From contig JABGXB010000001.1 in the NCBI GenBank assembly GCA_018675975.1, positions 1-59,201 on the forward strand: DNA of 59,201 nucleotides, written 5' to 3'. Below the pieces are notes generated by a model, which saw only the letters and a program-made list of their open reading frames with translations, ran no database searches and had not been told where the DNA came from. Shown in pieces: positions 1 to 59,201 of this stretch (position 1 is the stretch's first letter; every line of letters starts with the position of its first letter). The position numbers and the translations under genes are program-made. This stretch comes from Candidatus Woesearchaeota archaeon (GTDB taxonomy: Archaea; Nanobdellota; Nanobdellia; Woesearchaeales; JABGXB01).

Positions 1-1888
1 AATTCCAGTTTGCAAAGTCAAATATATTTACATCAACTATATGTGTTCCATTTGAATATTTCACATTATTTAAATCATATTCAATTAATTCATAATCTTG
101 TATTTTTGTTAAAGTTAATTTATCTGTTGTTGCTTTTTTAATATTTGATTGACTAATTATATAATCATTAATTGTTGAATCATATTTTACTAAATAGGAA
201 TTTAAAATATCTTGATATTCATTTCCATTGTGTGTAATATTATAAATTACATTATCTGTAAACCATATTGTATTATTTTCACTAACAAAATAACTTATTT
301 CAATATCATTTAATATATAATAATTTAAATCAATTCCAAATGCATTTAACATTTCATTTTGATTAGTAAAATTTAATACATCTACTCTAATTGTATTATC
401 ATTTTTTGTATAATTAACTGTATCATTATTTGAATTTAAATATTCAAATCCATTTATATTTTCATGAATTAATAATGGTGTGTGATATTCATTCAAAAAA
501 GTCCATGTTGAAAATAATTTTTCAGTATCAAGTAAACCTGAACCATAATCTATATCTTTACCTGTATTTCCTTTATCTATTGAAGTTGATTCTAATAGAT
601 TTTTCATATTAACTTGATTACTTGAGTTTAGTTCTAAAAGCATTGCAATAACAGCACTAACGTGAGGTGCTGCCATAGATGTACCAGTTCTTTCTTCAGA
701 GCCTCCACCTGATTGTGTTGACATAATTTCACTTCCAGGTGCCATTATGTCTGGTTTTATATAAGTAGTATAATCTTTTCTAGAAGAATAACATGCAACA
801 TCATCAAATTCATCAACTGCCCCAACAGTAATTACTGGTTCATAAACAGCTGGACTCATAACACCTTCAAAACCACCACATATACTACTTGATGTACAAG
901 GTCCACAATTACCTGATGCTGCAACTACAATTATTCCCGCTTCAATAGCATCATCTACAGCATTGTGTATAAATTGATCTACTTCTTCAGTACCAAGACT
1001 TAATGAAATAATATTTGCATTATTTTGAACTGACCATGCTATTCCTTTTACTATATTAGTTGTTGTTGATAAACCTAAATTATTTGTAACTTTTGCATTT
1101 AAAAGTTTTGTATCTGTTGCTATATTTGCAACAATTCCTGCAACATGAGTTCCATGTCCAAATTCATCTGTTGATGGACTATCATCTACAAATGATCTTT
1201 CTTCAACTATTTTATTATTAAAAATACTATTATCAGTTATATCAATTCCACTATCAACAATTGCCACTTTAATATTTTTTCCAGTTAATCCATTTTCAAC
1301 TAAAAATTGTGAACCAATTTGTGGTATTGAATCTGTAAGAAATGTTTTATATTTTTTTTCTTCACCAATGTGAATTATATTTTTATTTTTATATAAATTA
1401 TTAATATTTTGTGGATTAATTGAAATACTAATTATATTTCCAAAATCAAATTCTTTTTTTATAATTCCATTATTATTTGTAATTGTTTTTCTAATGCTGT
1501 CATTAATTTTTTCAACAGAAATTAATACATCAATATAATTACTACTTTTATTTTGTATTAATTTGATAATATTATTTTCAATTATTCGATTACTTTTTCT
1601 TTTTTTAGTAATTTCTTTTTGTTTTTCGAATTGCTGATTCTTTAATTCTTGTTCTTCTTTTAATTTATTTATATTTACTTTTTTTGGTTTGTATTTTGAT
1701 TCAAATTTAATTTCTTTTGGAGGTTTTAATTTGAAACCATTTAAATTTAGTTTATTTAATTTTAAATTATTATTTACAGAATAATGATTTTCACTTATTT
1801 TATTAGCAATTCCAATTATTAAAATGGATGATAAAAATATTAATGTGCAAATTATTGCTAAATAAATTTTAATTTCTTTTTTCAACAT
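1..1888 (-). CDS. Subtilisin-like serine protease (S8), secreted, 3' end outside window
   Basis: Translated leftward from an ATG at 1888, this gives about 629 residues without a stop, so the C-terminus lies beyond the window. The N-terminus has two lysines and then a hydrophobic stretch (about residues 9-27), a signal peptide or anchor. A lysine/glutamate-rich segment and a probable I9-type propeptide follow (about 50-190). The S8 catalytic set is complete: Asp212 in VAIVDSGID, His245 in FGHGTHVAG, Asn327 in AASGN and Ser404 in GTSMAAPHV. From about residue 460 the sequence is beta-rich and unrecognised. An AGAGGT lies 2 bases before the ATG, and a TATA-like TTTATAG is near 1932-1940. It lies downstream of the archaeosortase gene on the same strand, 184 bases away. 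A cell-surface or extracellular protease is likely; its substrate is unknown. Confidence 0.93.
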   Translation of the reverse strand, partial: MLKKEIKIYLAIICTLIFLSSILIIGIANKISENHYSVNNNLKLNKLNLNGFKLKPPKEIKFESKYKPKKVNINKLKEEQELKNQQFEKQKEITKKRKSNRIIENNIIKLIQNKSSNYIDVLISVEKINDSIRKTITNNNGIIKKEFDFGNIISISINPQNINNLYKNKNIIHIGEEKKYKTFLTDSIPQIGSQFLVENGLTGKNIKVAIVDSGIDITDNSIFNNKIVEERSFVDDSPSTDEFGHGTHVAGIVANIATDTKLLNAKVTNNLGLSTTTNIVKGIAWSVQNNANIISLSLGTEEVDQFIHNAVDDAIEAGIIVVAASGNCGPCTSSSICGGFEGVMSPAVYEPVITVGAVDEFDDVACYSSRKDYTTYIKPDIMAPGSEIMSTQSGGGSEERTGTSMAAPHVSAVIAMLLELNSSNQVNMKNLLESTSIDKGNTGKDIDYGSGLLDTEKLFSTWTFLNEYHTPLLIHENINGFEYLNSNNDTVNYTKNDNTIRVDVLNFTNQNEMLNAFGIDLNYYILNDIEISYFVSENNTIWFTDNVIYNITHNGNEYQDILNSYLVKYDSTINDYIISQSNIKKATTDKLTLTKIQDYELIEYDLNNVKYSNGTHIVDVNIFDFANWN

Positions 1889-2072
1889 GTACCTCTGTTT
1901 TAATAACTTATTAGTGGTGACTAAATTGTGCTCTATAAATCTTTTGTTTTTTTGTTTATATTGTCGTTTATTTATAAATATTTATTTGTATAATTATAGT
2001 TTTTTATATAATAAAGCTCATTTTAACTTTTATTTTGTTATTTTAGTCATATTTTTGCTTATTTTTTGTTTT

Positions 2073-3023
2073 TTATTCTTTTTTTTTAATTAATAATTTA
2101 GGATATGCAATTGACCAAAATATCGTAAAATATAATAAAAATAAGACCCATCCAGCATTTGTATGAAATAATCCTAAACTTAAACTACTATTATATACTC
2201 CTATAATTAATAATATCAATATTCTTAATAAAATTATCACAAAAATGCCTATTATGCCAATAAAATAATAAACAATTACTTTTTTTTTATTTAATAAATC
2301 AAAATCTAAAGATAAAAATATAAAAAATAGAGATGAAAATAAAATTAAACTATCTGTTCCAGAACATAATGCAGTTATACTTACTCCAAAATTTTCTATA
2401 TATATAGATGGTGCTAAATTTGTTAAATCAATTGTAATATTATATCCTAAAAATGTTAAAATCATTTGTGAAATGTTTGCCATAAAATTTGCTATGTGAA
2501 ACCAAAGCAAATTACCAACACTAACAATGAAAATGATAACTAATGAAAGTGAAGCTGAGAGAATGAAATCCCCATATCTTTTTTTTATATGATGAATTCC
2601 ATAAAAATTAATACATAATAGTATGAAAAATATTAATGTAAATATATTAATTAAAATTTTATTTACTAAAAATAATGAAATTATAAAAATGATTATGGTA
2701 AAAACAATTAAATAGTAATCTAACTTGATATATTTTAATTTGAATTTAAAATCTTTTTTTGATATGAATGAAAATATTAATATTATGAATATATATAAAA
2801 AAATATTTGTAAAAAAATTCTGAAAACCTAAACTTGCAAGTTTATAATCTATATAATTTGTTCTTAAATAGGGTATATATGTAAAATTTAAATTTCTTAA
2901 ATAAAATGTTGTTATTAATGTAAATGTTAAAGCTAAGATTTTTAAAATGTTTTTAGTTAAATTTTTATTTTCACTATTATTAATATTTTTATTATTAGTT
3001 CTGTTTTTATTATTTTCTTCCAT
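2073..3023 (-). CDS. Archaeosortase/exosortase family membrane transpeptidase
   Basis: A 316-residue protein with a polar Asn-rich N-terminus followed by about eight hydrophobic segments. The three family residues are visible in the expected order and spacing: Cys220 in ITALCSGTDS, Arg267 in LLRILIL and His287 in LFHTNAGW. Members of this family cleave C-terminal sorting signals (motif, transmembrane helix, basic tail) on the outer face of the membrane and are thought to transfer the protein to a lipid. The gene starts 28 bases from a palindromic TATA box that it appears to share with the divergent site-2 protease gene. A protein with a PEF-CTERM-like tail is encoded at 17012-22792 and is the obvious candidate substrate. 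The subclass cannot be assigned by eye. Confidence 0.88.
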   Translation of the reverse strand: MEENNKNRTNNKNINNSENKNLTKNILKILALTFTLITTFYLRNLNFTYIPYLRTNYIDYKLASLGFQNFFTNIFLYIFIILIFSFISKKDFKFKLKYIKLDYYLIVFTIIIFIISLFLVNKILINIFTLIFFILLCINFYGIHHIKKRYGDFILSASLSLVIIFIVSVGNLLWFHIANFMANISQMILTFLGYNITIDLTNLAPSIYIENFGVSITALCSGTDSLILFSSLFFIFLSLDFDLLNKKKVIVYYFIGIIGIFVIILLRILILLIIGVYNSSLSLGLFHTNAGWVLFLLYFTIFWSIAYPKLLIKKKE

Positions 3024-3045
3024 TATTTTAAAAAATAAAGAACAA

Positions 3046-3055
3046 ATTTATAAAT
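3046..3055. promoter_or_regulatory. Palindromic TATA box shared by two divergent genes
   Basis: ATTTATAAAT is its own reverse complement. Its centre lies 28 bases from the archaeosortase ATG (3023, minus strand) and 26 bases from the site-2 protease ATG (3077, plus strand). This is the spacing seen in front of leaderless genes throughout the window. No other comparable box lies in the 53-base gap, so one site probably serves both directions. Confidence 0.7.
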
Positions 3056-3076
3056 GCTTATTTGTAAATTTATTAT

Positions 3077-4249
3077 ATGACTTTAATTAAGGCAGCTTCT
3101 GCATTTTCAATATTTTTTCAAAATAATTGGGGTGTTATATTATTTTATTTATTTGTAGTTTTAATAATATATTCTTATAGAAGAAAGTTTGATGTTCATT
3201 TGGGATTTATAGCATTATTTAGAACCAAATGGGGATTAAAATCCATGGATAAATATGCAAAAAAATATCCTAAATTATTAAGATTTATTGGAGATTTGGG
3301 AATTGTTGTTGGTTTTTCTGGAATGGTATTAATGTTTTGGTTTTTAGCAGATGGTGTATATAAGTTTTTTTTAAATCCAAAAGCAGATGCAGTAGTTGCA
3401 GTAGTTATTCCAGGACTTAATATTGCTGGAAGTCCTTTAAATGGACTTAGTTTGGGTATGGGTTTATTGATTATTTTTTTAGTAGCTTCATTTCATGAAT
3501 TTGGTCATGGAGTAATTAGTAGATTATATAATATAAAAGTTAGAGCAAGTGGTATTGTTTTTTTTGGACCTATTCTTGGTGCATTTGTTGAACCAGATCA
3601 AAAAGATTTAGCAAAAGTTAGTGATAATGCAAAATTAGCAATGTATTCGGCTGGACCTTTTTTTAATGTGATAATGACATTATTTGTACTTTTATTAATT
3701 TCATCAATGAGTTTTTTTGGGATGACGTGGACTGCTTATCAACCAGCATATATTGGTGAAGTTGTACCAAATTCAACATTATATTACGCAGGTATAGAAA
3801 AAGGAGAGACTATAACAGCTATTAATAATAATAAAATAGAAAATATTGATTCGTTAATTCATGAATTAAATGATATTTCAGTTAATGATACTATTTTTAT
3901 TGAAACAGATAAAGGTATTAAAGAAACTAATGTTCTTTCCAGACCAAGTATGCCTGATGTTCCTTTTCTAGGCATTGAGTTTACAAGAACAAATTTTATT
4001 AGTAAATTATTGCATAAAATATTTACATTTTTAATGTATTTAGCAATGATTTCTTTAGGTATTGGAACTGCAAATTTACTTCCATTTGGTCCATTAGATG
4101 GAGGACGTATGCTACATAATAGATTATTTCATTGGTTTGGTAAAAAAAATGAATCTGCTGCATTAAAATGCTTTAGTATTATTAGTTCAATTGTATTATT
4201 GATGTTATTAGTAACAATATTTGGACCATTATTTGGTTTATTTATGTAA
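3077..4249 (+). CDS. Site-2 protease-like membrane metalloprotease (M50) with PDZ domain
   Basis: A 390-residue multi-pass membrane protein. The zinc-binding HEFGHG motif is at residues 140-145 in a hydrophobic segment, and the second motif, LLPFGPLDGGR, supplies the third ligand (Asp) near residue 345. Between them a PDZ-like domain (about 225-275, with YYAGIEKGETI) follows an early pair of membrane segments. S2P proteins cut transmembrane helices, usually to release a signalling domain or to clear leftover signal peptides. It is transcribed divergently from the archaeosortase gene. The ATG is 26 bases from the shared TATA box, so the mRNA is probably leaderless. Its target is unknown. Confidence 0.92.
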   Translation: MTLIKAASAFSIFFQNNWGVILFYLFVVLIIYSYRRKFDVHLGFIALFRTKWGLKSMDKYAKKYPKLLRFIGDLGIVVGFSGMVLMFWFLADGVYKFFLNPKADAVVAVVIPGLNIAGSPLNGLSLGMGLLIIFLVASFHEFGHGVISRLYNIKVRASGIVFFGPILGAFVEPDQKDLAKVSDNAKLAMYSAGPFFNVIMTLFVLLLISSMSFFGMTWTAYQPAYIGEVVPNSTLYYAGIEKGETITAINNNKIENIDSLIHELNDISVNDTIFIETDKGIKETNVLSRPSMPDVPFLGIEFTRTNFISKLLHKIFTFLMYLAMISLGIGTANLLPFGPLDGGRMLHNRLFHWFGKKNESAALKCFSIISSIVLLMLLVTIFGPLFGLFM

Positions 4250-4313
4250 TTATTATTTTTTAATTTTAATTAGATTATTCATTTTTTTATTTATAGTATT
4301 TGAATTGGGTTAA

Positions 4314-4349
4314 TTTTATAAATTTGCAATATACGTTAATTGTAGAGGT
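4314..4349 (+). promoter_or_regulatory. TATA box and ribosome binding site of the two-component operon
   Basis: TTTTATAAATTT (4314-4325) is followed by ATATACGT (4329-4336) and a GAGGT (4345-4349) three bases before the ATG at 4353. Unlike most genes here, this one should have a short leader. ATATACGT recurs in the promoter of the HTH regulator at 7532. Confidence 0.6.
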
Positions 4350-4352
4350 AGC

Positions 4353-4718
4353 ATGAAAAAAAAGATTCTAATAGTGGAAGATGATGATAATATTTTGAAC
4401 TTATTGAATATTATTTTATCTGAAGATTATGAAACTAAATTGGCAAGAAATGGCAAAGAAGCTTTGGATTGTTTAAATGATTTTTATCCTGATTTAATTA
4501 TTTTAGATATAATGATGGAAGTTATGGATGGAATTACTGCACTTCAAAAAATAAAAGAGAATGAAAATACAAAATCAATAAAAGTTGTAATGTTATCGGC
4601 TAAATGTCAAAAGTCTGATATGATTGTGGCTAAAGAATATGGAGCTGTCGATTTTATAACAAAACCTTTTGATCCTGTTCAGTTAAAGGAAATGGTTAAA
4701 GATTTGATTTTAAAGTGA
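4353..4718 (+). CDS. Stand-alone CheY-like response regulator receiver
   Basis: A 121-residue receiver domain with nothing after it. The acidic pocket is in VEDDDN (about residues 8-12), and the phospho-acceptor Asp is in LIILDIMM (about residue 53). The conserved Ser/Thr is in VVMLSAK and the Lys in FITKPFDP. Its stop overlaps the kinase start as GTGA, so the two are translationally coupled and almost certainly partners. With no output domain it must act by protein-protein contact or relay. The HTH regulator at 7532 has no receiver and is the nearest candidate output. Confidence 0.93.
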   Translation: MKKKILIVEDDDNILNLLNIILSEDYETKLARNGKEALDCLNDFYPDLIILDIMMEVMDGITALQKIKENENTKSIKVVMLSAKCQKSDMIVAKEYGAVDFITKPFDPVQLKEMVKDLILK

Positions 4719-7477
4719 ATTTTAATATACTTTCTTTTGGTCAATGTTTTATTGATCTTTATGGTAGCAAATTAGATCAAAATTATGTTAGTTTAAATTA
4801 TAATTTAAGACTTGGTGGTGGTTCTGGTATTTTTGCTATTGCATGTTCAAGGTTTGGACATAATTGTGGTTTAGTATCAACATTTAGTACTGATTCTTTT
4901 GGGCAGTTTTTAATCAATATGTTTCATAAAGAAAAAGTAGATTTAAAATATACTGATATGACTGAACAGAGAACTCCTTTAGAATTTGTTGAAAGTTCTA
5001 AAAGTTTTACAGATTACAAATTTTATGACAAAAATCCATCTCCATTTAAAATTAATGAAAATAAAATTGATTTTAATATATTTAACAAAATTAAAGTATT
5101 TTATTTTACATCTTTTATATTAACTGATAATGATAATTATGATATATTATTAAAATGTATTAATTGTGCTAAAAAAAATAATGTTTTAATTTATTTTAAT
5201 TTAGATTTTCGTTCCAGAATTCATAAAACTGATAATTTTTATAAAAGAGTAATTGAAATTTTAAAACAAACAGATTTTGTAATTTCTAATATAACTGATT
5301 TTCAACAATTATTTAAAAATAATAATGAAAAAATTTTAACAAATAAATTAATTAATTTTGGTTTAAAAAAAATAATTTATACTTATGGTAAAAAAGGTGC
5401 ACATTTAATTAATTGTGATGGTAGTGAATATAAAACTAAAATTGTTTATGATCTTCCTGCTAAAGATAGAACTGGGGCTGGAGATATTTTTGCAGCAAAA
5501 TTTATTTGTAATTATATGGATGGTTTTTCTGATGAAAATAATTTAAATATATGTCATAAAATTGCAGCTTTTTCTACAATGAAATATGGTGCTATAGAAT
5601 CAATTCCAAAAGATGATGAATTAGAATTATTAAATAAAATAAATTCAGATGATGATTTATTATTTGATGATACTAATTTCTTATTGAATTTAATTGACAA
5701 AAATAAAAATAAACTATTTTTTTCTAATTTTTTAAAAGAAAAACATTCAAATGACAGTCTTATTATAACTCAAAAAACATATTCAAAAATTAAGAAATAT
5801 ATAAATAAAGCATCAAGCAATATAATTTATATGACTAATTCTCCTAAAAATAAACAGAGTTATTTACCAACCAGACTAGAGCAATTATTTTTTATTATAA
5901 ATTTATTTTCTATAAAACACAAAGGTGGATTTATTTTAATAGAGTGTTTAGATTTTTTATTAAAACATAATTCTTTAACAAAAGTAATTTATTTTTTAAG
6001 ACAAATAGCAGATTTATCAATAATGACTAATATTCGTTTTGCATTATTAGTTGATTATACAAAATTATCTGATGATGTTATTTATGAGTTAAAAAATTAT
6101 CAAAATAAATTTAAAAAAGCTCAACATCATAGAGAAGATAGTTCATTAATTGATTTTAAAGGAAAATTTTTAAAAAGTAATTTAGAAGGAAATTTAGTTG
6201 ATGTAAAAGATAAAGATGAATTATTTAAAAGAATTAAAGATACTTTACGTGATATATATGATTATTCTTTTGTTAATATATTTTTATTTGATGGAAATGT
6301 TTTAGTTAATACAAATAAGCATGCAAAAAGGCGTTTTATACATTTAAATAGTGATAATATTTTTAAAAAATGTGTTGATGATAATAGGGAAATTGTAATC
6401 AATTCATTAAATGATGATCTTTATTATAAAAATAAAAAAATTGGGGATGATTTAGAAACTGTTTCGACTATTTATTTTGGGTCTGATTTTATTCCAACTG
6501 TAATAGTTCCAGTTGGTAAAGAGCAATTATTAGGTGTTGTTGAATTATCTAAAAATAAAAAAATTAAATTAGATAGTGAAGAATATAATGAAATATTATA
6601 TTTTATTAAAAATTCTTTTTTTTTAGCAGAAATATTTATTTTAAAAGAACATGCTACTAAAACAAGTAAACGTCTTAAAGAATCTGATGAATTAAAAAAT
6701 AATTTTATATCAATGATTTCACATGAGCTTAGAACTCCATTAACTAGTATACGTGGTTATACTAGTATATTAAAAACAAATAAAAATAATAATTTTAATA
6801 AAAATCAAGAGGATATATTAACAATTATAGAAAAAGAAACATCAAATTTAACATCAATTATTAATGATTTACTTGACGTATCAAAAATTGAAAGTGGTAA
6901 ATTAGATTTATTTTTAGATAATGAGAATTTAAAAGATATTATAAAAGATGCAATTAAAATTATGGAAGGTTTTGCATTTGAAAAAGGTGTTAGTTTAGAA
7001 TTTGAAAAAGTATTTAAAGTAATAGTTAATGTGGATTGTAGTAGAATTCATCAAATATTTACAAATTTATTGAATAATGCAATTAAATTTTCTTATCCTG
7101 GAACTTCGATTAAAATAAATATGTCATTACATAAATTAACTGGTAAAACTATTAAATCATTACAAAAGAAATTTGATAGTGATGATAATAATTTTGATGT
7201 TAAATTATTAAATATTTCAAATGAGGAAGTTAAAGATTTTGTTTGTGTGGAAATTGGAGATACTGGTATTGGTATAGAAAATAAAAATATTTCTCTTTTA
7301 TTTGATAAATTTTTTCAAGTTTCGAATCATTTAACTAGATCAACTACTGGTACTGGTCTTGGTTTGAGTATTGTTAAATATTTAATTGAATTACATAATG
7401 GATTTATTGATGTTGAGAGTGAAATTAATAAAGGTAGTCAATTTAAGGTTTATTTTCCTTTAATTGATGAAAATTAA
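4715..7477 (+). CDS. PfkB sugar kinase-DUF835-GAF-histidine kinase fusion
   Basis: A 920-residue protein starting at a GTG that overlaps the receiver stop. Residues 1-305 form a ribokinase/PfkB domain: a glycine-rich substrate motif (LGGGSGIFAIACSRFG, 33-48) and the ATP/catalytic motif DRTGAGDIFAA (251-261) with the base Asp257 intact. Residues about 345-465 resemble DUF835 (GGFILIECLDFLLKHN). About 500-645 looks like a GAF domain. The kinase core follows: His670 in the H-box SHELRTPL, an N-box near 789, GDTGIGI near 848 and GTGLGLSI near 885. There are no transmembrane segments, so it is cytoplasmic. The N-terminal domain could sense or phosphorylate a sugar or nucleoside and control autophosphorylation; this is inference. 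Confidence 0.9.
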   Translation: MNFNILSFGQCFIDLYGSKLDQNYVSLNYNLRLGGGSGIFAIACSRFGHNCGLVSTFSTDSFGQFLINMFHKEKVDLKYTDMTEQRTPLEFVESSKSFTDYKFYDKNPSPFKINENKIDFNIFNKIKVFYFTSFILTDNDNYDILLKCINCAKKNNVLIYFNLDFRSRIHKTDNFYKRVIEILKQTDFVISNITDFQQLFKNNNEKILTNKLINFGLKKIIYTYGKKGAHLINCDGSEYKTKIVYDLPAKDRTGAGDIFAAKFICNYMDGFSDENNLNICHKIAAFSTMKYGAIESIPKDDELELLNKINSDDDLLFDDTNFLLNLIDKNKNKLFFSNFLKEKHSNDSLIITQKTYSKIKKYINKASSNIIYMTNSPKNKQSYLPTRLEQLFFIINLFSIKHKGGFILIECLDFLLKHNSLTKVIYFLRQIADLSIMTNIRFALLVDYTKLSDDVIYELKNYQNKFKKAQHHREDSSLIDFKGKFLKSNLEGNLVDVKDKDELFKRIKDTLRDIYDYSFVNIFLFDGNVLVNTNKHAKRRFIHLNSDNIFKKCVDDNREIVINSLNDDLYYKNKKIGDDLETVSTIYFGSDFIPTVIVPVGKEQLLGVVELSKNKKIKLDSEEYNEILYFIKNSFFLAEIFILKEHATKTSKRLKESDELKNNFISMISHELRTPLTSIRGYTSILKTNKNNNFNKNQEDILTIIEKETSNLTSIINDLLDVSKIESGKLDLFLDNENLKDIIKDAIKIMEGFAFEKGVSLEFEKVFKVIVNVDCSRIHQIFTNLLNNAIKFSYPGTSIKINMSLHKLTGKTIKSLQKKFDSDDNNFDVKLLNISNEEVKDFVCVEIGDTGIGIENKNISLLFDKFFQVSNHLTRSTTGTGLGLSIVKYLIELHNGFIDVESEINKGSQFKVYFPLIDEN

Positions 7478-7531
7478 ATTTTTAAAAATATATACTATAA
7501 TTTTATATACGTGTTTTTATATTAATTTATT

Positions 7532-8233
7532 ATGAATAAACAGTATTCTACATATGTATCCAGAAATGAAAATTTGAATCAAATTAAACCTGTATTAGAT
7601 AAAGCTCTTGAAAGTTTTTTGGGTGTTAAAATAGATAAAATTTCTAATGAAATTTTAGAAAAATTAGTGAAAAATAATTTAAATATTGATTTTTTAGATA
7701 GTTGGAGTTTAGAAGAAGCAAAGTTTAATTTTAAAAAAGATTATTTAATTAAAGTTTTAAGAGAATTTAATGGAAATATATCTAAAGCTTCGACAATTAG
7801 TGGAATTGATAGAAGAACTATTCATAGATTGATTATTCAATTTAATATTGATATAGAAGAATTTAGAAATTTACCATATCATTTTTCAAAAAAAAAAATT
7901 GATGATTATATTAAATTTGTAGCTGGAGATGTTTTAAAACAATATTCACTTACTGAAAAAAAAAGTGAATTAATTTATGGTTTACCTACTGATGAATTAG
8001 TAAAAGTTATTAAAAAACCATTTCCAAAAATGGAAGATGCATATGATTTTTTTGAATATAAATTTTTAGTAGCAGTTATTTTAAAAAATGATAAAGTATT
8101 GAAAGATGTTTGTAAACAATTAAAAATAGCAAGAGAGACTTTGAGTAGAAAAATTTCTAAACATAAAATTAATATTAAAGATTTAAATATGGATTTTAAA
8201 GAAAATAATATAAAATTAGAAGAATTAATTTAA
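7532..8233 (+). CDS. Transcription regulator with two Fis-like helix-turn-helix segments
   Basis: A 233-residue soluble protein. Residues about 60-106 read like the C-terminal Fis-type HTH of bacterial NtrC-class activators (LEEAKFNFKKDYLIKVL, then NGNISKASTISGIDRRTIHR). A second similar element spans about 170-215 (KDVCKQLKIARETLSRKI). There is no AAA+ or receiver domain. It follows the kinase by 54 bases and has its own TATA-like TTTTATATAC 26 bases before the ATG. Position suggests it is the DNA-binding output of the two-component pair, with or without contact to the receiver. A bacterial origin for this HTH type is plausible; the target genes are unknown. Confidence 0.78.
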   Translation: MNKQYSTYVSRNENLNQIKPVLDKALESFLGVKIDKISNEILEKLVKNNLNIDFLDSWSLEEAKFNFKKDYLIKVLREFNGNISKASTISGIDRRTIHRLIIQFNIDIEEFRNLPYHFSKKKIDDYIKFVAGDVLKQYSLTEKKSELIYGLPTDELVKVIKKPFPKMEDAYDFFEYKFLVAVILKNDKVLKDVCKQLKIARETLSRKISKHKINIKDLNMDFKENNIKLEELI

Positions 8234-8286
8234 AATAACTATTTTTGTCAAAATTGTCACAGAAATCTATATGTTATAGTATAATT

Positions 8287-8332
8287 ATTTATAAACAAAA
8301 TATGTATTGGTAGAATAAGAATTACTAAGAGG
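8287..8332 (+). promoter_or_regulatory. TATA box and AGAGG ribosome binding site
   Basis: ATTTATAAAC (8287-8296) lies about 48 bases before the ATG at 8340. AGAGG (8328-8332) lies seven bases before it. This implies a leader of about 20-25 bases and conventional initiation, in contrast to the leaderless majority. Confidence 0.6.
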
Positions 8333-8339
8333 AATAAAC

Positions 8340-8588
8340 ATGGACGAAATTCAAAAAGCAGAACAAATAGGTGTACATAAAGGTGCATTAGCTACTCTTG
8401 CGAAAGAAAGAGAAGAATTAGCTAAAATGATAGGTGTAGTTGAACAAATAATTCAAATGCATGTAAAAGCATTAAAAGAACTTGGTGTAGATTTAGAAGC
8501 TCAAGCAAAAGAAATGGCTGAAAAAGCTAAATCTGAAAGTAATACTGAACCTAAATCAAGTGCAAATAGTTTAGAAGATCAGTTATAA
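8340..8588 (+). CDS. Small helical protein of unknown function (82 residues)
   Basis: I do not recognise the family. Residues 1-50 form an amphipathic helical stretch rich in Ala, Glu and Lys (GALATLAKEREELAKM), probably a coiled coil. A polar Ser/Asn-rich tail follows. Its base composition is visibly less A+T-extreme than its neighbours, and it has a good ribosome binding site, its own TATA box and a T-rich terminator. Together these suggest a well-expressed single-gene unit. No motif points to a function. Confidence 0.75.
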   Translation: MDEIQKAEQIGVHKGALATLAKEREELAKMIGVVEQIIQMHVKALKELGVDLEAQAKEMAEKAKSESNTEPKSSANSLEDQL

Positions 8589-8595
8589 TTATTGA

Positions 8596-8636
8596 ATTTT
8601 TTATTAGTTTTTTTATATTTTTATTAGTTTTTTTTA
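8596..8636 (+). terminator. T-tract terminator with a doubled motif
   Basis: Just after the stop at 8588 there are four runs of six to eight T, arranged as two copies of TTTTATTAGTTTTTTT. Archaeal RNA polymerase terminates at such runs without needing a hairpin. Confidence 0.6.
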
Positions 8637-8671
8637 GTAATATTTAAATATTTAAATTTTTGTTTAATAAT

Positions 8672-9679
8672 ATGTTAAAAATAGGAAAAGTTAAATTAAG
8701 TTCTCCTGTAGTCTTAGCTCCAATGGCTGGTCTTTGTAATGTGCCTTTTAGAACTATTTGTTCAAGATATGGTGCAGGTTTAACTGTTTCTGAAATGATC
8801 AATGTAAATAGTATTTTATCTAATAAAACAAGAGCTTTAAATCAATGTATTACAAGTGATGAAGAAAGGCCTTTGAGTATGCAAATATTTGGAATTGATC
8901 TTAATAAAATTTCAGATGCTTGTAAATTTTTACAAAAGAAGAAAATAATTGATTTTAATGATAAAAAATTGAGTGTAGGTGGTCCAGATATATTTGATTT
9001 TAATTTTGGTTGTCCAGTAAAGCATATAACAGATCAAGGTTTTGGTGCCGCTTATATGAGAGATCCTAATAAAATTTATGATATAATAAAAACCATGTCA
9101 GAATCTACTAAAATTCCTATTAGTGCTAAAATGAGAACTGGTATTAATTCAAATTCAGTTAATTGTATTGAATGTGCAAAAAAAATGGAAGAGGCAGGTG
9201 CTAGTATGATTGCATTACATGCAAGAACACAACAACAAATGTATAGTGGGAAAGCTAATTGGGATATGATAAAGAAAGTAAAAAAAGTTGTTAGTATACC
9301 AGTAATTGGAAATGGTGATATTAAATCTGGTGTGGATGTAGAAAATATGATGGCTCAAACTGATTGTGATGGTGTAATGATTGCAAGAGCCGCTATTGGA
9401 AATCCATTTATTTTTAAACATATAAATCATTATTTAAAAAATAATGAAGTATTAGATTTTCCTTCAATAAAAGAAAAAGTAGATTGTTATATGGAATTTG
9501 TGGAACTTGCAAAAAAATATAATTATTTTAATTTTTCATATTTAAAATTACAAGCAATTAATTTTACTAAAGGTTTATCGGGTTCAAAATTAATTAGGGA
9601 TAAAATAGTAAAATGTAAAAACTTTGATCAATTGATTAATATTTTAAATGATTATAAAAATCATTCTTCTTCTTTATGA
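8672..9679 (+). CDS. tRNA-dihydrouridine synthase (Dus family)
   Basis: A TIM-barrel flavoprotein that reduces uridine to dihydrouridine in tRNA. The FMN-binding start LAPMAGLCNVPFR is seen near residue 20. The catalytic Cys is in FNFGCPVKH, the FMN/tRNA lysine in SAKMRTG, and the phosphate-binding segments are IPVIGNGDI and GVMIARAAIGNPFIF. I chose ATG 8672; an in-frame TTG at 8660 would add four residues but has no support. At about 335 residues it is normal length. The last 19 bases overlap the 3' end of the convergent membrane-protein gene. Confidence 0.93.
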   Translation: MLKIGKVKLSSPVVLAPMAGLCNVPFRTICSRYGAGLTVSEMINVNSILSNKTRALNQCITSDEERPLSMQIFGIDLNKISDACKFLQKKKIIDFNDKKLSVGGPDIFDFNFGCPVKHITDQGFGAAYMRDPNKIYDIIKTMSESTKIPISAKMRTGINSNSVNCIECAKKMEEAGASMIALHARTQQQMYSGKANWDMIKKVKKVVSIPVIGNGDIKSGVDVENMMAQTDCDGVMIARAAIGNPFIFKHINHYLKNNEVLDFPSIKEKVDCYMEFVELAKKYNYFNFSYLKLQAINFTKGLSGSKLIRDKIVKCKNFDQLINILNDYKNHSSSL

Positions 9680-10599
9680 TCTTTTTTATAATTAATCCAA
9701 TTTTTATCTTTTCTTGAATATTTTTTAAATTCATAATATTTTAAAACTTCATTTATTGCTTTTTTATACCAAACTTTATTTTTTTTACTAACTTCATTTA
9801 ATTTTTTTGGATCATAATATCTTACTAAATTTAATTCTAAAAAATTTTGTCTTTCTTTATCTGTAGTATTAAATTGTCTTTGTTGACTTTTTAATGTAAT
9901 TAATTCGATTACAATAAAAATTATTAAAATCCAATATATTATAATTCCAAATTTTATATAATCTAATCTTAGTAAAAAATCTAAAAGTATAATTAAACTT
10001 AAAATTGGACTTGCAAGTAAAGAAATTTTTAATGCTTTTTTTACATTCATATTATTTAATTTAAATAATTGTGATAATGTCATTAAAACAATAAATGTTA
10101 ATAAAATTGTAGTATACACAATAAAAAATGCTTGAGTAATGAGTATTATTAAAATTCCTGGGGAAATTAATAAAAAAATACCATAAATAAAATTATTAAT
10201 TTTATTTTTGCTTATTTGATTTATATTTTTTAAACTAGATGAATTAATTTTTTCAGTTATTTCATTAAATTCTATATCTCCACTTAAGACTTCAAAATTG
10301 TATTTATATATATTTGAAATATATGATTTATTTTCAATTGTTTTTGTAATTTGTTCTTTTGTTATAAATAAATTACTGTCATTTTTATAATTTAATTTAA
10401 AATAAACATTATCTACTGAATTAATGAAATTTTCAATTTCATAACTCATATTGATTACATTTGGAACATTTAATAATATTAATATTACTGAGAACATCAA
10501 AAATATTTTTAAAGAAAATTTAAAGCAATTCATTCTACTTTTAATTAATAAATCCTTATACTTTCTTGGAATTAATGTTCTTTTTAAATCTTCTATCAT
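9661..10599 (-). CDS. DUF1189-like membrane protein
   Basis: A 312-residue protein with one hydrophobic segment near residues 28-48, an extracytoplasmic domain to about 150, three or four further membrane segments (about 155-245) and a charged cytoplasmic tail. The layout fits DUF1189-type proteins; the assignment is by architecture and is not firm. It begins immediately downstream of the HIT-like gene at 10601, apparently in one operon with both HIT-like genes. Function unknown. Confidence 0.7.
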   Translation of the reverse strand: MIEDLKRTLIPRKYKDLLIKSRMNCFKFSLKIFLMFSVILILLNVPNVINMSYEIENFINSVDNVYFKLNYKNDSNLFITKEQITKTIENKSYISNIYKYNFEVLSGDIEFNEITEKINSSSLKNINQISKNKINNFIYGIFLLISPGILIILITQAFFIVYTTILLTFIVLMTLSQLFKLNNMNVKKALKISLLASPILSLIILLDFLLRLDYIKFGIIIYWILIIFIVIELITLKSQQRQFNTTDKERQNFLELNLVRYYDPKKLNEVSKKNKVWYKKAINEVLKYYEFKKYSRKDKNWINYKKDHKEEE

Positions 10600-10600
10600 T

Positions 10601-11266
10601 TTATGGGCTTTTTTCGATTTGAGCTAATTTATAATTTTTTAATAATTTTAATTTATATTTTTCCTGTTTAGTTAATAATAAATTATTTTCATCTTCATCT
10701 TTTTTTTCATGATTTTCATTTTTATGATTATCTATTTTTTTTTCTTCATTATTATTTTCTTTATCTTTTTCAATTGGTTTATCATCTTCAATTTTTTTTT
10801 CTGGAATTTTCTGATTTTTTATTTCTTTTTTTTCATCTTTTTCAATTTTTATTAAATTATCTTTATTTTCTTTTTCAGTTTCTGATACAATAAATGCTTC
10901 ATTTTTTAATTTATCTAAAAATTCATGAAATTCAGGTTGCTTAGTTTCAAATTTTGTATTTAAACCATCTTCTGGTTCTCTTAATATTAATTCAAAATAA
11001 CCTTTTTTTTCTTTTGATGCATTACTACCTGATTTCATTAATATTGTAGTTCCTCTACCTTCATCATTATATGAATTTTCCCAAATCAATGTCGCTGCTA
11101 ATGAGGCCATGGTAAACATTATAGTAAATAACTCTTCACCTAAATCTTCTAAATTAGTTATTTCTTTTTGAGGATAAATTCTAATATGTCCAATACTATT
11201 TGCATTATCTTTTAAGTGAATTGCATAAAAATTTCCATCTTCAAAAATTATATTTTCTTTATTCAT
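10601..11266 (-). CDS. HIT-like protein lacking the histidine triad, charged tail
   Basis: A 221-residue protein. The first 125 residues follow the HIT fold pattern (FEDGNFYAIHL, GHIRIYPQKE, a helix, then GRGTTILMKSGSNAS). Where the HxHxH nucleotide-binding loop should be, the sequence is KGYFELILREPEDG with no histidine. Residues about 140-205 are a Lys/Glu/Asn low-complexity tail. It overlaps the upstream HIT gene by eight bases. The pairing suggests a heterodimer in which neither partner hydrolyses nucleotides; that is inference. Confidence 0.7.
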   Translation of the reverse strand: MNKENIIFEDGNFYAIHLKDNANSIGHIRIYPQKEITNLEDLGEELFTIMFTMASLAATLIWENSYNDEGRGTTILMKSGSNASKEKKGYFELILREPEDGLNTKFETKQPEFHEFLDKLKNEAFIVSETEKENKDNLIKIEKDEKKEIKNQKIPEKKIEDDKPIEKDKENNNEEKKIDNHKNENHEKKDEDENNLLLTKQEKYKLKLLKNYKLAQIEKSP

Positions 11267-11912
11267 TTGCTTTTATCATTATTTTGTCAATATCCTGACC
11301 TTCAAATAAATTTCTTAATTGTGCATTAAGTATTGTTGCTTGAAGTTTAAATCCTTCTGGATCTGTATTATACATTTCAATTAATTGTAAATTTTCTTTA
11401 ACAATTTTTATTATTTGATCTTCAGGTATTGGTTCTTTTTTTTTCCCAATATTTGCAATCATCATGGGATAAATTTGCTTAAATTTTTCATGTGACTCTT
11501 TCCATTTATCTTGATCAAATGTTTTTGAATCTACATCAAATTCTTTAATATATTCTTCATTATCAACTGGCATTATTTGAAGTGCTGCATGTTGTACCAT
11601 TTGACCTGAGATTTGTCCGATTGGTATAAAAATATTATAACTTGTTTTTCCCATTGATTTTTTAATTATTTCAATTAATTTATGACTTATTTTAAACATA
11701 TGATTTAACACTTTTGGAGGTGTTGCTGAAAATAAACTATAATGTTCATTTGGAACAATTGTCATATGACCTTTTGTTGCAGGATTTATTTCTAAAAAAG
11801 CTGTACAAATTTCATCTTGCCAAATTATATTGCTTTCTAATTCTTTTGAAATAATTTTACAAAATGGACACTGTTTCTTCATTGAATCAAATTGTTCTTT
11901 TATACTTGACAT
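11259..11912 (-). CDS. HIT-domain protein with degenerate active site
   Basis: Zinc-binding CPFCKII near the N-terminus, the HIT core (EINPATKGHMTIVPNEHY) and the segment GQMVQHAALQIMP are clear. HIT hydrolases carry H-x-H-x-H here, with the middle His as nucleophile; this protein has H-A-A-L-Q, so hydrolysis is unlikely. I start at ATG 11912, 28 bases from a TTTATAAAC box, giving 217 residues. A longer frame to 11978 would run through that promoter. Its gene overlaps the second HIT-like gene. A nucleotide- or protein-binding role is possible. Confidence 0.82.
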   Translation of the reverse strand: MSSIKEQFDSMKKQCPFCKIISKELESNIIWQDEICTAFLEINPATKGHMTIVPNEHYSLFSATPPKVLNHMFKISHKLIEIIKKSMGKTSYNIFIPIGQISGQMVQHAALQIMPVDNEEYIKEFDVDSKTFDQDKWKESHEKFKQIYPMMIANIGKKKEPIPEDQIIKIVKENLQLIEMYNTDPEGFKLQATILNAQLRNLFEGQDIDKIMIKANE

Positions 11913-12070
11913 TTTATTATATTGACTAAAATTATGTTTATAAATAATAGTCATTTGTATTATATAGATTTGTGACATTTAAGACAATTTATTTATAAAT
12001 ATCCATATTTAAGAATATTAAAACTAATTATAAAAAATACTCATATATAATTATTTAATTTAAAAAGTTA

Positions 12071-12520
12071 TTAAATTTGACCTTTAATAGTCATAATTTT
12101 CACAATTAATTTTTTTGCTTTAGTTTCAAGATCCTTTTCCATATATTTTAAAATTGCTTTATTTAACAAATCGAGAGCCGCATCATATTTTTTTAATTTT
12201 ATTAATAATTCTGAAACAATTATCATATATTCTCCTTTTGGTGCAATTTTAATTAATTGTTTTAATTTATTTAAACTTTCAGAAAAATCATCTTTTTTTT
12301 CTGCAATAATTGAAAGACAAATATATGTATCTTCAAGTCTTTTAGGTGACCACCCAGTTGATAGTTCTGGTTCAATTTTTAGAACGTGATCAAAACACTC
12401 CTTCGCTGGACCTAATTTTTCTTTTTCTAAATAATATTTACCTAATTTATAGTATGAATCTATTGATTTATTATTTACAGCGATTGTTTTTTTCCAAACA
12501 GAAACTTTGCTCTCATCCAT
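12071..12520 (-). CDS. Tetratricopeptide repeat protein
   Basis: A 149-residue soluble, all-helical protein. TPR-type helical pairs are visible, for example SYYKLGKYYLEKEKLGPAKECF (residues about 22-43) and a later KKYDAALDLLNKAI. Such repeats mediate protein-protein contacts. ATTTATAAG 26 bases before the ATG indicates a leaderless transcript. Partners are unknown. Confidence 0.82.
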   Translation of the reverse strand: MDESKVSVWKKTIAVNNKSIDSYYKLGKYYLEKEKLGPAKECFDHVLKIEPELSTGWSPKRLEDTYICLSIIAEKKDDFSESLNKLKQLIKIAPKGEYMIIVSELLIKLKKYDAALDLLNKAILKYMEKDLETKAKKLIVKIMTIKGQI

Positions 12521-12579
12521 AATATTATATTATTTTAATTTCTTATAAATTATGTGTATCTTAAATTGTATCTATTAAA

Positions 12580-13587
12580 TTAAAATATTACATAATCTTT
12601 TTTTTTAAATATAATTTTATCATCGAACCATATTTCTTTTAAATCACAAAAAATATCAATATGAAATTTTTGATTTACTTTTTTATCAATTTTTTTTCTA
12701 TATATATTATGCTTTAATCCGAGTGATATATGATAACCACAATATCTTTCATGTGCACTAATATCTTCTAATGGATTTTCTTTACTAATATTTTTATTCA
12801 TTCCAAAACCCATTTCACGAATCCAAACAATACCATCTTCATTTTCAGATTTTATTAAATTAATAATTTTTTCAAAATCTTTATTTCCATCTTGTCCAAT
12901 TATTGTTCCATTTTTTATATTTACTTTAAATGGACTAACAAAAATTGTTTTATGTTCTAAACTAGGAATTCCTATAATGGATATTGTACCATTTACTGAT
13001 TCTAATTTTTTTGGTTCACTAAATACCTCTCCTATTGGAAAAAGAGAACCTAATTTATTGGAAAAATCACCAATATTGGATTTTGCATCTTCAAAACCTC
13101 CTTCATAAATTAATTCACTCCCGTCATTTGAAATAATTTTAATTTGATTTGTATTTTTTATTTCATTTGTAATATAATTTGATATTTTTTTATATCTATC
13201 AAAATCATATGTTAATGAATTTATATAAGATTCAATATTATTAAAAAATGATAATCTTGCATGTTCAATAACAAAAATTCCTCTATTATTTAAGTCAAGT
13301 CTTATTCTATAGTTACTTAATCTGAAACTTCCTGATTGAATTAAAATTACATAATCTCCTTTATTAAGATTATATAAAAATTCTTTTAATTCATCTTGTT
13401 TAGTTTCATCAAATTTAATAGATTTTAAATTGTACTCTTTTAGTACATTTGAATAAGATTTGAAAAGTAATTTGGATAAATCGCATTTATCATCATATAT
13501 TAAAATCACATTTTGATTTTTATCTATATTTAGATTTTTTTCTATTATATTTTTACAATTTACTTGTGCTTTTTCTAATATATTCAT
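12580..13587 (-). CDS. M29-like metalloaminopeptidase (aminopeptidase T family), divergent
   Basis: A 335-residue protein. The family's metal-ligand residues appear in order: Glu in PIGEVFSEP, Glu in VWIREMGFGMN, His in HERYCGYHISLG and His/Asp in FHIDIF. M29 enzymes remove N-terminal residues with two metal ions. The N-terminal half is more divergent than usual, so the substrate is unclear. It is a single gene, with a TATA-like ATATTTAAAC about 25 bases before the ATG. Confidence 0.8.
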   Translation of the reverse strand: MNILEKAQVNCKNIIEKNLNIDKNQNVILIYDDKCDLSKLLFKSYSNVLKEYNLKSIKFDETKQDELKEFLYNLNKGDYVILIQSGSFRLSNYRIRLDLNNRGIFVIEHARLSFFNNIESYINSLTYDFDRYKKISNYITNEIKNTNQIKIISNDGSELIYEGGFEDAKSNIGDFSNKLGSLFPIGEVFSEPKKLESVNGTISIIGIPSLEHKTIFVSPFKVNIKNGTIIGQDGNKDFEKIINLIKSENEDGIVWIREMGFGMNKNISKENPLEDISAHERYCGYHISLGLKHNIYRKKIDKKVNQKFHIDIFCDLKEIWFDDKIIFKKKDYVIF

Positions 13588-13699
13588 ATTTTTTAGATTT
13601 TTTTTTTGTTTAAATATTTATGTAATTTTTCCATTTGTCTATTTTATTACAATATTATTTAAAAGGAACTGGTGATAAATAAATTCAAAAGAGGATTTT

Positions 13700-16180
13700 A
13701 TGATAATTAATTATATTTATTTAAAAAATATTAGAAGTTATAAGGAATCTAAAATATTTTTCCCAAAAGGTTCAACAGTACTTTCAGGGGATATAGGTTC
13801 TGGAAAATCAAGTGTATTAATTGCATTAGAATTTGCTCTTTTTGGATTTCAATCTAAAAGACTTAGTGGTTCTCATTTACTTAGAAAGGGTGAAAATGAA
13901 GGAATTGTGGAAATATCTTTAATTATTGATGGTAAAGATTTTATTATAAAAAGAATATTAAAAAAAACAAAAGATGGTGTAGTTCAAACTGCAGGTAATT
14001 TAATTGATAATGGACAGGAAATGGATTTAACTGTAACTGAAATAAAATCTAGAGTTTTTGATAAATTAGGATATCCAAAAGAACATTTATCAAAATCAAA
14101 AAATTTTATTTATAGATATACTGTTTATACCCCACAAGAAGAATTAAAACAAATTTTATATGAAGATAGTGAAAGTAGGATTGAATCAATAAGAAATATA
14201 TTTCAAATTGATAAATATAAAAATGTAAAAAATAATACTCTGATTTTAATAAAAAAATTAAAAGAAAAAGTTTTAGAGTTAAAAGGTAGAACTTTTGATC
14301 TAGATGAAATTAAATTAAAATTTAATAAAGTTAAATTAAATTTAAATAATGAAAGAAAAGTATTGGGTATGGAATTAGGTTATGTTGATAATGAGAAAGA
14401 AAAATTAAGTAATATTTTAATGGAAATTAATAAATTTAAAAATATAAAAAATGAATTATTTGCAATTAATACAAAATTAGAACAGTCTTATGATTCAAAA
14501 GACAATTTTAATATTAAATTAAATGAATTATCAAATAAAATTATGGAATTAGAAAATACTAATAAAGTAAATAAAGAAAATGAATTATCTACTGTTTATA
14601 ATGAAAATACATTGGATAATGAAAATGAACTTAGGGCTGAAATATTTAAAATACAAGAACAAATTGCTAAATCAAAATCATTAAAAGAAATTGAATTTTC
14701 AAAAAGAGAAAATCTCAATGAATTAAATAATATTTTTAATGAATTAAATGAAGAACAAAATTCATTAAATGTAAAAATTGATTCTAATCGGAGTAAAATT
14801 TTAAAATTTGATAATTTATTAAAAGAAAAAGAAATAATTGATTTAAAATTATTAAAAGAAGAAAAATTATTTGATGAAATCAATGAATATTATATTAAAA
14901 GAAAAACTGAATTAGAGACTTTACAAAATTCTACTTCTAAAATAATGATTTTAAATAATTGCCCTACTTGTTTACAATTTGTTTCAATTGACCATAAAAA
15001 ATCAATAAGTGCAAATAATAATAAACAAATAATTGAATTGAAAAATACTATTATTGATTTAGAATCTAAAAAACAAGAAAATTTTAATGATATTAAAAAA
15101 TTAAAAATTGAATTAAATCAATTTGAAGAAATTAAAAGTAATTTTTCTTCATTAAAAAATGAAAATGTTATTTTAATTGATAGATACAAATTAAATAATA
15201 ATAAAAAAGAAGATATATTAAATAAAATTGAAAATTTAAAATCTAAATTAGAAATTTCAATTGACACGAGTGAAAATAAATTATCTGACTTTGAAAAATC
15301 AATTCAAGAAAAAAATCAATTATTAGAAACAGTAATAAAAAATAAGCAAAATAAAATTAAAAAACTTCATCTTAGAGAATTGTTTGAATTAAATTTAAAA
15401 CTTATTAATGAAAATAAAAATGAATATAGTAAAATGGAAATGGATTTAAAAAATATTAATAAATTAATTAATGAATTAGAATTAAAAAAAAATAATTTAA
15501 ATTTAGACTTGGTTAATTATGAGCAAATTGAAACAGAAAAAAACAAAATTGAAAATGATATTTCGAATTTAAATAAATCAATTGCTGTTTGTAAAAATAA
15601 TGTTAATACTCATACAATTAATTTAGATGAATTAGATCATAATATTAAAGATAAAGAAAATATTAAAAAAAGATTAGAAAAATTTAATTTAATTATTTCT
15701 TTTTTAAATATTGATTTTATTAATTTAACTGACAATATTGAAAAACATTTATTTAATACAATTCAATTATATTTTGATGAATACTTTTCTTATTGGTTTA
15801 AAATTTTAATTGAAGATGATAATTTATTAGCATCCATAGATGATACTTTTACTCCTCGTATAATACAAAATGGTCACATTATTGATTTTACAAATTTAAG
15901 TGGTGGGGAAAAAACAGCTATTTGTCTTGCTTATAGATTAGCATTAAATAAAGTTATTAATAATCTTGTAAGTAATATAAAAACAAAAAATATAATTATT
16001 TTAGATGAGCCAACAGAAGGTTTTTCTTCATTTCAAATTGATAAAATTCGTGATGTTTTAGATGAGCTTGATTTAGAACAAGTTATTATTGTAAGTCATG
16101 AAAATAAAATTGAAAGTTTTGTAGAAAATGTGATTTATGTAAAAAAACAAAATCATATAAGTGAAGTTAGTTTGGATTAA
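13700..16180 (+). CDS. Rad50-like SMC-family ATPase with zinc hook
   Basis: An 826-residue ATPase. Walker A is GDIGSGKSS (30-38). Long Lys/Glu/Asn-rich coiled coils flank a central hook, CPTC at 421-424. The C-terminal lobe has the ABC signature LSGGEKTA (about 733), Walker B ILDEPTEG (about 770) and an H-loop VSHE. This is the Rad50 plan for DNA double-strand-break tethering with Mre11. Archaeal rad50 usually lies beside mre11, herA and nurA; none is adjacent here. Start: ATG with GAGGA five bases upstream. The stop shares TTAA with the convergent gene. It could also be another SMC-like ATPase with a hook. Confidence 0.87.
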   Translation: MIINYIYLKNIRSYKESKIFFPKGSTVLSGDIGSGKSSVLIALEFALFGFQSKRLSGSHLLRKGENEGIVEISLIIDGKDFIIKRILKKTKDGVVQTAGNLIDNGQEMDLTVTEIKSRVFDKLGYPKEHLSKSKNFIYRYTVYTPQEELKQILYEDSESRIESIRNIFQIDKYKNVKNNTLILIKKLKEKVLELKGRTFDLDEIKLKFNKVKLNLNNERKVLGMELGYVDNEKEKLSNILMEINKFKNIKNELFAINTKLEQSYDSKDNFNIKLNELSNKIMELENTNKVNKENELSTVYNENTLDNENELRAEIFKIQEQIAKSKSLKEIEFSKRENLNELNNIFNELNEEQNSLNVKIDSNRSKILKFDNLLKEKEIIDLKLLKEEKLFDEINEYYIKRKTELETLQNSTSKIMILNNCPTCLQFVSIDHKKSISANNNKQIIELKNTIIDLESKKQENFNDIKKLKIELNQFEEIKSNFSSLKNENVILIDRYKLNNNKKEDILNKIENLKSKLEISIDTSENKLSDFEKSIQEKNQLLETVIKNKQNKIKKLHLRELFELNLKLINENKNEYSKMEMDLKNINKLINELELKKNNLNLDLVNYEQIETEKNKIENDISNLNKSIAVCKNNVNTHTINLDELDHNIKDKENIKKRLEKFNLIISFLNIDFINLTDNIEKHLFNTIQLYFDEYFSYWFKILIEDDNLLASIDDTFTPRIIQNGHIIDFTNLSGGEKTAICLAYRLALNKVINNLVSNIKTKNIIILDEPTEGFSSFQIDKIRDVLDELDLEQVIIVSHENKIESFVENVIYVKKQNHISEVSLD

Positions 16181-16968
16181 TTTTGCGGAGTAATATCTTT
16201 AATTACTTCATGGGCTGGATAATAATTTCTTTTTTTATCCTTTTGATTTTCATTAATTTTGCAAGGTATACCATTAATAGAAACTACTTCCCCAGATGAA
16301 TCATAAATAATCATACCATTTGAATTATATTCACGAGTTTTTTCTTCATCATTACTTTGATTACTTTTTTTTGTTGAATATATTTCCTTTAATAATTCAT
16401 TTGAATTTTCTATTACTCTTTCTGCAAAACCTAATATTTCTTCATCTGTTAATAATAATAATTCTTCTGATTCTTCTATTTTAGAATTTGGATCTAATGC
16501 TTTATTATAATTAATATCTTGTTTTGCAAAATCTAAAATTGTTTGTAACATTATTGTTTTTGGTCTTTCTAAAATAAAATCTCTAACCATGTCTAATTGT
16601 ATTGGAGTAATTTTAGCTTTCAGTTTTTCAAATTGATATCCTTGTTTAGGATCATTTTTAAAATATAAAAATAAATTAGATTCTTTTTCAAATATTTGAT
16701 TTGATAATAACATGTATTCGGCTGTAATTGTTTCTAAAATTGAATCTGGATGACTTAAACCCTTGTAATTTTTAAGACCAAATCTTACATTTTTTAATCT
16801 TTGATCATTATTTTCTTCATCTAAATAATGATGACTATCTTTTAATCCATTAGTACTAGAATATAATGTTTTTATTTGACCTGCAATAAATCTATTTAAT
16901 CGTTTATAATTTGGGTAATTTTGAATTACTTTATCTGCAAATTCTTGGCTAAATACTATATTATACAT
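16177..16968 (-). CDS. Unknown soluble protein (263 residues)
   Basis: Not recognised. No signal peptide or membrane segment. The N-terminal 160 residues are helical with many aromatic and charged residues; about 160-225 is a Glu/Ser/Asn-rich linker. The C-terminus has a short beta-hairpin-like stretch (GMIIYDSSGEVVSINGIPCKI). ACTTATAAAG lies 26 bases before the ATG, so it is a leaderless single gene. It shares its stop bases with the rad50-like gene, facing it. Confidence 0.72.
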   Translation of the reverse strand: MYNIVFSQEFADKVIQNYPNYKRLNRFIAGQIKTLYSSTNGLKDSHHYLDEENNDQRLKNVRFGLKNYKGLSHPDSILETITAEYMLLSNQIFEKESNLFLYFKNDPKQGYQFEKLKAKITPIQLDMVRDFILERPKTIMLQTILDFAKQDINYNKALDPNSKIEESEELLLLTDEEILGFAERVIENSNELLKEIYSTKKSNQSNDEEKTREYNSNGMIIYDSSGEVVSINGIPCKINENQKDKKRNYYPAHEVIKDITPQN

Positions 16969-17011
16969 AATTTTAAGACTAATTTTTTCTTTATAAGTTT
17001 TGTTGTCTTTT

Positions 17012-20000
17012 TTAAGTAGTTATATTTTGTTTTCTAATATATCCAGAAATACAAATACTGCCAAGAATTGTAATCATAAGGGCAATATCTTCAAATTCTG
17101 GAACTGGTGGTGTATATATTGAAACTGAATCTTCAGCAGTTAATGTAACATATCCTGATGCTGAACAAGTTACATTATGTAATACTGTTTGAGCTGTTGA
17201 AAATCCTGTATGATTATATATATAATATGGAGAATTATATGTCATTGAATATTCACTTCCATTTCCATGAAATTCTATATTACATGTTGCACCTGTTATT
17301 GTATTTCCACTAGTGGAATTAGTGTAATTTGCCCTAAATTGAATTTCTTCATTTAAGAACGCATCTCCACTAACATTATCTGTTGTTTCTAATTGTGTTT
17401 CAAGGCCACTTACTAATGAATATCTTAATCCAGATACAACATAAGCACTTCTACTAGTATCATATGTACATTTAATTATGTCAGTTCCTTCAATTTTACT
17501 TGTTGCTTGTATACATTCATCTTTTGTAAAAATAATTTCTCCTGCTTGATCACATGCAGAACTTATATCAGTAATTGAAGTAGTTTCTTTATTTTTAACA
17601 CAAATAGTATTTGCACTAATTGGGGCTGTGATTGTTTTATTGAATTCTGCTAATAAATCAACCCCTCTAACTAATACAGCATTAGCTGTTTTTGTTACAT
17701 TAATATCTGAAAGTTTAATATGATTCTTTGAAAAATTATGTAAATAACTTATAATTGAAACGGGCCCATCTAAAACTTGAATTTGCTTTACTCCTGTATA
17801 ACTTGCTGCAACATTATTATTATTTGATCTGTGACTTCCAATTGCTAATATTCTATTTGTAAATCCAGTACCTTTAATATCAGTAACTTTACCTTTTAAT
17901 TTATCAATTCCATCATAAGTTCCATCTTCATCTGCGTCAATAAATCCAACTTCAAATGTATTATTTACAAATACAGTATTTTCTCCTGTTGCTGCACACG
18001 ATACATTGTAAGTATAAGTTCCATTTGTACTTTTTCCATTATCAAGAGTGTAAGTAAAGTCATCTAAGTCTTCGCTCATTGATACTTCAGTTTCACCTTG
18101 AATATTTAATGTACAAGTTGCACCAGATATTAAATCTCTTTTAAAATTATTTCTATAATTTGATTTAAATATAATATCTTCATTAACTTGCCCTAAATCT
18201 GTAAATGTATGTCCAATTTCTGATGTTGCACGTGATCCAACAACTCCACTATTTTCAACACCATAAATAATAAATTTATCAGTTGAATCTAAATAACATT
18301 CTAAATTTTCTTTATTATTTCTTGCAATAATTTCTATCTTTCTACAACTTTCTTTTTCGAAAATATATTCATCTGCAGCTGAACAATCATCTGTGATATT
18401 TCCAATGGAATTAAATTGAGAATCTTTTAGACATATAGTACTTGTTTGATTTATTTGAGTATACAAAGTTTTTGTGTTTGGAATTAAATTTAAATTTTTA
18501 ATATGAAGACTATCAACTGTTTTATTTATTATGGTATTTTTCATGTTTAATGTTTTTGATCCAAAATTGTGATCAAATTCAATTATTTTTGTTCCTTCAT
18601 CACGAATAGTTACAGTTTTTGCTTCTCTATAAAATGGACTTATTCCATTATTATAATCATCTCCTACAGAAATATTAAATGTTGTAAAGCCATACTTTGT
18701 TATTTGATTTTTTCCTCTAATTCCATAACCTAAACTAAGTGAAATTACAATACTATCACATTCATTTGCATTTGTTTCTCTATCATATAATAATCCACAC
18801 ATTCTAGGTCTGTCAGATCCATCTTTTACTGTCCAAGGATTATTTACATCAAATCCATCTGATTCGAATAATTCTTTTTCTAAAATTTCAGTAGAATTCA
18901 ATCCATTAAAATTTTCAAATGATAATTCAGATATTGGATTTTGTATATTGTGTTTATCAATTAGTTCAGATATTTCTGCTTTTTTCCAATTACCTAATGC
19001 TGTTAATGATTGATTTGCATTTTTTGTATTAGTCATTTCTTCAAAAAATACACCTTCAATATAATATAATGACTCAACTAATTCTTTTGTTTGATTTACA
19101 ACTTCTTCATATTGTGTTGGATATTTTTCTCTATCTATATCACTATATTCAGGAATTTGAACTTTTTTAATTTGGCCAACTAAACCACCAACATCTAATT
19201 CTCCACCAATTTTTCCTTCAACAAATACTTGTAATGCAGAGGCTTTATTTGCATAACCAGCAATACCGCCTACTTTATCATCAGCAGTTATATCAACTCT
19301 GACGTGAACGTCTTTAGCTGCTACATTTTGTGCGTGACCTACTAGACCACCTACATAATCTTGAGCCGTAATTGTTATATTTACAAATGAGTTTTTAATA
19401 TAACCAGAAATATAACCACCAATTCCTCCAACTCTATGCCTACCAGTTATCGTGGAATTCAAAATAGATATTTTTTTTGCAATATAATCTGAAACATCTG
19501 GATTAGCAGAAGCTGTTTTACCTGCAATAACACTTACATTATCTCTACCAATTACTGTTATATTTTTAAATACTGCATTAATTATTGAACCCCCGGCGTC
19601 TATAATAGGAAATAATGCTACATTATCTTTATCAGGAGAATTAATATAAATATTTTTTATAACATAATTATTTCCATTAAAAGATTTATTTGTTTTTGTA
19701 TATCCCACTTCGTCAGAAGACCAATCTGTAAAATCAGTTCCGGAGCAATCAATATTTCCTGTAATGTTTATATCAACATTAGCAATAATTTTATTTTTTA
19801 AATCTGAACAATTGTTAACATTATTTATAACTCCAATAGCTACTGGAAATGGAAATGTTGTTGTTACATTTATTACTTTCGAACTATAATTGACTTTTGA
19901 ATTTTTTAAATATTCAGCTTTTATTTTATAGACTCCTACATTTTTTAATAAAAATCTTTCACTAATGGTTGAATTAGTTCTTTGATATACTATTTCACCT

Positions 20001-22792
20001 TGCGGATTAAAAACTGAAAGTATGTGTTTGTTTCCAGTAAAAGAGTCTTTAACTGGTGAAATGGTTTCACTATTAATTAAAATTGCTTCTCCTACATATG
20101 TAGTTAAATCAATATTATTTCTATTAACTTTTAAACTTAAATTGGAACTAACTTTTGCACTTGATAGTAAAAGTGGATTGACTCTTAAAAATGGATATGC
20201 ACCAGCATATTCCCATATGTTTGTAAAGTCCCAGCCTTGATATGTTGCTTGTGTTTGTAGTTCAGTTAAATTTTTGGAATGAGTAGTTGTCTTTCCATAC
20301 TCTCTTCCTGTTTGATTATTTTTTTTTGCTGGATCTAAAACATAACTATTTAATAGAGTTACTTTTGATCTTTTTGTATGGTATCTAAATTTTCTACTAT
20401 GTTTTTTATCATAACCGATTACTGTTCCAACTATAGTATTAGTTCCAATAGAAGTATTAATTGTTGAATATACATTTTTTATATCTACATTATATACTGA
20501 ACCTAAATATGCTACACTAGTTTCCCCATATCCAGTTACTCCACCATAAAAATTTGAATTATTTATATCTACAGTTGTTTGAATATATGAATCTTTAATT
20601 GAGGATGGGCCACCCATATATCCTATTAAACCACCAACATAATTTGAATCATTAACATTTAATGTTCCATGTGAATAACTTTCAAAAATATCTCCGTATT
20701 GTAAATATCCTGATAGTGTACCTGTATAATTTCCACTATAAACATTTACAGTTCCATTAAAAAATGAATTTCCAATTGTACCTTGACTTTTTCCAAATAA
20801 GCCTCCTGTATAATTTGTTCCATTAATTGTAGAATTTAAATAAATAAAACTAGCGATATTTTTATTTAATCTTCCATTTGCAAAACCTGATACACCACCT
20901 ACATATGAATTTCCAATAGTTTTTCCATCTAAACTTACATTTAATATATGATAAGAATTTAAGCCTGATATTCCCCCAACATAATTATCACCAGTGACAT
21001 TACCATTAATAACAATATTACTTACGCTTGGTGATTCAGCATCGATAATTGTATTTGTACATGATAAAATACCTGCGCTCCAAATACTATTTTTAGTACT
21101 TTTACATTCCCTTTTGGTTTTATAATTTTCATCTCCGAATAAACTTCCTACATAATTTTTAGTTGGATTATTTACTATAAATTTTGATAATGTTAAATTG
21201 TAGATTTTTCCTTTAAATAATGGAATTAGTCCAATTTTATTTCCTGCCGATTGACTAATATTCATACTTGTTATAACTTTTCCATTTCCATTAAATTCTT
21301 TTTCATAATAAGTTGTAATTCCTCCTGCTGATCCATGCCAATCTGCTGGGAACGGGTCGCCAGAACAATCTATATTATTTTGTAATTCAACGTTTCGATT
21401 TTTCCTTATATTAAATCTCATTTCTGAACAATTATACACTTTATTTCCAGTCACATTAATTGTCATACTTAAATTAATTGCACCAAGGTCATGCGCACAA
21501 TCAACATCAACATATGTAGATTCATTTCTTAATCCATTTGTTAGTGTGAAATTATGTTTTATTTGATTATAATCCATACTATATCTAGTTCCATTGTTTT
21601 TGAATTCAACTGTACACGATGGATTAGAAACTCCTTCAGTATTTGCATATATATTAATAGAATCTCTAAAACTTACAATATCGGAATAATTTAACGGTGC
21701 TGAATTAGGTGCATAAAATATTTTATTTTCAATTTTTATTGGGTCTGAAAATGAATGTGTAATGCTTAAATTATTTGAATAAATAAATAATTCTCTGACT
21801 TCAAATTCGGCTTTACCAGAATCAAGTTTACATTCTGTTTTTTGATTAGTACTTCTACAAAACTCACCATAAATTATTAAACTGTCACTAGGGTTTGGAT
21901 CATAATAACTTTGTTTATAATAAGTAAAACCATTTGGACATATAGTTGAACCTATACATTTTTCTGTTGAGTGATATTTTGAACCATATGAATTCCAATA
22001 AGATTCTCCTGTGTCAGTACATACTTTCCAATGAAAAAATTCATATTTACTTTTACAAGATTCATTATAACTTGTAGTTTGTAATAAAAGATTTGTATTT
22101 TCAGTATAATCAAAATTTTGTTTTGAAAAACTTGGGTCAAACATTATATGTTGTAAATCATTTCCTGATTGAATTTTAAAATCAACACTTCCTTTATATG
22201 CTCTTCTTGCATACATATTTACTTTATAATTTTGAGATCCATCTAAATTTAAATTAACAGTTAAATTACTTATATTTGCAGAAATTACATTATTTGCGGT
22301 TGTATTTAATGAAAAGCTACTATTATAATAGTGAAAAATATTATTAGCATTACTTGAATAAGACTTATTTGCATTTCCATAATATACAAAAAAAGTATTA
22401 TCACCTGTTGTTAAATTAACTTTAAACCAAACATCCATTCCTTGATTTCCATTACAACCTGTTCTTCGTTTAAATGCAGCTACCCATGGTTGTGCATTAA
22501 TTGTTTCTGACCATGAATTAATTAATGTAATTTTATCTGATTTTGTAATTTGTATATTACTACAATTTGAATTTAATAAATTTCTAGCAATTAAATTTCT
22601 TGAGTCAATATTAATTGACATTGAAAAATTTTCTATGGTTCCTGGTGAATTGACTGTGATTTGTCTATATTCAATAAAATTTGATATATTTATTGTTTCT
22701 GCATTTATTGAAAATGAAAATAATAGAGTTATAATTAAAGTTATAATTAGTACTACAAATAATCTATCAAAACCTCTTTTATAAACTACCAA
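17012..22792 (-). CDS. Giant surface protein: DUF2341, GLUG repeats, PEF-CTERM-like sorting tail
   Basis: 1926 residues. A signal peptide (about 10-32, ending SINA) is followed by a DUF2341-like domain (about 38-165, ending in VYYGNA). Two blocks of GLUG-type repeats (about 470-800 and 1040-1230, with YVGGLIGY and KVGGIAGYA) probably form a beta-helix. Two copies of a four-cysteine module lie near 1398-1515 and 1677-1790. The tail has VPEF (1897-1900), about 20 hydrophobic residues and then Arg-Lys: a C-terminal sorting signal. The start is a TTG with AGGGGT four bases upstream and a TTTATAAA box near 22824-22836. This is probably a cell-surface anchored adhesin or layer protein processed by the archaeosortase at 2073. 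Confidence 0.9.
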   Translation of the reverse strand: MVVYKRGFDRLFVVLIITLIITLLFSFSINAETINISNFIEYRQITVNSPGTIENFSMSINIDSRNLIARNLLNSNCSNIQITKSDKITLINSWSETINAQPWVAAFKRRTGCNGNQGMDVWFKVNLTTGDNTFFVYYGNANKSYSSNANNIFHYYNSSFSLNTTANNVISANISNLTVNLNLDGSQNYKVNMYARRAYKGSVDFKIQSGNDLQHIMFDPSFSKQNFDYTENTNLLLQTTSYNESCKSKYEFFHWKVCTDTGESYWNSYGSKYHSTEKCIGSTICPNGFTYYKQSYYDPNPSDSLIIYGEFCRSTNQKTECKLDSGKAEFEVRELFIYSNNLSITHSFSDPIKIENKIFYAPNSAPLNYSDIVSFRDSINIYANTEGVSNPSCTVEFKNNGTRYSMDYNQIKHNFTLTNGLRNESTYVDVDCAHDLGAINLSMTINVTGNKVYNCSEMRFNIRKNRNVELQNNIDCSGDPFPADWHGSAGGITTYYEKEFNGNGKVITSMNISQSAGNKIGLIPLFKGKIYNLTLSKFIVNNPTKNYVGSLFGDENYKTKRECKSTKNSIWSAGILSCTNTIIDAESPSVSNIVINGNVTGDNYVGGISGLNSYHILNVSLDGKTIGNSYVGGVSGFANGRLNKNIASFIYLNSTINGTNYTGGLFGKSQGTIGNSFFNGTVNVYSGNYTGTLSGYLQYGDIFESYSHGTLNVNDSNYVGGLIGYMGGPSSIKDSYIQTTVDINNSNFYGGVTGYGETSVAYLGSVYNVDIKNVYSTINTSIGTNTIVGTVIGYDKKHSRKFRYHTKRSKVTLLNSYVLDPAKKNNQTGREYGKTTTHSKNLTELQTQATYQGWDFTNIWEYAGAYPFLRVNPLLLSSAKVSSNLSLKVNRNNIDLTTYVGEAILINSETISPVKDSFTGNKHILSVFNPQGEIVYQRTNSTISERFLLKNVGVYKIKAEYLKNSKVNYSSKVINVTTTFPFPVAIGVINNVNNCSDLKNKIIANVDINITGNIDCSGTDFTDWSSDEVGYTKTNKSFNGNNYVIKNIYINSPDKDNVALFPIIDAGGSIINAVFKNITVIGRDNVSVIAGKTASANPDVSDYIAKKISILNSTITGRHRVGGIGGYISGYIKNSFVNITITAQDYVGGLVGHAQNVAAKDVHVRVDITADDKVGGIAGYANKASALQVFVEGKIGGELDVGGLVGQIKKVQIPEYSDIDREKYPTQYEEVVNQTKELVESLYYIEGVFFEEMTNTKNANQSLTALGNWKKAEISELIDKHNIQNPISELSFENFNGLNSTEILEKELFESDGFDVNNPWTVKDGSDRPRMCGLLYDRETNANECDSIVISLSLGYGIRGKNQITKYGFTTFNISVGDDYNNGISPFYREAKTVTIRDEGTKIIEFDHNFGSKTLNMKNTIINKTVDSLHIKNLNLIPNTKTLYTQINQTSTICLKDSQFNSIGNITDDCSAADEYIFEKESCRKIEIIARNNKENLECYLDSTDKFIIYGVENSGVVGSRATSEIGHTFTDLGQVNEDIIFKSNYRNNFKRDLISGATCTLNIQGETEVSMSEDLDDFTYTLDNGKSTNGTYTYNVSCAATGENTVFVNNTFEVGFIDADEDGTYDGIDKLKGKVTDIKGTGFTNRILAIGSHRSNNNNVAASYTGVKQIQVLDGPVSIISYLHNFSKNHIKLSDINVTKTANAVLVRGVDLLAEFNKTITAPISANTICVKNKETTSITDISSACDQAGEIIFTKDECIQATSKIEGTDIIKCTYDTSRSAYVVSGLRYSLVSGLETQLETTDNVSGDAFLNEEIQFRANYTNSTSGNTITGATCNIEFHGNGSEYSMTYNSPYYIYNHTGFSTAQTVLHNVTCSASGYVTLTAEDSVSIYTPPVPEFEDIALMITILGSICISGYIRKQNITT

Positions 22793-22954
22793 ATCTACCC
22801 CTTACTATTTTTTTTTATAATTTAGTTTATAAAGTTTATTTTTTTCTTAGTAATTTTTATTATAATTATTTTTATTTTGTTAACTATTGATTTTTTTTAA
22901 AGGAAAGTTTTTTAAACTGAGATCATGCCTCAATTTATAATAAGGTTATAAAAA

Positions 22955-23248
22955 ATGGTAAAACGTGTTGGTGGTTTAAGAAGAAAAACTAGACATCTTT
23001 TAAGAAATGATGTTAAAAGTAGAGGAAAATTATCCTTAGTTAAATTTTTTCAAAAATTTAATGATGGGGATAAAGTAATTTTAAAACTACAACCGAATTG
23101 CCAAAATGGTATGTTTCACAGACGATATCAAGGAAATGTTGCTACTGTAAGTGGCACTCAAGGAAGTTGTTATACTGTTAAATTACCTTATCTTGGTAAA
23201 GAAAAAGAATTGATTGTTCATCCAATTCATTTATTTTTACAAAATTAA
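22955..23248 (+). CDS. rpl21e: Ribosomal protein L21e
   Basis: A 97-residue protein with the archaeal/eukaryotic L21e pattern: basic N-terminus GLRRKTRHLLRNDVKSRG, central DKVILKLQPNCQNGMFHRRYQG and C-terminal KELIVHPIHL. It belongs to the large ribosomal subunit. AAGGT lies eight bases before the ATG. The next gene, for RpoF, follows after three bases, and a DUF655 gene comes next: the usual archaeal order. The order is strong evidence that the contig is archaeal. Confidence 0.96.
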   Translation: MVKRVGGLRRKTRHLLRNDVKSRGKLSLVKFFQKFNDGDKVILKLQPNCQNGMFHRRYQGNVATVSGTQGSCYTVKLPYLGKEKELIVHPIHLFLQN

Positions 23249-23262
23249 TTTTGGTGGTTACT

Positions 23263-23619
23263 ATGTCAGACGAATTTGATTTAATTGAAAAAACTCCTGT
23301 TTCTTTATCAGAGTTAAAAGAAACATTGGACGAAATAAAAGAAAGAGACGGAGAGCTTAATTTTCGGGGTAATAGGACAGTGGATTATTTAAATAATGTT
23401 CCTGTGATGTCTAAAGAAAATAGAAATAAATTTTTTGATGAATTAAAAGCATTAGATTATAGCAGATTAAAGGTTGAAATTATATCAAAATTAGCTGATT
23501 TTTTACCACAAAATGAAGATGAACTTGATTTAGTAATGAAAAGTTTTAGTACTGTGACATTAACTAAAGAACAATTATTAAAATTATTAGAAATTTGCAA
23601 GAATTATTCATTTGAGTAG
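23263..23619 (+). CDS. rpoF: RNA polymerase subunit F (Rpb4 homologue)
   Basis: 118 residues from ATG 23263. GGTGGT (23253-23258) five bases upstream fixes this start over an in-frame TTG at 23251. The sequence fits archaeal RpoF: an N-terminal beta-hairpin region (LIEKTPVSLSELKETL), then the helical HRDC-like C-terminal domain (ISKLADFLPQNEDELDLVM). RpoF pairs with RpoE to form the stalk of archaeal RNA polymerase. It is co-transcribed with L21e. Confidence 0.93.
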   Translation: MSDEFDLIEKTPVSLSELKETLDEIKERDGELNFRGNRTVDYLNNVPVMSKENRNKFFDELKALDYSRLKVEIISKLADFLPQNEDELDLVMKSFSTVTLTKEQLLKLLEICKNYSFE

Positions 23620-23726
23620 ATTTTTATGTTTTTAATATAATTTGTATATTAATGAATAGATCTATTTGGGCTATTTGCTCCGGTAAATATTTAAATAAAT
23701 TGTGTTCTATAAAATTATAATATTAA

Positions 23727-24314
23727 ATGAAGGGTATTAAAATGATTGATCAAAAAAAAATACAAAAATCAAAGGAAGAGAATGTGATTGTATTAGATTT
23801 TTTGCCACATGGAAATTCTCAAACTAAAAAATCATTTAAACAAATTCCATTAATTCAGGCAATTGGTACTAATAGATTTAGTTTATTAGAAATTGTTCCA
23901 AAACCTGATGTTCAAGTAATGCCTGGTGATATTTTATATGTTGGTGAAGGTAAAAGAGATAAAGTTCATCATATTTCTGGTAAATTAGATTATGAAAAAT
24001 TAACTGGAAATAGTCAACAAGAATTAACTTATGCAGTTGAAAAAATAGTAGGAGATAATGAAAAAAACTTTGTTGAGTTTTATAATAAAGCACAAGCCAT
24101 TGGATTAAGACGTCATGCTTTAGAATTACTTCCAGGTTTAGGAAAACGGTATATGTGGGATATTATTGAAGAAAGAGAAGAAAAAGAATTTGAATCTTTT
24201 GATAATATTAAAGAAAGAATAAAAGCAATACCGAGTCCAAAACAAGCAATAATTAAAAGAATAATTCATGAACTTAAAGAAGAAGAAAAATTCTATTTAT
24301 TTGTGGATAAATAA
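23727..24314 (+). CDS. DUF655 protein (OB-fold plus helix-hairpin-helix, nucleic-acid binding)
   Basis: 195 residues from ATG 23727. A second ATG at 23742, with GAAGGG before it, may be the true start (190 residues). The N-terminal half is beta-rich (VIVLDFLPHGN, GDILYVGEG); the C-terminal half has a helix-hairpin-helix (LELLPGLGKRYMWDIIEER). DUF655 proteins are conserved in archaea beside rpl21e and rpoF and are presumed to act in rRNA or tRNA metabolism. The adenine dimethyltransferase gene that often follows is absent. Confidence 0.9.
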   Translation: MKGIKMIDQKKIQKSKEENVIVLDFLPHGNSQTKKSFKQIPLIQAIGTNRFSLLEIVPKPDVQVMPGDILYVGEGKRDKVHHISGKLDYEKLTGNSQQELTYAVEKIVGDNEKNFVEFYNKAQAIGLRRHALELLPGLGKRYMWDIIEEREEKEFESFDNIKERIKAIPSPKQAIIKRIIHELKEEEKFYLFVDK

Positions 24315-24330
24315 TTATTTTTATTTTCTT

Positions 24331-24412
24331 AAATTTTATATTTAATTATATATTTAATTTCTGTTTTATTTTTTTAAGTTTTATATTTAATTATTATTTA
24401 ATTATCTGTTTT
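24331..24412. repeat. Tandem duplication in the DUF655-purB gap
   Basis: Two 37-base copies (24331-24367 and 24376-24412) share the core TTTTATATTTAATTAT and the end CTGTTTT, with about three differences including a shifted base. The second copy ends just before the purB TATA box (24422-24432). Confidence 0.6.
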
Positions 24413-24453
24413 TGAATAGAAAATAATATAAAAGAAATGAGTTAATTTTTCTC

Positions 24454-25884
24454 ATGGTTAATAATAATATTTTATCACAAAGATATGTTACTGATAGTAT
24501 TAATGATATTTTTTCAGAAGAAGGTAAAACTTTAATGGAGAGAAGAATTTGGTTAACAGTTTTAAAATCACAATTTGAATTGGGTTTAGGTGGTATTACT
24601 AAAGAAATTATTAATAAATATGAATCAAATTTAAATGTTATTGATTTGAAACGAATTGGTGAAATTGAAACAATTACAAAACATGATGTGAAAGCAAAAA
24701 TTCAAGCATTTAATGAGTCTGCTCAAATTTCTGGAAATGAAGAACAAATTCATAGGGGTATGACTTCTCGTGATTTAACTGATAATGTTGAACAATATCA
24801 AATTCTTTGTGCGTCAAAAATAATAATGGGTAAAAAAACTTCACTTTTAAATAAATTATTAGACCTTGCAGATAAATATGAAAAAACATATATTGTAGCA
24901 AGAACTCATCATCAACCAGCTCAACTTACTACATTTGGAAAAAGAATATCATTTATTGCAGAGGAATTATTATATCATATAAAGAAATTTGATTTTTTTA
25001 TAGAACAATATCCTCTTCGTGGAATTAAAGGACCTGTTGGTACTCAAGTCGATATGTTAAATTTATTAGGTTCTGATAAAAAAGTTTATGATTTGGAAAA
25101 AATGGTTGCTCATGAATTGGGTTTTGAACAAGTTTTAGATTCTGTTGGTCAAATTTATCCTAGGAGTTTAGATTTTGATTTAGTTTCAAATTTAGTTGGA
25201 TTATCTTCTGCAAGTGAAAATTTTACAAATACAATAAGATTGATGGCAGGTTATAATTTACTAACTGAAGGTTTTAAACCAGGTCAAGTTGGTAGTGCAG
25301 CTATGCCACATAAACAAAATACTAGAACTTCTGAGAGGGTAGATGGTTTTTCAAATACATTAAAAGGATATTTAACTATGGCTTCAATTCAATCTGGTAA
25401 TCAGTGGGAGGAAGGAGATGTTAGTTGTTCTGTTGCTCGTAGAGTTTTTATTGCTGATGCGTTTTATGCAATTGATGGGCAATTAGAATCTACATTAAAT
25501 ATTGTTAATAATTTAGGCATTTTTCCTGAAGTTATTAAAAATGAAATTTCGGATTGGTTGCCATTTTTAGCATCTACTTTATTTTTAACTTATCTTACTG
25601 AAACAGGCTTTGGCAGAGAGGAAGCTCATTTATTGATAAAAGAAATTTCAGTACAAGAAGCATTGTATGTAAGGGATGGTAAAAAAAACAATTTAATTAA
25701 TTCTTTGGCTGAAAATAGTAAAATAAAAGGTGCTGGGATTAAATTATTTGATTTATATTCATTAATTAATCTTAAAGATGATATGATTGGAACAACTTAT
25801 AGTCAAATAGAAAGAGTTAGAGAAAAGTCAATGCCTATGATTAAAAAGTATGGTTCTGATTATAATAGTAGAGATATTTTATAG
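24454..25884 (+). CDS. purB: Adenylosuccinate lyase
   Basis: A 476-residue member of the fumarase/aspartase superfamily. The family signature is GQVGSAAMPHKQNTRTSE, with flexible-loop context; the catalytic histidine region is RTHHQPAQLTTFG, and THSRD-type contacts appear as GMTSRDLTDN. It splits adenylosuccinate and SAICAR in purine synthesis and interconversion. No other purine genes are in the window, so it may serve AMP formation or salvage. AATATAAAAG 26 bases before the ATG implies a leaderless transcript. Confidence 0.95.
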   Translation: MVNNNILSQRYVTDSINDIFSEEGKTLMERRIWLTVLKSQFELGLGGITKEIINKYESNLNVIDLKRIGEIETITKHDVKAKIQAFNESAQISGNEEQIHRGMTSRDLTDNVEQYQILCASKIIMGKKTSLLNKLLDLADKYEKTYIVARTHHQPAQLTTFGKRISFIAEELLYHIKKFDFFIEQYPLRGIKGPVGTQVDMLNLLGSDKKVYDLEKMVAHELGFEQVLDSVGQIYPRSLDFDLVSNLVGLSSASENFTNTIRLMAGYNLLTEGFKPGQVGSAAMPHKQNTRTSERVDGFSNTLKGYLTMASIQSGNQWEEGDVSCSVARRVFIADAFYAIDGQLESTLNIVNNLGIFPEVIKNEISDWLPFLASTLFLTYLTETGFGREEAHLLIKEISVQEALYVRDGKKNNLINSLAENSKIKGAGIKLFDLYSLINLKDDMIGTTYSQIERVREKSMPMIKKYGSDYNSRDIL

Positions 25885-25940
25885 TTTTAGATTTTATTAA
25901 GATTTTAATTTTATGGCTTATTTATTTTTTTATCGATAAA

Positions 25941-25950
25941 ATTTATAAAT
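25941..25950 (+). promoter_or_regulatory. TATA box of the MoxR operon
   Basis: A perfect palindrome, ATTTATAAAT, centred 27 bases before the moxR-like ATG at 25972. Leaderless initiation of the operon is likely. Confidence 0.65.
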
Positions 25951-25971
25951 TGACTTTACCAAAATTTTCCT

Positions 25972-26916
25972 ATGGCATCAGCACTTAATACTCTAAATCA
26001 AGTAAAAGAAGTATTTGTAAAACTAAAGGAAGAGTTAGGAAAAATAATTGTGGGACAAGAACATATTATTGAACATGTTTTAATTTCAATACTTACTAAT
26101 CAAAATGCATTATTAGAATCATATCCTGGTTTAGGAAAAACATTACTTATTAAATCCATATCTGAAATTTTAGATTTAGATTTTAAAAGAATACAAAATA
26201 CTCCTGATTTAATGCCATCAGATGTAATTGGTACTTATATTATTGATGAGAGTAGAGGAAAAAAACAATTTGTTTTTCAAAAAGGTCCGGTTTTTGCAAA
26301 TTTAGTTTTAGCAGATGAGATTAATAGAGCGACACCAAAAACTCAAGCTGCACTTTTAGAAGCGATGGCGGAGAAACAAGTAACTGTTGGGAATGAAAAA
26401 TTTGAATTAGAAGCACCGTTTTTTATCTTAGCAACACAAAACCCAATAGATCAAGAAGGTACATATCCATTACCTGAAGCTCAAATTGATAGATTTTTAT
26501 TAAAAATTGTATTGGATTATCCAAATGTAAAAGAGGAAATTGAAATTTTAAATAGATTTGCATCAAATTTTAAAGTTCCTAAATTAAAACCAATTATTAA
26601 AAAAGATTCATTATTAATATTACAAAAATTAACTAGGCAAGTTCCAATTTCTGAAGATATTAAAATTAGAGTGGCAAAAATTATTAATAAAACTAGAACA
26701 AATAAAGAATTAATTGCATATGGTGCAAGTCCTAGGGCGACTATTGGTTTAATTTTAGCATCAAAAGCAAGAGCATTAATTCATGGTAGAAAATTTGTAA
26801 GTAATGATGATGTTAATGAAATGGCATTGCCAGTTTTACGTCATAGGATTATATTAAATTTTAAGGCAGAAAGAAGTGGTTTAACTATAGATGATGTTAT
26901 AAAAAAATTATTATGA
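25972..26916 (+). CDS. MoxR-family AAA+ ATPase
   Basis: 314 residues. Walker A is YPGLGKTLL (about 44-52), Walker B LVLADEINRA, sensor ATQNPIDQEGTYPLPEAQ, and there is an arginine-finger region; this is the typical MoxR plan. MoxR ATPases work as chaperone-like partners of von Willebrand factor A proteins encoded beside them. Here the partners are the DUF58 and two VWA proteins downstream, six bases and further away in the same direction. Confidence 0.94.
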   Translation: MASALNTLNQVKEVFVKLKEELGKIIVGQEHIIEHVLISILTNQNALLESYPGLGKTLLIKSISEILDLDFKRIQNTPDLMPSDVIGTYIIDESRGKKQFVFQKGPVFANLVLADEINRATPKTQAALLEAMAEKQVTVGNEKFELEAPFFILATQNPIDQEGTYPLPEAQIDRFLLKIVLDYPNVKEEIEILNRFASNFKVPKLKPIIKKDSLLILQKLTRQVPISEDIKIRVAKIINKTRTNKELIAYGASPRATIGLILASKARALIHGRKFVSNDDVNEMALPVLRHRIILNFKAERSGLTIDDVIKKLL

Positions 26917-26922
26917 TTTACC

Positions 26923-27774
26923 ATGATAGATTTAAAGTTTTTGCGTGAATTAGAAAAATTTAATTTAATATTGCAAAATAAAGTAAGTTCTAATTATTCT
27001 GGTCAAAGAATAAGTACTCATGGTGGTACTGGTTTAATATTTAAAGATTTTACAACATATTCTAGAGGAGATGATTTTAGAAAAATTGATTGGAAATTAT
27101 ATGCAAGGACTGAAAAATATTATTTAAGACGTTATGAAGAAGAAAGAAATTTAACTTTACATATTGTTTTAGATGCGAGTAGTTCAATGTCATTTGGAAC
27201 ATTATCTTCAAAATTTGAATATGCATCAAAGTTAGCATTAGGTTATGCATTTATTGCATTTAAAAATAATGAAAAGTTTGTACTATCCACTTTTTCAGAT
27301 GACTTAACTTTATTTAAACCAAGTAAAGGAACAAATCAATTAATTAATATTTTAGATCACCTTAATGGACTTAAAATAAAAGGGCAAAGTAATTTTTTAA
27401 ATTCTTTATTATTATATAAAAAAAGAATATTTTCAAAATCATTAATTGTAATTTTGAGTGATTTTTTATTTAATATTGATGATATAGATCAAGTTCTTGC
27501 ACTCTATAAAAATAATGAAATTGTTTTAGTTCAAATTCTCGATAAAACTGAAGCCAGATTAGATATTGACGGAGAGTATTTGTTAACTGATGAAGAGAGC
27601 AATACATCTGTTAAAACTTATGTTTCTAATAGACTTAAAAAAAGATATAAAAATAATTTACAACATTTTCAAAAAGATTTATCTGATATTTGTGATAAAT
27701 ATGGAATTAAATTTTTAAAAGTGAGTAATGAAAAAGATATTTTTGATGTTTTTTATGAATTATTTCATGGATGA
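26923..27774 (+). CDS. DUF58 protein with VWA-like domain
   Basis: 283 residues, cytoplasmic. The DUF58 core is FTTYSRGDDFRKIDWKLYAR (about 44-63), followed by a VWA-like fold with the metal-site motif LDASSSMSF (about 84). These proteins are standard partners of MoxR ATPases, and the gene starts six bases after the moxR-like stop. The role of the complex in archaea is not settled; envelope integrity or assembly of large complexes is commonly proposed. Confidence 0.92.
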   Translation: MIDLKFLRELEKFNLILQNKVSSNYSGQRISTHGGTGLIFKDFTTYSRGDDFRKIDWKLYARTEKYYLRRYEEERNLTLHIVLDASSSMSFGTLSSKFEYASKLALGYAFIAFKNNEKFVLSTFSDDLTLFKPSKGTNQLINILDHLNGLKIKGQSNFLNSLLLYKKRIFSKSLIVILSDFLFNIDDIDQVLALYKNNEIVLVQILDKTEARLDIDGEYLLTDEESNTSVKTYVSNRLKKRYKNNLQHFQKDLSDICDKYGIKFLKVSNEKDIFDVFYELFHG

Positions 27775-27845
27775 TTAATTAATTAGATCTTCTGTGTTTA
27801 AAGATTAATTTTATAAAGCGATTTTCGTCTATAAATTATGATATA

Positions 27846-29654
27846 ATGGCAAATTTTTTATTAAATTATTTTCATGAACCAATTAACTTAGTTTGGTTAC
27901 TTGCTCTTATTCCAATTGTTATATTTTATTTAATTAAAAGTAGGCCAAAGAAGTTAAATTTGCCTACTACGAGATTTTTATTTAAAGATGGAAATTCAAA
28001 AAACTTTAAATCATTTTTTTCAAAATTTCAATTTGATCCAATTATATTATTACAATTTTTAGCTTTATTTTTTGCAATATTTGCAATTTCAATTCCGCAT
28101 TTTCCAATTGAAAGGGAATTAGTGGCAGGTCATACTGTTTTTGTTATAGATAATTCAGCTAGTATGGACGTTGATGATAATTTTAAAAAAGTAATAAAGA
28201 CTGCAAAAAATAATTTGGGTTCTGAAAATAGTATAATTACAATAAGTCCAAATCCTAAACTTCATGTAAATAATGTAAATGCAGATGAAGCCGAAAAAAT
28301 ATTGGACGGAATTAAAATTTCTCATGGTGGGAGCTTTTACAAAGATTCAATTAATTTTGCTAGTCAAATAATTAAAAATAAAGAAAAAAGTAAGATAGTA
28401 GTTTTAGGTGATTTAATTGATAGTTCTTTTGAAATTGATTATAAATTGTTAACTACAAATTTAGAATCAAAAGGAAATTTTATTGATTATGTTCAAATTG
28501 GTGGACGTGGAGATAATGTTGGTTTTGTAGATGTTTTATTTGGTGAGTCAAAAACTACTTTGTATATCAAAAATTTTGGTAAGAAAAAAAATATAATTGT
28601 AACGGTTGGTGAAACTAAATATCCTTTGAAAATTGATTCATCTTCAGTAAAAACATTAGTTTATGATAATTTAAAAAATAATCATGTAGTAGAAATATTA
28701 ACTGAAGATGATTTTTTAGTTGATAATAAACTTTATATTAGTGGGCAAAAAGTGGATGAAATGAAAATTTTATATGTAACTAATAATCCAAGTGACAGTT
28801 TGTTAAAGGCATTATCTGTAAATAAATTTATTACAGTAGAAGTTGTAAAGCTACCTGTTTTTCCTACAATTGATCATGATGTAATTATAATTGATAAAAT
28901 TACTAAAGATTTATTTTATGATGCAAGAGTTAGTGAAATTAAAAAAGCAGTTGAGGGTGGAAAATCATTAATTATTATTCCAAATAAAGAAATGTTTGAT
29001 ATCGATTGGCAAGGTTTGTGGGATGCAAAATTAATTAATATAAGTGATGATAATGAATTAATAAGTCCTGCAAGTCCAATAAATTTTATTTCAAGTACTG
29101 AATTTGGAAATATAAAAAGTCCATATTTAATTGAACATAGTAAAAATTCATTAATACTTGCTGCAACACCATCAAGTTCTATAATAACATTAGATAAAAT
29201 AAAAAAAGGAAATGTGGTTTATTATGGAATGAATGATGAGAATTCTGATTTTAAATATACATTTCATTATCCAATATTTTTTAAAAATTTAATTGATTTT
29301 TTGAGTGGAAAAGAATCATTAAGTAATTTAAATTTTAAAACGGGAAGTAAGCTTCCTTTCAAAGGGGATGTTGAAGTAAGAACATCTTTAGGAACGACAA
29401 AATTGAGTAATCCTCAATTTGATAAAGTTGGTTTTTATACAGTAAATAAAAAAACAATAGGAGTAAATTTATTAAATGAAAGAGAAAGTCAAATTGTATT
29501 TGATAGAGATGAATATATAAATAATAAAGCAGGAAATGTAAATATTGAACATAGAGGTACAGTGGATACTAATATTTATTGGTATTTATTAATTATTTTG
29601 GCCTCCATATTATTAATTGAATTATTTATAGTTAAGTTTAGAGGTGACTTATAG
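27846..29654 (+). CDS. BatA-like membrane VWA protein
   Basis: 602 residues. The N-terminal BatA-type segment has two membrane helices (about 15-30 and 60-80). A VWA domain with FVIDNSASMDVDD follows, then a long beta-rich region, and a C-terminal membrane helix (YWYLLIILASILLIELF). A TTTTATAAAG box at 27809-27818 gives this gene its own possible promoter within the operon. It probably sits outside the cell membrane, anchored at both ends. Confidence 0.88.
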   Translation: MANFLLNYFHEPINLVWLLALIPIVIFYLIKSRPKKLNLPTTRFLFKDGNSKNFKSFFSKFQFDPIILLQFLALFFAIFAISIPHFPIERELVAGHTVFVIDNSASMDVDDNFKKVIKTAKNNLGSENSIITISPNPKLHVNNVNADEAEKILDGIKISHGGSFYKDSINFASQIIKNKEKSKIVVLGDLIDSSFEIDYKLLTTNLESKGNFIDYVQIGGRGDNVGFVDVLFGESKTTLYIKNFGKKKNIIVTVGETKYPLKIDSSSVKTLVYDNLKNNHVVEILTEDDFLVDNKLYISGQKVDEMKILYVTNNPSDSLLKALSVNKFITVEVVKLPVFPTIDHDVIIIDKITKDLFYDARVSEIKKAVEGGKSLIIIPNKEMFDIDWQGLWDAKLINISDDNELISPASPINFISSTEFGNIKSPYLIEHSKNSLILAATPSSSIITLDKIKKGNVVYYGMNDENSDFKYTFHYPIFFKNLIDFLSGKESLSNLNFKTGSKLPFKGDVEVRTSLGTTKLSNPQFDKVGFYTVNKKTIGVNLLNERESQIVFDRDEYINNKAGNVNIEHRGTVDTNIYWYLLIILASILLIELFIVKFRGDL

Positions 29655-29657
29655 AAT

Positions 29658-32159
29658 ATGGTAGATTTTACTTATTTTGAATTATTGTATAGTATTCCAA
29701 TTTTACTTTTAATTAATTATATTTTTATTAAATTTAATTTTGTTAAATTAAATCCTCATGATCCTGATTATAAAACTAGGACTGAAAAAAGAATAAAGCA
29801 ACAAAGAATGTTACTTTTATTTAGATCTATTTTAATTGTATTAATGGTTTTAGCAATTAGTGATCCAATTATAAAAACACATACTGATTTGGAAACGGAT
29901 CCTTATATTAAAATAATAGTTGATAAAAGTAGTTCAATGGAATTATTTAGTGAAAATAAAATAAATGATTTAATTACAGAAATTGGAGTGAAAGTTGATA
30001 ATTTGAAAATTTTATCTTTTGGTAATGATATAAGTCCAGGTTTATTTTTATCGACAAATGCAAATCAAGGTGAACATATATTATTCATAACAGATGGTTG
30101 GGATAATATTAATGGTGATTTATCAAATTCAATTAATTATGTAAAAAGTTTAAATTCAACAGTTCATACATTACAATTGCATCAACAAAAAAAAGATTCA
30201 CCAATTTCTATTTTAGGACCGAGTAAAGTTATTGAAGATATTGATAATGCATTTAAAGTTAAAATTTTAGGTAAGAATAATATTAAAATTAGTGTTGATA
30301 ATAATGAAATTTTTAAAGGTGAGATTGAAGATAGTCATGATTTAAAATTAAGTTTTTTAGATGGTTCACATACTATTAAAGCTGAAATTTTAAAAAAGGA
30401 TTATTTTTCGCAAAATAATATATTTTACAAAACAGTTCATACTATAAAAAAACCAAAAATTGCAATGGTTGGTCCTGCAAATGTTTTGTATAATACTTTG
30501 AGTAAAAAATATGACATTACAAAATTTTCGTCAATTCCAAATGATTTAACAAATTATCATTTAGTAATTGTTTATGATAAAAATATAGATGAATTGGGTG
30601 ATACTTCTAGTTTAGAATCATTTATTATTGATGGTGGTGGTGTTATTGTTTTTGGTGGTTCTAATTCATATGATAGGGGTGGATATGAAGGAAGTAATTT
30701 TGAAAAATTATTACCTGTTTCAGTTGCATCTGCACAAAGAAAAAGATCACCATCAAATATAGCATTGATTGTTGATGTATCAGAATCTGGTAAAGATTTT
30801 AGTGGTGCGGGTATATCTGTTTTAGATTTACAAAAATCAGTTGCACATGAATTTGTTAAAAATACTGCTGGTTATCATAATTTAGGTTTAATTGTTTTTG
30901 CATATAGACCATATTCAGTTAGTGAAATGAGTACTTTAGTTGAAAAAAAACAATCAATATTGTCTGATATTACAAAATTACAAGCAATTGGTGGTGGAAC
31001 TTATATTGCTCCATCATTACGTATGGCAAAACAATTTTTTGTTAATGCAAAAGGTGATAAAAATATTGTATTAATTTCAGATGGTAAACAATTTTTACGT
31101 AATTCTGATGGTGCAGTAAGAGAAATGATTAAAGTTGCTGGTGATTTGAGAGAAACAGGAATTAAAATTCATGTTATTCAGACTGGTGAAATTTCATTTG
31201 AAAGTTTAAGAAAATCATTAGAACAAAATTTAAAAAATGCAAAAAGCGATCCTGAAAATTATGGGTCTGCACAAATTGAATATTTGGAGAGTGTTACTGA
31301 TCGAGAAATTAGAGAGAAAGTAGATTTATATAAAGGATTATTTGATGATTCAATGAAGGCAATTTCCGAAATTACAAATGGATATTATTTTAAATTAAAT
31401 GATAGAAAAAAATTAAATATATTATTTAGTGATCCTGATGGTGAAGATTTTGAACCTCAAAATATTGCCACATTTATTGATTCAAATCATTTTATTTCAA
31501 GAGATTTAAGTTTAAATGCAAAACTTCCTGGATTTAATAATGTAGTTTCTAAATCCTCTGGTAGAGTTATTGCAACATTAGATACAGGTGAACCAGTAAT
31601 CACTACAAGAAGATATGGATTAGGTCGGTCAGTTTCAGTTACTGCATTTAATCCACCAAGTGGACTTGGTGAATTAATTAATCATAAGGAAGTTATTGGA
31701 AGAATGATTAACTATGGAATTGGAGATCCCAATAGACTTGAAAGTTTTGTTATTGAAGTAAAAGATGGATTTGCAAATACAACAAATACAATTACTGTAA
31801 AGTCAGATATTCCGCCAACTCATAAAAAATTAGTTTTTTCAAGTATAAAACCTAATGTTTATGAAAGTTCAATAATGCACGATTCAATAGGTGTTTTTAA
31901 TATTTTTAATAAACCGTATTCAATAAATTATAATCCTGAATATTTAAATTTAGGTTATAATGAAGATTTTATTAGTCAAATAAGATTATTTGGTGGAACT
32001 GAATTTGATTATGATGCAGATCAAATAATTGAATATTTAAGAAGTATTAATATTGCAAAACAAACGAAAACTATTTATGTATTTAAATATTTTATAATGT
32101 TAGCTATATTAATATATTTATCAGAAATATTTATTAGAAGGTATTTATCAAAAACATAG
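29658..32159 (+). CDS. Membrane protein with two VWA-like regions and a glutamine-amidotransferase-like domain
   Basis: 833 residues. Two N-terminal membrane helices lead into a VWA-like domain (VDKSSSMELF) with reduced metal site. An amidotransferase-like segment (DGGGVIVFGGSNSYDRGG) follows, then a second VWA region (LIVDVSESGKDFSGAG) and a C-terminal helix. No catalytic Cys-His-Glu triad is apparent, so the amidotransferase-like fold is probably structural. It starts four bases after the upstream VWA gene and is the largest partner of the MoxR system here. Confidence 0.86.
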   Translation: MVDFTYFELLYSIPILLLINYIFIKFNFVKLNPHDPDYKTRTEKRIKQQRMLLLFRSILIVLMVLAISDPIIKTHTDLETDPYIKIIVDKSSSMELFSENKINDLITEIGVKVDNLKILSFGNDISPGLFLSTNANQGEHILFITDGWDNINGDLSNSINYVKSLNSTVHTLQLHQQKKDSPISILGPSKVIEDIDNAFKVKILGKNNIKISVDNNEIFKGEIEDSHDLKLSFLDGSHTIKAEILKKDYFSQNNIFYKTVHTIKKPKIAMVGPANVLYNTLSKKYDITKFSSIPNDLTNYHLVIVYDKNIDELGDTSSLESFIIDGGGVIVFGGSNSYDRGGYEGSNFEKLLPVSVASAQRKRSPSNIALIVDVSESGKDFSGAGISVLDLQKSVAHEFVKNTAGYHNLGLIVFAYRPYSVSEMSTLVEKKQSILSDITKLQAIGGGTYIAPSLRMAKQFFVNAKGDKNIVLISDGKQFLRNSDGAVREMIKVAGDLRETGIKIHVIQTGEISFESLRKSLEQNLKNAKSDPENYGSAQIEYLESVTDREIREKVDLYKGLFDDSMKAISEITNGYYFKLNDRKKLNILFSDPDGEDFEPQNIATFIDSNHFISRDLSLNAKLPGFNNVVSKSSGRVIATLDTGEPVITTRRYGLGRSVSVTAFNPPSGLGELINHKEVIGRMINYGIGDPNRLESFVIEVKDGFANTTNTITVKSDIPPTHKKLVFSSIKPNVYESSIMHDSIGVFNIFNKPYSINYNPEYLNLGYNEDFISQIRLFGGTEFDYDADQIIEYLRSINIAKQTKTIYVFKYFIMLAILIYLSEIFIRRYLSKT

Positions 32160-32169
32160 AGGTATAATT

Positions 32170-32679
32170 ATGAATTCAGCTTTAAATAAAAATGTAAATG
32201 CAATTTTGCTTTTATTAACGGTATTTTTAATTTTAACAGTAGCAGCATTGCCTATTTATTTTGATTATCAATTATCGGAATTAAAAGATGATTATGTAAG
32301 TTCAAGAGTTATGGTTGATAATTTAACTAAATTATTAGATGATAGTAAAGGTTCGGCTCAATTTTATAAAAAAGAATATGATAGTATTGAAAAAGAATAT
32401 AATACACTTAGAAATTCATTTTCGCAATATGATGATTTATATAGTGAAACTCAAAGTGAATTAAATGAAACAAAAGAATCATTTTCAAATCAAAAATCAA
32501 TACTTGAAAATACAGTTCAAAATTTAAAATCTGATATTAATGAAAATGAAGAATTATTATCAACTTGTATTGAAGAAAGAAAAGACTTTTTAGAAGATAA
32601 AAATAAATATGAAGAAATGTATGATTCATGTTCAGATGATTTAGAAGATGCTGAAGATGAAATTAAGAGATTAAAATGA
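32170..32679 (+). CDS. Single-span membrane protein with coiled coil
   Basis: 169 residues: one N-terminal membrane helix (about 10-31) and then a continuous Glu/Asp/Lys/Ser coiled coil to the C-terminus. GAGGT seven bases before the ATG marks re-initiation in the operon. Its stop overlaps the next start as ATGA. It probably forms a scaffold or spacer with the VWA proteins; the family is not recognised. Confidence 0.8.
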   Translation: MNSALNKNVNAILLLLTVFLILTVAALPIYFDYQLSELKDDYVSSRVMVDNLTKLLDDSKGSAQFYKKEYDSIEKEYNTLRNSFSQYDDLYSETQSELNETKESFSNQKSILENTVQNLKSDINENEELLSTCIEERKDFLEDKNKYEEMYDSCSDDLEDAEDEIKRLK

Positions 32680-33470
32680 AAGATATAAATTCAATATTTT
32701 TAGAACTAAAATATGAAATTTCCAAAATTGAATTAGCAAATGCTATATTAGATTCTGTATTATTTATATTTTTATTAAAATTATTGGATTTATTTTTTGG
32801 TTTTTCTGCATTTAGTTTAGTAATGTTTACACTTATATTTTTTGGAATTAATTTATTTATTAGAATTAAACAAATTGATTTACGTAATGTTGAAAAAAAA
32901 AATCCTGTAATTAAAGATATTTTAAGAACGGCAAATGATTATAAAAATTATTTTGTGAAAAATTCTAAATCTAGTGAAGAAGATATTTTAGTTAAGGGAT
33001 TATATAATGATTTTAAATTTTTAATGCATAGAGTTAAAACTGAAACATTTATTGATATTAATTTATTTTTTAAAAAAGTAAGTTTAGCTGTATTATTATC
33101 ATTTTTATTAGTATTTGCTTCATTTATTTCAATTGATGTTTCTGAATTTTTAAATGATGTTGATAGGCAAGTGGAAGAAGCAACTAAATTAAAAACTACA
33201 CAGAGTGTAGAAGAAGATGCATTATCTACATATAATGATTTATTTGGTGAAGAAACAGATTTAATTAATTTAGATGAAGGTAATTTTGATATATCGGTTA
33301 CTGGTCAACAAATGGATATGGACGTTTCAAAAAAAACTGGATTTACATTGCAAGAGTTTGAAGGATATGAAGAATTTTATGAAGATAATGATATTAATTC
33401 TGATGAACAATTTAGAGAAGAAATAAGTAATATTGATCGTGAATTAGTAAAAGCATATTTTAAAGATTAA
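32676..33470 (+). CDS. Membrane protein, last gene of the MoxR operon
   Basis: 264 residues. Two close membrane helices (about 25-65), a charged loop, a third helix (about 130-150), then a very acidic extramembrane domain (EEDALSTYNDLFGEETD and an EFEGYEEFYEDND region). ATGA overlap with the coiled-coil gene shows coupled translation. Family not recognised; context assigns it to the MoxR/VWA complex. Confidence 0.8.
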   Translation: MKDINSIFLELKYEISKIELANAILDSVLFIFLLKLLDLFFGFSAFSLVMFTLIFFGINLFIRIKQIDLRNVEKKNPVIKDILRTANDYKNYFVKNSKSSEEDILVKGLYNDFKFLMHRVKTETFIDINLFFKKVSLAVLLSFLLVFASFISIDVSEFLNDVDRQVEEATKLKTTQSVEEDALSTYNDLFGEETDLINLDEGNFDISVTGQQMDMDVSKKTGFTLQEFEGYEEFYEDNDINSDEQFREEISNIDRELVKAYFKD

Positions 33471-33612
33471 GCTTATATTGGAATTTCTTAATATTTGTTA
33501 AATGATCCGAACGAAGTGAGAGTTTATCGAGTGAAGAATTCAAGAAAGAGGGCGTTCATCATATGAGCAAATGCAATACATCAAGAACAATAATTAAGGA
33601 TCAAAAAAGTGA
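33471..33612. other. G-rich spacer between convergent genes, with island repeat
   Basis: This 142-base stretch is richer in G and C than its surroundings. It contains TTGTTAAATGA (33495-33505) followed by CGAACGAAGTGAGAG and TATCGAGTGAAG. The 11-mer and the GTGAG/ACGA words recur in the two spacers further right (34513-34720 and 35276-35510). No open reading frame of note. Confidence 0.5.
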
Positions 33613-34512
33613 TTAAAGAATTTTATTTAGTTCAGAAAATCCTTCTTGAAATCTATTATTAATAAAAGTATATTTCTTAATATCTGAAGACTCAATCCAT
33701 TCTTCAAATTTCTTTTTATTCCCTATATAATATATATGTCCTTTAGTTTTAGCTAAAACATCCCATATATGACTATCAGGAATATGTGGTGCTATACCAA
33801 TAAGAATTATTTTTTCTGCATTTTTAATAAATTCCTGCCATGATTTTTGTATAAATTCAATCATTGCTCTAGCCATTTGATTTGGTTTATTTGGAGCATA
33901 TAAACTCATACAAGGATATAATGCATTTTCACGACAATATTTAGGAACATCTTCATTATTAATTAATTTTATTCCATTTCCATGAAATGTGGCACCAGAA
34001 AGATATTTAACTGCCCCTTTTGGAGCTTGAATACCCTTTACAATAAAATTACAAGAACCATGCAATTTCCAAAGAATGGATGTGTCTTTTGCTTCTGAAT
34101 ATTTTGGAAAATAGCACATTTTTCTTTGAGCTATTAATAATGAATGTTCTATTAATGAATCATAATTAACTGTAGAAAATACATACTCGTTTATTTTATT
34201 TGAGTCAATTAGGCTATTCATTAATTGACTATAAAGATTATTATGATCACTAAGTCTAAATTCGGCAAAAAAACAGGCCATGTCTTGCATTAAATTAGGT
34301 ACAATTTCAGAATATTTATTCCACACTTCTTCCATACCTTCTTCAAAGTTATTTTTAAACATTGAAGATAATGATGAATTAAGTGCACCCCAAGTTTTAG
34401 GAAATTTATTGATTAAAATCTCAAATAATTCTGATCCTAAGGGTGGTGAGTTAGGTAGTACATTTGATAATCCTTTACTAGCGCCTGCTCCAAATAATAT
34501 AATGTTCTTCAT
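33613..34512 (-). CDS. SIR2-like NAD-binding protein (SIR2_2 type, probable defence effector)
   Basis: 299 residues, soluble. The N-terminal Rossmann motif is ILFGAGASKG (4-13). FSTVNYDSL and WKLHGSCNF follow at the spacing of SIR2_2 domains, which in many bacterial anti-phage systems cleave NAD+. The protein has no extra sensor domain, so it would need a partner; the unknown gene at 34721 is nearest. GTTATAAATTC lies 29 bases before the ATG (leaderless). Enzymatic activity is not shown by sequence alone; it could be a non-defence NAD-binding protein. Confidence 0.83.
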   Translation of the reverse strand: MKNIILFGAGASKGLSNVLPNSPPLGSELFEILINKFPKTWGALNSSLSSMFKNNFEEGMEEVWNKYSEIVPNLMQDMACFFAEFRLSDHNNLYSQLMNSLIDSNKINEYVFSTVNYDSLIEHSLLIAQRKMCYFPKYSEAKDTSILWKLHGSCNFIVKGIQAPKGAVKYLSGATFHGNGIKLINNEDVPKYCRENALYPCMSLYAPNKPNQMARAMIEFIQKSWQEFIKNAEKIILIGIAPHIPDSHIWDVLAKTKGHIYYIGNKKKFEEWIESSDIKKYTFINNRFQEGFSELNKIL

Positions 34513-34720
34513 ATTATCTTTATGAAATTAATTGAATTTATAACTTTTTAGCTCTCTTTCTCGATTGAACTTAACATCGGAATTATAAGAAGTTTTCGGA
34601 GTGTAGCGGAGAAAATTTGGGGAAATTTTTACAAGGGATTTTCTGGATAATTCTTGTTAAATGAGGGTGAGAAGTGAAACGACGAAAGGGCAACACACCC
34701 TGGAGTTTTAATTTTGACTG
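34513..34720. other. Structured spacer upstream of the SIR2-like gene
   Basis: It holds the SIR2-like promoter at 34536-34545. Further away come GTTTTCGGAGTGTAGCGGAG, TTGTTAAATGA (34654-34664) and a 6-bp stem AGGGTG/CACCCT around a 28-base loop with AGTGAAACGACGAAAGGG. Its words recur at 33495-33545 and 35399-35505. No coding potential seen. Confidence 0.5.
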
Positions 34721-35275
34721 TTAGAAGCACAAGTCTTTAGGATTATAATCTACTTTTTCTTTTGCGATATTTCTAAGAAGTTCGGGATTCATTATTTGAA
34801 TTGAATGATTATATCTATCAGAAGTTGGATTAATTTCTTGTTTATCCGTAATTTTTCCATCAAAAATATATGTCTGCCATCCAAATTTATCATAAAATTG
34901 TTTGATTGTATTTGCAGCACTTCTAACTTGAGAAACTCCATCTATTTGGACAATATCTAAATCAGGAAGAAGTACTTCTTCATTTTCAGATTCTGGATTG
35001 AATAAATAACTAGAGGATTTAAACCTATTATTTATACTTCCAATTCTAATCATTGGTTGATTTGCAAATAGTATAAGTAATAAATTTCTTCCATTTTTTT
35101 GTCCAACAACAGTTTCATAATCAGGAGTTTCTACAAAAGTCATATATTTTTTATCAAAAGAAATTAATTTATCATAGTCTTCAATTGCCATTTTAGTGTA
35201 ATCTCTTGCAACTTCTTGTTCAAGTTTTCCACTATAAACTTGCTTTGGATTACAAAATATAATTAATTCAGACAT
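34721..35275 (-). CDS. Unknown soluble protein in the SIR2 island
   Basis: 184 residues, not recognised. It is mixed alpha/beta with no signal or membrane segment. Short beta strands (LLLILFANQPMIRIGS) and a DLDIVQIDGV stretch suggest a compact globular fold. It lies upstream of the SIR2-like gene on the same strand, 208 bases away, so it is a candidate partner or sensor. A 30-codon hydrophobic frame overlaps its start by 13 bases. Confidence 0.65.
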   Translation of the reverse strand: MSELIIFCNPKQVYSGKLEQEVARDYTKMAIEDYDKLISFDKKYMTFVETPDYETVVGQKNGRNLLLILFANQPMIRIGSINNRFKSSSYLFNPESENEEVLLPDLDIVQIDGVSQVRSAANTIKQFYDKFGWQTYIFDGKITDKQEINPTSDRYNHSIQIMNPELLRNIAKEKVDYNPKDLCF

Positions 35276-35355
35276 ATTATTCGCAACTGATTAAGAGTAT
35301 ATAAAATTATTGCAAAAAAAATCATTAAGGCCAAAATTAAAATTTCATTTAACAT
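35263..35355 (-). CDS. Possible 30-residue membrane peptide, doubtful
   Basis: ATG at 35355 opens a frame encoding MLNEILILALMIFFAIILY and eleven more residues, with one predicted membrane helix. It ends inside the start of the gene at 34721. Its ATG lies in a hairpin (AACATC at 35351-35356 pairing with GATGTT at 35367-35372). In such A+T-rich DNA a short hydrophobic frame can arise by chance, and no ribosome binding site supports it. Confidence 0.22.
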   Translation of the reverse strand: MLNEILILALMIFFAIILYTLNQLRIICLN

Positions 35356-35510
35356 CGTGATTAAGTGATGTTTCACAAAGTAAAATATGGGAGAGCAAAG
35401 TGCAACGAGTGAACCACTTACGCTGTTAGTTACCCGAACCAAAGTTTATGATTGCGAAGCAAATCAATAAACGATGTGAGAGTGCAACGTGATCGACAAA
35501 AGGGAAAAGT
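35276..35510. other. Structured spacer with repeated AGTGCAACG words
   Basis: It contains the hairpin AACATC-10-GATGTT (35351-35372), AGTGCAACG at 35399-35407 and 35481-35489, the small hairpin GATTGC-GAA-GCAAATC near 35450-35465, and GACAAAAGGG near 35496-35505. The last resembles ACGAAAGGG at 34682-34690. TGTTAAATGA is here on the minus strand (35345-35354). Confidence 0.5.
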
Positions 35511-35930
35511 TTATTTTTTAGGTCTACATTTAATGTATAACCCGTTTAATGGAAAATAGATTATTAAAATTATTATTAAGGTTCCTAACCAATAGATGGT
35601 TTTAGGAAAATAAGAATTATATAATATCATTAAAGTTGATACTATTACTACTATTAAACTTATGAAGAAATTATCATAGAAATTTTGCATATCTATTAAA
35701 TCTTTTGCACCATAATATTTCTCATATGTTTTGTAAGCTACATACAATAAAAATACTACAAATACTCCTAGGATGGATGACTTTTCCCACCCATATGTCC
35801 ATTTAGGTAAATTATAGTTTAATAGTATTGAAATATATTTTCCAAAAAAGAATGAAACAATCATAGATGCAATGAAGGCTGAATTGAAATTCTTAGATTT
35901 TCTCCAGTTATTTTTTATTAGTTTAATCAT
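35511..35930 (-). CDS. Small four-helix membrane protein, unknown
   Basis: 139 residues with about four membrane segments and short loops; the N-terminus is Lys/Asn-rich. Family not recognised. The promoter ATATATAAAT (35952-35961) is 26 bases before the ATG. It heads the minus-strand run that continues to the SIR2-like gene. Membrane proteins are common effectors in defence cassettes, but nothing in the sequence proves that here. Confidence 0.68.
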   Translation of the reverse strand: MIKLIKNNWRKSKNFNSAFIASMIVSFFFGKYISILLNYNLPKWTYGWEKSSILGVFVVFLLYVAYKTYEKYYGAKDLIDMQNFYDNFFISLIVVIVSTLMILYNSYFPKTIYWLGTLIIILIIYFPLNGLYIKCRPKK

Positions 35931-36030
35931 ATTAGTGGTGGTGTTATATACATATATAAATCTTTAGATCTAAAAAACAAATTGTATCTAATACATATTA
36001 AATAAAAATATTATAAAAGAAAATTAAAAA

Positions 36031-36543
36031 TCAATTAATGGAGTCTATTTCTTCTTGTTCATTAACTATTAATTTATTTATTAGAGCAAAACCATTGTCA
36101 TCTAAAACAATTTCAATATCAGTTCTATCCATATTATTTTCATAATATCTGCCTGTTTTTTCTTCAATAAAATAACTTTCGATTCCATATTTTACTCTTA
36201 AATTATTACTATAATGACTTTGTACTATTCCTTTAATAAATAGTTTATCTGGAATTGTTTTTCTTACAGAAAGAAATCTGTGATATTTTCCATCTTGTTT
36301 TAATATTATATAAACTGTATCTCCAGGCTTATATTTATGTATTTCTGATGAAAAATCTAATCTTGATATATCATAAGATAAAGTTACATAATTTCCTCTA
36401 AAAAGATCCCAAGGATCTACTGGTTGAGTTTTTAATAATACTTTTGTACCTGTTTCTAATTTATAATTATGATACATAATCATAAATGAAATAATAAATA
36501 CCCAAATTAATATTATAATTAGTATGCTATATCTTTTATTCAT
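36031..36543 (-). CDS. GDYXXLXY-type membrane-anchored protein
   Basis: 170 residues: one N-terminal membrane helix, then an extracytoplasmic beta domain carrying DPWDLFRGNYVTLSYDI, the family's G-[DN]-Y-x-x-L-x-Y signature. These proteins typically lie next to DUF2157 membrane proteins, as here: the start overlaps the upstream DUF2157 gene by eight bases. Function is not known for the family. Confidence 0.85.
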   Translation of the reverse strand: MNKRYSILIIILIWVFIISFMIMYHNYKLETGTKVLLKTQPVDPWDLFRGNYVTLSYDISRLDFSSEIHKYKPGDTVYIILKQDGKYHRFLSVRKTIPDKLFIKGIVQSHYSNNLRVKYGIESYFIEEKTGRYYENNMDRTDIEIVLDDNGFALINKLIVNEQEEIDSIN

Positions 36544-38212
36544 TTTCTATGTTTTTTTTACCTTTTTTTTCAATAAAAATTGTTATTCCAAGAATTAATA
36601 TTCCACCAATAATAAAAAATAATCCTTTATTTGTCATTGACCAAAATAAATCAAAATATTTAATTAACATCCATAATACAAATAATCCTAATGATAAATT
36701 AAATAAAGATGGATTTTTAATTTTTACAAAATAGTATATTAAGAATAATATGGATATTAAACTTAATGCATTAAATAATATTAATAGTGCATATATATAT
36801 TTTGTAATTGTAAATGATAATAATAGAGCAATTAATAATATTAGTATAATAATTAATATATTTTTATCATTATTCTTTAATTTCTGAAATAATAAAAATA
36901 TTGATGATATAAATAATGCTAATATGAAAATTATTAATATATATGAAAATGTATATTGTGAATATTGATTAAACTCTGATAATATTTTGGAATTTGATAA
37001 TATAAATAGACTAAATATAGTGATGATTGTTCCTATTATTTTCATTGGTTTTACTGTTGGTAAGAACATTTTGTAAATTTTGTATTTTTCATAATAAAAT
37101 GATTTTACTATACATGAAATTCCAAATAATGAATTGAAAATAATCATTAATGGGGCATTTACACTATCATCTGGAAATGATATTGTTAAAAACAAATTAA
37201 ACCAAATTAAAAGTGAAACTAGGTTTACATAAATATTTACTTTTGACTTAAATTTTATTGATAAATAAATCAATAATAAGAAAGGAATTAAATATAATAA
37301 ATTAAGGAATTTTTGTTGTTGAAATTCAAATGAAAAAACAATCATCCAAAAAGTAAATATTACTGAAGTTAATGTAAAAAACAAATTAAATATATTTGTA
37401 TCATTATATTTATATTTTATAATTAAGGAATATATTAATAATAAAATTGCATTTAGTACTAATAATAAATGATTATCTGAATAAAAAATTGCTCCTAGTG
37501 ATACTATTATCAAACCAATTAAATTTGGAATTAATTTAGGTAATTCAAATTTGGATAGAGGAATAAATATTAATCCTAGTATTAATGGATAAAAATAATT
37601 TAATTTGTAAATATCTAATTGGAAATAAAAATTCCATATTATTAATAATATTGAACATAAAATAAAGCTTGAAGTAGATTTTAAAAAATATGCTACTAAT
37701 AATGATGTAAAAATCCATATTGCAATTAATGTACTATTATTTGCTGAAAGTGAAAACCAATTTGCAACTTGAAAAATTGTAGATCCATAAATAAGACATG
37801 ATGAAAATATTAAAGCACATCCTAATTTAAAATAATTTTTATTTTCAAATTTAAAATAATAACCTAATAATAAAACTACTATTGATGTGATTAATAATAA
37901 AATTGATTTAAACATATTTGGAAAATAATTCCAATTAGCTGCTACTAAAATTATAAAACCAAATCCTAAAATTAATGAACCAAAGATATAAAACAATTTA
38001 ACTAAATCCATATCAGTTTTTTCTTTTGGTTTATTACTATTTACATTATATTTATCTAATATTTTATTTCTTATATAATCATTAATTATATTATCTTTTT
38101 TCCAAGATAATGTTTCATCATTTAACCATTTTTTTTGTGGAATACTTAATTTATTATTAGAATTAGATTGTGAGGATTTTTTTGCAACTTTTTTAGTAGC
38201 TTTTTTAATCAT
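36536..38212 (-). CDS. DUF2157 polytopic membrane protein
   Basis: 558 residues. A Lys-rich N-terminus and a soluble segment with KKWLNDETLSWKKDNIIND (the DUF2157 helix-rich start) precede about 14-16 membrane helices. Partner of the GDYXXLXY protein encoded immediately downstream with overlap. ACTTATAAATTA is 25 bases before the ATG. A membrane transport or envelope role is possible; none is demonstrated. Confidence 0.85.
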   Translation of the reverse strand: MIKKATKKVAKKSSQSNSNNKLSIPQKKWLNDETLSWKKDNIINDYIRNKILDKYNVNSNKPKEKTDMDLVKLFYIFGSLILGFGFIILVAANWNYFPNMFKSILLLITSIVVLLLGYYFKFENKNYFKLGCALIFSSCLIYGSTIFQVANWFSLSANNSTLIAIWIFTSLLVAYFLKSTSSFILCSILLIIWNFYFQLDIYKLNYFYPLILGLIFIPLSKFELPKLIPNLIGLIIVSLGAIFYSDNHLLLVLNAILLLIYSLIIKYKYNDTNIFNLFFTLTSVIFTFWMIVFSFEFQQQKFLNLLYLIPFLLLIYLSIKFKSKVNIYVNLVSLLIWFNLFLTISFPDDSVNAPLMIIFNSLFGISCIVKSFYYEKYKIYKMFLPTVKPMKIIGTIITIFSLFILSNSKILSEFNQYSQYTFSYILIIFILALFISSIFLLFQKLKNNDKNILIIILILLIALLLSFTITKYIYALLILFNALSLISILFLIYYFVKIKNPSLFNLSLGLFVLWMLIKYFDLFWSMTNKGLFFIIGGILILGITIFIEKKGKKNIENE

Positions 38213-38322
38213 ATTATAATTATATTATTTTAATTTATAAGTTTATTAGTTATAGTGAAATCAATAATATAAAAAAGATAATTTTATAATAATTTTATAA
38301 TTTTTTATATTAAGGTGATAAA

Positions 38323-38715
38323 ATGATGGCTGGTTTTGAAAATGAAATGTTATTAACAATGATATATGGATTTTTACCTTTAGTAATTGGTTTAATATTA
38401 GCATTTTACATATATAATGCAATAGCATTAATGACAATAGCAAAAAAAACAAATACTCCTAATGCGTGGATGGCTTGGCTTCCAGTGTTTGATTTTTATT
38501 TAGTAACTCAAGTAGGTAAACTTTCAGGTTATTGGACTTTATCTTATTTGACAATATTTATTCCAATTATTGGTTCATTGTTTTTTCTTGGGGCATATAT
38601 TTATGCATGGGTTCATATGTGTACTGCGAGAAATAAACCAGGTTGGTTGGCAATATTTTTAATAATTCCATTTGGAAGAGAAATAATTGCAGGAATATTA
38701 GCTTGGGCTGATTGA
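38323..38715 (+). CDS. DUF5684-like small membrane protein
   Basis: 130 residues with three to four membrane segments and the pattern IAKKTNTPNAWMAWLPVFDFYLV, then GAYIYAW and PGWLAIFLIIP. It resembles DUF5684-type proteins of unknown role. AAGGTGAT a few bases before the ATG is one of the best ribosome binding sites in the window. The gene sits alone between divergent and convergent neighbours. Confidence 0.72.
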   Translation: MMAGFENEMLLTMIYGFLPLVIGLILAFYIYNAIALMTIAKKTNTPNAWMAWLPVFDFYLVTQVGKLSGYWTLSYLTIFIPIIGSLFFLGAYIYAWVHMCTARNKPGWLAIFLIIPFGREIIAGILAWAD

Positions 38716-38773
38716 TTTTTTTATTTTTTATTTTTTCGATTATTTTTTAAATTAAATCTTTTTCTTTCAAATT

Positions 38774-39766
38774 ATGAATGATGCATATAAAAAAATATTA
38801 GAAAAACAGCAATATATGTTTAGTGGTAAACATACTGCAGTTAAAGTATGTGGTTGGACTAAAAAAGCATTAAAGGGTGAAGGTACTTGTTATAAACAAA
38901 GATTTTATGGTATACAATCTCATAAATGTGTACAAATGGCACCATCAATTAATTTTTGTAATTTTGATTGTACTTTTTGTTGGAGGGATAGATATAATGA
39001 GCCATATGAAAGTGTTGATGATCCTAAAGAAATAATTGATAAATCCATTGATGCACAATTAAAATTAATTAATGGTTTTGGTGGTAATGATAATGTTAAT
39101 AAAAAAGTTTTTGATGATGCGCAAGATGTTGCACATTTTGCAATTTCATTAACAGGGGAACCAACTTCTTATCCAAAAATAAGTAAATTCATTGAAAATT
39201 TAAATAAAAGAAAAATAAGTTCAATGATTGTTAGTAATGGTTCTTTTCCTAAAGTATTAAAAAAAATGGAAATGCCAACACAATTATATATTTCTTTAGA
39301 TGCACCTGATAAAAAAACTTTTATTGAAATTGATAGGCCAGATAAAGTTGATTCTTGGGAAGACTTAATGGAAACTATTGAATGGTTGCCTACAATTAGA
39401 GATAAAACAAGAATTGCATTAAGATTAACTTTATTGCGTAATTGTAATATGGATAATATTGAAAAATGGGCTGAATTATTAAATAAGGCAAATGTGCATT
39501 TTATTGAAGTTAAAGGTTATATGTTTGTTGGTGCAAGTCAATCCAGATTATCACATGATCATCAACCAAGTCATGAAGAATTAAAAGAGTTTTGTAAAGA
39601 ATTAGAAAAACATACTGATTATAAGATAGTTGATGAACAAAAAGTTAGTAGAGTTTTTTTAATGATGAAAGATTCTGATAAACATATGAGATTTTTAGAT
39701 GAGATATATAAAAATAGAAATGAATTAAAAAAAGAAAGAAGTGATGCAAAAATTAATTTTATTTAG
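38774..39766 (+). CDS. taw1: tRNA 4-demethylwyosine synthase (Taw1), radical SAM
   Basis: 330 residues. The radical-SAM cluster motif is CNFDCTFCWRDR (about 58-69). It is preceded by other family cysteines (KVCGWTKKALKGEGTCYKQRFYG) and followed by SLTGEPTSYP and a C-terminal half typical of archaeal TYW1/Taw1. It forms the imidazoline ring of wyosine on G37 of tRNA-Phe using pyruvate and SAM. It is found only in archaea and eukaryotes. The last eight bases overlap the convergent lipoprotein gene. Confidence 0.95.
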   Translation: MNDAYKKILEKQQYMFSGKHTAVKVCGWTKKALKGEGTCYKQRFYGIQSHKCVQMAPSINFCNFDCTFCWRDRYNEPYESVDDPKEIIDKSIDAQLKLINGFGGNDNVNKKVFDDAQDVAHFAISLTGEPTSYPKISKFIENLNKRKISSMIVSNGSFPKVLKKMEMPTQLYISLDAPDKKTFIEIDRPDKVDSWEDLMETIEWLPTIRDKTRIALRLTLLRNCNMDNIEKWAELLNKANVHFIEVKGYMFVGASQSRLSHDHQPSHEELKEFCKELEKHTDYKIVDEQKVSRVFLMMKDSDKHMRFLDEIYKNRNELKKERSDAKINFI

Positions 39767-41129
39767 CTTTATATAAAGCAGCACCAACTCTTGCATTTAC
39801 TCTTTTTTCACTTGCTACATAAACTGTATCATTACTATTAAATTTTAACTGCTTTGTTATACTATTTGAACTTTCACCATTTTCATTAATAATAATAAAT
39901 ATTGGTTTTTTTATTAATTCTGGTCTATATTGAAAAGTACATTGATTTTCATCATTAATATAAAATAATTTTGGATTTTCTAAATTATTTTGAAATAAAA
40001 AGTCATCAAATGAATTATTATAATTAGGACTATTTGGATTTGTTTCAAAAGTACAATTAAATTCTTGACTCATAGTTTCTAATTTTGCTAACATTCCAAA
40101 ATAATCATTTAATTCTCCATTCAATGTAAATTGTGATATTTGTTTACTTTTACTTTGAATTTCTTTTTTTTTCATATGTGTTTTACTTTTTAATTTTTGT
40201 TGTAAATTTGTATCTCTAGATAAAAAATATGCTAATAATTGTGTATGGCTATTATTTAATATTTGTCTAAATGAAAAAGAGTCTATTGTTTTTAACTCAG
40301 GTTGAGATTCTTGAGTAATATTATATTGATAATTTAAAGAATTAGTTTTTTTTTTACCTTCAAGTGTATATTCTTTTTCATAACTCATTGAATTTACTAA
40401 TTCATGATCTGTCAATTCCTTTTTTGAAAATATTGTTTTTGGATTTTTTTTTTTCCAGCTTAAATGATTTAATACACCAAATTCTAAACTATGTATAAGT
40501 TTAATTAAAGAATGAGTATCTGTTTGTTCTAATCTTTGTATACGAAAATCATGTGAAGTATATATACCAAATTTTTTATTTCTGTGTTTTCCTTTAGTTC
40601 CATTAGTAATTAAATAATATTTTTTTTCACCATTTTTTAAAAATTCATTTAATCTTAATTTTACATTAAATTCATGATTTTGACCTAAACGTCCAATTCT
40701 ATATATACTAGATTTTTTTAAACCATTCAAATATTGATCTATTAATTTTTTTGAAATGAATTCTTTTTTTTCAACTTCAAATTCTGTTTGATCTTCATTT
40801 AAACTAATTAAAGAATTAAATTGTGTTTTTAAATTTTGATAATCTTTTGTTTTTGTTCTTAATTCATGATTTAATGTTTGAATTTTTTGTTCTAAATTTA
40901 AAATTTGTTTATGATTTTCTTTTTGTAAAACTTGTCTTTGAACTGGTATATTTTTTTTTTTTGGTTCTTTTGATTCTTTTGGTTTTTGAGTTTGATATGT
41001 TTTTGTTTTACTATTTTGTTTTTCAAACATTTTTTTAATTTTATCACTATGATTTGAATTAAAACATCCTGTGAAAAACAATGTTCCAAATAATAATCCT
41101 GTGCTTAGTAATTGTTTACTTTTTAACAT
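39759..41129 (-). CDS. Lipoprotein with coiled coil, unknown
   Basis: 456 residues. A signal peptide ends in the lipobox-like LFFTGC (Cys22). A Lys/Glu/Gln-rich linker and coiled coil (about 65-115) come next, then a large mixed domain (about 120-456) with no recognised motif. CTTTATAAATAAAA is about 28 bases before the ATG. It is probably lipid-anchored on the cell surface. Convergent with taw1. Confidence 0.8.
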   Translation of the reverse strand: MLKSKQLLSTGLLFGTLFFTGCFNSNHSDKIKKMFEKQNSKTKTYQTQKPKESKEPKKKNIPVQRQVLQKENHKQILNLEQKIQTLNHELRTKTKDYQNLKTQFNSLISLNEDQTEFEVEKKEFISKKLIDQYLNGLKKSSIYRIGRLGQNHEFNVKLRLNEFLKNGEKKYYLITNGTKGKHRNKKFGIYTSHDFRIQRLEQTDTHSLIKLIHSLEFGVLNHLSWKKKNPKTIFSKKELTDHELVNSMSYEKEYTLEGKKKTNSLNYQYNITQESQPELKTIDSFSFRQILNNSHTQLLAYFLSRDTNLQQKLKSKTHMKKKEIQSKSKQISQFTLNGELNDYFGMLAKLETMSQEFNCTFETNPNSPNYNNSFDDFLFQNNLENPKLFYINDENQCTFQYRPELIKKPIFIIINENGESSNSITKQLKFNSNDTVYVASEKRVNARVGAALYKAK

Positions 41130-41235
41130 GTAAGTTACTATTAATTTTTATTTATAAAGTTTACTTTTGTATTTACTGTTCAGTGGTGTTGGAATTTATG
41201 GTTTTATTTTTAAATAAATTAAAAAATCATATAAT

Positions 41236-41964
41236 ATGAAAATTAATATTATTTTAATTGAACCTGAAAATTCTGGTAATTTGGGGGCTATTTGTCGAAT
41301 AATGTCCAATTTTGCCTTAGAACATTTATTTGTAGTTAATCCGAAATGTGAAATTAATGATATTGAGGCAATAAAACGATCTAAGCATGCAAAATACATA
41401 TTGGATAATATAAAAACAATTGATTTTAATGAAATCAAAAAAAATGATTTACTTATTGGAACTACTGCAATGACTGGTTCTCAAAATAATATAATTCGTG
41501 CTCCAATATTAATTAATGAATTTGTTAAAAAATTAGAAGAAGTAAATGATAATAATTATTCTGTAGGTATTGTATTTGGTCGTGAAGGTGAAGGCTTACA
41601 TAATGATGAATTAGAATTGATGGATTATACAATTACGATTCCATCAAACCGAGAATATAAAACACTAAATATATCACATAGTGTTGCAATTATTTGTTAT
41701 GAATTATTTAAGGTATTTGGAAAAAATAATTTAGATTATAATATTAAAGGAATTGAATATATGGATAGAATTCAAAAAGAACATTTATTAAAAAAATTTG
41801 AATTCATATTAAATGAATGTAAAGAAAGTGATAGTCCAGAAAGTCAAATTATTGAACAAAACAAATTAAAAATATTTAAAAAAATAATTAATAAAAGTAA
41901 TTTGACAAAAAAAGAAGGATATTCATTATTTGGAATTTTAAAATCAATAGAAAAAAAATTATAA
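41236..41964 (+). CDS. trmJ: TrmJ-like SPOUT tRNA/rRNA 2'-O-methyltransferase
   Basis: 242 residues. The SPOUT motifs are seen: N-terminal EPENSGNLGAICRIMSNF, then GIVFGREGEGL and LNISHSVAIICYELF forming the SAM-binding knot. The C-terminal extension fits archaeal TrmJ, which methylates C32 in tRNA. TTTTTAAATA lies 25 bases before the ATG. It overlaps the next gene's 3' end by six bases. Confidence 0.9.
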   Translation: MKINIILIEPENSGNLGAICRIMSNFALEHLFVVNPKCEINDIEAIKRSKHAKYILDNIKTIDFNEIKKNDLLIGTTAMTGSQNNIIRAPILINEFVKKLEEVNDNNYSVGIVFGREGEGLHNDELELMDYTITIPSNREYKTLNISHSVAIICYELFKVFGKNNLDYNIKGIEYMDRIQKEHLLKKFEFILNECKESDSPESQIIEQNKLKIFKKIINKSNLTKKEGYSLFGILKSIEKKL

Positions 41965-42648
41965 TTTTTTAATTTTTATAAACTCAGGAAATAAGTCTTG
42001 TAGAAATTCAATATATCTTTTATGAGATACTCCAAATTCTATTTCATTTCTGATAAAGTTTTCATATTTGTTCTTTATTTTTTTAATTATTTTTTCTATT
42101 TGTGTCTTTAAATTTATATCAAATACAATTTCATTTCTAGAAAAGATAATTAATGGATTTAAACTTATTTTCATCGGATCTACATGAAAATAATCACTTT
42201 CAGATGCTAAGTTGTATTTGGGATTTTTATAATTTTCAATATTTCCTTTTACAAAATAATCTAATTGATCAATATCTATTTCTTTTTTATTTTTAATGTC
42301 TGTTAAACTAAATTCAGCTAATAACTGATTTATAATTTGATTAAAATTTATTTGTTTTACTGATATTATATCCTTAGCTATGAGTTTAGCTTTTTTGCTA
42401 TTAATATTTTCATAAATTTCTATTCTTTTAGATCCAAATATAAATTCAGATTTTTTGCATAATTGTTTAATAATTTCTATTTGAATAAATTTATTAATTC
42501 TAGATTGAATGATTCCAGATTGATTAATATTGTAACTTTTAAATTTATTTCTATTTTCAGATTCATATATTTCTCTAAATTCCAATTCTTCAAAATTAAT
42601 ATTATAATGCTTTTTAATATTTTTTATAATAGAATTATATTTTTTCAT
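41959..42648 (-). CDS. Unknown protein, copy 2 of a tandem paralogue pair
   Basis: 229 residues, not recognised. The C-terminal halves of this and the next protein align clearly: LNPLIIFSRNEIVFD against LNPFIIFYNNKIIFD, then SHKRYIEFLQDLFP against PHEKYIEFLLNIFP. Soluble, Lys/Ile/Asn-rich, helical. It starts 14 bases after its paralogue and is probably co-transcribed. Confidence 0.72.
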   Translation of the reverse strand: MKKYNSIIKNIKKHYNINFEELEFREIYESENRNKFKSYNINQSGIIQSRINKFIQIEIIKQLCKKSEFIFGSKRIEIYENINSKKAKLIAKDIISVKQINFNQIINQLLAEFSLTDIKNKKEIDIDQLDYFVKGNIENYKNPKYNLASESDYFHVDPMKISLNPLIIFSRNEIVFDINLKTQIEKIIKKIKNKYENFIRNEIEFGVSHKRYIEFLQDLFPEFIKIKKL

Positions 42649-42662
42649 ACTGAATTAACCTT

Positions 42663-43343
42663 TTATTTACATTCAATTGATCTTACTTTGATTTTTCCTG
42701 GGAATATATTTAATAAAAATTCTATATATTTTTCATGAGGTACGCCTTGTTCAGTTTCTTTTTTTAAAAATAATTCAAACTTTTGATTTAAATCTTTAAT
42801 TATTGCTTCAATTTCATTTTTTAATTTATTATCAAATATAATTTTATTATTATAAAAAATAATAAATGGATTTAAGCTTATAATTAATTGATTTTCAAAT
42901 GTGTCACTTTCAATATATTTTTCAATTTTTTCTTTATTATAATATTCTAAATCAAAATTTTCTATTTCAGGCTCTTGTATTAATTGTGAAAAACCAAAAT
43001 TTGATATAAAATTTTCAAATATTTCATTTTTTGTAAATTTAGTTTTTGATATAACATTTTTTGCAATAGTTTTTCTTTTTGTTATATCTTCATATACTTC
43101 GAATTCGTCATATAATCTATTAATTTCTTCAAAAGCAAAAATAAATTTTGAATCATTACAATATAATTCTATTATTTTCATAAAAATCATAATATTTAAT
43201 CTTTGATTAATTACAAATTTTTGAAATTCAGTATATTTGCTTAAATCAAAAATTTCTAATGATTTAATATTTTCAAAATTAACATAATGTACTGGTTTAA
43301 GATTTTTTAATATATCTTCAATAAATTCATATTTTATTTTCAT
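42663..43343 (-). CDS. Unknown protein, copy 1 of a tandem paralogue pair
   Basis: 226 residues, paralogous to the product at 41959. No signal or membrane segment; the conserved C-terminal motif is LNPFIIF...KYIEFLLNIFPGKIKV. The pair shows a recent-to-moderate duplication with similar lengths. No domain match comes to mind. Confidence 0.72.
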   Translation of the reverse strand: MKIKYEFIEDILKNLKPVHYVNFENIKSLEIFDLSKYTEFQKFVINQRLNIMIFMKIIELYCNDSKFIFAFEEINRLYDEFEVYEDITKRKTIAKNVISKTKFTKNEIFENFISNFGFSQLIQEPEIENFDLEYYNKEKIEKYIESDTFENQLIISLNPFIIFYNNKIIFDNKLKNEIEAIIKDLNQKFELFLKKETEQGVPHEKYIEFLLNIFPGKIKVRSIECK

Positions 43344-43386
43344 ATATATAGAATAATTTGAAAATTTAAAAGTTTATTGTAAATTA

Positions 43387-44298
43387 TTAGAATTTGTTGT
43401 GTAATGTTGTGACTATCGGTTTATCTTTTACAATTACAGAATGTTCATGTTGACTTACCATACCTTCACTTTTTTCAACTAATGGTCCGTGTGAAATTAT
43501 TGTTTTTGCTAATTGAAATTCTCTTATTGCTAAATTAACTTTTCCAAGCCCATGTTTTTCGTCTAACCATCTTCTTGAAAATGGTAAACCATTAAATTTT
43601 GTCATACTTGTTTGTACTTCTTTTACAAATGCACTTCTTGTTGATTTTGTTTTTAATAATGAAAATATTCCTGATGGTTGAATTTCTCTTATACTACCAT
43701 TTCCATCAGTTGCAAATGGTTCAATAGCAATTGCCATATTTTCTTCTAATTTTGCATTTGATCCTGTTTGATAATTTGGTATTGTGGGATAAGTATGTAC
43801 TTTAAATTGAGCTAAACCATGTCCACTCAAATTTGTAATTGGATTATATCCATGTGATTTTATTGCATCTTGAATTTCTTTTCCTATGTCTGAAATTAAT
43901 GTACCTGGTCCAATTATTTTAATTGCTGCATGTACTGCATCTCTTGTTGCTTGAACTAATTCAGTATAATTTTTTGTTAAGTCTACAGTCATTGCATTGT
44001 CGCCAACATAACCATCAACTGCAACACCAACGTCTAATTTAATTACATCTTCATCTGTAAATTCTCTTTGATCTTCATGCATAGGAATATCGTGAGCTGC
44101 AATTTCATTTCTTCCTATGGTAACTGGGAAGGCTGGGATTGCATCGTGCTTTTTAATTTCTTCATCTACAAATTTTGCAATTTCTAAATATTTAACTCCA
44201 GGTTTTATTAATTTTGAAGCTTTATGTAAAACTGTATTTGCAATAAAACCCGCTTTTTTATATTTTTCAATTTGGTCTTCAGATAATTGATAAATCAT
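43387..44298 (-). CDS. map: Methionine aminopeptidase type II
   Basis: 303 residues from ATG 44298, 26 bases from a TTATAAAG box. A GTG at 44319 lies inside that box and is unlikely. Metal ligands are visible: LDVGVAVDGYVGDNAMTV (two Asp), SGHGLAQFKVH (His), AIEPFAT (Glu) and SQHEHSVIV (Glu). The insert before the last motif is of the archaeal/eukaryotic type II. It removes initiator methionine from nascent proteins. Confidence 0.95.
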   Translation of the reverse strand: MIYQLSEDQIEKYKKAGFIANTVLHKASKLIKPGVKYLEIAKFVDEEIKKHDAIPAFPVTIGRNEIAAHDIPMHEDQREFTDEDVIKLDVGVAVDGYVGDNAMTVDLTKNYTELVQATRDAVHAAIKIIGPGTLISDIGKEIQDAIKSHGYNPITNLSGHGLAQFKVHTYPTIPNYQTGSNAKLEENMAIAIEPFATDGNGSIREIQPSGIFSLLKTKSTRSAFVKEVQTSMTKFNGLPFSRRWLDEKHGLGKVNLAIREFQLAKTIISHGPLVEKSEGMVSQHEHSVIVKDKPIVTTLHNKF

Positions 44299-44319
44299 AT
44301 ATTCTGTATTTTTAATCAC

Positions 44320-44350
44320 TTTATAAGAATTATGTGAAATATTTATATAT
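44320..44350. promoter_or_regulatory. Divergent TATA boxes of map and the phosphoesterase gene
   Basis: Minus strand: TTATAAAG at 44320-44327, 26 bases from the map ATG (44298). Plus strand: ATTTATATAT at 44341-44350, about 26 bases from ATG 44371. Here each gene has its own box, unlike the shared site at 3046. Confidence 0.6.
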
Positions 44351-44370
44351 TCTTATTTTTACTATATTAT

Positions 44371-45231
44371 ATGGAATTTAAAGTGTTATTTTCTTCAGAT
44401 TTACATGGAAATTTGTCACAGTATAAAAAATTGTTTTCACATGCTTTAAAAAATGATATTAATGCGATTATAATAGGTGGAGATATTGCTCCTAAGAATT
44501 TAAAATCGAGAACTATAGAAGGACAAAAATTATTTTTTAAAAATGAGTTATTTCCTTTAATAAAAAATTTTAATTCAAAAAATAAAAATTGTCTAATATA
44601 TTTAATGATGGGAAATGATGATTTTAAATCAAATAAAATATTATTAAAAGAATATGAAAATTTAAATTATTTTAAATTAATTGATGATTCTGTTTTTGAA
44701 TTATATAATGGAATTAAAATTTTAGGATATGTATATGTTCCATTAACTCCATTTATATATAAAGATTGGGAGAAGTTTGATTTAAATGATAAAGATGAAT
44801 ATTTTAATAGAACTAATTTTATTATGGAAGGTATAAGGAGTAAAAATGATAAAATATTGAAATTTAAATTTGATTTAAATGATAGACGCGATACGATTGA
44901 AAATGATTTAAATAATTTGACTAAGGATTTAGATATTTCAAAATTAGTTTTAGTTACCCATTCTCCTCCTTATGATACAAATTTAGATTTAATATTTTCA
45001 GGAGAACACGTAGGTAGTTTGGCTGTTAAACAATTTATTGAAAAACAACAACCTTTGATGACTTTACATGGACATATTCATGAAACTGTAGATAAATCAG
45101 GTGATTTTAAAGAAATTATTGGAAAAACTATTTCTGTATGTTCTGGAAATGATCATATAGGTTTAGATTTAGCTATAATAGAATTTAATTTGAATGATAT
45201 AAAAAATAGTTTAAATAGAAAAATAATTTAG
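44371..45231 (+). CDS. Calcineurin-like metallophosphoesterase
   Basis: 286 residues. Metal-binding motifs in order: FSSDLHGN (8-15), IIGGDIAP, MMGNDD, VTHSPPY and LHGHIHE. The small size and DLHGN start match YfcE/MJ0037-like phosphoesterases, not Mre11. The substrate is unknown. The stop shares TTAG with the convergent nucleotidyltransferase gene. Confidence 0.9.
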   Translation: MEFKVLFSSDLHGNLSQYKKLFSHALKNDINAIIIGGDIAPKNLKSRTIEGQKLFFKNELFPLIKNFNSKNKNCLIYLMMGNDDFKSNKILLKEYENLNYFKLIDDSVFELYNGIKILGYVYVPLTPFIYKDWEKFDLNDKDEYFNRTNFIMEGIRSKNDKILKFKFDLNDRRDTIENDLNNLTKDLDISKLVLVTHSPPYDTNLDLIFSGEHVGSLAVKQFIEKQQPLMTLHGHIHETVDKSGDFKEIIGKTISVCSGNDHIGLDLAIIEFNLNDIKNSLNRKII

Positions 45232-45989
45232 CTTTTTCTCTCTAAGTAAAATTTTGTTTTATCTTTTATAGATTGAATAACTTCTGGAGTCATATTTTCT
45301 TTTCTATGTAATGCATTTAATATATTAATTTGATTTAAATCAACTTTTCCTAAAAAGTATAAAGATTCATTTTTAAGAAATAATGTCATTTTTTCCCATA
45401 ATGTTTCAATTTGATTTGTTACATATTTTTGATCTTCATATAATATTTGTGGATTACTTAATAATTTGTCTCTGTGTATTCCAATATACATTTTTTCTTC
45501 AAGGCAAAATGAAATTGGTAATACTTTTGTTGACTCTTTACTCATTCCTTTTATTGGTTTTGATCTTGTATTAAAGGAATAAGTTTCTCCGTGAAAATTA
45601 TGAAGTATATATTGACTATCTTTAGGTGTTGTTCTAAATGCTTTTAAATTAACTCTTAGTGCTATTGGAATTATATCAAATATGCTTTTTGAGAGAAAAT
45701 GAATACTTACATCAATATTATTTTTATTAGTTTTGTATAGATATGCATCTAAATGCATTAATCCAATTTTTTCAATTTTATTTTTTTCAATTCCTAAATG
45801 TGGTAAAAATTTTCTAATATCTTCAGATATAACTAATAAATCTAAATCGGATTTGGGATTAACTAAATGATTGGGTGAATATGCAACTGAACCTGTAAGT
45901 ATAATTCCCTTAGATAATGGTTTATAATATTCACAAATTTCATTTGCAAGTTCTATTCTTTTATTAGTCTCTAAAATTGCTTCATTCAT
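45228..45989 (-). CDS. Nucleotidyltransferase-fold protein
   Basis: 253 residues. The pol-beta-type nucleotidyltransferase motif GSVAYSPN...PKSDLDLLVI is near residues 37-56, with a third acidic residue in the NNIDVSIHF stretch. The remaining helical part is unrecognised. A TTTATAAATAAAA box about 28 bases upstream of the ATG indicates leaderless expression. It may modify RNA, protein or a small molecule; the sequence does not decide. Confidence 0.82.
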   Translation of the reverse strand: MNEAILETNKRIELANEICEYYKPLSKGIILTGSVAYSPNHLVNPKSDLDLLVISEDIRKFLPHLGIEKNKIEKIGLMHLDAYLYKTNKNNIDVSIHFLSKSIFDIIPIALRVNLKAFRTTPKDSQYILHNFHGETYSFNTRSKPIKGMSKESTKVLPISFCLEEKMYIGIHRDKLLSNPQILYEDQKYVTNQIETLWEKMTLFLKNESLYFLGKVDLNQINILNALHRKENMTPEVIQSIKDKTKFYLERKS

Positions 45990-46084
45990 GGGGCTCTGAC
46001 AAAATTTTTATTTATAAACATAACTATCTATGAATATTTTGTAAATATCACAATATTTTTAAATAACGCTTGAACGTGATTATC

Positions 46085-46255
46085 ATGTTTTTTAATGGAA
46101 TAAAAAAAAGTTTTAAAAAAGTAAAAAAGGATATTGAGAATTTAACTAATTCATTAAATAGTTGGACTTCTTATATTAATGGTAAGATTGAAAAATTAGA
46201 AGCTGAAAATAAATACTTAGAAAAAAGAATTAGTTTAATTGAAAATAAATTATGA
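46085..46255 (+). CDS. Small coiled-coil protein (56 residues)
   Basis: ATG 46085 lies 25 bases from an ATTTTTAAAT box and gives MFFNGIKKSFKKVKKD followed by a leucine/isoleucine heptad coil ending in EKRISLIENKL. An upstream in-frame TTG (46070) is less likely. The 3' end (46221-46251) and an internal stretch near 46112 reappear, joined together, in the two 50-base repeats at 47723 and 48936. Confidence 0.62.
   Translation: MFFNGIKKSFKKVKKDIENLTNSLNSWTSYINGKIEKLEAENKYLEKRISLIENKL
46221..46251 (+). repeat. Gene-end copy of the island repeat
   Basis: This 31-base end of the coiled-coil gene matches 47743-47776 with one or two differences over AGAATTAGTTTAATTGAAAA. The neighbouring repeats lack the rest of the gene. 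Confidence 0.6.
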
Positions 46256-46310
46256 ATTTGTTCTAATATTTCTATAAAAAAAACATTAAAACTAGAATGA
46301 AATAATTACT

Positions 46311-47084
46311 ATGGCAGATAAAAATACAATTATTATTGGAAGTGGAATTGGTGGTGGAAGAAATATATTAGCAGCGCTTATTGAAAATGGATATAATGCT
46401 ATACTTGTACGTTCCATGTGGCCAAGGGATAATTTTGTTTATCATATGAATAAATATGTTAAAGGTGTCAGAGGATTAGCTCCTGCTTCATTAACTACAA
46501 ATCCTTTTGGTGAAGGAGGAAAAATTCTTACTGGAGATGATTATTTATTAATCACAAATTTTGCATATGGTCAAAATGGAATACAATTAAACATTGAAAA
46601 ACCAACTTCATATCAAAAAAAAGAAATTTTAATAGAAGCTGGTAAAAAACATTTTCCAAATTCAAGAATTCATGTTTTACCAAGTAGTGATCAGTTGGGT
46701 AGTTCAAATAGTCATATTGATATGTATGCATCATTGATACCTTCTAAAAAATTATTACTTGTTGATACACGTTTTGGATCCCAAAGTAATTATAATGATT
46801 TTGAAGAGATTGCTGAAAAAGAAAGTTTAAAATTTATTAAATTTGATGGCTCACAAGATAAAGTTTGGAATTCATTAAATATATTAGTTTTAGAAGATAC
46901 AGTTGTATTGGATAATAAATCAATATCTTTGATTAAATTATTAGAAGATGAAGGTGTTAAAACTATTGGTGTAGAAATGCCACAACATTCTTATCCATCA
47001 GGTAAAATAAGATGCCAAACAAATGTATACTCTGAAAATAGTGATATATTATTAGATGAATTACTTGGGTTAAATTATTTTTAG
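46311..47084 (+). CDS. Guanidino-modifying enzyme fold (deiminase/amidinotransferase-like)
   Basis: 257 residues. Superfamily landmarks: WPRD (Asp40), GGKILTGDDYLLI (66-80), HIDMYASLIP (His135, Asp137) and GKIRCQTNVY (nucleophile Cys235). The pattern resembles dimethylarginine hydrolases, agmatine or arginine deiminases and amidinotransferases, which act through a covalent Cys adduct. It is shorter than agmatine deiminases and close to DDAH size. Substrate cannot be told; arginine-derived compounds are the class expectation. Confidence 0.8.
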   Translation: MADKNTIIIGSGIGGGRNILAALIENGYNAILVRSMWPRDNFVYHMNKYVKGVRGLAPASLTTNPFGEGGKILTGDDYLLITNFAYGQNGIQLNIEKPTSYQKKEILIEAGKKHFPNSRIHVLPSSDQLGSSNSHIDMYASLIPSKKLLLVDTRFGSQSNYNDFEEIAEKESLKFIKFDGSQDKVWNSLNILVLEDTVVLDNKSISLIKLLEDEGVKTIGVEMPQHSYPSGKIRCQTNVYSENSDILLDELLGLNYF

Positions 47085-47114
47085 TTTGTTATAATTTAGA
47101 GTAAGACAAATTTA

Positions 47115-47690
47115 TTAGAATATTTTTTTCATTCCTAATTTATTTAATAAGGATTCTGCGTTTCTAGATGAAAAATAATCATATACATATTCAAATGTCC
47201 AAATAGTTAAAATTGGATGAATATCCCATGAATACAAAGAATAACCAAGAGCAATTATATACCAATATAATTTAAAATCAATAAAAATTAATTTCATTAT
47301 TCCTCGAATATTTTGATTTTTGTATTGAAAGTAATCGTGAATTAATCCTGTTATAGTAAATAAAGATGCAAAATAAACAAAAGAAATTAAATTAGTCCAT
47401 ATACTATAATTTGTATAAAGCATTGTAATAAACCAAATTGCAGCAGCAATTCCATGATTCAAATAATCTAATCTATACCTAACAATAAAACAGAATAATA
47501 CAGAAATCCAGATGGTTGCAAGAATTTGATTTATAGTAATCAAATATGCTCCAGAGATTCCCCAAAATAAACCAAACAATAAATCGGAATATTTGAACCA
47601 TCTAAAATTATGTTCATCTAATAAATCTGCAATTTTCATACTTGCTCCTAAGAAAGCAGATACTAAAATTACGATAATATATTCAATCAT
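47115..47690 (-). CDS. Polytopic membrane protein, unknown
   Basis: 191 residues with about six membrane segments and many aromatic residues (WFKYSDLLFGLFWGISGAY). No family recognised. It converges with the guanidino-enzyme gene across a 30-base gap. Confidence 0.7.
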   Translation of the reverse strand: MIEYIIVILVSAFLGASMKIADLLDEHNFRWFKYSDLLFGLFWGISGAYLITINQILATIWISVLFCFIVRYRLDYLNHGIAAAIWFITMLYTNYSIWTNLISFVYFASLFTITGLIHDYFQYKNQNIRGIMKLIFIDFKLYWYIIALGYSLYSWDIHPILTIWTFEYVYDYFSSRNAESLLNKLGMKKIF

Positions 47691-47722
47691 ATATAAAATA
47701 AATTTAAAATAATATATAATTT

Positions 47723-47773
47723 TTTTGTTTTATTTAAAAAAAGTAAAAAAGAATTAGTTTAATTGAAAAGAAA
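47723..47773 (+). repeat. Direct repeat, left copy
   Basis: 51 bases beginning TTTTGTTTTATTTAAAAAA and ending GTTTAATTGAAAAGAAA. It is identical to 48936-48985 except for one extra A. Together the two copies bracket the DUF1284 and toxin-antitoxin genes. Confidence 0.82.
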
Positions 47774-47862
47774 TTGTAAATTACTAGAATAAAATAAATT
47801 CCTTATAAGCCTTAAAAGGATCTCTAGAAATATTAATAAGTCTTATCTTCGTTTTATAATTA

Positions 47863-48297
47863 ATGAAAGAACCTATTGAAATTAGAGCACATCATATTCT
47901 ATGTATGCCAAGATTTTATCGTGGAGGTTACAATACAAATTTTGCTATTAATATGAAAAATACTTGCCAACATATTAGAAACAATCCAAACACAAAAATA
48001 AAAGTTATTGTTGCAGAATTAGATGTATTGTGTCTTCAATGTCCTCATAAATCTAATAATAAATGTGTTCAATCAAAAAAAATTGGAAAATGGGTTGAAG
48101 AGCAAGATAGAAAAGTAGCAAACTTTTTAGATTTGAAAGCAAACTCAATTCACACTGCTAAAGATATTTTTAATTTAGGAATGAATAAAGTTAATTCAAA
48201 AACTATGGAACAAGTTTGCCAAGATTGTATATTTTTAAAAAATTGTATGGAAGTAGGTGTTAATAATTCGTTCAAAAAAGATTTGAATAAAAATTAA
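47863..48297 (+). CDS. DUF1284 cysteine-rich protein
   Basis: 144 residues. The DUF1284 pattern is clear: IRAHHILCMPRFYRGGYN near the start, then LDVLCLQCPHKSNNKCVQ and later CQDCIFLKNC, giving several CxxC-type pairs that probably bind metal. Function is unknown for the family. It lies inside the direct-repeat-bounded segment and shares its stop (TTAA) with the convergent toxin-like gene. Confidence 0.83.
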   Translation: MKEPIEIRAHHILCMPRFYRGGYNTNFAINMKNTCQHIRNNPNTKIKVIVAELDVLCLQCPHKSNNKCVQSKKIGKWVEEQDRKVANFLDLKANSIHTAKDIFNLGMNKVNSKTMEQVCQDCIFLKNCMEVGVNNSFKKDLNKN

Positions 48298-48632
48298 TAT
48301 TTAAATCTTCGTTCATAATCTTTATGGGACATCCATTCAAGAACAATTGATAATACACAAACTTTATCGTTTGCAACAGTATAAATTAGTCTCCATGCAT
48401 TTGGTAAATTATATTTCCACAAATTATCAGGATCATGTTTAGCAGTATAAGATTTAGGAAATAGTTTTTTTGGAATTTGTATTCCACAAAATGCATTTTC
48501 TTCCAAATCTTCAAATGCACGAATTATCCATTGATATAATTTTTTATCTTCAGTTTTAGAATTTTTTAATTTTTCAAGAGCTTTCTGTATTTTTTCATCA
48601 GCAAAAACAATTTTAGATTTCACTTTTTCCAC
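48294..48632 (-). CDS. RelE/ParE-superfamily toxin-like protein
   Basis: 112 residues from GTG 48632; a second GTG at 48623 would overlap the upstream stop as GTGA and is also credible. The C-terminal core NLWKYNLPNAWRLIYTV and LSIVLEWMSHKDYERRF is typical of RelE-type ribonuclease folds that cut mRNA on the ribosome. The gene overlaps the preceding small gene by 13 bases, as toxins do with antitoxins. Activity not proven. Confidence 0.78.
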   Translation of the reverse strand: MEKVKSKIVFADEKIQKALEKLKNSKTEDKKLYQWIIRAFEDLEENAFCGIQIPKKLFPKSYTAKHDPDNLWKYNLPNAWRLIYTVANDKVCVLSIVLEWMSHKDYERRFKY

Positions 48633-48904
48633 ATAAGATTTGGTTTTGATAAATATTTTTCAACTAATTTAGGATTCCAAATCCAAGCGATTTTATTTTC
48701 ACTATCACGAGCAATTTTTTTAGACTCAATCAAGTAATTAAAAATAATACAAAATGTCTGATACATTACTCCTCTTGGTAATGACTCCCAAATTTTCTTT
48801 TTTTTAAATTCTCCTGAATGATCTTTAATAAAATCTTCAACCATAAGAACCGTATCAAGTTTAGGAAAATGTATTACAGATTTAGTATATAATGTTGAAA
48901 CCAT
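48620..48904 (-). CDS. Probable antitoxin/DNA-binding partner of the RelE-like toxin
   Basis: 94 residues, first gene of the pair. It looks like a small winged-helix-type protein: helix VEDFIKDHSGEFKKKKIWESL, then VMYQTFCIIFNYLIES and a beta-wing NKIAWIWNP. A perfect inverted repeat lies at its start codon and a TATA-like TTTAAATAG sits 25 bases upstream. These fit autorepression by an antitoxin. No named antitoxin family recognised. Confidence 0.7.
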   Translation of the reverse strand: MVSTLYTKSVIHFPKLDTVLMVEDFIKDHSGEFKKKKIWESLPRGVMYQTFCIIFNYLIESKKIARDSENKIAWIWNPKLVEKYLSKPNLMWKK

Positions 48905-48928
48905 AGTTATATAAGTTCATATAACTAT
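48903..48928. promoter_or_regulatory. Perfect 10+10 inverted repeat operator of the toxin-antitoxin pair
   Basis: ATAGTTATAT (48903-48912), spacer AAGTTC, ATATAACTAT (48919-48928). The arms are exact complements. The site reaches from the antitoxin ATG into the TATA-like box (about 48925-48933), so a bound dimer would block the pre-initiation complex. Confidence 0.8.
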
Positions 48929-48935
48929 TTAAACC

Positions 48936-48985
48936 TTTTGTTTTATTTAAAAAAGTAAAAAAGAATTAGTTTAATTGAAAAGAAA
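48936..48985 (+). repeat. Direct repeat, right copy
   Basis: 50-base copy of 47723-47773 (one A fewer), same orientation, lying just beyond the antitoxin promoter. Confidence 0.82.
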
Positions 48986-49053
48986 ATTTAATAATAAATT
49001 TTTAATTAATTAATTATATATATTTTTATAAATATTAATTCAGATTGATTTTT

Positions 49054-49680
49054 ATGGAATTAGAAAAAGCAGTTGAAAATTCTCATTTTAAAAGAATAAA
49101 TGTAAGTCCTTTAGTTTGGCCTGGAAAAAATTTAAAATTACAGCCAGGGGATTTATCTCAATTTGTTCCATATGGAGAGAGTCTTTATGGTTATCAAGAA
49201 AATAATTATAAACCGATTATAGATGACCCGAGAAGAGAACCTTCAGGTGGTATTATATATTTTGATAATTCAGTTAGTAAAGAAGATTTTGAAGGATTTT
49301 TAAGAATGACAAATGTTAAATATAATAGTAAAGATTATGCTGCTTTTATTCAAGAATCTTATAATCCTGTTGCAGAAAGATATTTTACTCAAATGAGATT
49401 AGTTTCAAAATTTGGTCTTAAACATTTATTTGGTGCATTAGATCAAAATGAATATGATACATTTAAAGATCAAGATTTTTCTATAGGAGATGCACTTTGG
49501 GAATTTATGAATGTAGAAAAAAATAAATATGGAACTTTTTTTGGTAATCCTAACATAGATGGTAAAATGGGTGGTGATGGAGACTGGGCAAGAGAACAAC
49601 TTAGTTTTGGATTTATGTTAGAAAATGAATATAATAGTATTTATAGAATTTGGAGTAAAGCTTGGTTAGTTACTAAATAA
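49054..49680 (+). CDS. Unknown soluble protein (208 residues)
   Basis: Not recognised. Start ATG 49054 is 28 bases from a TTTTTATAAAT box; an in-frame TTG at 49045 is unsupported. No signal or membrane segment. Glycine/aromatic-rich C-terminal part (GTFFGNPNIDGKMGGDGDW) suggests a folded globular domain. First of a plus-strand run of unfamiliar genes, each with its own leaderless-type promoter. Confidence 0.72.
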   Translation: MELEKAVENSHFKRINVSPLVWPGKNLKLQPGDLSQFVPYGESLYGYQENNYKPIIDDPRREPSGGIIYFDNSVSKEDFEGFLRMTNVKYNSKDYAAFIQESYNPVAERYFTQMRLVSKFGLKHLFGALDQNEYDTFKDQDFSIGDALWEFMNVEKNKYGTFFGNPNIDGKMGGDGDWAREQLSFGFMLENEYNSIYRIWSKAWLVTK

Positions 49681-49694
49681 TTTTTTTATTAAAA

Positions 49695-49728
49695 TAATTA
49701 ATTTCTAAATCTATTAAAAATATAAATC
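49695..49728 (+). repeat. Promoter-proximal repeat, copy A
   Basis: 34 bases starting TAATTAATTTCTAAATCT, matching 50027-50060 at 31 of 34 positions. It lies 31 bases before the gene at 49759. Confidence 0.6.
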
Positions 49729-49758
49729 TTTTTAAATTATACTTAGTTCACATAAGAT

Positions 49759-50001
49759 ATGGTATCTTTACTTTCAATATTAGAAATACAAGGAAATGAA
49801 ACTTCAGTTGATTTGTTTAAAGATAAAGAATCTAAAAAATATGGTTATGCCATTATTCATAATAAAGATAAGTATGGGCGTCCAATAATTTCATGTGAAC
49901 CAATTTATGATTCTAGGAAAAAAGCATTAGCTATGGGAACTGAATTGATGGAAAATATAAAAACATTTGATTTAAAAGCTTATAGAAAAAAATTTAATTA
50001 A
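49759..50001 (+). CDS. Unknown small protein (80 residues)
   Basis: Not recognised. Soluble; pattern of short beta strands (KKYGYAIIHNKDKYGRPIIS) and a C-terminal helix. TTTTTAAATTATA lies about 26 bases before the ATG. Flanked by the two 34-base repeats. Confidence 0.62.
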   Translation: MVSLLSILEIQGNETSVDLFKDKESKKYGYAIIHNKDKYGRPIISCEPIYDSRKKALAMGTELMENIKTFDLKAYRKKFN

Positions 50002-50026
50002 TGCTATTAGAAAAAGTAAATCAGAC

Positions 50027-50060
50027 TAATTAATTTCTAAATATGTTAAAAATATAAGTC
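50027..50060 (+). repeat. Promoter-proximal repeat, copy B
   Basis: TAATTAATTTCTAAATAT and following bases; three substitutions relative to 49695-49728. It lies 43 bases before the gene at 50104. Confidence 0.6.
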
Positions 50061-50103
50061 CAATAATATAAATTTTTAAAAATATAAATTAAATTAAGAT
50101 TCT

Positions 50104-50610
50104 ATGACAATTCAAAGATACCTTCCAAAAGACAGAAAAAAATTAGACATTTTCGGTGATCAAGAATATATATTTACTTATCATTTTCTTTGGTATATGC
50201 AAGACAATAAAATTGGAATTCGTGGAAATCCATCAACTGAAGCTGAACAATTCTTTGGTGGACTTTTAGTTGTAGATGAGGAATTAATAATTAATTCATA
50301 TTTGGATGGTTTTGGTATTAAAAGATTAAATAATCCTTTTGGAGTGATACAAGGAATTGATGCTGGTATTAAAGAAACTGTAAGATTAGTTGAATTTATG
50401 AATAATCATGAATTAATGCACATGTATGTTTCATTTTTAGGGAAAAATAATTATGCTAGACTTTTAACATTTTCTTCAACAGAACCTTCCAGTGAACTTT
50501 ATGATAAAGGTAATATTCTTCCTGTTACTTTTAATAATAAACCAGTGTATAAAAATTCTGAATTAGAAGAATTGATTGAAAAAGTTAAAACAACTACCTT
50601 TGCTTTTTAA
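50104..50610 (+). CDS. Unknown soluble protein (168 residues)
   Basis: Not recognised. Mixed alpha/beta with no membrane segment. Segments such as NPFGVIQGIDAGIKETVRLV and HELMHMYVSFLG look like a compact enzyme or binding fold, but no catalytic motif is apparent (HELMH is not the HExxH metal motif). Promoter of the leaderless type upstream. Confidence 0.7.
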   Translation: MTIQRYLPKDRKKLDIFGDQEYIFTYHFLWYMQDNKIGIRGNPSTEAEQFFGGLLVVDEELIINSYLDGFGIKRLNNPFGVIQGIDAGIKETVRLVEFMNNHELMHMYVSFLGKNNYARLLTFSSTEPSSELYDKGNILPVTFNNKPVYKNSELEELIEKVKTTTFAF

Positions 50611-50671
50611 TTAGACTGGTCACTGGACAAGTTATGATTTTTTTTATAAAAGTTGAAAACAATTATTATTT

Positions 50672-51115
50672 ATGATTGAAATAAAAACAAATAATCAAAA
50701 TTCAGATACACATTTTTCAAATAATGAAAATAAAACAATATTAGAAAGAGCTTTTTTTGGTAAAAATAATTGTCTTAAAATTAGTTTAAATAAAAATAAA
50801 GATTGTTATTTTCAATTCGGTATGAAAAAAGAAAGTTCATGGCAATGGAAAAATGTTAAATTTTCAGATATTGAATTAGGACAATTATACAAATTTATTC
50901 AAAAATCTAATTATGAAAATAATAATTCTAATAATAATTCAATTTCTTTTTATCATAAATATAATGATAAATCAACTCAAATTTGGGTGAATAGATATAA
51001 TGATAATATAATAATTAAAACTAATGATATTTCAAAATCTTTGAGCGAAGGAGAACAAATGGTTTTGAGTATTTTAATTGAAAGAATTATATTACAAAAA
51101 AGTTTTGTTTGGTAA
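50672..51115 (+). CDS. Unknown soluble protein (147 residues)
   Basis: Not recognised. An Asn-rich N-terminus leads into beta strands with aromatic residues (DCYFQFGMKKESSWQWKNV) and a C-terminal helix. A TTTTTTATAAAAG box is 29 bases before the ATG. The strand-and-helix order faintly recalls small single-strand nucleic-acid binders, not enough to name it. Confidence 0.68.
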   Translation: MIEIKTNNQNSDTHFSNNENKTILERAFFGKNNCLKISLNKNKDCYFQFGMKKESSWQWKNVKFSDIELGQLYKFIQKSNYENNNSNNNSISFYHKYNDKSTQIWVNRYNDNIIIKTNDISKSLSEGEQMVLSILIERIILQKSFVW

Positions 51116-51155
51116 TTTTAAATATATTTAAATAATACAATATACTTCAATTATT

Positions 51156-51467
51156 ATGAATTTTAAAACCGGAGATATAATAAAAATTGATAATAAAAAC
51201 TATCAAATATTAGATTCATTTGAAGATATTGATTTTTTTGATTCTAAAGAGAATAAAACGATAGGAGAACATATTTTATTTAAATTACACAAATGTGGTG
51301 ATGAATCAATACAAGCAACTCATATTTTAAAAATATATAAAGATAAAAAATTATTATTTAAAGTAAAACAACCTGACTTAACTAAAGATTTAAAAAAAAC
51401 TAAAAGTAGGGGAATGGTTACTGAATTAATAGAGGAAAAAGAAATTAATAAAATTGAAAAGATTTAA
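51156..51467 (+). CDS. Unknown small protein (103 residues)
   Basis: Not recognised. The start FKTGDIIKIDNKNYQILDSF is typical of small beta-barrel domains; the C-terminus is Lys/Glu-rich. TTTAAATAAT lies about 26 bases before the ATG. The barrel could bind RNA or protein; this is a guess from fold pattern only. Confidence 0.65.
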   Translation: MNFKTGDIIKIDNKNYQILDSFEDIDFFDSKENKTIGEHILFKLHKCGDESIQATHILKIYKDKKLLFKVKQPDLTKDLKKTKSRGMVTELIEEKEINKIEKI

Positions 51468-51501
51468 TTACAATTATAAATTCTAAAAATTCTATATATT
51501 T

Positions 51502-52020
51502 ATGAATAAATTATTATCCTCTATTATTGGTTCCATTCTTATTCTATTATTTACTGTTTGTATTTTATTAAATAGTTTTGATTATAATTCATATCAAATA
51601 AATAATTGGGCTGAAACAAATGATTTTTTTAATTATAATCTAAATGAATTTGATAATTTTAATGAATTAGAAAATTCTCACATGCAAGATGTTAGAGATT
51701 TATTTTTAATATTTTATATTGTTCTTTTTATTTGTATAATTAGTTTATTTTTTATTGATGTTAATTTAAATTATAGTTTTTATATTTTATTTTTTTTATT
51801 TATTATTTGTATTTTTTTTGCATTAATAGATTTTAACTTATTTTTTGATATAATCCATAAACCATTTTTTAAAGATAATTATAGTTTTTCATCTGATTCA
51901 AATATAAAAATAGCTTATCCAAATGAATATTTTATTAATTTTGGAATAAGTGTTGTAGTTTTTATTATATTGTTTTTTATTATTTTAAAATTAATAAAAA
52001 AATTATCTACACTCAATTAA
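51502..52020 (+). CDS. Membrane protein with four segments, unknown
   Basis: 172 residues. Membrane helices near 4-24, 68-88, 92-112 and 145-167, with polar Asn/Asp-rich loops between. TTATAAATT lies about 25 bases before the ATG. The last 18 bases overlap the convergent gene. Confidence 0.68.
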   Translation: MNKLLSSIIGSILILLFTVCILLNSFDYNSYQINNWAETNDFFNYNLNEFDNFNELENSHMQDVRDLFLIFYIVLFICIISLFFIDVNLNYSFYILFFLFIICIFFALIDFNLFFDIIHKPFFKDNYSFSSDSNIKIAYPNEYFINFGISVVVFIILFFIILKLIKKLSTLN

Positions 52021-52374
52021 TTTAGTTTCTGGATTTTCAACTAAATAATTTTTACCAGTTTGTTTTTTATACATACTAAATAATTGTTGTTGAATTTGTT
52101 CTAAACCTTTACAATTTTTATATACTTCTGTATATAATCTTTTATTATCGCCAGCAGCAATGTCAATTTCTTCTCTAACAATATCTTTTGTTTGATCATA
52201 AGTTGGACGATTACAAGACATTATAAAAATACTTGCTAATAATCCATATTTTATTATTGGAAAAATGCATCCATCAGTATTACTATCAATACTAGAAAGT
52301 TGATAACTCATATTAGAAAGTTTCTTATCAATATTTTCTAATGTTTCATTTAATGTTTCTTCTTCTTTTGCCAT
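52003..52374 (-). CDS. Small membrane protein with coiled coil
   Basis: 123 residues: N-terminal acidic coiled coil (ETLENIDKKLSNMSYQL), one membrane helix near 38-55 followed by SCNRPTYDQ, and a helical C-terminal domain. Family not recognised. The start is 26 bases from the palindromic TATA box at 52395-52404. Confidence 0.65.
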   Translation of the reverse strand: MAKEEETLNETLENIDKKLSNMSYQLSSIDSNTDGCIFPIIKYGLLASIFIMSCNRPTYDQTKDIVREEIDIAAGDNKRLYTEVYKNCKGLEQIQQQLFSMYKKQTGKNYLVENPETKLIECR

Positions 52375-52394
52375 ATTTGATTAATTTTTTTTTA

Positions 52395-52404
52395 ATTTAT
52401 AAAT
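52395..52404 (-). promoter_or_regulatory. Palindromic TATA box of the coiled-coil membrane gene
   Basis: ATTTATAAAT, centred 26 bases from ATG 52374 on the minus strand. The plus-strand gene at 52459 is too far to use it and has a TATATTTT-rich stretch of its own near 52424-52436. Confidence 0.55.
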
Positions 52405-52458
52405 ATTTTGTGCTTAAATACATTATATTTTTTTAAATAATTAAATTATTAATTTTTT

Positions 52459-52764
52459 ATGGAAAAAAGTGAAGTTGAAATATACAAAACGAAATTATCT
52501 AAATTAAATAGTTGTATGGATTTGTATTCTTACAAAGGTATTACTTCTTTTACTTTAGGGGTTTTAACTAGATTAGCTATTGGAAAAGATGCATATCATT
52601 CTGTTGGCGGAGCTGTTGGAGCTGGGTTATTATTTAGTTCCCATTTCAATCAAGCCTCATCTACACAAAATAATACTTTATTAAATATTATAGATTGTGA
52701 AATTGGTTATTTTGCAGGTGTTGCATTTACGGATTATTTATGTACATTATATAGATCTTTATAA
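52459..52764 (+). CDS. Small glycine-rich membrane-associated protein
   Basis: 101 residues, not recognised. The centre is Gly/Ala-rich and mildly hydrophobic (YHSVGGAVGAGLLFSSHF, then IGYFAGVAFTDYLC), like small membrane proteins with two short helices. Overlaps the convergent regulator gene by 31 bases, the longest overlap in the window. Confidence 0.6.
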   Translation: MEKSEVEIYKTKLSKLNSCMDLYSYKGITSFTLGVLTRLAIGKDAYHSVGGAVGAGLLFSSHFNQASSTQNNTLLNIIDCEIGYFAGVAFTDYLCTLYRSL

Positions 52765-53168
52765 TTATCTACACCCAATGTCTCATCTATTTTTTCAGCT
52801 ACTAACTCAACGTCTTTTAGAATTCTTTCTATGTCTTTTTTAATTTCTTTTATTAATTTTGAAAGTCTTGCAACTCGTAAAATATATTTGTTGTCAACTT
52901 GAATAACTAAACCACTTTCAGCTAATTTATGTATATGATGAATTATTGTACCTCTAGATAAATTTGTTTTATATGCTAATTGATCGCTACTTACAGGAAT
53001 ATTGGATCTGGAAAATTGTATTAATTCAATGAATACACGAAAACAAGAATTATCTTTATCACGATCTGAAAATAATCCTAAACTTTTACCTAAAAACTGT
53101 AATTGTTGATTTAATCCATTTTTAGAATCTTCTCTCTGTTTGCTTATAATTAATTTGAAATTTGGCAT
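52734..53168 (-). CDS. Winged-helix transcription regulator
   Basis: 144 residues from ATG 53168, about 24 bases from an ATAAATATATC box; ATG 53174 is an alternative. The winged helix is near residues 50-95: SSDQLAYKTNLSRGTIIHHIHKLAESGLV followed by a wing. A C-terminal helix (LIKEIKKDIERILKDVELVAEKI) probably dimerises. It is divergent from nop5 with 79 bases between the starts; control of its own promoter or nop5 is possible. Confidence 0.8.
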   Translation of the reverse strand: MPNFKLIISKQREDSKNGLNQQLQFLGKSLGLFSDRDKDNSCFRVFIELIQFSRSNIPVSSDQLAYKTNLSRGTIIHHIHKLAESGLVIQVDNKYILRVARLSKLIKEIKKDIERILKDVELVAEKIDETLGVDNYKDLYNVHK

Positions 53169-53217
53169 AATCATATATTTTATTAGATATATTTATTTTT
53201 AAGTTTAACTTCGATAT

Positions 53218-53226
53218 GTTTATAAG
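53218..53226 (+). promoter_or_regulatory. TATA box of the nop5-fibrillarin operon
   Basis: GTTTATAAG, centred 26 bases before the nop5 ATG (53248). The four genes downstream are spaced by two bases or overlap, so this is probably their only promoter. Confidence 0.6.
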
Positions 53227-53247
53227 AATCATTTAAAAACTAAGATT

Positions 53248-54237
53248 ATGGAATATTTACTTATTAAGTTGGAAGGAGCATTTTTATTTGATGATAAATT
53301 TGGGCTTAAAAATAAAATATTATTTAAAAATGAAAATTATGATGTTTTAAAGCAAATTCAAAATAATTCATATGATTTTGATAAAATAAAATCTAAATTG
53401 AATTCTAAAAATGCTATTGTATTAAATGAAGCAAATAAATTTATTTTAAGTGATACTGTTCCAAAAGAATTTGAAGATATAGTAAAAAATTTTAAAAATA
53501 TAATGATTGAATGTGAGACAAAAATTAGTGATATTTTAAAACAATCAGATTATATTGAAGTTTCTCAATCTCAAATTAAAGATTCATTTACTAAAGATAA
53601 TTTAATTATTCAAGTTTTTAATAATATTGATGAAATGAAAAGATCATTTAATTTATTTTCTAAACGTTTAAGAGAATATTTTGAATTAACTGGACCTGAA
53701 ATTAGTAAAATGTTTTCAGATAGTAAAGAATTTACAGAATTAATTATCAATAATACAAGAGAAGAATTATTTAAAAAATATAATATTAAAAAAACATCTG
53801 GTGTTGATTTTGATAAAGCAGATTATAAAATTGTATTAAATATTGCAAAACAAAATTTGTCTTTAATTAAATTTATTGAACAACAAGAAAAATATTTAGA
53901 AGAATTATTAAACTCATATGCACCAAATTTAATTGCGATTGCAGGGACTACAGTTTCAGCACAATTAATTAGTCATGTTGGTAGTTTGAAAAAATTAGCA
54001 TTTCTGCCATCGAGTACAATTCAAATTTTAGGTGCAGAAAAATCTTTATTTAGACATTTACGTGGCAATGGAAGATGTCCAAAACATGGTTATTTATTCA
54101 ATAATGCAATGGTTCAAAGTTCATCAAATAAAGGTAAAATGGCAAGACAATTAGCTTGTAAAATATCAATTTGTGCAAGAGTTGATTTAAATCATGGAAA
54201 CTTTATTGCAGATAAATTAATTAAAGAAATTAAATAA
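53248..54237 (+). CDS. nop5: Nop5 (Nop56/58-like) C/D-box RNP core protein
   Basis: 329 residues. N-terminal fibrillarin-binding domain, coiled coil (about 120-220) and C-terminal Nop domain with LIAIAGTTVSAQLISHVGSL, ILGAEKSLFRHL and CPKHGYLFNN. Nop5 links L7Ae-bound C/D RNA to fibrillarin for 2'-O-methylation of rRNA and tRNA. The usual neighbour, fibrillarin, is 810 bases downstream, separated by two other genes. Confidence 0.95.
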   Translation: MEYLLIKLEGAFLFDDKFGLKNKILFKNENYDVLKQIQNNSYDFDKIKSKLNSKNAIVLNEANKFILSDTVPKEFEDIVKNFKNIMIECETKISDILKQSDYIEVSQSQIKDSFTKDNLIIQVFNNIDEMKRSFNLFSKRLREYFELTGPEISKMFSDSKEFTELIINNTREELFKKYNIKKTSGVDFDKADYKIVLNIAKQNLSLIKFIEQQEKYLEELLNSYAPNLIAIAGTTVSAQLISHVGSLKKLAFLPSSTIQILGAEKSLFRHLRGNGRCPKHGYLFNNAMVQSSSNKGKMARQLACKISICARVDLNHGNFIADKLIKEIK

Positions 54238-54239
54238 AA

Positions 54240-54914
54240 ATGATAGCTAAAATTAATGGGAAATTATTGCAAACTGTAAATTTTGAATTACATAAAAATG
54301 AATCAATTTATGCACAAACTGGTAGTTTTAGTTGGATGTCTGATAATATAGAAATGGATACTAATGCCAAAGGTGGTTTTTTTAAAAGTTTAGGTCGTAT
54401 TTTTACAGGTGAAAGTTTTTTTTTAACTACATTTAGATGTACAAGTAGTAAAGGTATATTAACATTATCAAATAGATTTCCTGGAAAAATAATTGAAATT
54501 AATTTAAAAAAAGGAGAAGAACTTATAATTCAAAAAACTGCATTCTTAGCAGCAACACATGGTGTTGAATTATCATTACATTTTACAAAAAGATTTGGAG
54601 CTGGTTTATTTGGAGGAGAAGGTTTTATTTTACAAAAAGTTAAAGGTGAAGGTAAAATATGGTTAGAACTTTCAGGTGAAGTTTCAGAAATTGTTTTAGA
54701 AAAAGATCAAGAATTAAAAATTGATACATCATTAATTGGAATATTTGAACCAAGCATTTCATATAATGTTAAATTCATAAAAGGATTTAAAAATTTATTA
54801 TTTGGAGCAGAAGGATTATTTTTTGCAACATTAAAAGGACCTGGAAAAATGTGGTTACAATCAACAACAATTAATAATTTAGCTAAAGAATTATCAAGAA
54901 GAATTACAAAATGA
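54240..54914 (+). CDS. AIM24/TIGR00266-family protein
   Basis: 224 residues, beta-rich. Family features: ETQTGSFSW-like start (YAQTGSFSWMSDNIEM), GGFFKSLGRIFTGESFFLT, GPGKMWLQS near the end. It begins two bases after nop5 and ends in an ATGA overlap with the microprotein gene, so it is expressed with the RNP proteins. TIGR00266 proteins are widespread with no agreed function. Its place inside a nop5-fibrillarin unit is unusual. Confidence 0.9.
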   Translation: MIAKINGKLLQTVNFELHKNESIYAQTGSFSWMSDNIEMDTNAKGGFFKSLGRIFTGESFFLTTFRCTSSKGILTLSNRFPGKIIEINLKKGEELIIQKTAFLAATHGVELSLHFTKRFGAGLFGGEGFILQKVKGEGKIWLELSGEVSEIVLEKDQELKIDTSLIGIFEPSISYNVKFIKGFKNLLFGAEGLFFATLKGPGKMWLQSTTINNLAKELSRRITK

Positions 54915-55051
54915 TTAAATTTACTATAATATGGATAATAGTAATTATTATTTGCTATTTATTATGGAATTGGTATTATAAAAACACAAAAAAAACAAAA
55001 GTGAATAAAAATAAAATATATTCATTAAAACAAATTAAAGAAGTAAAATGA
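54911..55051 (+). CDS. 46-residue single-span membrane microprotein
   Basis: ATG 54911 overlaps the AIM24-like stop (ATGA), and the stop TGA at 55049-55051 overlaps the fibrillarin ATG (ATGA again). The product has a hydrophobic helix (FTIIWIIVIIICYLLW) followed by a strongly basic tail rich in Lys and Asn. Overlap at both ends in the right frame is unlikely by chance and supports real, coupled translation. Function unknown; the basic tail could touch RNA or membrane lipids. Confidence 0.68.
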   Translation: MIKFTIIWIIVIIICYLLWNWYYKNTKKTKVNKNKIYSLKQIKEVK

Positions 55052-55779
55052 AACCAAAAAAAAATATAAAAAAACATGTAAGATTTACAAATACTAGGTT
55101 TAAAAAAATAGAATTCTCTCGTGCAATAGAGAGCATTTCAAATTTAATTATTAATAAAAATAAAATACTTACATTATCATTTAATCCAGGGAAAAGGGTA
55201 TATGATGAAAATACTATTTCAATTAAAAATCAAGAATATAGAGAATGGGATCCAAATAAATCTAAATTGTGTGCTGCAATATTTAATGGTCTTAATAATA
55301 TTTCTTTAAATGATAATATGAATATACTATATTTAGGATCTTCAACTGGTACAACAGTTTCACATTTATCTGATATAAACATTAATGGTAAAATATTTGC
55401 ACTTGATTTTGCACCTAGAGTTCATAGAGAATTATTATTTTTAGCAAAAGATAGAAAAAATATATTTCCTTTGATGGCTGACGTTACACAACCATTAACT
55501 TATTTTTCAGCAATTGAACAAGCAGATTTAATTTTTCAAGATATTGCACAAAAAGATCAATTAACTCCATTTGTAAATAATATTAAATTATATTTAAAAA
55601 AAAATGGAATTGCAATTATTTCTGTTAAAGCTAGAAGTATAGATGTAGTTAAAAGACCAAGTGATATATTTAAAGATTTTACATTAAATTTAGGAAAATA
55701 TGTAAATATAATGGAAAAACGATTATTAGACCCATATGAAAAAGATCACTGTCTATTTGTAGTTAAACAAAAAAAATAA
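55048..55779 (+). CDS. flpA: Fibrillarin-like rRNA/tRNA 2'-O-methyltransferase
   Basis: 243 residues. SAM-binding motif I is ILYLGSSTGTTVSHLSD; other core segments are FALDFAPRVHREL, FPLMADVTQP, ADLIFQDIAQKDQ and IISVKARSIDV. The Lys-Asp-Lys-His-type catalytic residues fall in these segments. It is the enzyme of C/D-box RNPs with Nop5. Start overlaps the microprotein stop. Ends one base before the convergent PIN-like gene. Confidence 0.95.
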   Translation: MKPKKNIKKHVRFTNTRFKKIEFSRAIESISNLIINKNKILTLSFNPGKRVYDENTISIKNQEYREWDPNKSKLCAAIFNGLNNISLNDNMNILYLGSSTGTTVSHLSDININGKIFALDFAPRVHRELLFLAKDRKNIFPLMADVTQPLTYFSAIEQADLIFQDIAQKDQLTPFVNNIKLYLKKNGIAIISVKARSIDVVKRPSDIFKDFTLNLGKYVNIMEKRLLDPYEKDHCLFVVKQKK

Positions 55780-55780
55780 A

Positions 55781-56593
55781 TTAGGCAACTTTTTGTTCTT
55801 TTGAAAATAAAATATTTTTAAGCCATATAACATCACTATCATTACTATGTGGAATAATTCCATGCATTAATGTTTCAATTACATATTGACAATCTTTATC
55901 ATATGATTTTTTTAATTTTTGCTCTATATTTAGAATTATTTGTTCCATTGAAATTTGATGTGCATATTCATGTCTTAAATCATTAATAGCAATTTCAATA
56001 AACCTTAAACATTCTCTCATATAATTATTTTCAAATTTATTAAAATTTACTCTTAATTGTCTTTTAAAAAATAAATATTTATATTGAACTAATTTTTTTG
56101 CTTTTTCATATATTTCTACTTTGTTTGTTAATTGTTTAAATGCTTTAGCTTTATCAATTTCTTCTCGAATTACTTTATTTAAAATTTCTATATATATGTG
56201 ACCAACAGATTCATAAGCAATTTCTCTGGGTAAAATTACAATATATTTTAATAAATTATCTTTCATCATTTTAAATTTTGATTTATCTGGAATTGGTCGA
56301 ATTTTACAATGGTTTAAAAAATGTCTTAATATTTTTGTAATTTTATTATCAAATTTATTTCCGTGAACTAAACCTTCTAATTCAATTTGTGTTCCAGTTG
56401 TTAAAAAATGATTATTTGATTTTGCAATTTGATCTAATATTAATTTGGAATTATCATGTGATTCATGTTTTGCAAGAATTATATACACATTTGTATCATA
56501 TGATATTCTTTTATTTTGTTTAATATCTAAATATACTTTCTCAATAGTTTTTTTAAATTCTGCTTCATCATTATGGAAAAAATTAAATGTCAT
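55781..56593 (-). CDS. PIN-like domain protein
   Basis: 270 residues. Acidic residues fit a PIN nuclease pattern: Asp in ISYDTNVYIILA (about 33), Glu in TQIELEGLVHG (about 73) and Asp in SNDSDVIWLKN near the C-terminus. A large helical insert (about 95-235) makes it longer than VapC toxins. The ATG overlaps the surface-protein stop (TAATG), so it is coupled downstream of that gene. RNase function is inferred. Confidence 0.7.
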   Translation of the reverse strand: MTFNFFHNDEAEFKKTIEKVYLDIKQNKRISYDTNVYIILAKHESHDNSKLILDQIAKSNNHFLTTGTQIELEGLVHGNKFDNKITKILRHFLNHCKIRPIPDKSKFKMMKDNLLKYIVILPREIAYESVGHIYIEILNKVIREEIDKAKAFKQLTNKVEIYEKAKKLVQYKYLFFKRQLRVNFNKFENNYMRECLRFIEIAINDLRHEYAHQISMEQIILNIEQKLKKSYDKDCQYVIETLMHGIIPHSNDSDVIWLKNILFSKEQKVA

Positions 56594-59201
56594 TATAATA
56601 AGCCTCTTATTTTATCTTCATAATCACTTTTGGATATTTTTCCTTCCAAGTAATCTCTATAAATTCTTTTGAATGTATCTTTATTTAAATCTTTTTTATT
56701 TATATTATTTGCTTTAATACTATTTACTTTATTTTTAATTGTTTTACTTATTTGATTTTTTATTTCTATATGTCTATTATCTACTATTATTTGTTTTATT
56801 TTTGATATAAACGGTAATTTTATTTTATTAATTTCACTTTGATTATTATTTTCATTGACGATAATATTTTGATCCACAGTAATTTTTTTCTTTTGAATTT
56901 TATTATTAATATTTTTATGATTTAATTGACTTAATTTATTTTGAAGTGATTTTAATTTGATAAAGGAATGTTTATATCTGAAAATTAAAATAATAAAGAT
57001 AATTATAATTAATGAATATAATAATGGGACTTTATTTTTATTCCATGATTCAATATAATTAGAATCAAATATATTCTTACTAATTATGGATTCATTTTGT
57101 TTTGTATTATTAATTTCATTTTGAGTTAATTCAGTTGAGCTAATATTATTAATTTGTTTTATTTCAATTGGTTTCTTTTTTAAATCTAGTAAAGGTATTT
57201 TACATGTTTGTGTTGTATTTGGTTTAGTTTTCAAATGATTACATTCATTTTTATCAATACATATTCTTTCTTGATTTCCGTCTTTACATTCAGACCATTC
57301 TTCACATTCCCATTCTGCTTTACAAAGTTTTAATGCACTTCCACCGCCTCCTCCTCCAGAAGAACTAGATGATGAACTAGAAGTACATGACTGACTAGTT
57401 GTTGGTTTAGTAAATATAGTTCCACAACTATTTGAATCTGTTACACTTCGCGTTTGAGTTCCACTACTACAAGTTCCATAAGAACCAGTAACCCAATTTT
57501 CTGAACATATTGGATTAATACCTGTATTATTAAGTCCTGTAACTGTAAATATACCAGTACTATATGAACAAGTATAACCATTTTGATTTGTTCCATCACA
57601 CAAAATAAAAGTTTCATTTGCATTACTACAATTCCCTGAAAATGAACTTAATTCCACATTTTCATTATCAATTATACAAACATCATTTTTATTTGAAGAA
57701 GTAAAATTAAATGAAACATTTTTTTCATTTCCAACACCATGAATAATTAATTTAAAACTATTATTATTTTCTTCTTTGATTATTGAAATATTATTTAATG
57801 ATAAATTTTTACTAGAAAAATTATGATTAAATCTAATTAATTCAGTTCCATCATTAGTCAAATTTACTAATTGAATTCCAGAATAATTATTATTATCAAC
57901 ACCTAAATTATTTACTTTTATTGAGATATTGTCAAAATTTGTAAATATATTACTTTTATTTCCTTTTATATTATCAAATGAATTATTTAAAGAATCCCCG
58001 TCTGAATCATTATTAGGACCAGTTTCTAAATAATCTGCAATTCCATCATTATCTAAGTCTGAAAATAAAGTAGTAAAATTATAATTTGGAGAGCTATTTA
58101 ATATATTAGAATCTTCATCGATTAAAGTAGAATTTATTATTAATATTATTGAAGAATTTTCACTTAATCTATTTGTTGGTATAATAGTAATTTGATTTTC
58201 ACTTATTTCAACTGAAATATCAACTTCTGTATCATTATCTGTTAAAATAATTTTATTATTATTACTTAAACTAATATTTTTAGTGAAATTTAATACAAAA
58301 TTATTTGTAATATTAATTAATGTATTATTATTTGGATTTATATAATTTAATTCAAATGCTATTGGTCCTTGAGTTGTATTAAATAAAATACTAGAATTAA
58401 CTCTATTATTATTTTCATCAATTACAATAATAGTTACATTATATTCTGTACTTTCATTTAAGTCCGTTAAATTGTGTGTTGTATTGCTGATGCTTGTTGT
58501 ATTAATAATTAAACTATTATCTAATAAAATTTCATATCTATTAAAATCACTTGAATTAGTTTCATTAAATATTATATTAGCGCTAGATGAATTAATGTTT
58601 GTAATATTTAAATTTATTATTGGATTTGGATTAATATTATCAACTATTGTAAAATTAGATATTTGTGTATTATTTAAATTATTACTAGTATCATTTGCAT
58701 AAAATGTAATATTGATTAAACCATCTCCCATAAATTCATTTGTTTGATATTGTGCAGTATAAATATCTCCACTCGCTGACATTGAAACATTTGTTTTTGT
58801 TCCATTAAGTAATGTTACTTCTGCAAGTACAGTATCAACCCCAATAAAGTCTTGAACTGTAACATTAATTGTTACATTCTGTGTTTGATTAATTGTACTT
58901 GGACTAATTATAATATTTGTTACATTAGGTTTTGTTGTATCTTGTACAGTAATAAAATATGATAATGCTGAAGTACTATAATTTTGACTTTGATTATACT
59001 TTGCTGTAATATTAAATAATCCTAATGAATTAAAATTTGAAATATTTGTTATATTATTTAAATTACTTCTAACTTCAACTTCATCAAATAAAAATGTAAT
59101 ATTACTTTCTCCTGTAATTTTTGTAGCATTTATATTTACACTATCTCCTGCTTCAATTGTAATATTTGAAAAATTATTATTTAAACTTAAGTTCACATCA
59201 C
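56593..59201 (-). CDS. Surface protein with Ig-like and TSP1-like domains, 5' end outside window
   Basis: At least 868 residues; the frame is open to the window edge, so a GTG at 59196 is probably internal. From the N-side: Asn/Thr-rich Ig-like domains (PNVTNIIISPSTINQTQNV and a fibronectin-like unit), a Big_5-like domain (PNNNTLINITNNFVLNF), and an Asp-rich calcium-type segment (DLDNDGIADYLETG). A four-cysteine module (about 57525-57855), two TSP1-like units (SENWVTGSYGTCSSGTQTR and AEWECEEWSECKDGNQER), a membrane helix and a basic cytoplasmic tail ending in a SHOCT-like helix complete it. No sorting motif; anchored by its own helix. Confidence 0.88.
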   Translation of the reverse strand, partial: DVNLSLNNNFSNITIEAGDSVNINATKITGESNITFLFDEVEVRSNLNNITNISNFNSLGLFNITAKYNQSQNYSTSALSYFITVQDTTKPNVTNIIISPSTINQTQNVTINVTVQDFIGVDTVLAEVTLLNGTKTNVSMSASGDIYTAQYQTNEFMGDGLINITFYANDTSNNLNNTQISNFTIVDNINPNPIINLNITNINSSSANIIFNETNSSDFNRYEILLDNSLIINTTSISNTTHNLTDLNESTEYNVTIIVIDENNNRVNSSILFNTTQGPIAFELNYINPNNNTLINITNNFVLNFTKNISLSNNNKIILTDNDTEVDISVEISENQITIIPTNRLSENSSIILIINSTLIDEDSNILNSSPNYNFTTLFSDLDNDGIADYLETGPNNDSDGDSLNNSFDNIKGNKSNIFTNFDNISIKVNNLGVDNNNYSGIQLVNLTNDGTELIRFNHNFSSKNLSLNNISIIKEENNNSFKLIIHGVGNEKNVSFNFTSSNKNDVCIIDNENVELSSFSGNCSNANETFILCDGTNQNGYTCSYSTGIFTVTGLNNTGINPICSENWVTGSYGTCSSGTQTRSVTDSNSCGTIFTKPTTSQSCTSSSSSSSSGGGGGGSALKLCKAEWECEEWSECKDGNQERICIDKNECNHLKTKPNTTQTCKIPLLDLKKKPIEIKQINNISSTELTQNEINNTKQNESIISKNIFDSNYIESWNKNKVPLLYSLIIIIFIILIFRYKHSFIKLKSLQNKLSQLNHKNINNKIQKKKITVDQNIIVNENNNQSEINKIKLPFISKIKQIIVDNRHIEIKNQISKTIKNKVNSIKANNINKKDLNKDTFKRIYRDYLEGKISKSDYEDKIRGLL

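Follow-up and report, generated by a model that had tools for sequence, protein, structure and literature searches.

A PfkB sugar-kinase domain fused to a histidine kinase in a Woesearchaeales-type archaeon, and its possible role as a signal input

According to a review of archaeal two-component systems (PMC5847659), signalling in archaea proceeds mainly through stand-alone receivers and protein contacts, and some 40% of the response regulators of archaea are stand-alone receivers. The locus described here shares with the archaeal cytoplasmic histidine kinases treated in that review a soluble HisKA/HATPase kinase and an adjoining gene for a CheY-like receiver, but its input is PfkB-DUF835, whereas theirs is made of PAS/GAF repeats. 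The PfkB domain has the fold (TM 0.87), the GAGD motif, the Asp14 and the di-glycine of bacterial fructokinase, KDGK and IolC, from which it differs in its fusion to a histidine kinase, in the replacement of the GGxxxN Asn by Ile39 and of a Gly by Ser58, and in its long branch. As in other DUF835 signalling proteins, DUF835 is preceded by an N-terminal sensor and followed by a C-terminal output, except that here the putative sensor is a sugar kinase and the output is a histidine kinase. A PfkB fold in a gene-expression role is found in plant FLN1 and FLN2, pfkB-type proteins that form part of the plastid RNA polymerase complex (PMC3409070); these give weak phmmer matches, are not histidine kinases, differ in their residues and belong to another lineage.

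We propose, with a probability of about 0.5, that the locus encodes a cytoplasmic two-component system whose histidine kinase uses a former sugar-kinase domain as its ligand-binding input. The kinase core and the receiver are ordinary, and it is the architecture as a whole that is unusual.

The receiver-kinase pair and its neighbours

The host genome comprises 1.03 Mb in 3 contigs, and the window is the whole stretch of 59,201 nucleotides that was analysed. Reading of the open frames confirmed the three genes of the preliminary description at the positions given there (Table 1), together with the overlap of four bases (GTGA) by which the kinase gene, starting with GTG at 4715, runs into the TGA of the receiver gene upstream.

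Table 1. Positions of the genes and domains of the locus, with the evidence for each.
Feature	Position	Strand	Basis
Stand-alone receiver (CheY-like), 121 aa	4353..4718	+	Pfam PF00072, residues 5-116, E=7.8e-28; motif positions
Fused histidine kinase, 920 aa, GTG start	4715..7477	+	ORF
PfkB (ribokinase-like), residues 4-299	4724..5611	+	Pfam PF00294, E=2.4e-29; 131-row alignment; model pLDDT 83.7, TM 0.87 to 3iq0
DUF835, inactivated KaiC-like domain, residues 334-451, without Walker A	5714..6067	+	Pfam PF05763, E=2.2e-11; fold match FlaH 4yds, KaiC
GAF-like segment, weak, residues ~499-622	6209..6580	+	Pfam PF13185 GAF_2, E=4.5e-4, below cut-off
HisKA dimerisation/phospho-acceptor domain, residues 661-728, His670 in SHELRTP	6695..6898	+	Pfam PF00512, E=4.1e-20
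HATPase_c catalytic domain, residues 776-916	7040..7462	+	Pfam PF02518, E=5.7e-23; N, G1, G2 boxes
Double-HTH_8 (Fis-like) regulator, 233 aa	7532..8233	+	Pfam PF02954, two stretches; judged probably outside the system

The PfkB, DUF835, HisKA and HATPase_c domains that had been assigned to the kinase all scored above their Pfam cut-offs, with 103.1 bits for PfkB (cut-off 25.8, profile positions 3-301 of 302 covered) and 44 bits for DUF835 (cut-off 33.1). The GAF module held up less well: Pfam gave no GAF match with the whole protein, the segment searched alone reached 20.9 bits with GAF_2 against a cut-off of 28.6, and the structure model of the region was of low confidence. The catalytic half is that of an orthodox histidine kinase, in which the H box His670 is followed by the N box (NLLNNAIKFS), the G1 box (DTGIGI) and the G2 box (TGTGLGLS), and a motif check placed His670, like Asp257 of the PfkB domain, exactly where they had been reported. 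There was no obvious transmembrane helix in the kinase (maximum 19-residue Kyte-Doolittle mean, 1.53).

The fusion of PfkB with the histidine kinase is real, and the E-values rule out chance. The frame stays open for 920 codons and the third-position GC content is uniform over the kinase (0.04-0.09), both of which speak against an assembly join; with the 4-base overlap as well, an assembly chimera is unlikely. A scan for sigma-70-type promoters was uninformative in this AT-rich archaeal DNA.

The receiver, a protein of 121 aa, consists of Response_reg only, as in a CheY-like stand-alone receiver, and includes the acidic residues E9/D10, the phospho-acceptor Asp52, Ser82 and Lys104. Among 19 kinases of the order with complete upstream DNA in the fetched loci, a sample made up of those most similar to the fused kinase, 14 are directly preceded by a bare receiver. 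Furthermore, the second histidine kinase of the genome (C1:306646-307524) forms the same receiver-kinase pair with a 4-base overlap. Because such pairs are usual in the order and recur in the same genome, receiver and kinase are very likely partners, in agreement with the preliminary description.

In that description the signal could go one step further, from the kinase through the receiver to the 233-residue HTH protein. The gene of this protein lies on the same strand, 54 bases from the kinase gene, and archaeal receiver and HTH genes frequently adjoin (PMC5847659). However, the protein, with its two HTH_8 stretches (Pfam, 7e-12), is a member of a separate conserved family: of 338 genomes of the order, 128 contain relatives, the majority of which match along almost the whole protein, and the HTH residues are strongly conserved across the family. 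None of 40 relatives has a gene for a histidine kinase, a receiver, PfkB or DUF835 in its flanks (up to ~7 kb), and the position of the regulator behind the kinase is particular to the host genome. Nor does an HTH gene adjoin the other receiver-kinase pair of the genome in the fetched stretch. Because the family is independent and unlinked in all 40 relatives, the three-gene relay is not supported and must be considered highly improbable; we rejected the HTH protein as the output on this neighbourhood evidence, and the regulator is probably outside the circuit.

Fold, origin and altered residues of the PfkB domain

The AlphaFold2 model of the PfkB domain was confident, and the nearest solved folds were putative ribokinases, IolC and KDG kinases (TM 0.82-0.89). 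The best PDB sequence match was the fructokinase 3HJ6, and the NCBIfam model iolC_N scored the domain at 124 bits, which is below its cut-off of 300. In the PfkB tree the domain grouped with mainly bacterial rows of the fructokinase/KDGK/IolC type, apart from the PfkB proteins of the order itself, with a placement that is unsure owing to the long branch. Descent from the PfkB genes of the order was rejected on this mainly bacterial grouping, subject to the same uncertainty, and the probable source of the domain is a bacterial enzyme of the fructokinase/KDGK/IolC kind. Its end branch is the longest in the tree (2.28, compared with a median of 0.43), a length that may stem in part from the AT-rich genome and from sparse sampling.

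An alignment of PfkB and DUF835 sequences together placed the DUF835 rows onto PfkB, and separate domain alignments were used instead. The PfkB domain, which had been described as apparently intact, retains Asp14, Gly34-Gly35 and the TGAGD motif (Thr253-Gly-Ala-Gly-Asp257) with the catalytic Asp257; the count of GAGD in the 131-row set is biased, as the scan used that motif, whereas positions 39 and 58 were unused by the scan. At these two positions the claim of intactness does not stand. The Asn of GGxxxN, which is present in 127 of the 131 PfkB rows, in all 51 PfkB relatives from the phylum and in the genome's two other PfkB proteins, is replaced by Ile39, and Ser58 stands in place of a Gly that is nearly invariant (129 of 131 rows). 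In the metal/phosphate motif NxxE, Asn192 is kept and Asp195 takes the place of Glu; Asp is likewise found in 15 of the 131 rows and is common among the fructokinase-like ones. In ketohexokinase, fructose is hydrogen-bonded by five residues, Asp15, Gly41, Asn42, Asn45 and Asp258 (PMC2651755). They correspond here to Asp14, Gly35, Gly36, Ile39 and Asp257.

The missing Asn is no proof that activity is lost, because 4 of the 131 PfkB rows are also without it, and one of these, a stand-alone PfkB protein from Cohnella, is encoded beside sugar-transport and LacI-type genes. The replacement may reflect a different substrate and not lost turnover. The strongest rival to a sensor is a PfkB domain still active as a kinase, but on another substrate, in a bifunctional enzyme that would report metabolic flux and sense by turnover. 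The retention of Asp257, TGAGD, Asp14 and the Gly-Gly pair is what such an enzyme would call for, the NxxD variant of the fructokinase-like rows suits it, and the genomic setting of the Cohnella protein speaks on the same side. Against it stand the loss of the Asn at position 39 and of the Gly at position 58 and the very long branch. Moreover, the genes checked near the kinase, which encode an exosortase-like protein, an M50 peptidase, a short HTH_11-like protein and Dus, are unrelated to sugar metabolism. We consider the active kinase unlikely.

One could also envision a PfkB domain without any ligand, which would act as a structural or protein-contact module in dimerisation or docking, as in plant FLN1/FLN2. 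Its substrate-side residues are lost, and with FLN1/FLN2 the plastid polymerase provides PfkB-type precedents (PMC3409070). However, neither the ATP/anion-hole side nor the catalytic Asp has changed, which suggests that the pocket is still under selection, and we regard a purely structural role as decidedly improbable.

The DUF835 domain and a possible route of the signal

No Walker A motif (GxxxxGK[ST]) was found in the sequence of residues 320-460. A model of residues 299-652 was good over DUF835 only, and this part came closest in fold to the archaellum ATPase FlaH and next to KaiC, which agrees with the label of inactivated KaiC domain given to DUF835 in the literature (PMC5847659). DUF835 proteins of the same order have the architectures HisKA_7TM-DUF835-TrkA and dCache-DUF835-HTH-like, with DUF835 between sensor and output; among the DUF835 proteins fetched from the order none has a histidine-kinase core in the same frame as DUF835. 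Because DUF835 follows 7TM or Cache sensors in these relatives, the PfkB domain appears to take the position of the sensor, and this argument is the main architectural case for a role of PfkB as input. The inactive KaiC domain might be a link that joins interchangeable sensors (7TM, Cache, PfkB) to equally interchangeable outputs (TrkA, HTH, histidine kinase).

From the identity of the domains we infer a route in which the binding of a ligand, the direction of the signal, the phosphotransfer and the target are all conditional. A small molecule, either a sugar or nucleoside-like and possibly together with ATP, would bind in the PfkB cleft and shift the domain between its open and closed states. 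The shift would be relayed first by DUF835, the inactive KaiC domain, and then by the GAF-like segment, and on reaching the HisKA/HATPase core it would alter autophosphorylation at His670. The co-translated receiver would then take up the phosphate at Asp52 and act on its target by protein contact.

Several findings favour a ligand-sensing PfkB domain: a confident fold, nearest to ribokinase, IolC and KDGK enzymes, with its domains and motifs; the lost substrate-binding Asn; the longest branch of the tree; the place of PfkB in the sensor position; and a receiver-kinase pair that is standard in the order. On the other hand, the catalytic Asp and the anion-hole motif, which a pure sensor could dispense with, are fully kept, and the Asn-less PfkB of Cohnella stands among sugar-transport and LacI-type genes. 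The preliminary description had left open whether a sugar or nucleoside is sensed by binding or by turnover; binding is the best reading, and turnover is weakened by the loss of the GGxxxN Asn. The fuller proposal, that a sugar kinase gained by lateral transfer and changed at its sugar-binding Asn has become a soluble sensor that signals through an inactive KaiC domain, is tentative, with somewhat less than an even chance of being correct. If it is true, then the input is of a type uncatalogued for two-component systems, and the substrate pocket of a metabolic enzyme has been turned into a signalling pocket.

Distribution of the fusion

With the full-length protein as query, no second fusion of PfkB to a histidine kinase was found in 353 genomes of the order, where the best two candidates per genome were scored and a weak fusion could escape, or in 378 genomes of the class. 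The PfkB-DUF835 part used as query found no second PfkB fusion in 371 genomes of the phylum, and when 338 genomes of the order were searched with DUF835, the loci fetched held no second PfkB. A scan of genome contigs with residues 1-462 gave no match, and there was no kinase fusion among 80 PfkB loci, which were the matches listed from a global scan with the PfkB alignment. The order, class and phylum sets overlap, and other phyla were sampled only; the relatives sampled from the order, which is of the Woesearchaeales type, include none from the host's own family. None of the open-access papers found describes a histidine kinase headed by PfkB, and the text searched in two reviews of archaeal two-component systems (PMC5847659, PMC6944256) does not mention one. 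The view that a ribokinase-family domain is not a standard input of histidine kinases is thus borne out, with PfkB at the input end and no other fusion in the genomes searched.

The fusion is represented by one sequence, and the generality of a fusion known from a single genome, without relatives, is limited. Even so, the locus is open to direct tests of whether the fold of a metabolic kinase has been recruited as a two-component input, and it comes from the DPANN archaea, a group in which signalling has hardly been studied. The global comparison also turned up an Anaerolineae contig on which a PfkB gene adjoins a histidine-kinase gene, about 300 bases apart, a single case to which we gave no weight.

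The double-HTH_8 family and its neighbourhood

The Fis-like double-HTH_8 proteins, of about 220-240 aa, form a conserved family, to which the window protein and those of the 40 loci L116-L155 belong. The family is carried by 128 of the 338 genomes of the order and has two invariant blocks, GN/DRR.IHR and ETLxxK; a comparison with NCBIfam gave no equivalog above the cut-off. It is possibly a core regulator of the order. The adjoining 82-aa protein, also conserved in the order, has a homologue in 7 of the 40 loci (E around 1e-23). The exosortase/archaeosortase-like gene is the upstream neighbour of an M50 peptidase gene.

Features named in the text
Feature	Location	Strand	Remark
Double-HTH_8 protein	window 7532-8233
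82-aa protein	window 8340-8588		weak HTH_11-like match
Exosortase/archaeosortase-like membrane protein	window 2073-3023	-	PF09721
Six-gene run	window 25972-33470	all one strand	assigned by eye
SIR2_2-like protein	window 33613-34512	-	weak similarity
Second receiver-kinase pair	G000:C1:306646-307524 (L034)
DUF835 (inactive KaiC) proteins of the order	L088:643-2850, L089:487-2667, L074:1240-3042
Anaerolineae PfkB and nearby PAS-type histidine kinase	L229:226-3359

Kinases, DUF835 and PfkB

The genome holds a second receiver and histidine kinase pair. Its kinase (651 aa) is 41% identical over the core to the fused kinase, and its two genes likewise overlap by 4 bases. In the set of DUF835 proteins tabulated, the domain lies between 7TM (HisKA_7TM) and TrkA, and also between dCache and an HTH-like end; across the order it appears to act as a general link domain. 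The GGxxxN Asn, replaced by Ile39 in the fused kinase, is also missing from the Anaerolineae PfkB (GSSSCI there), about 300 bases downstream of which lies a PAS-type histidine kinase.

Other genes of the window

By eye, the genes of the six-gene run resemble those for an AAA+ ATPase of the MoxR type, one DUF58-like protein, a pair of VWA/BatA-like membrane proteins, one coiled-coil protein and one membrane protein. The SIR2_2-like protein, whose Pfam match falls under the cut-off and whose PADLOC match to SIR2 has E=0.002, is a possible defence-type SIR2 protein.
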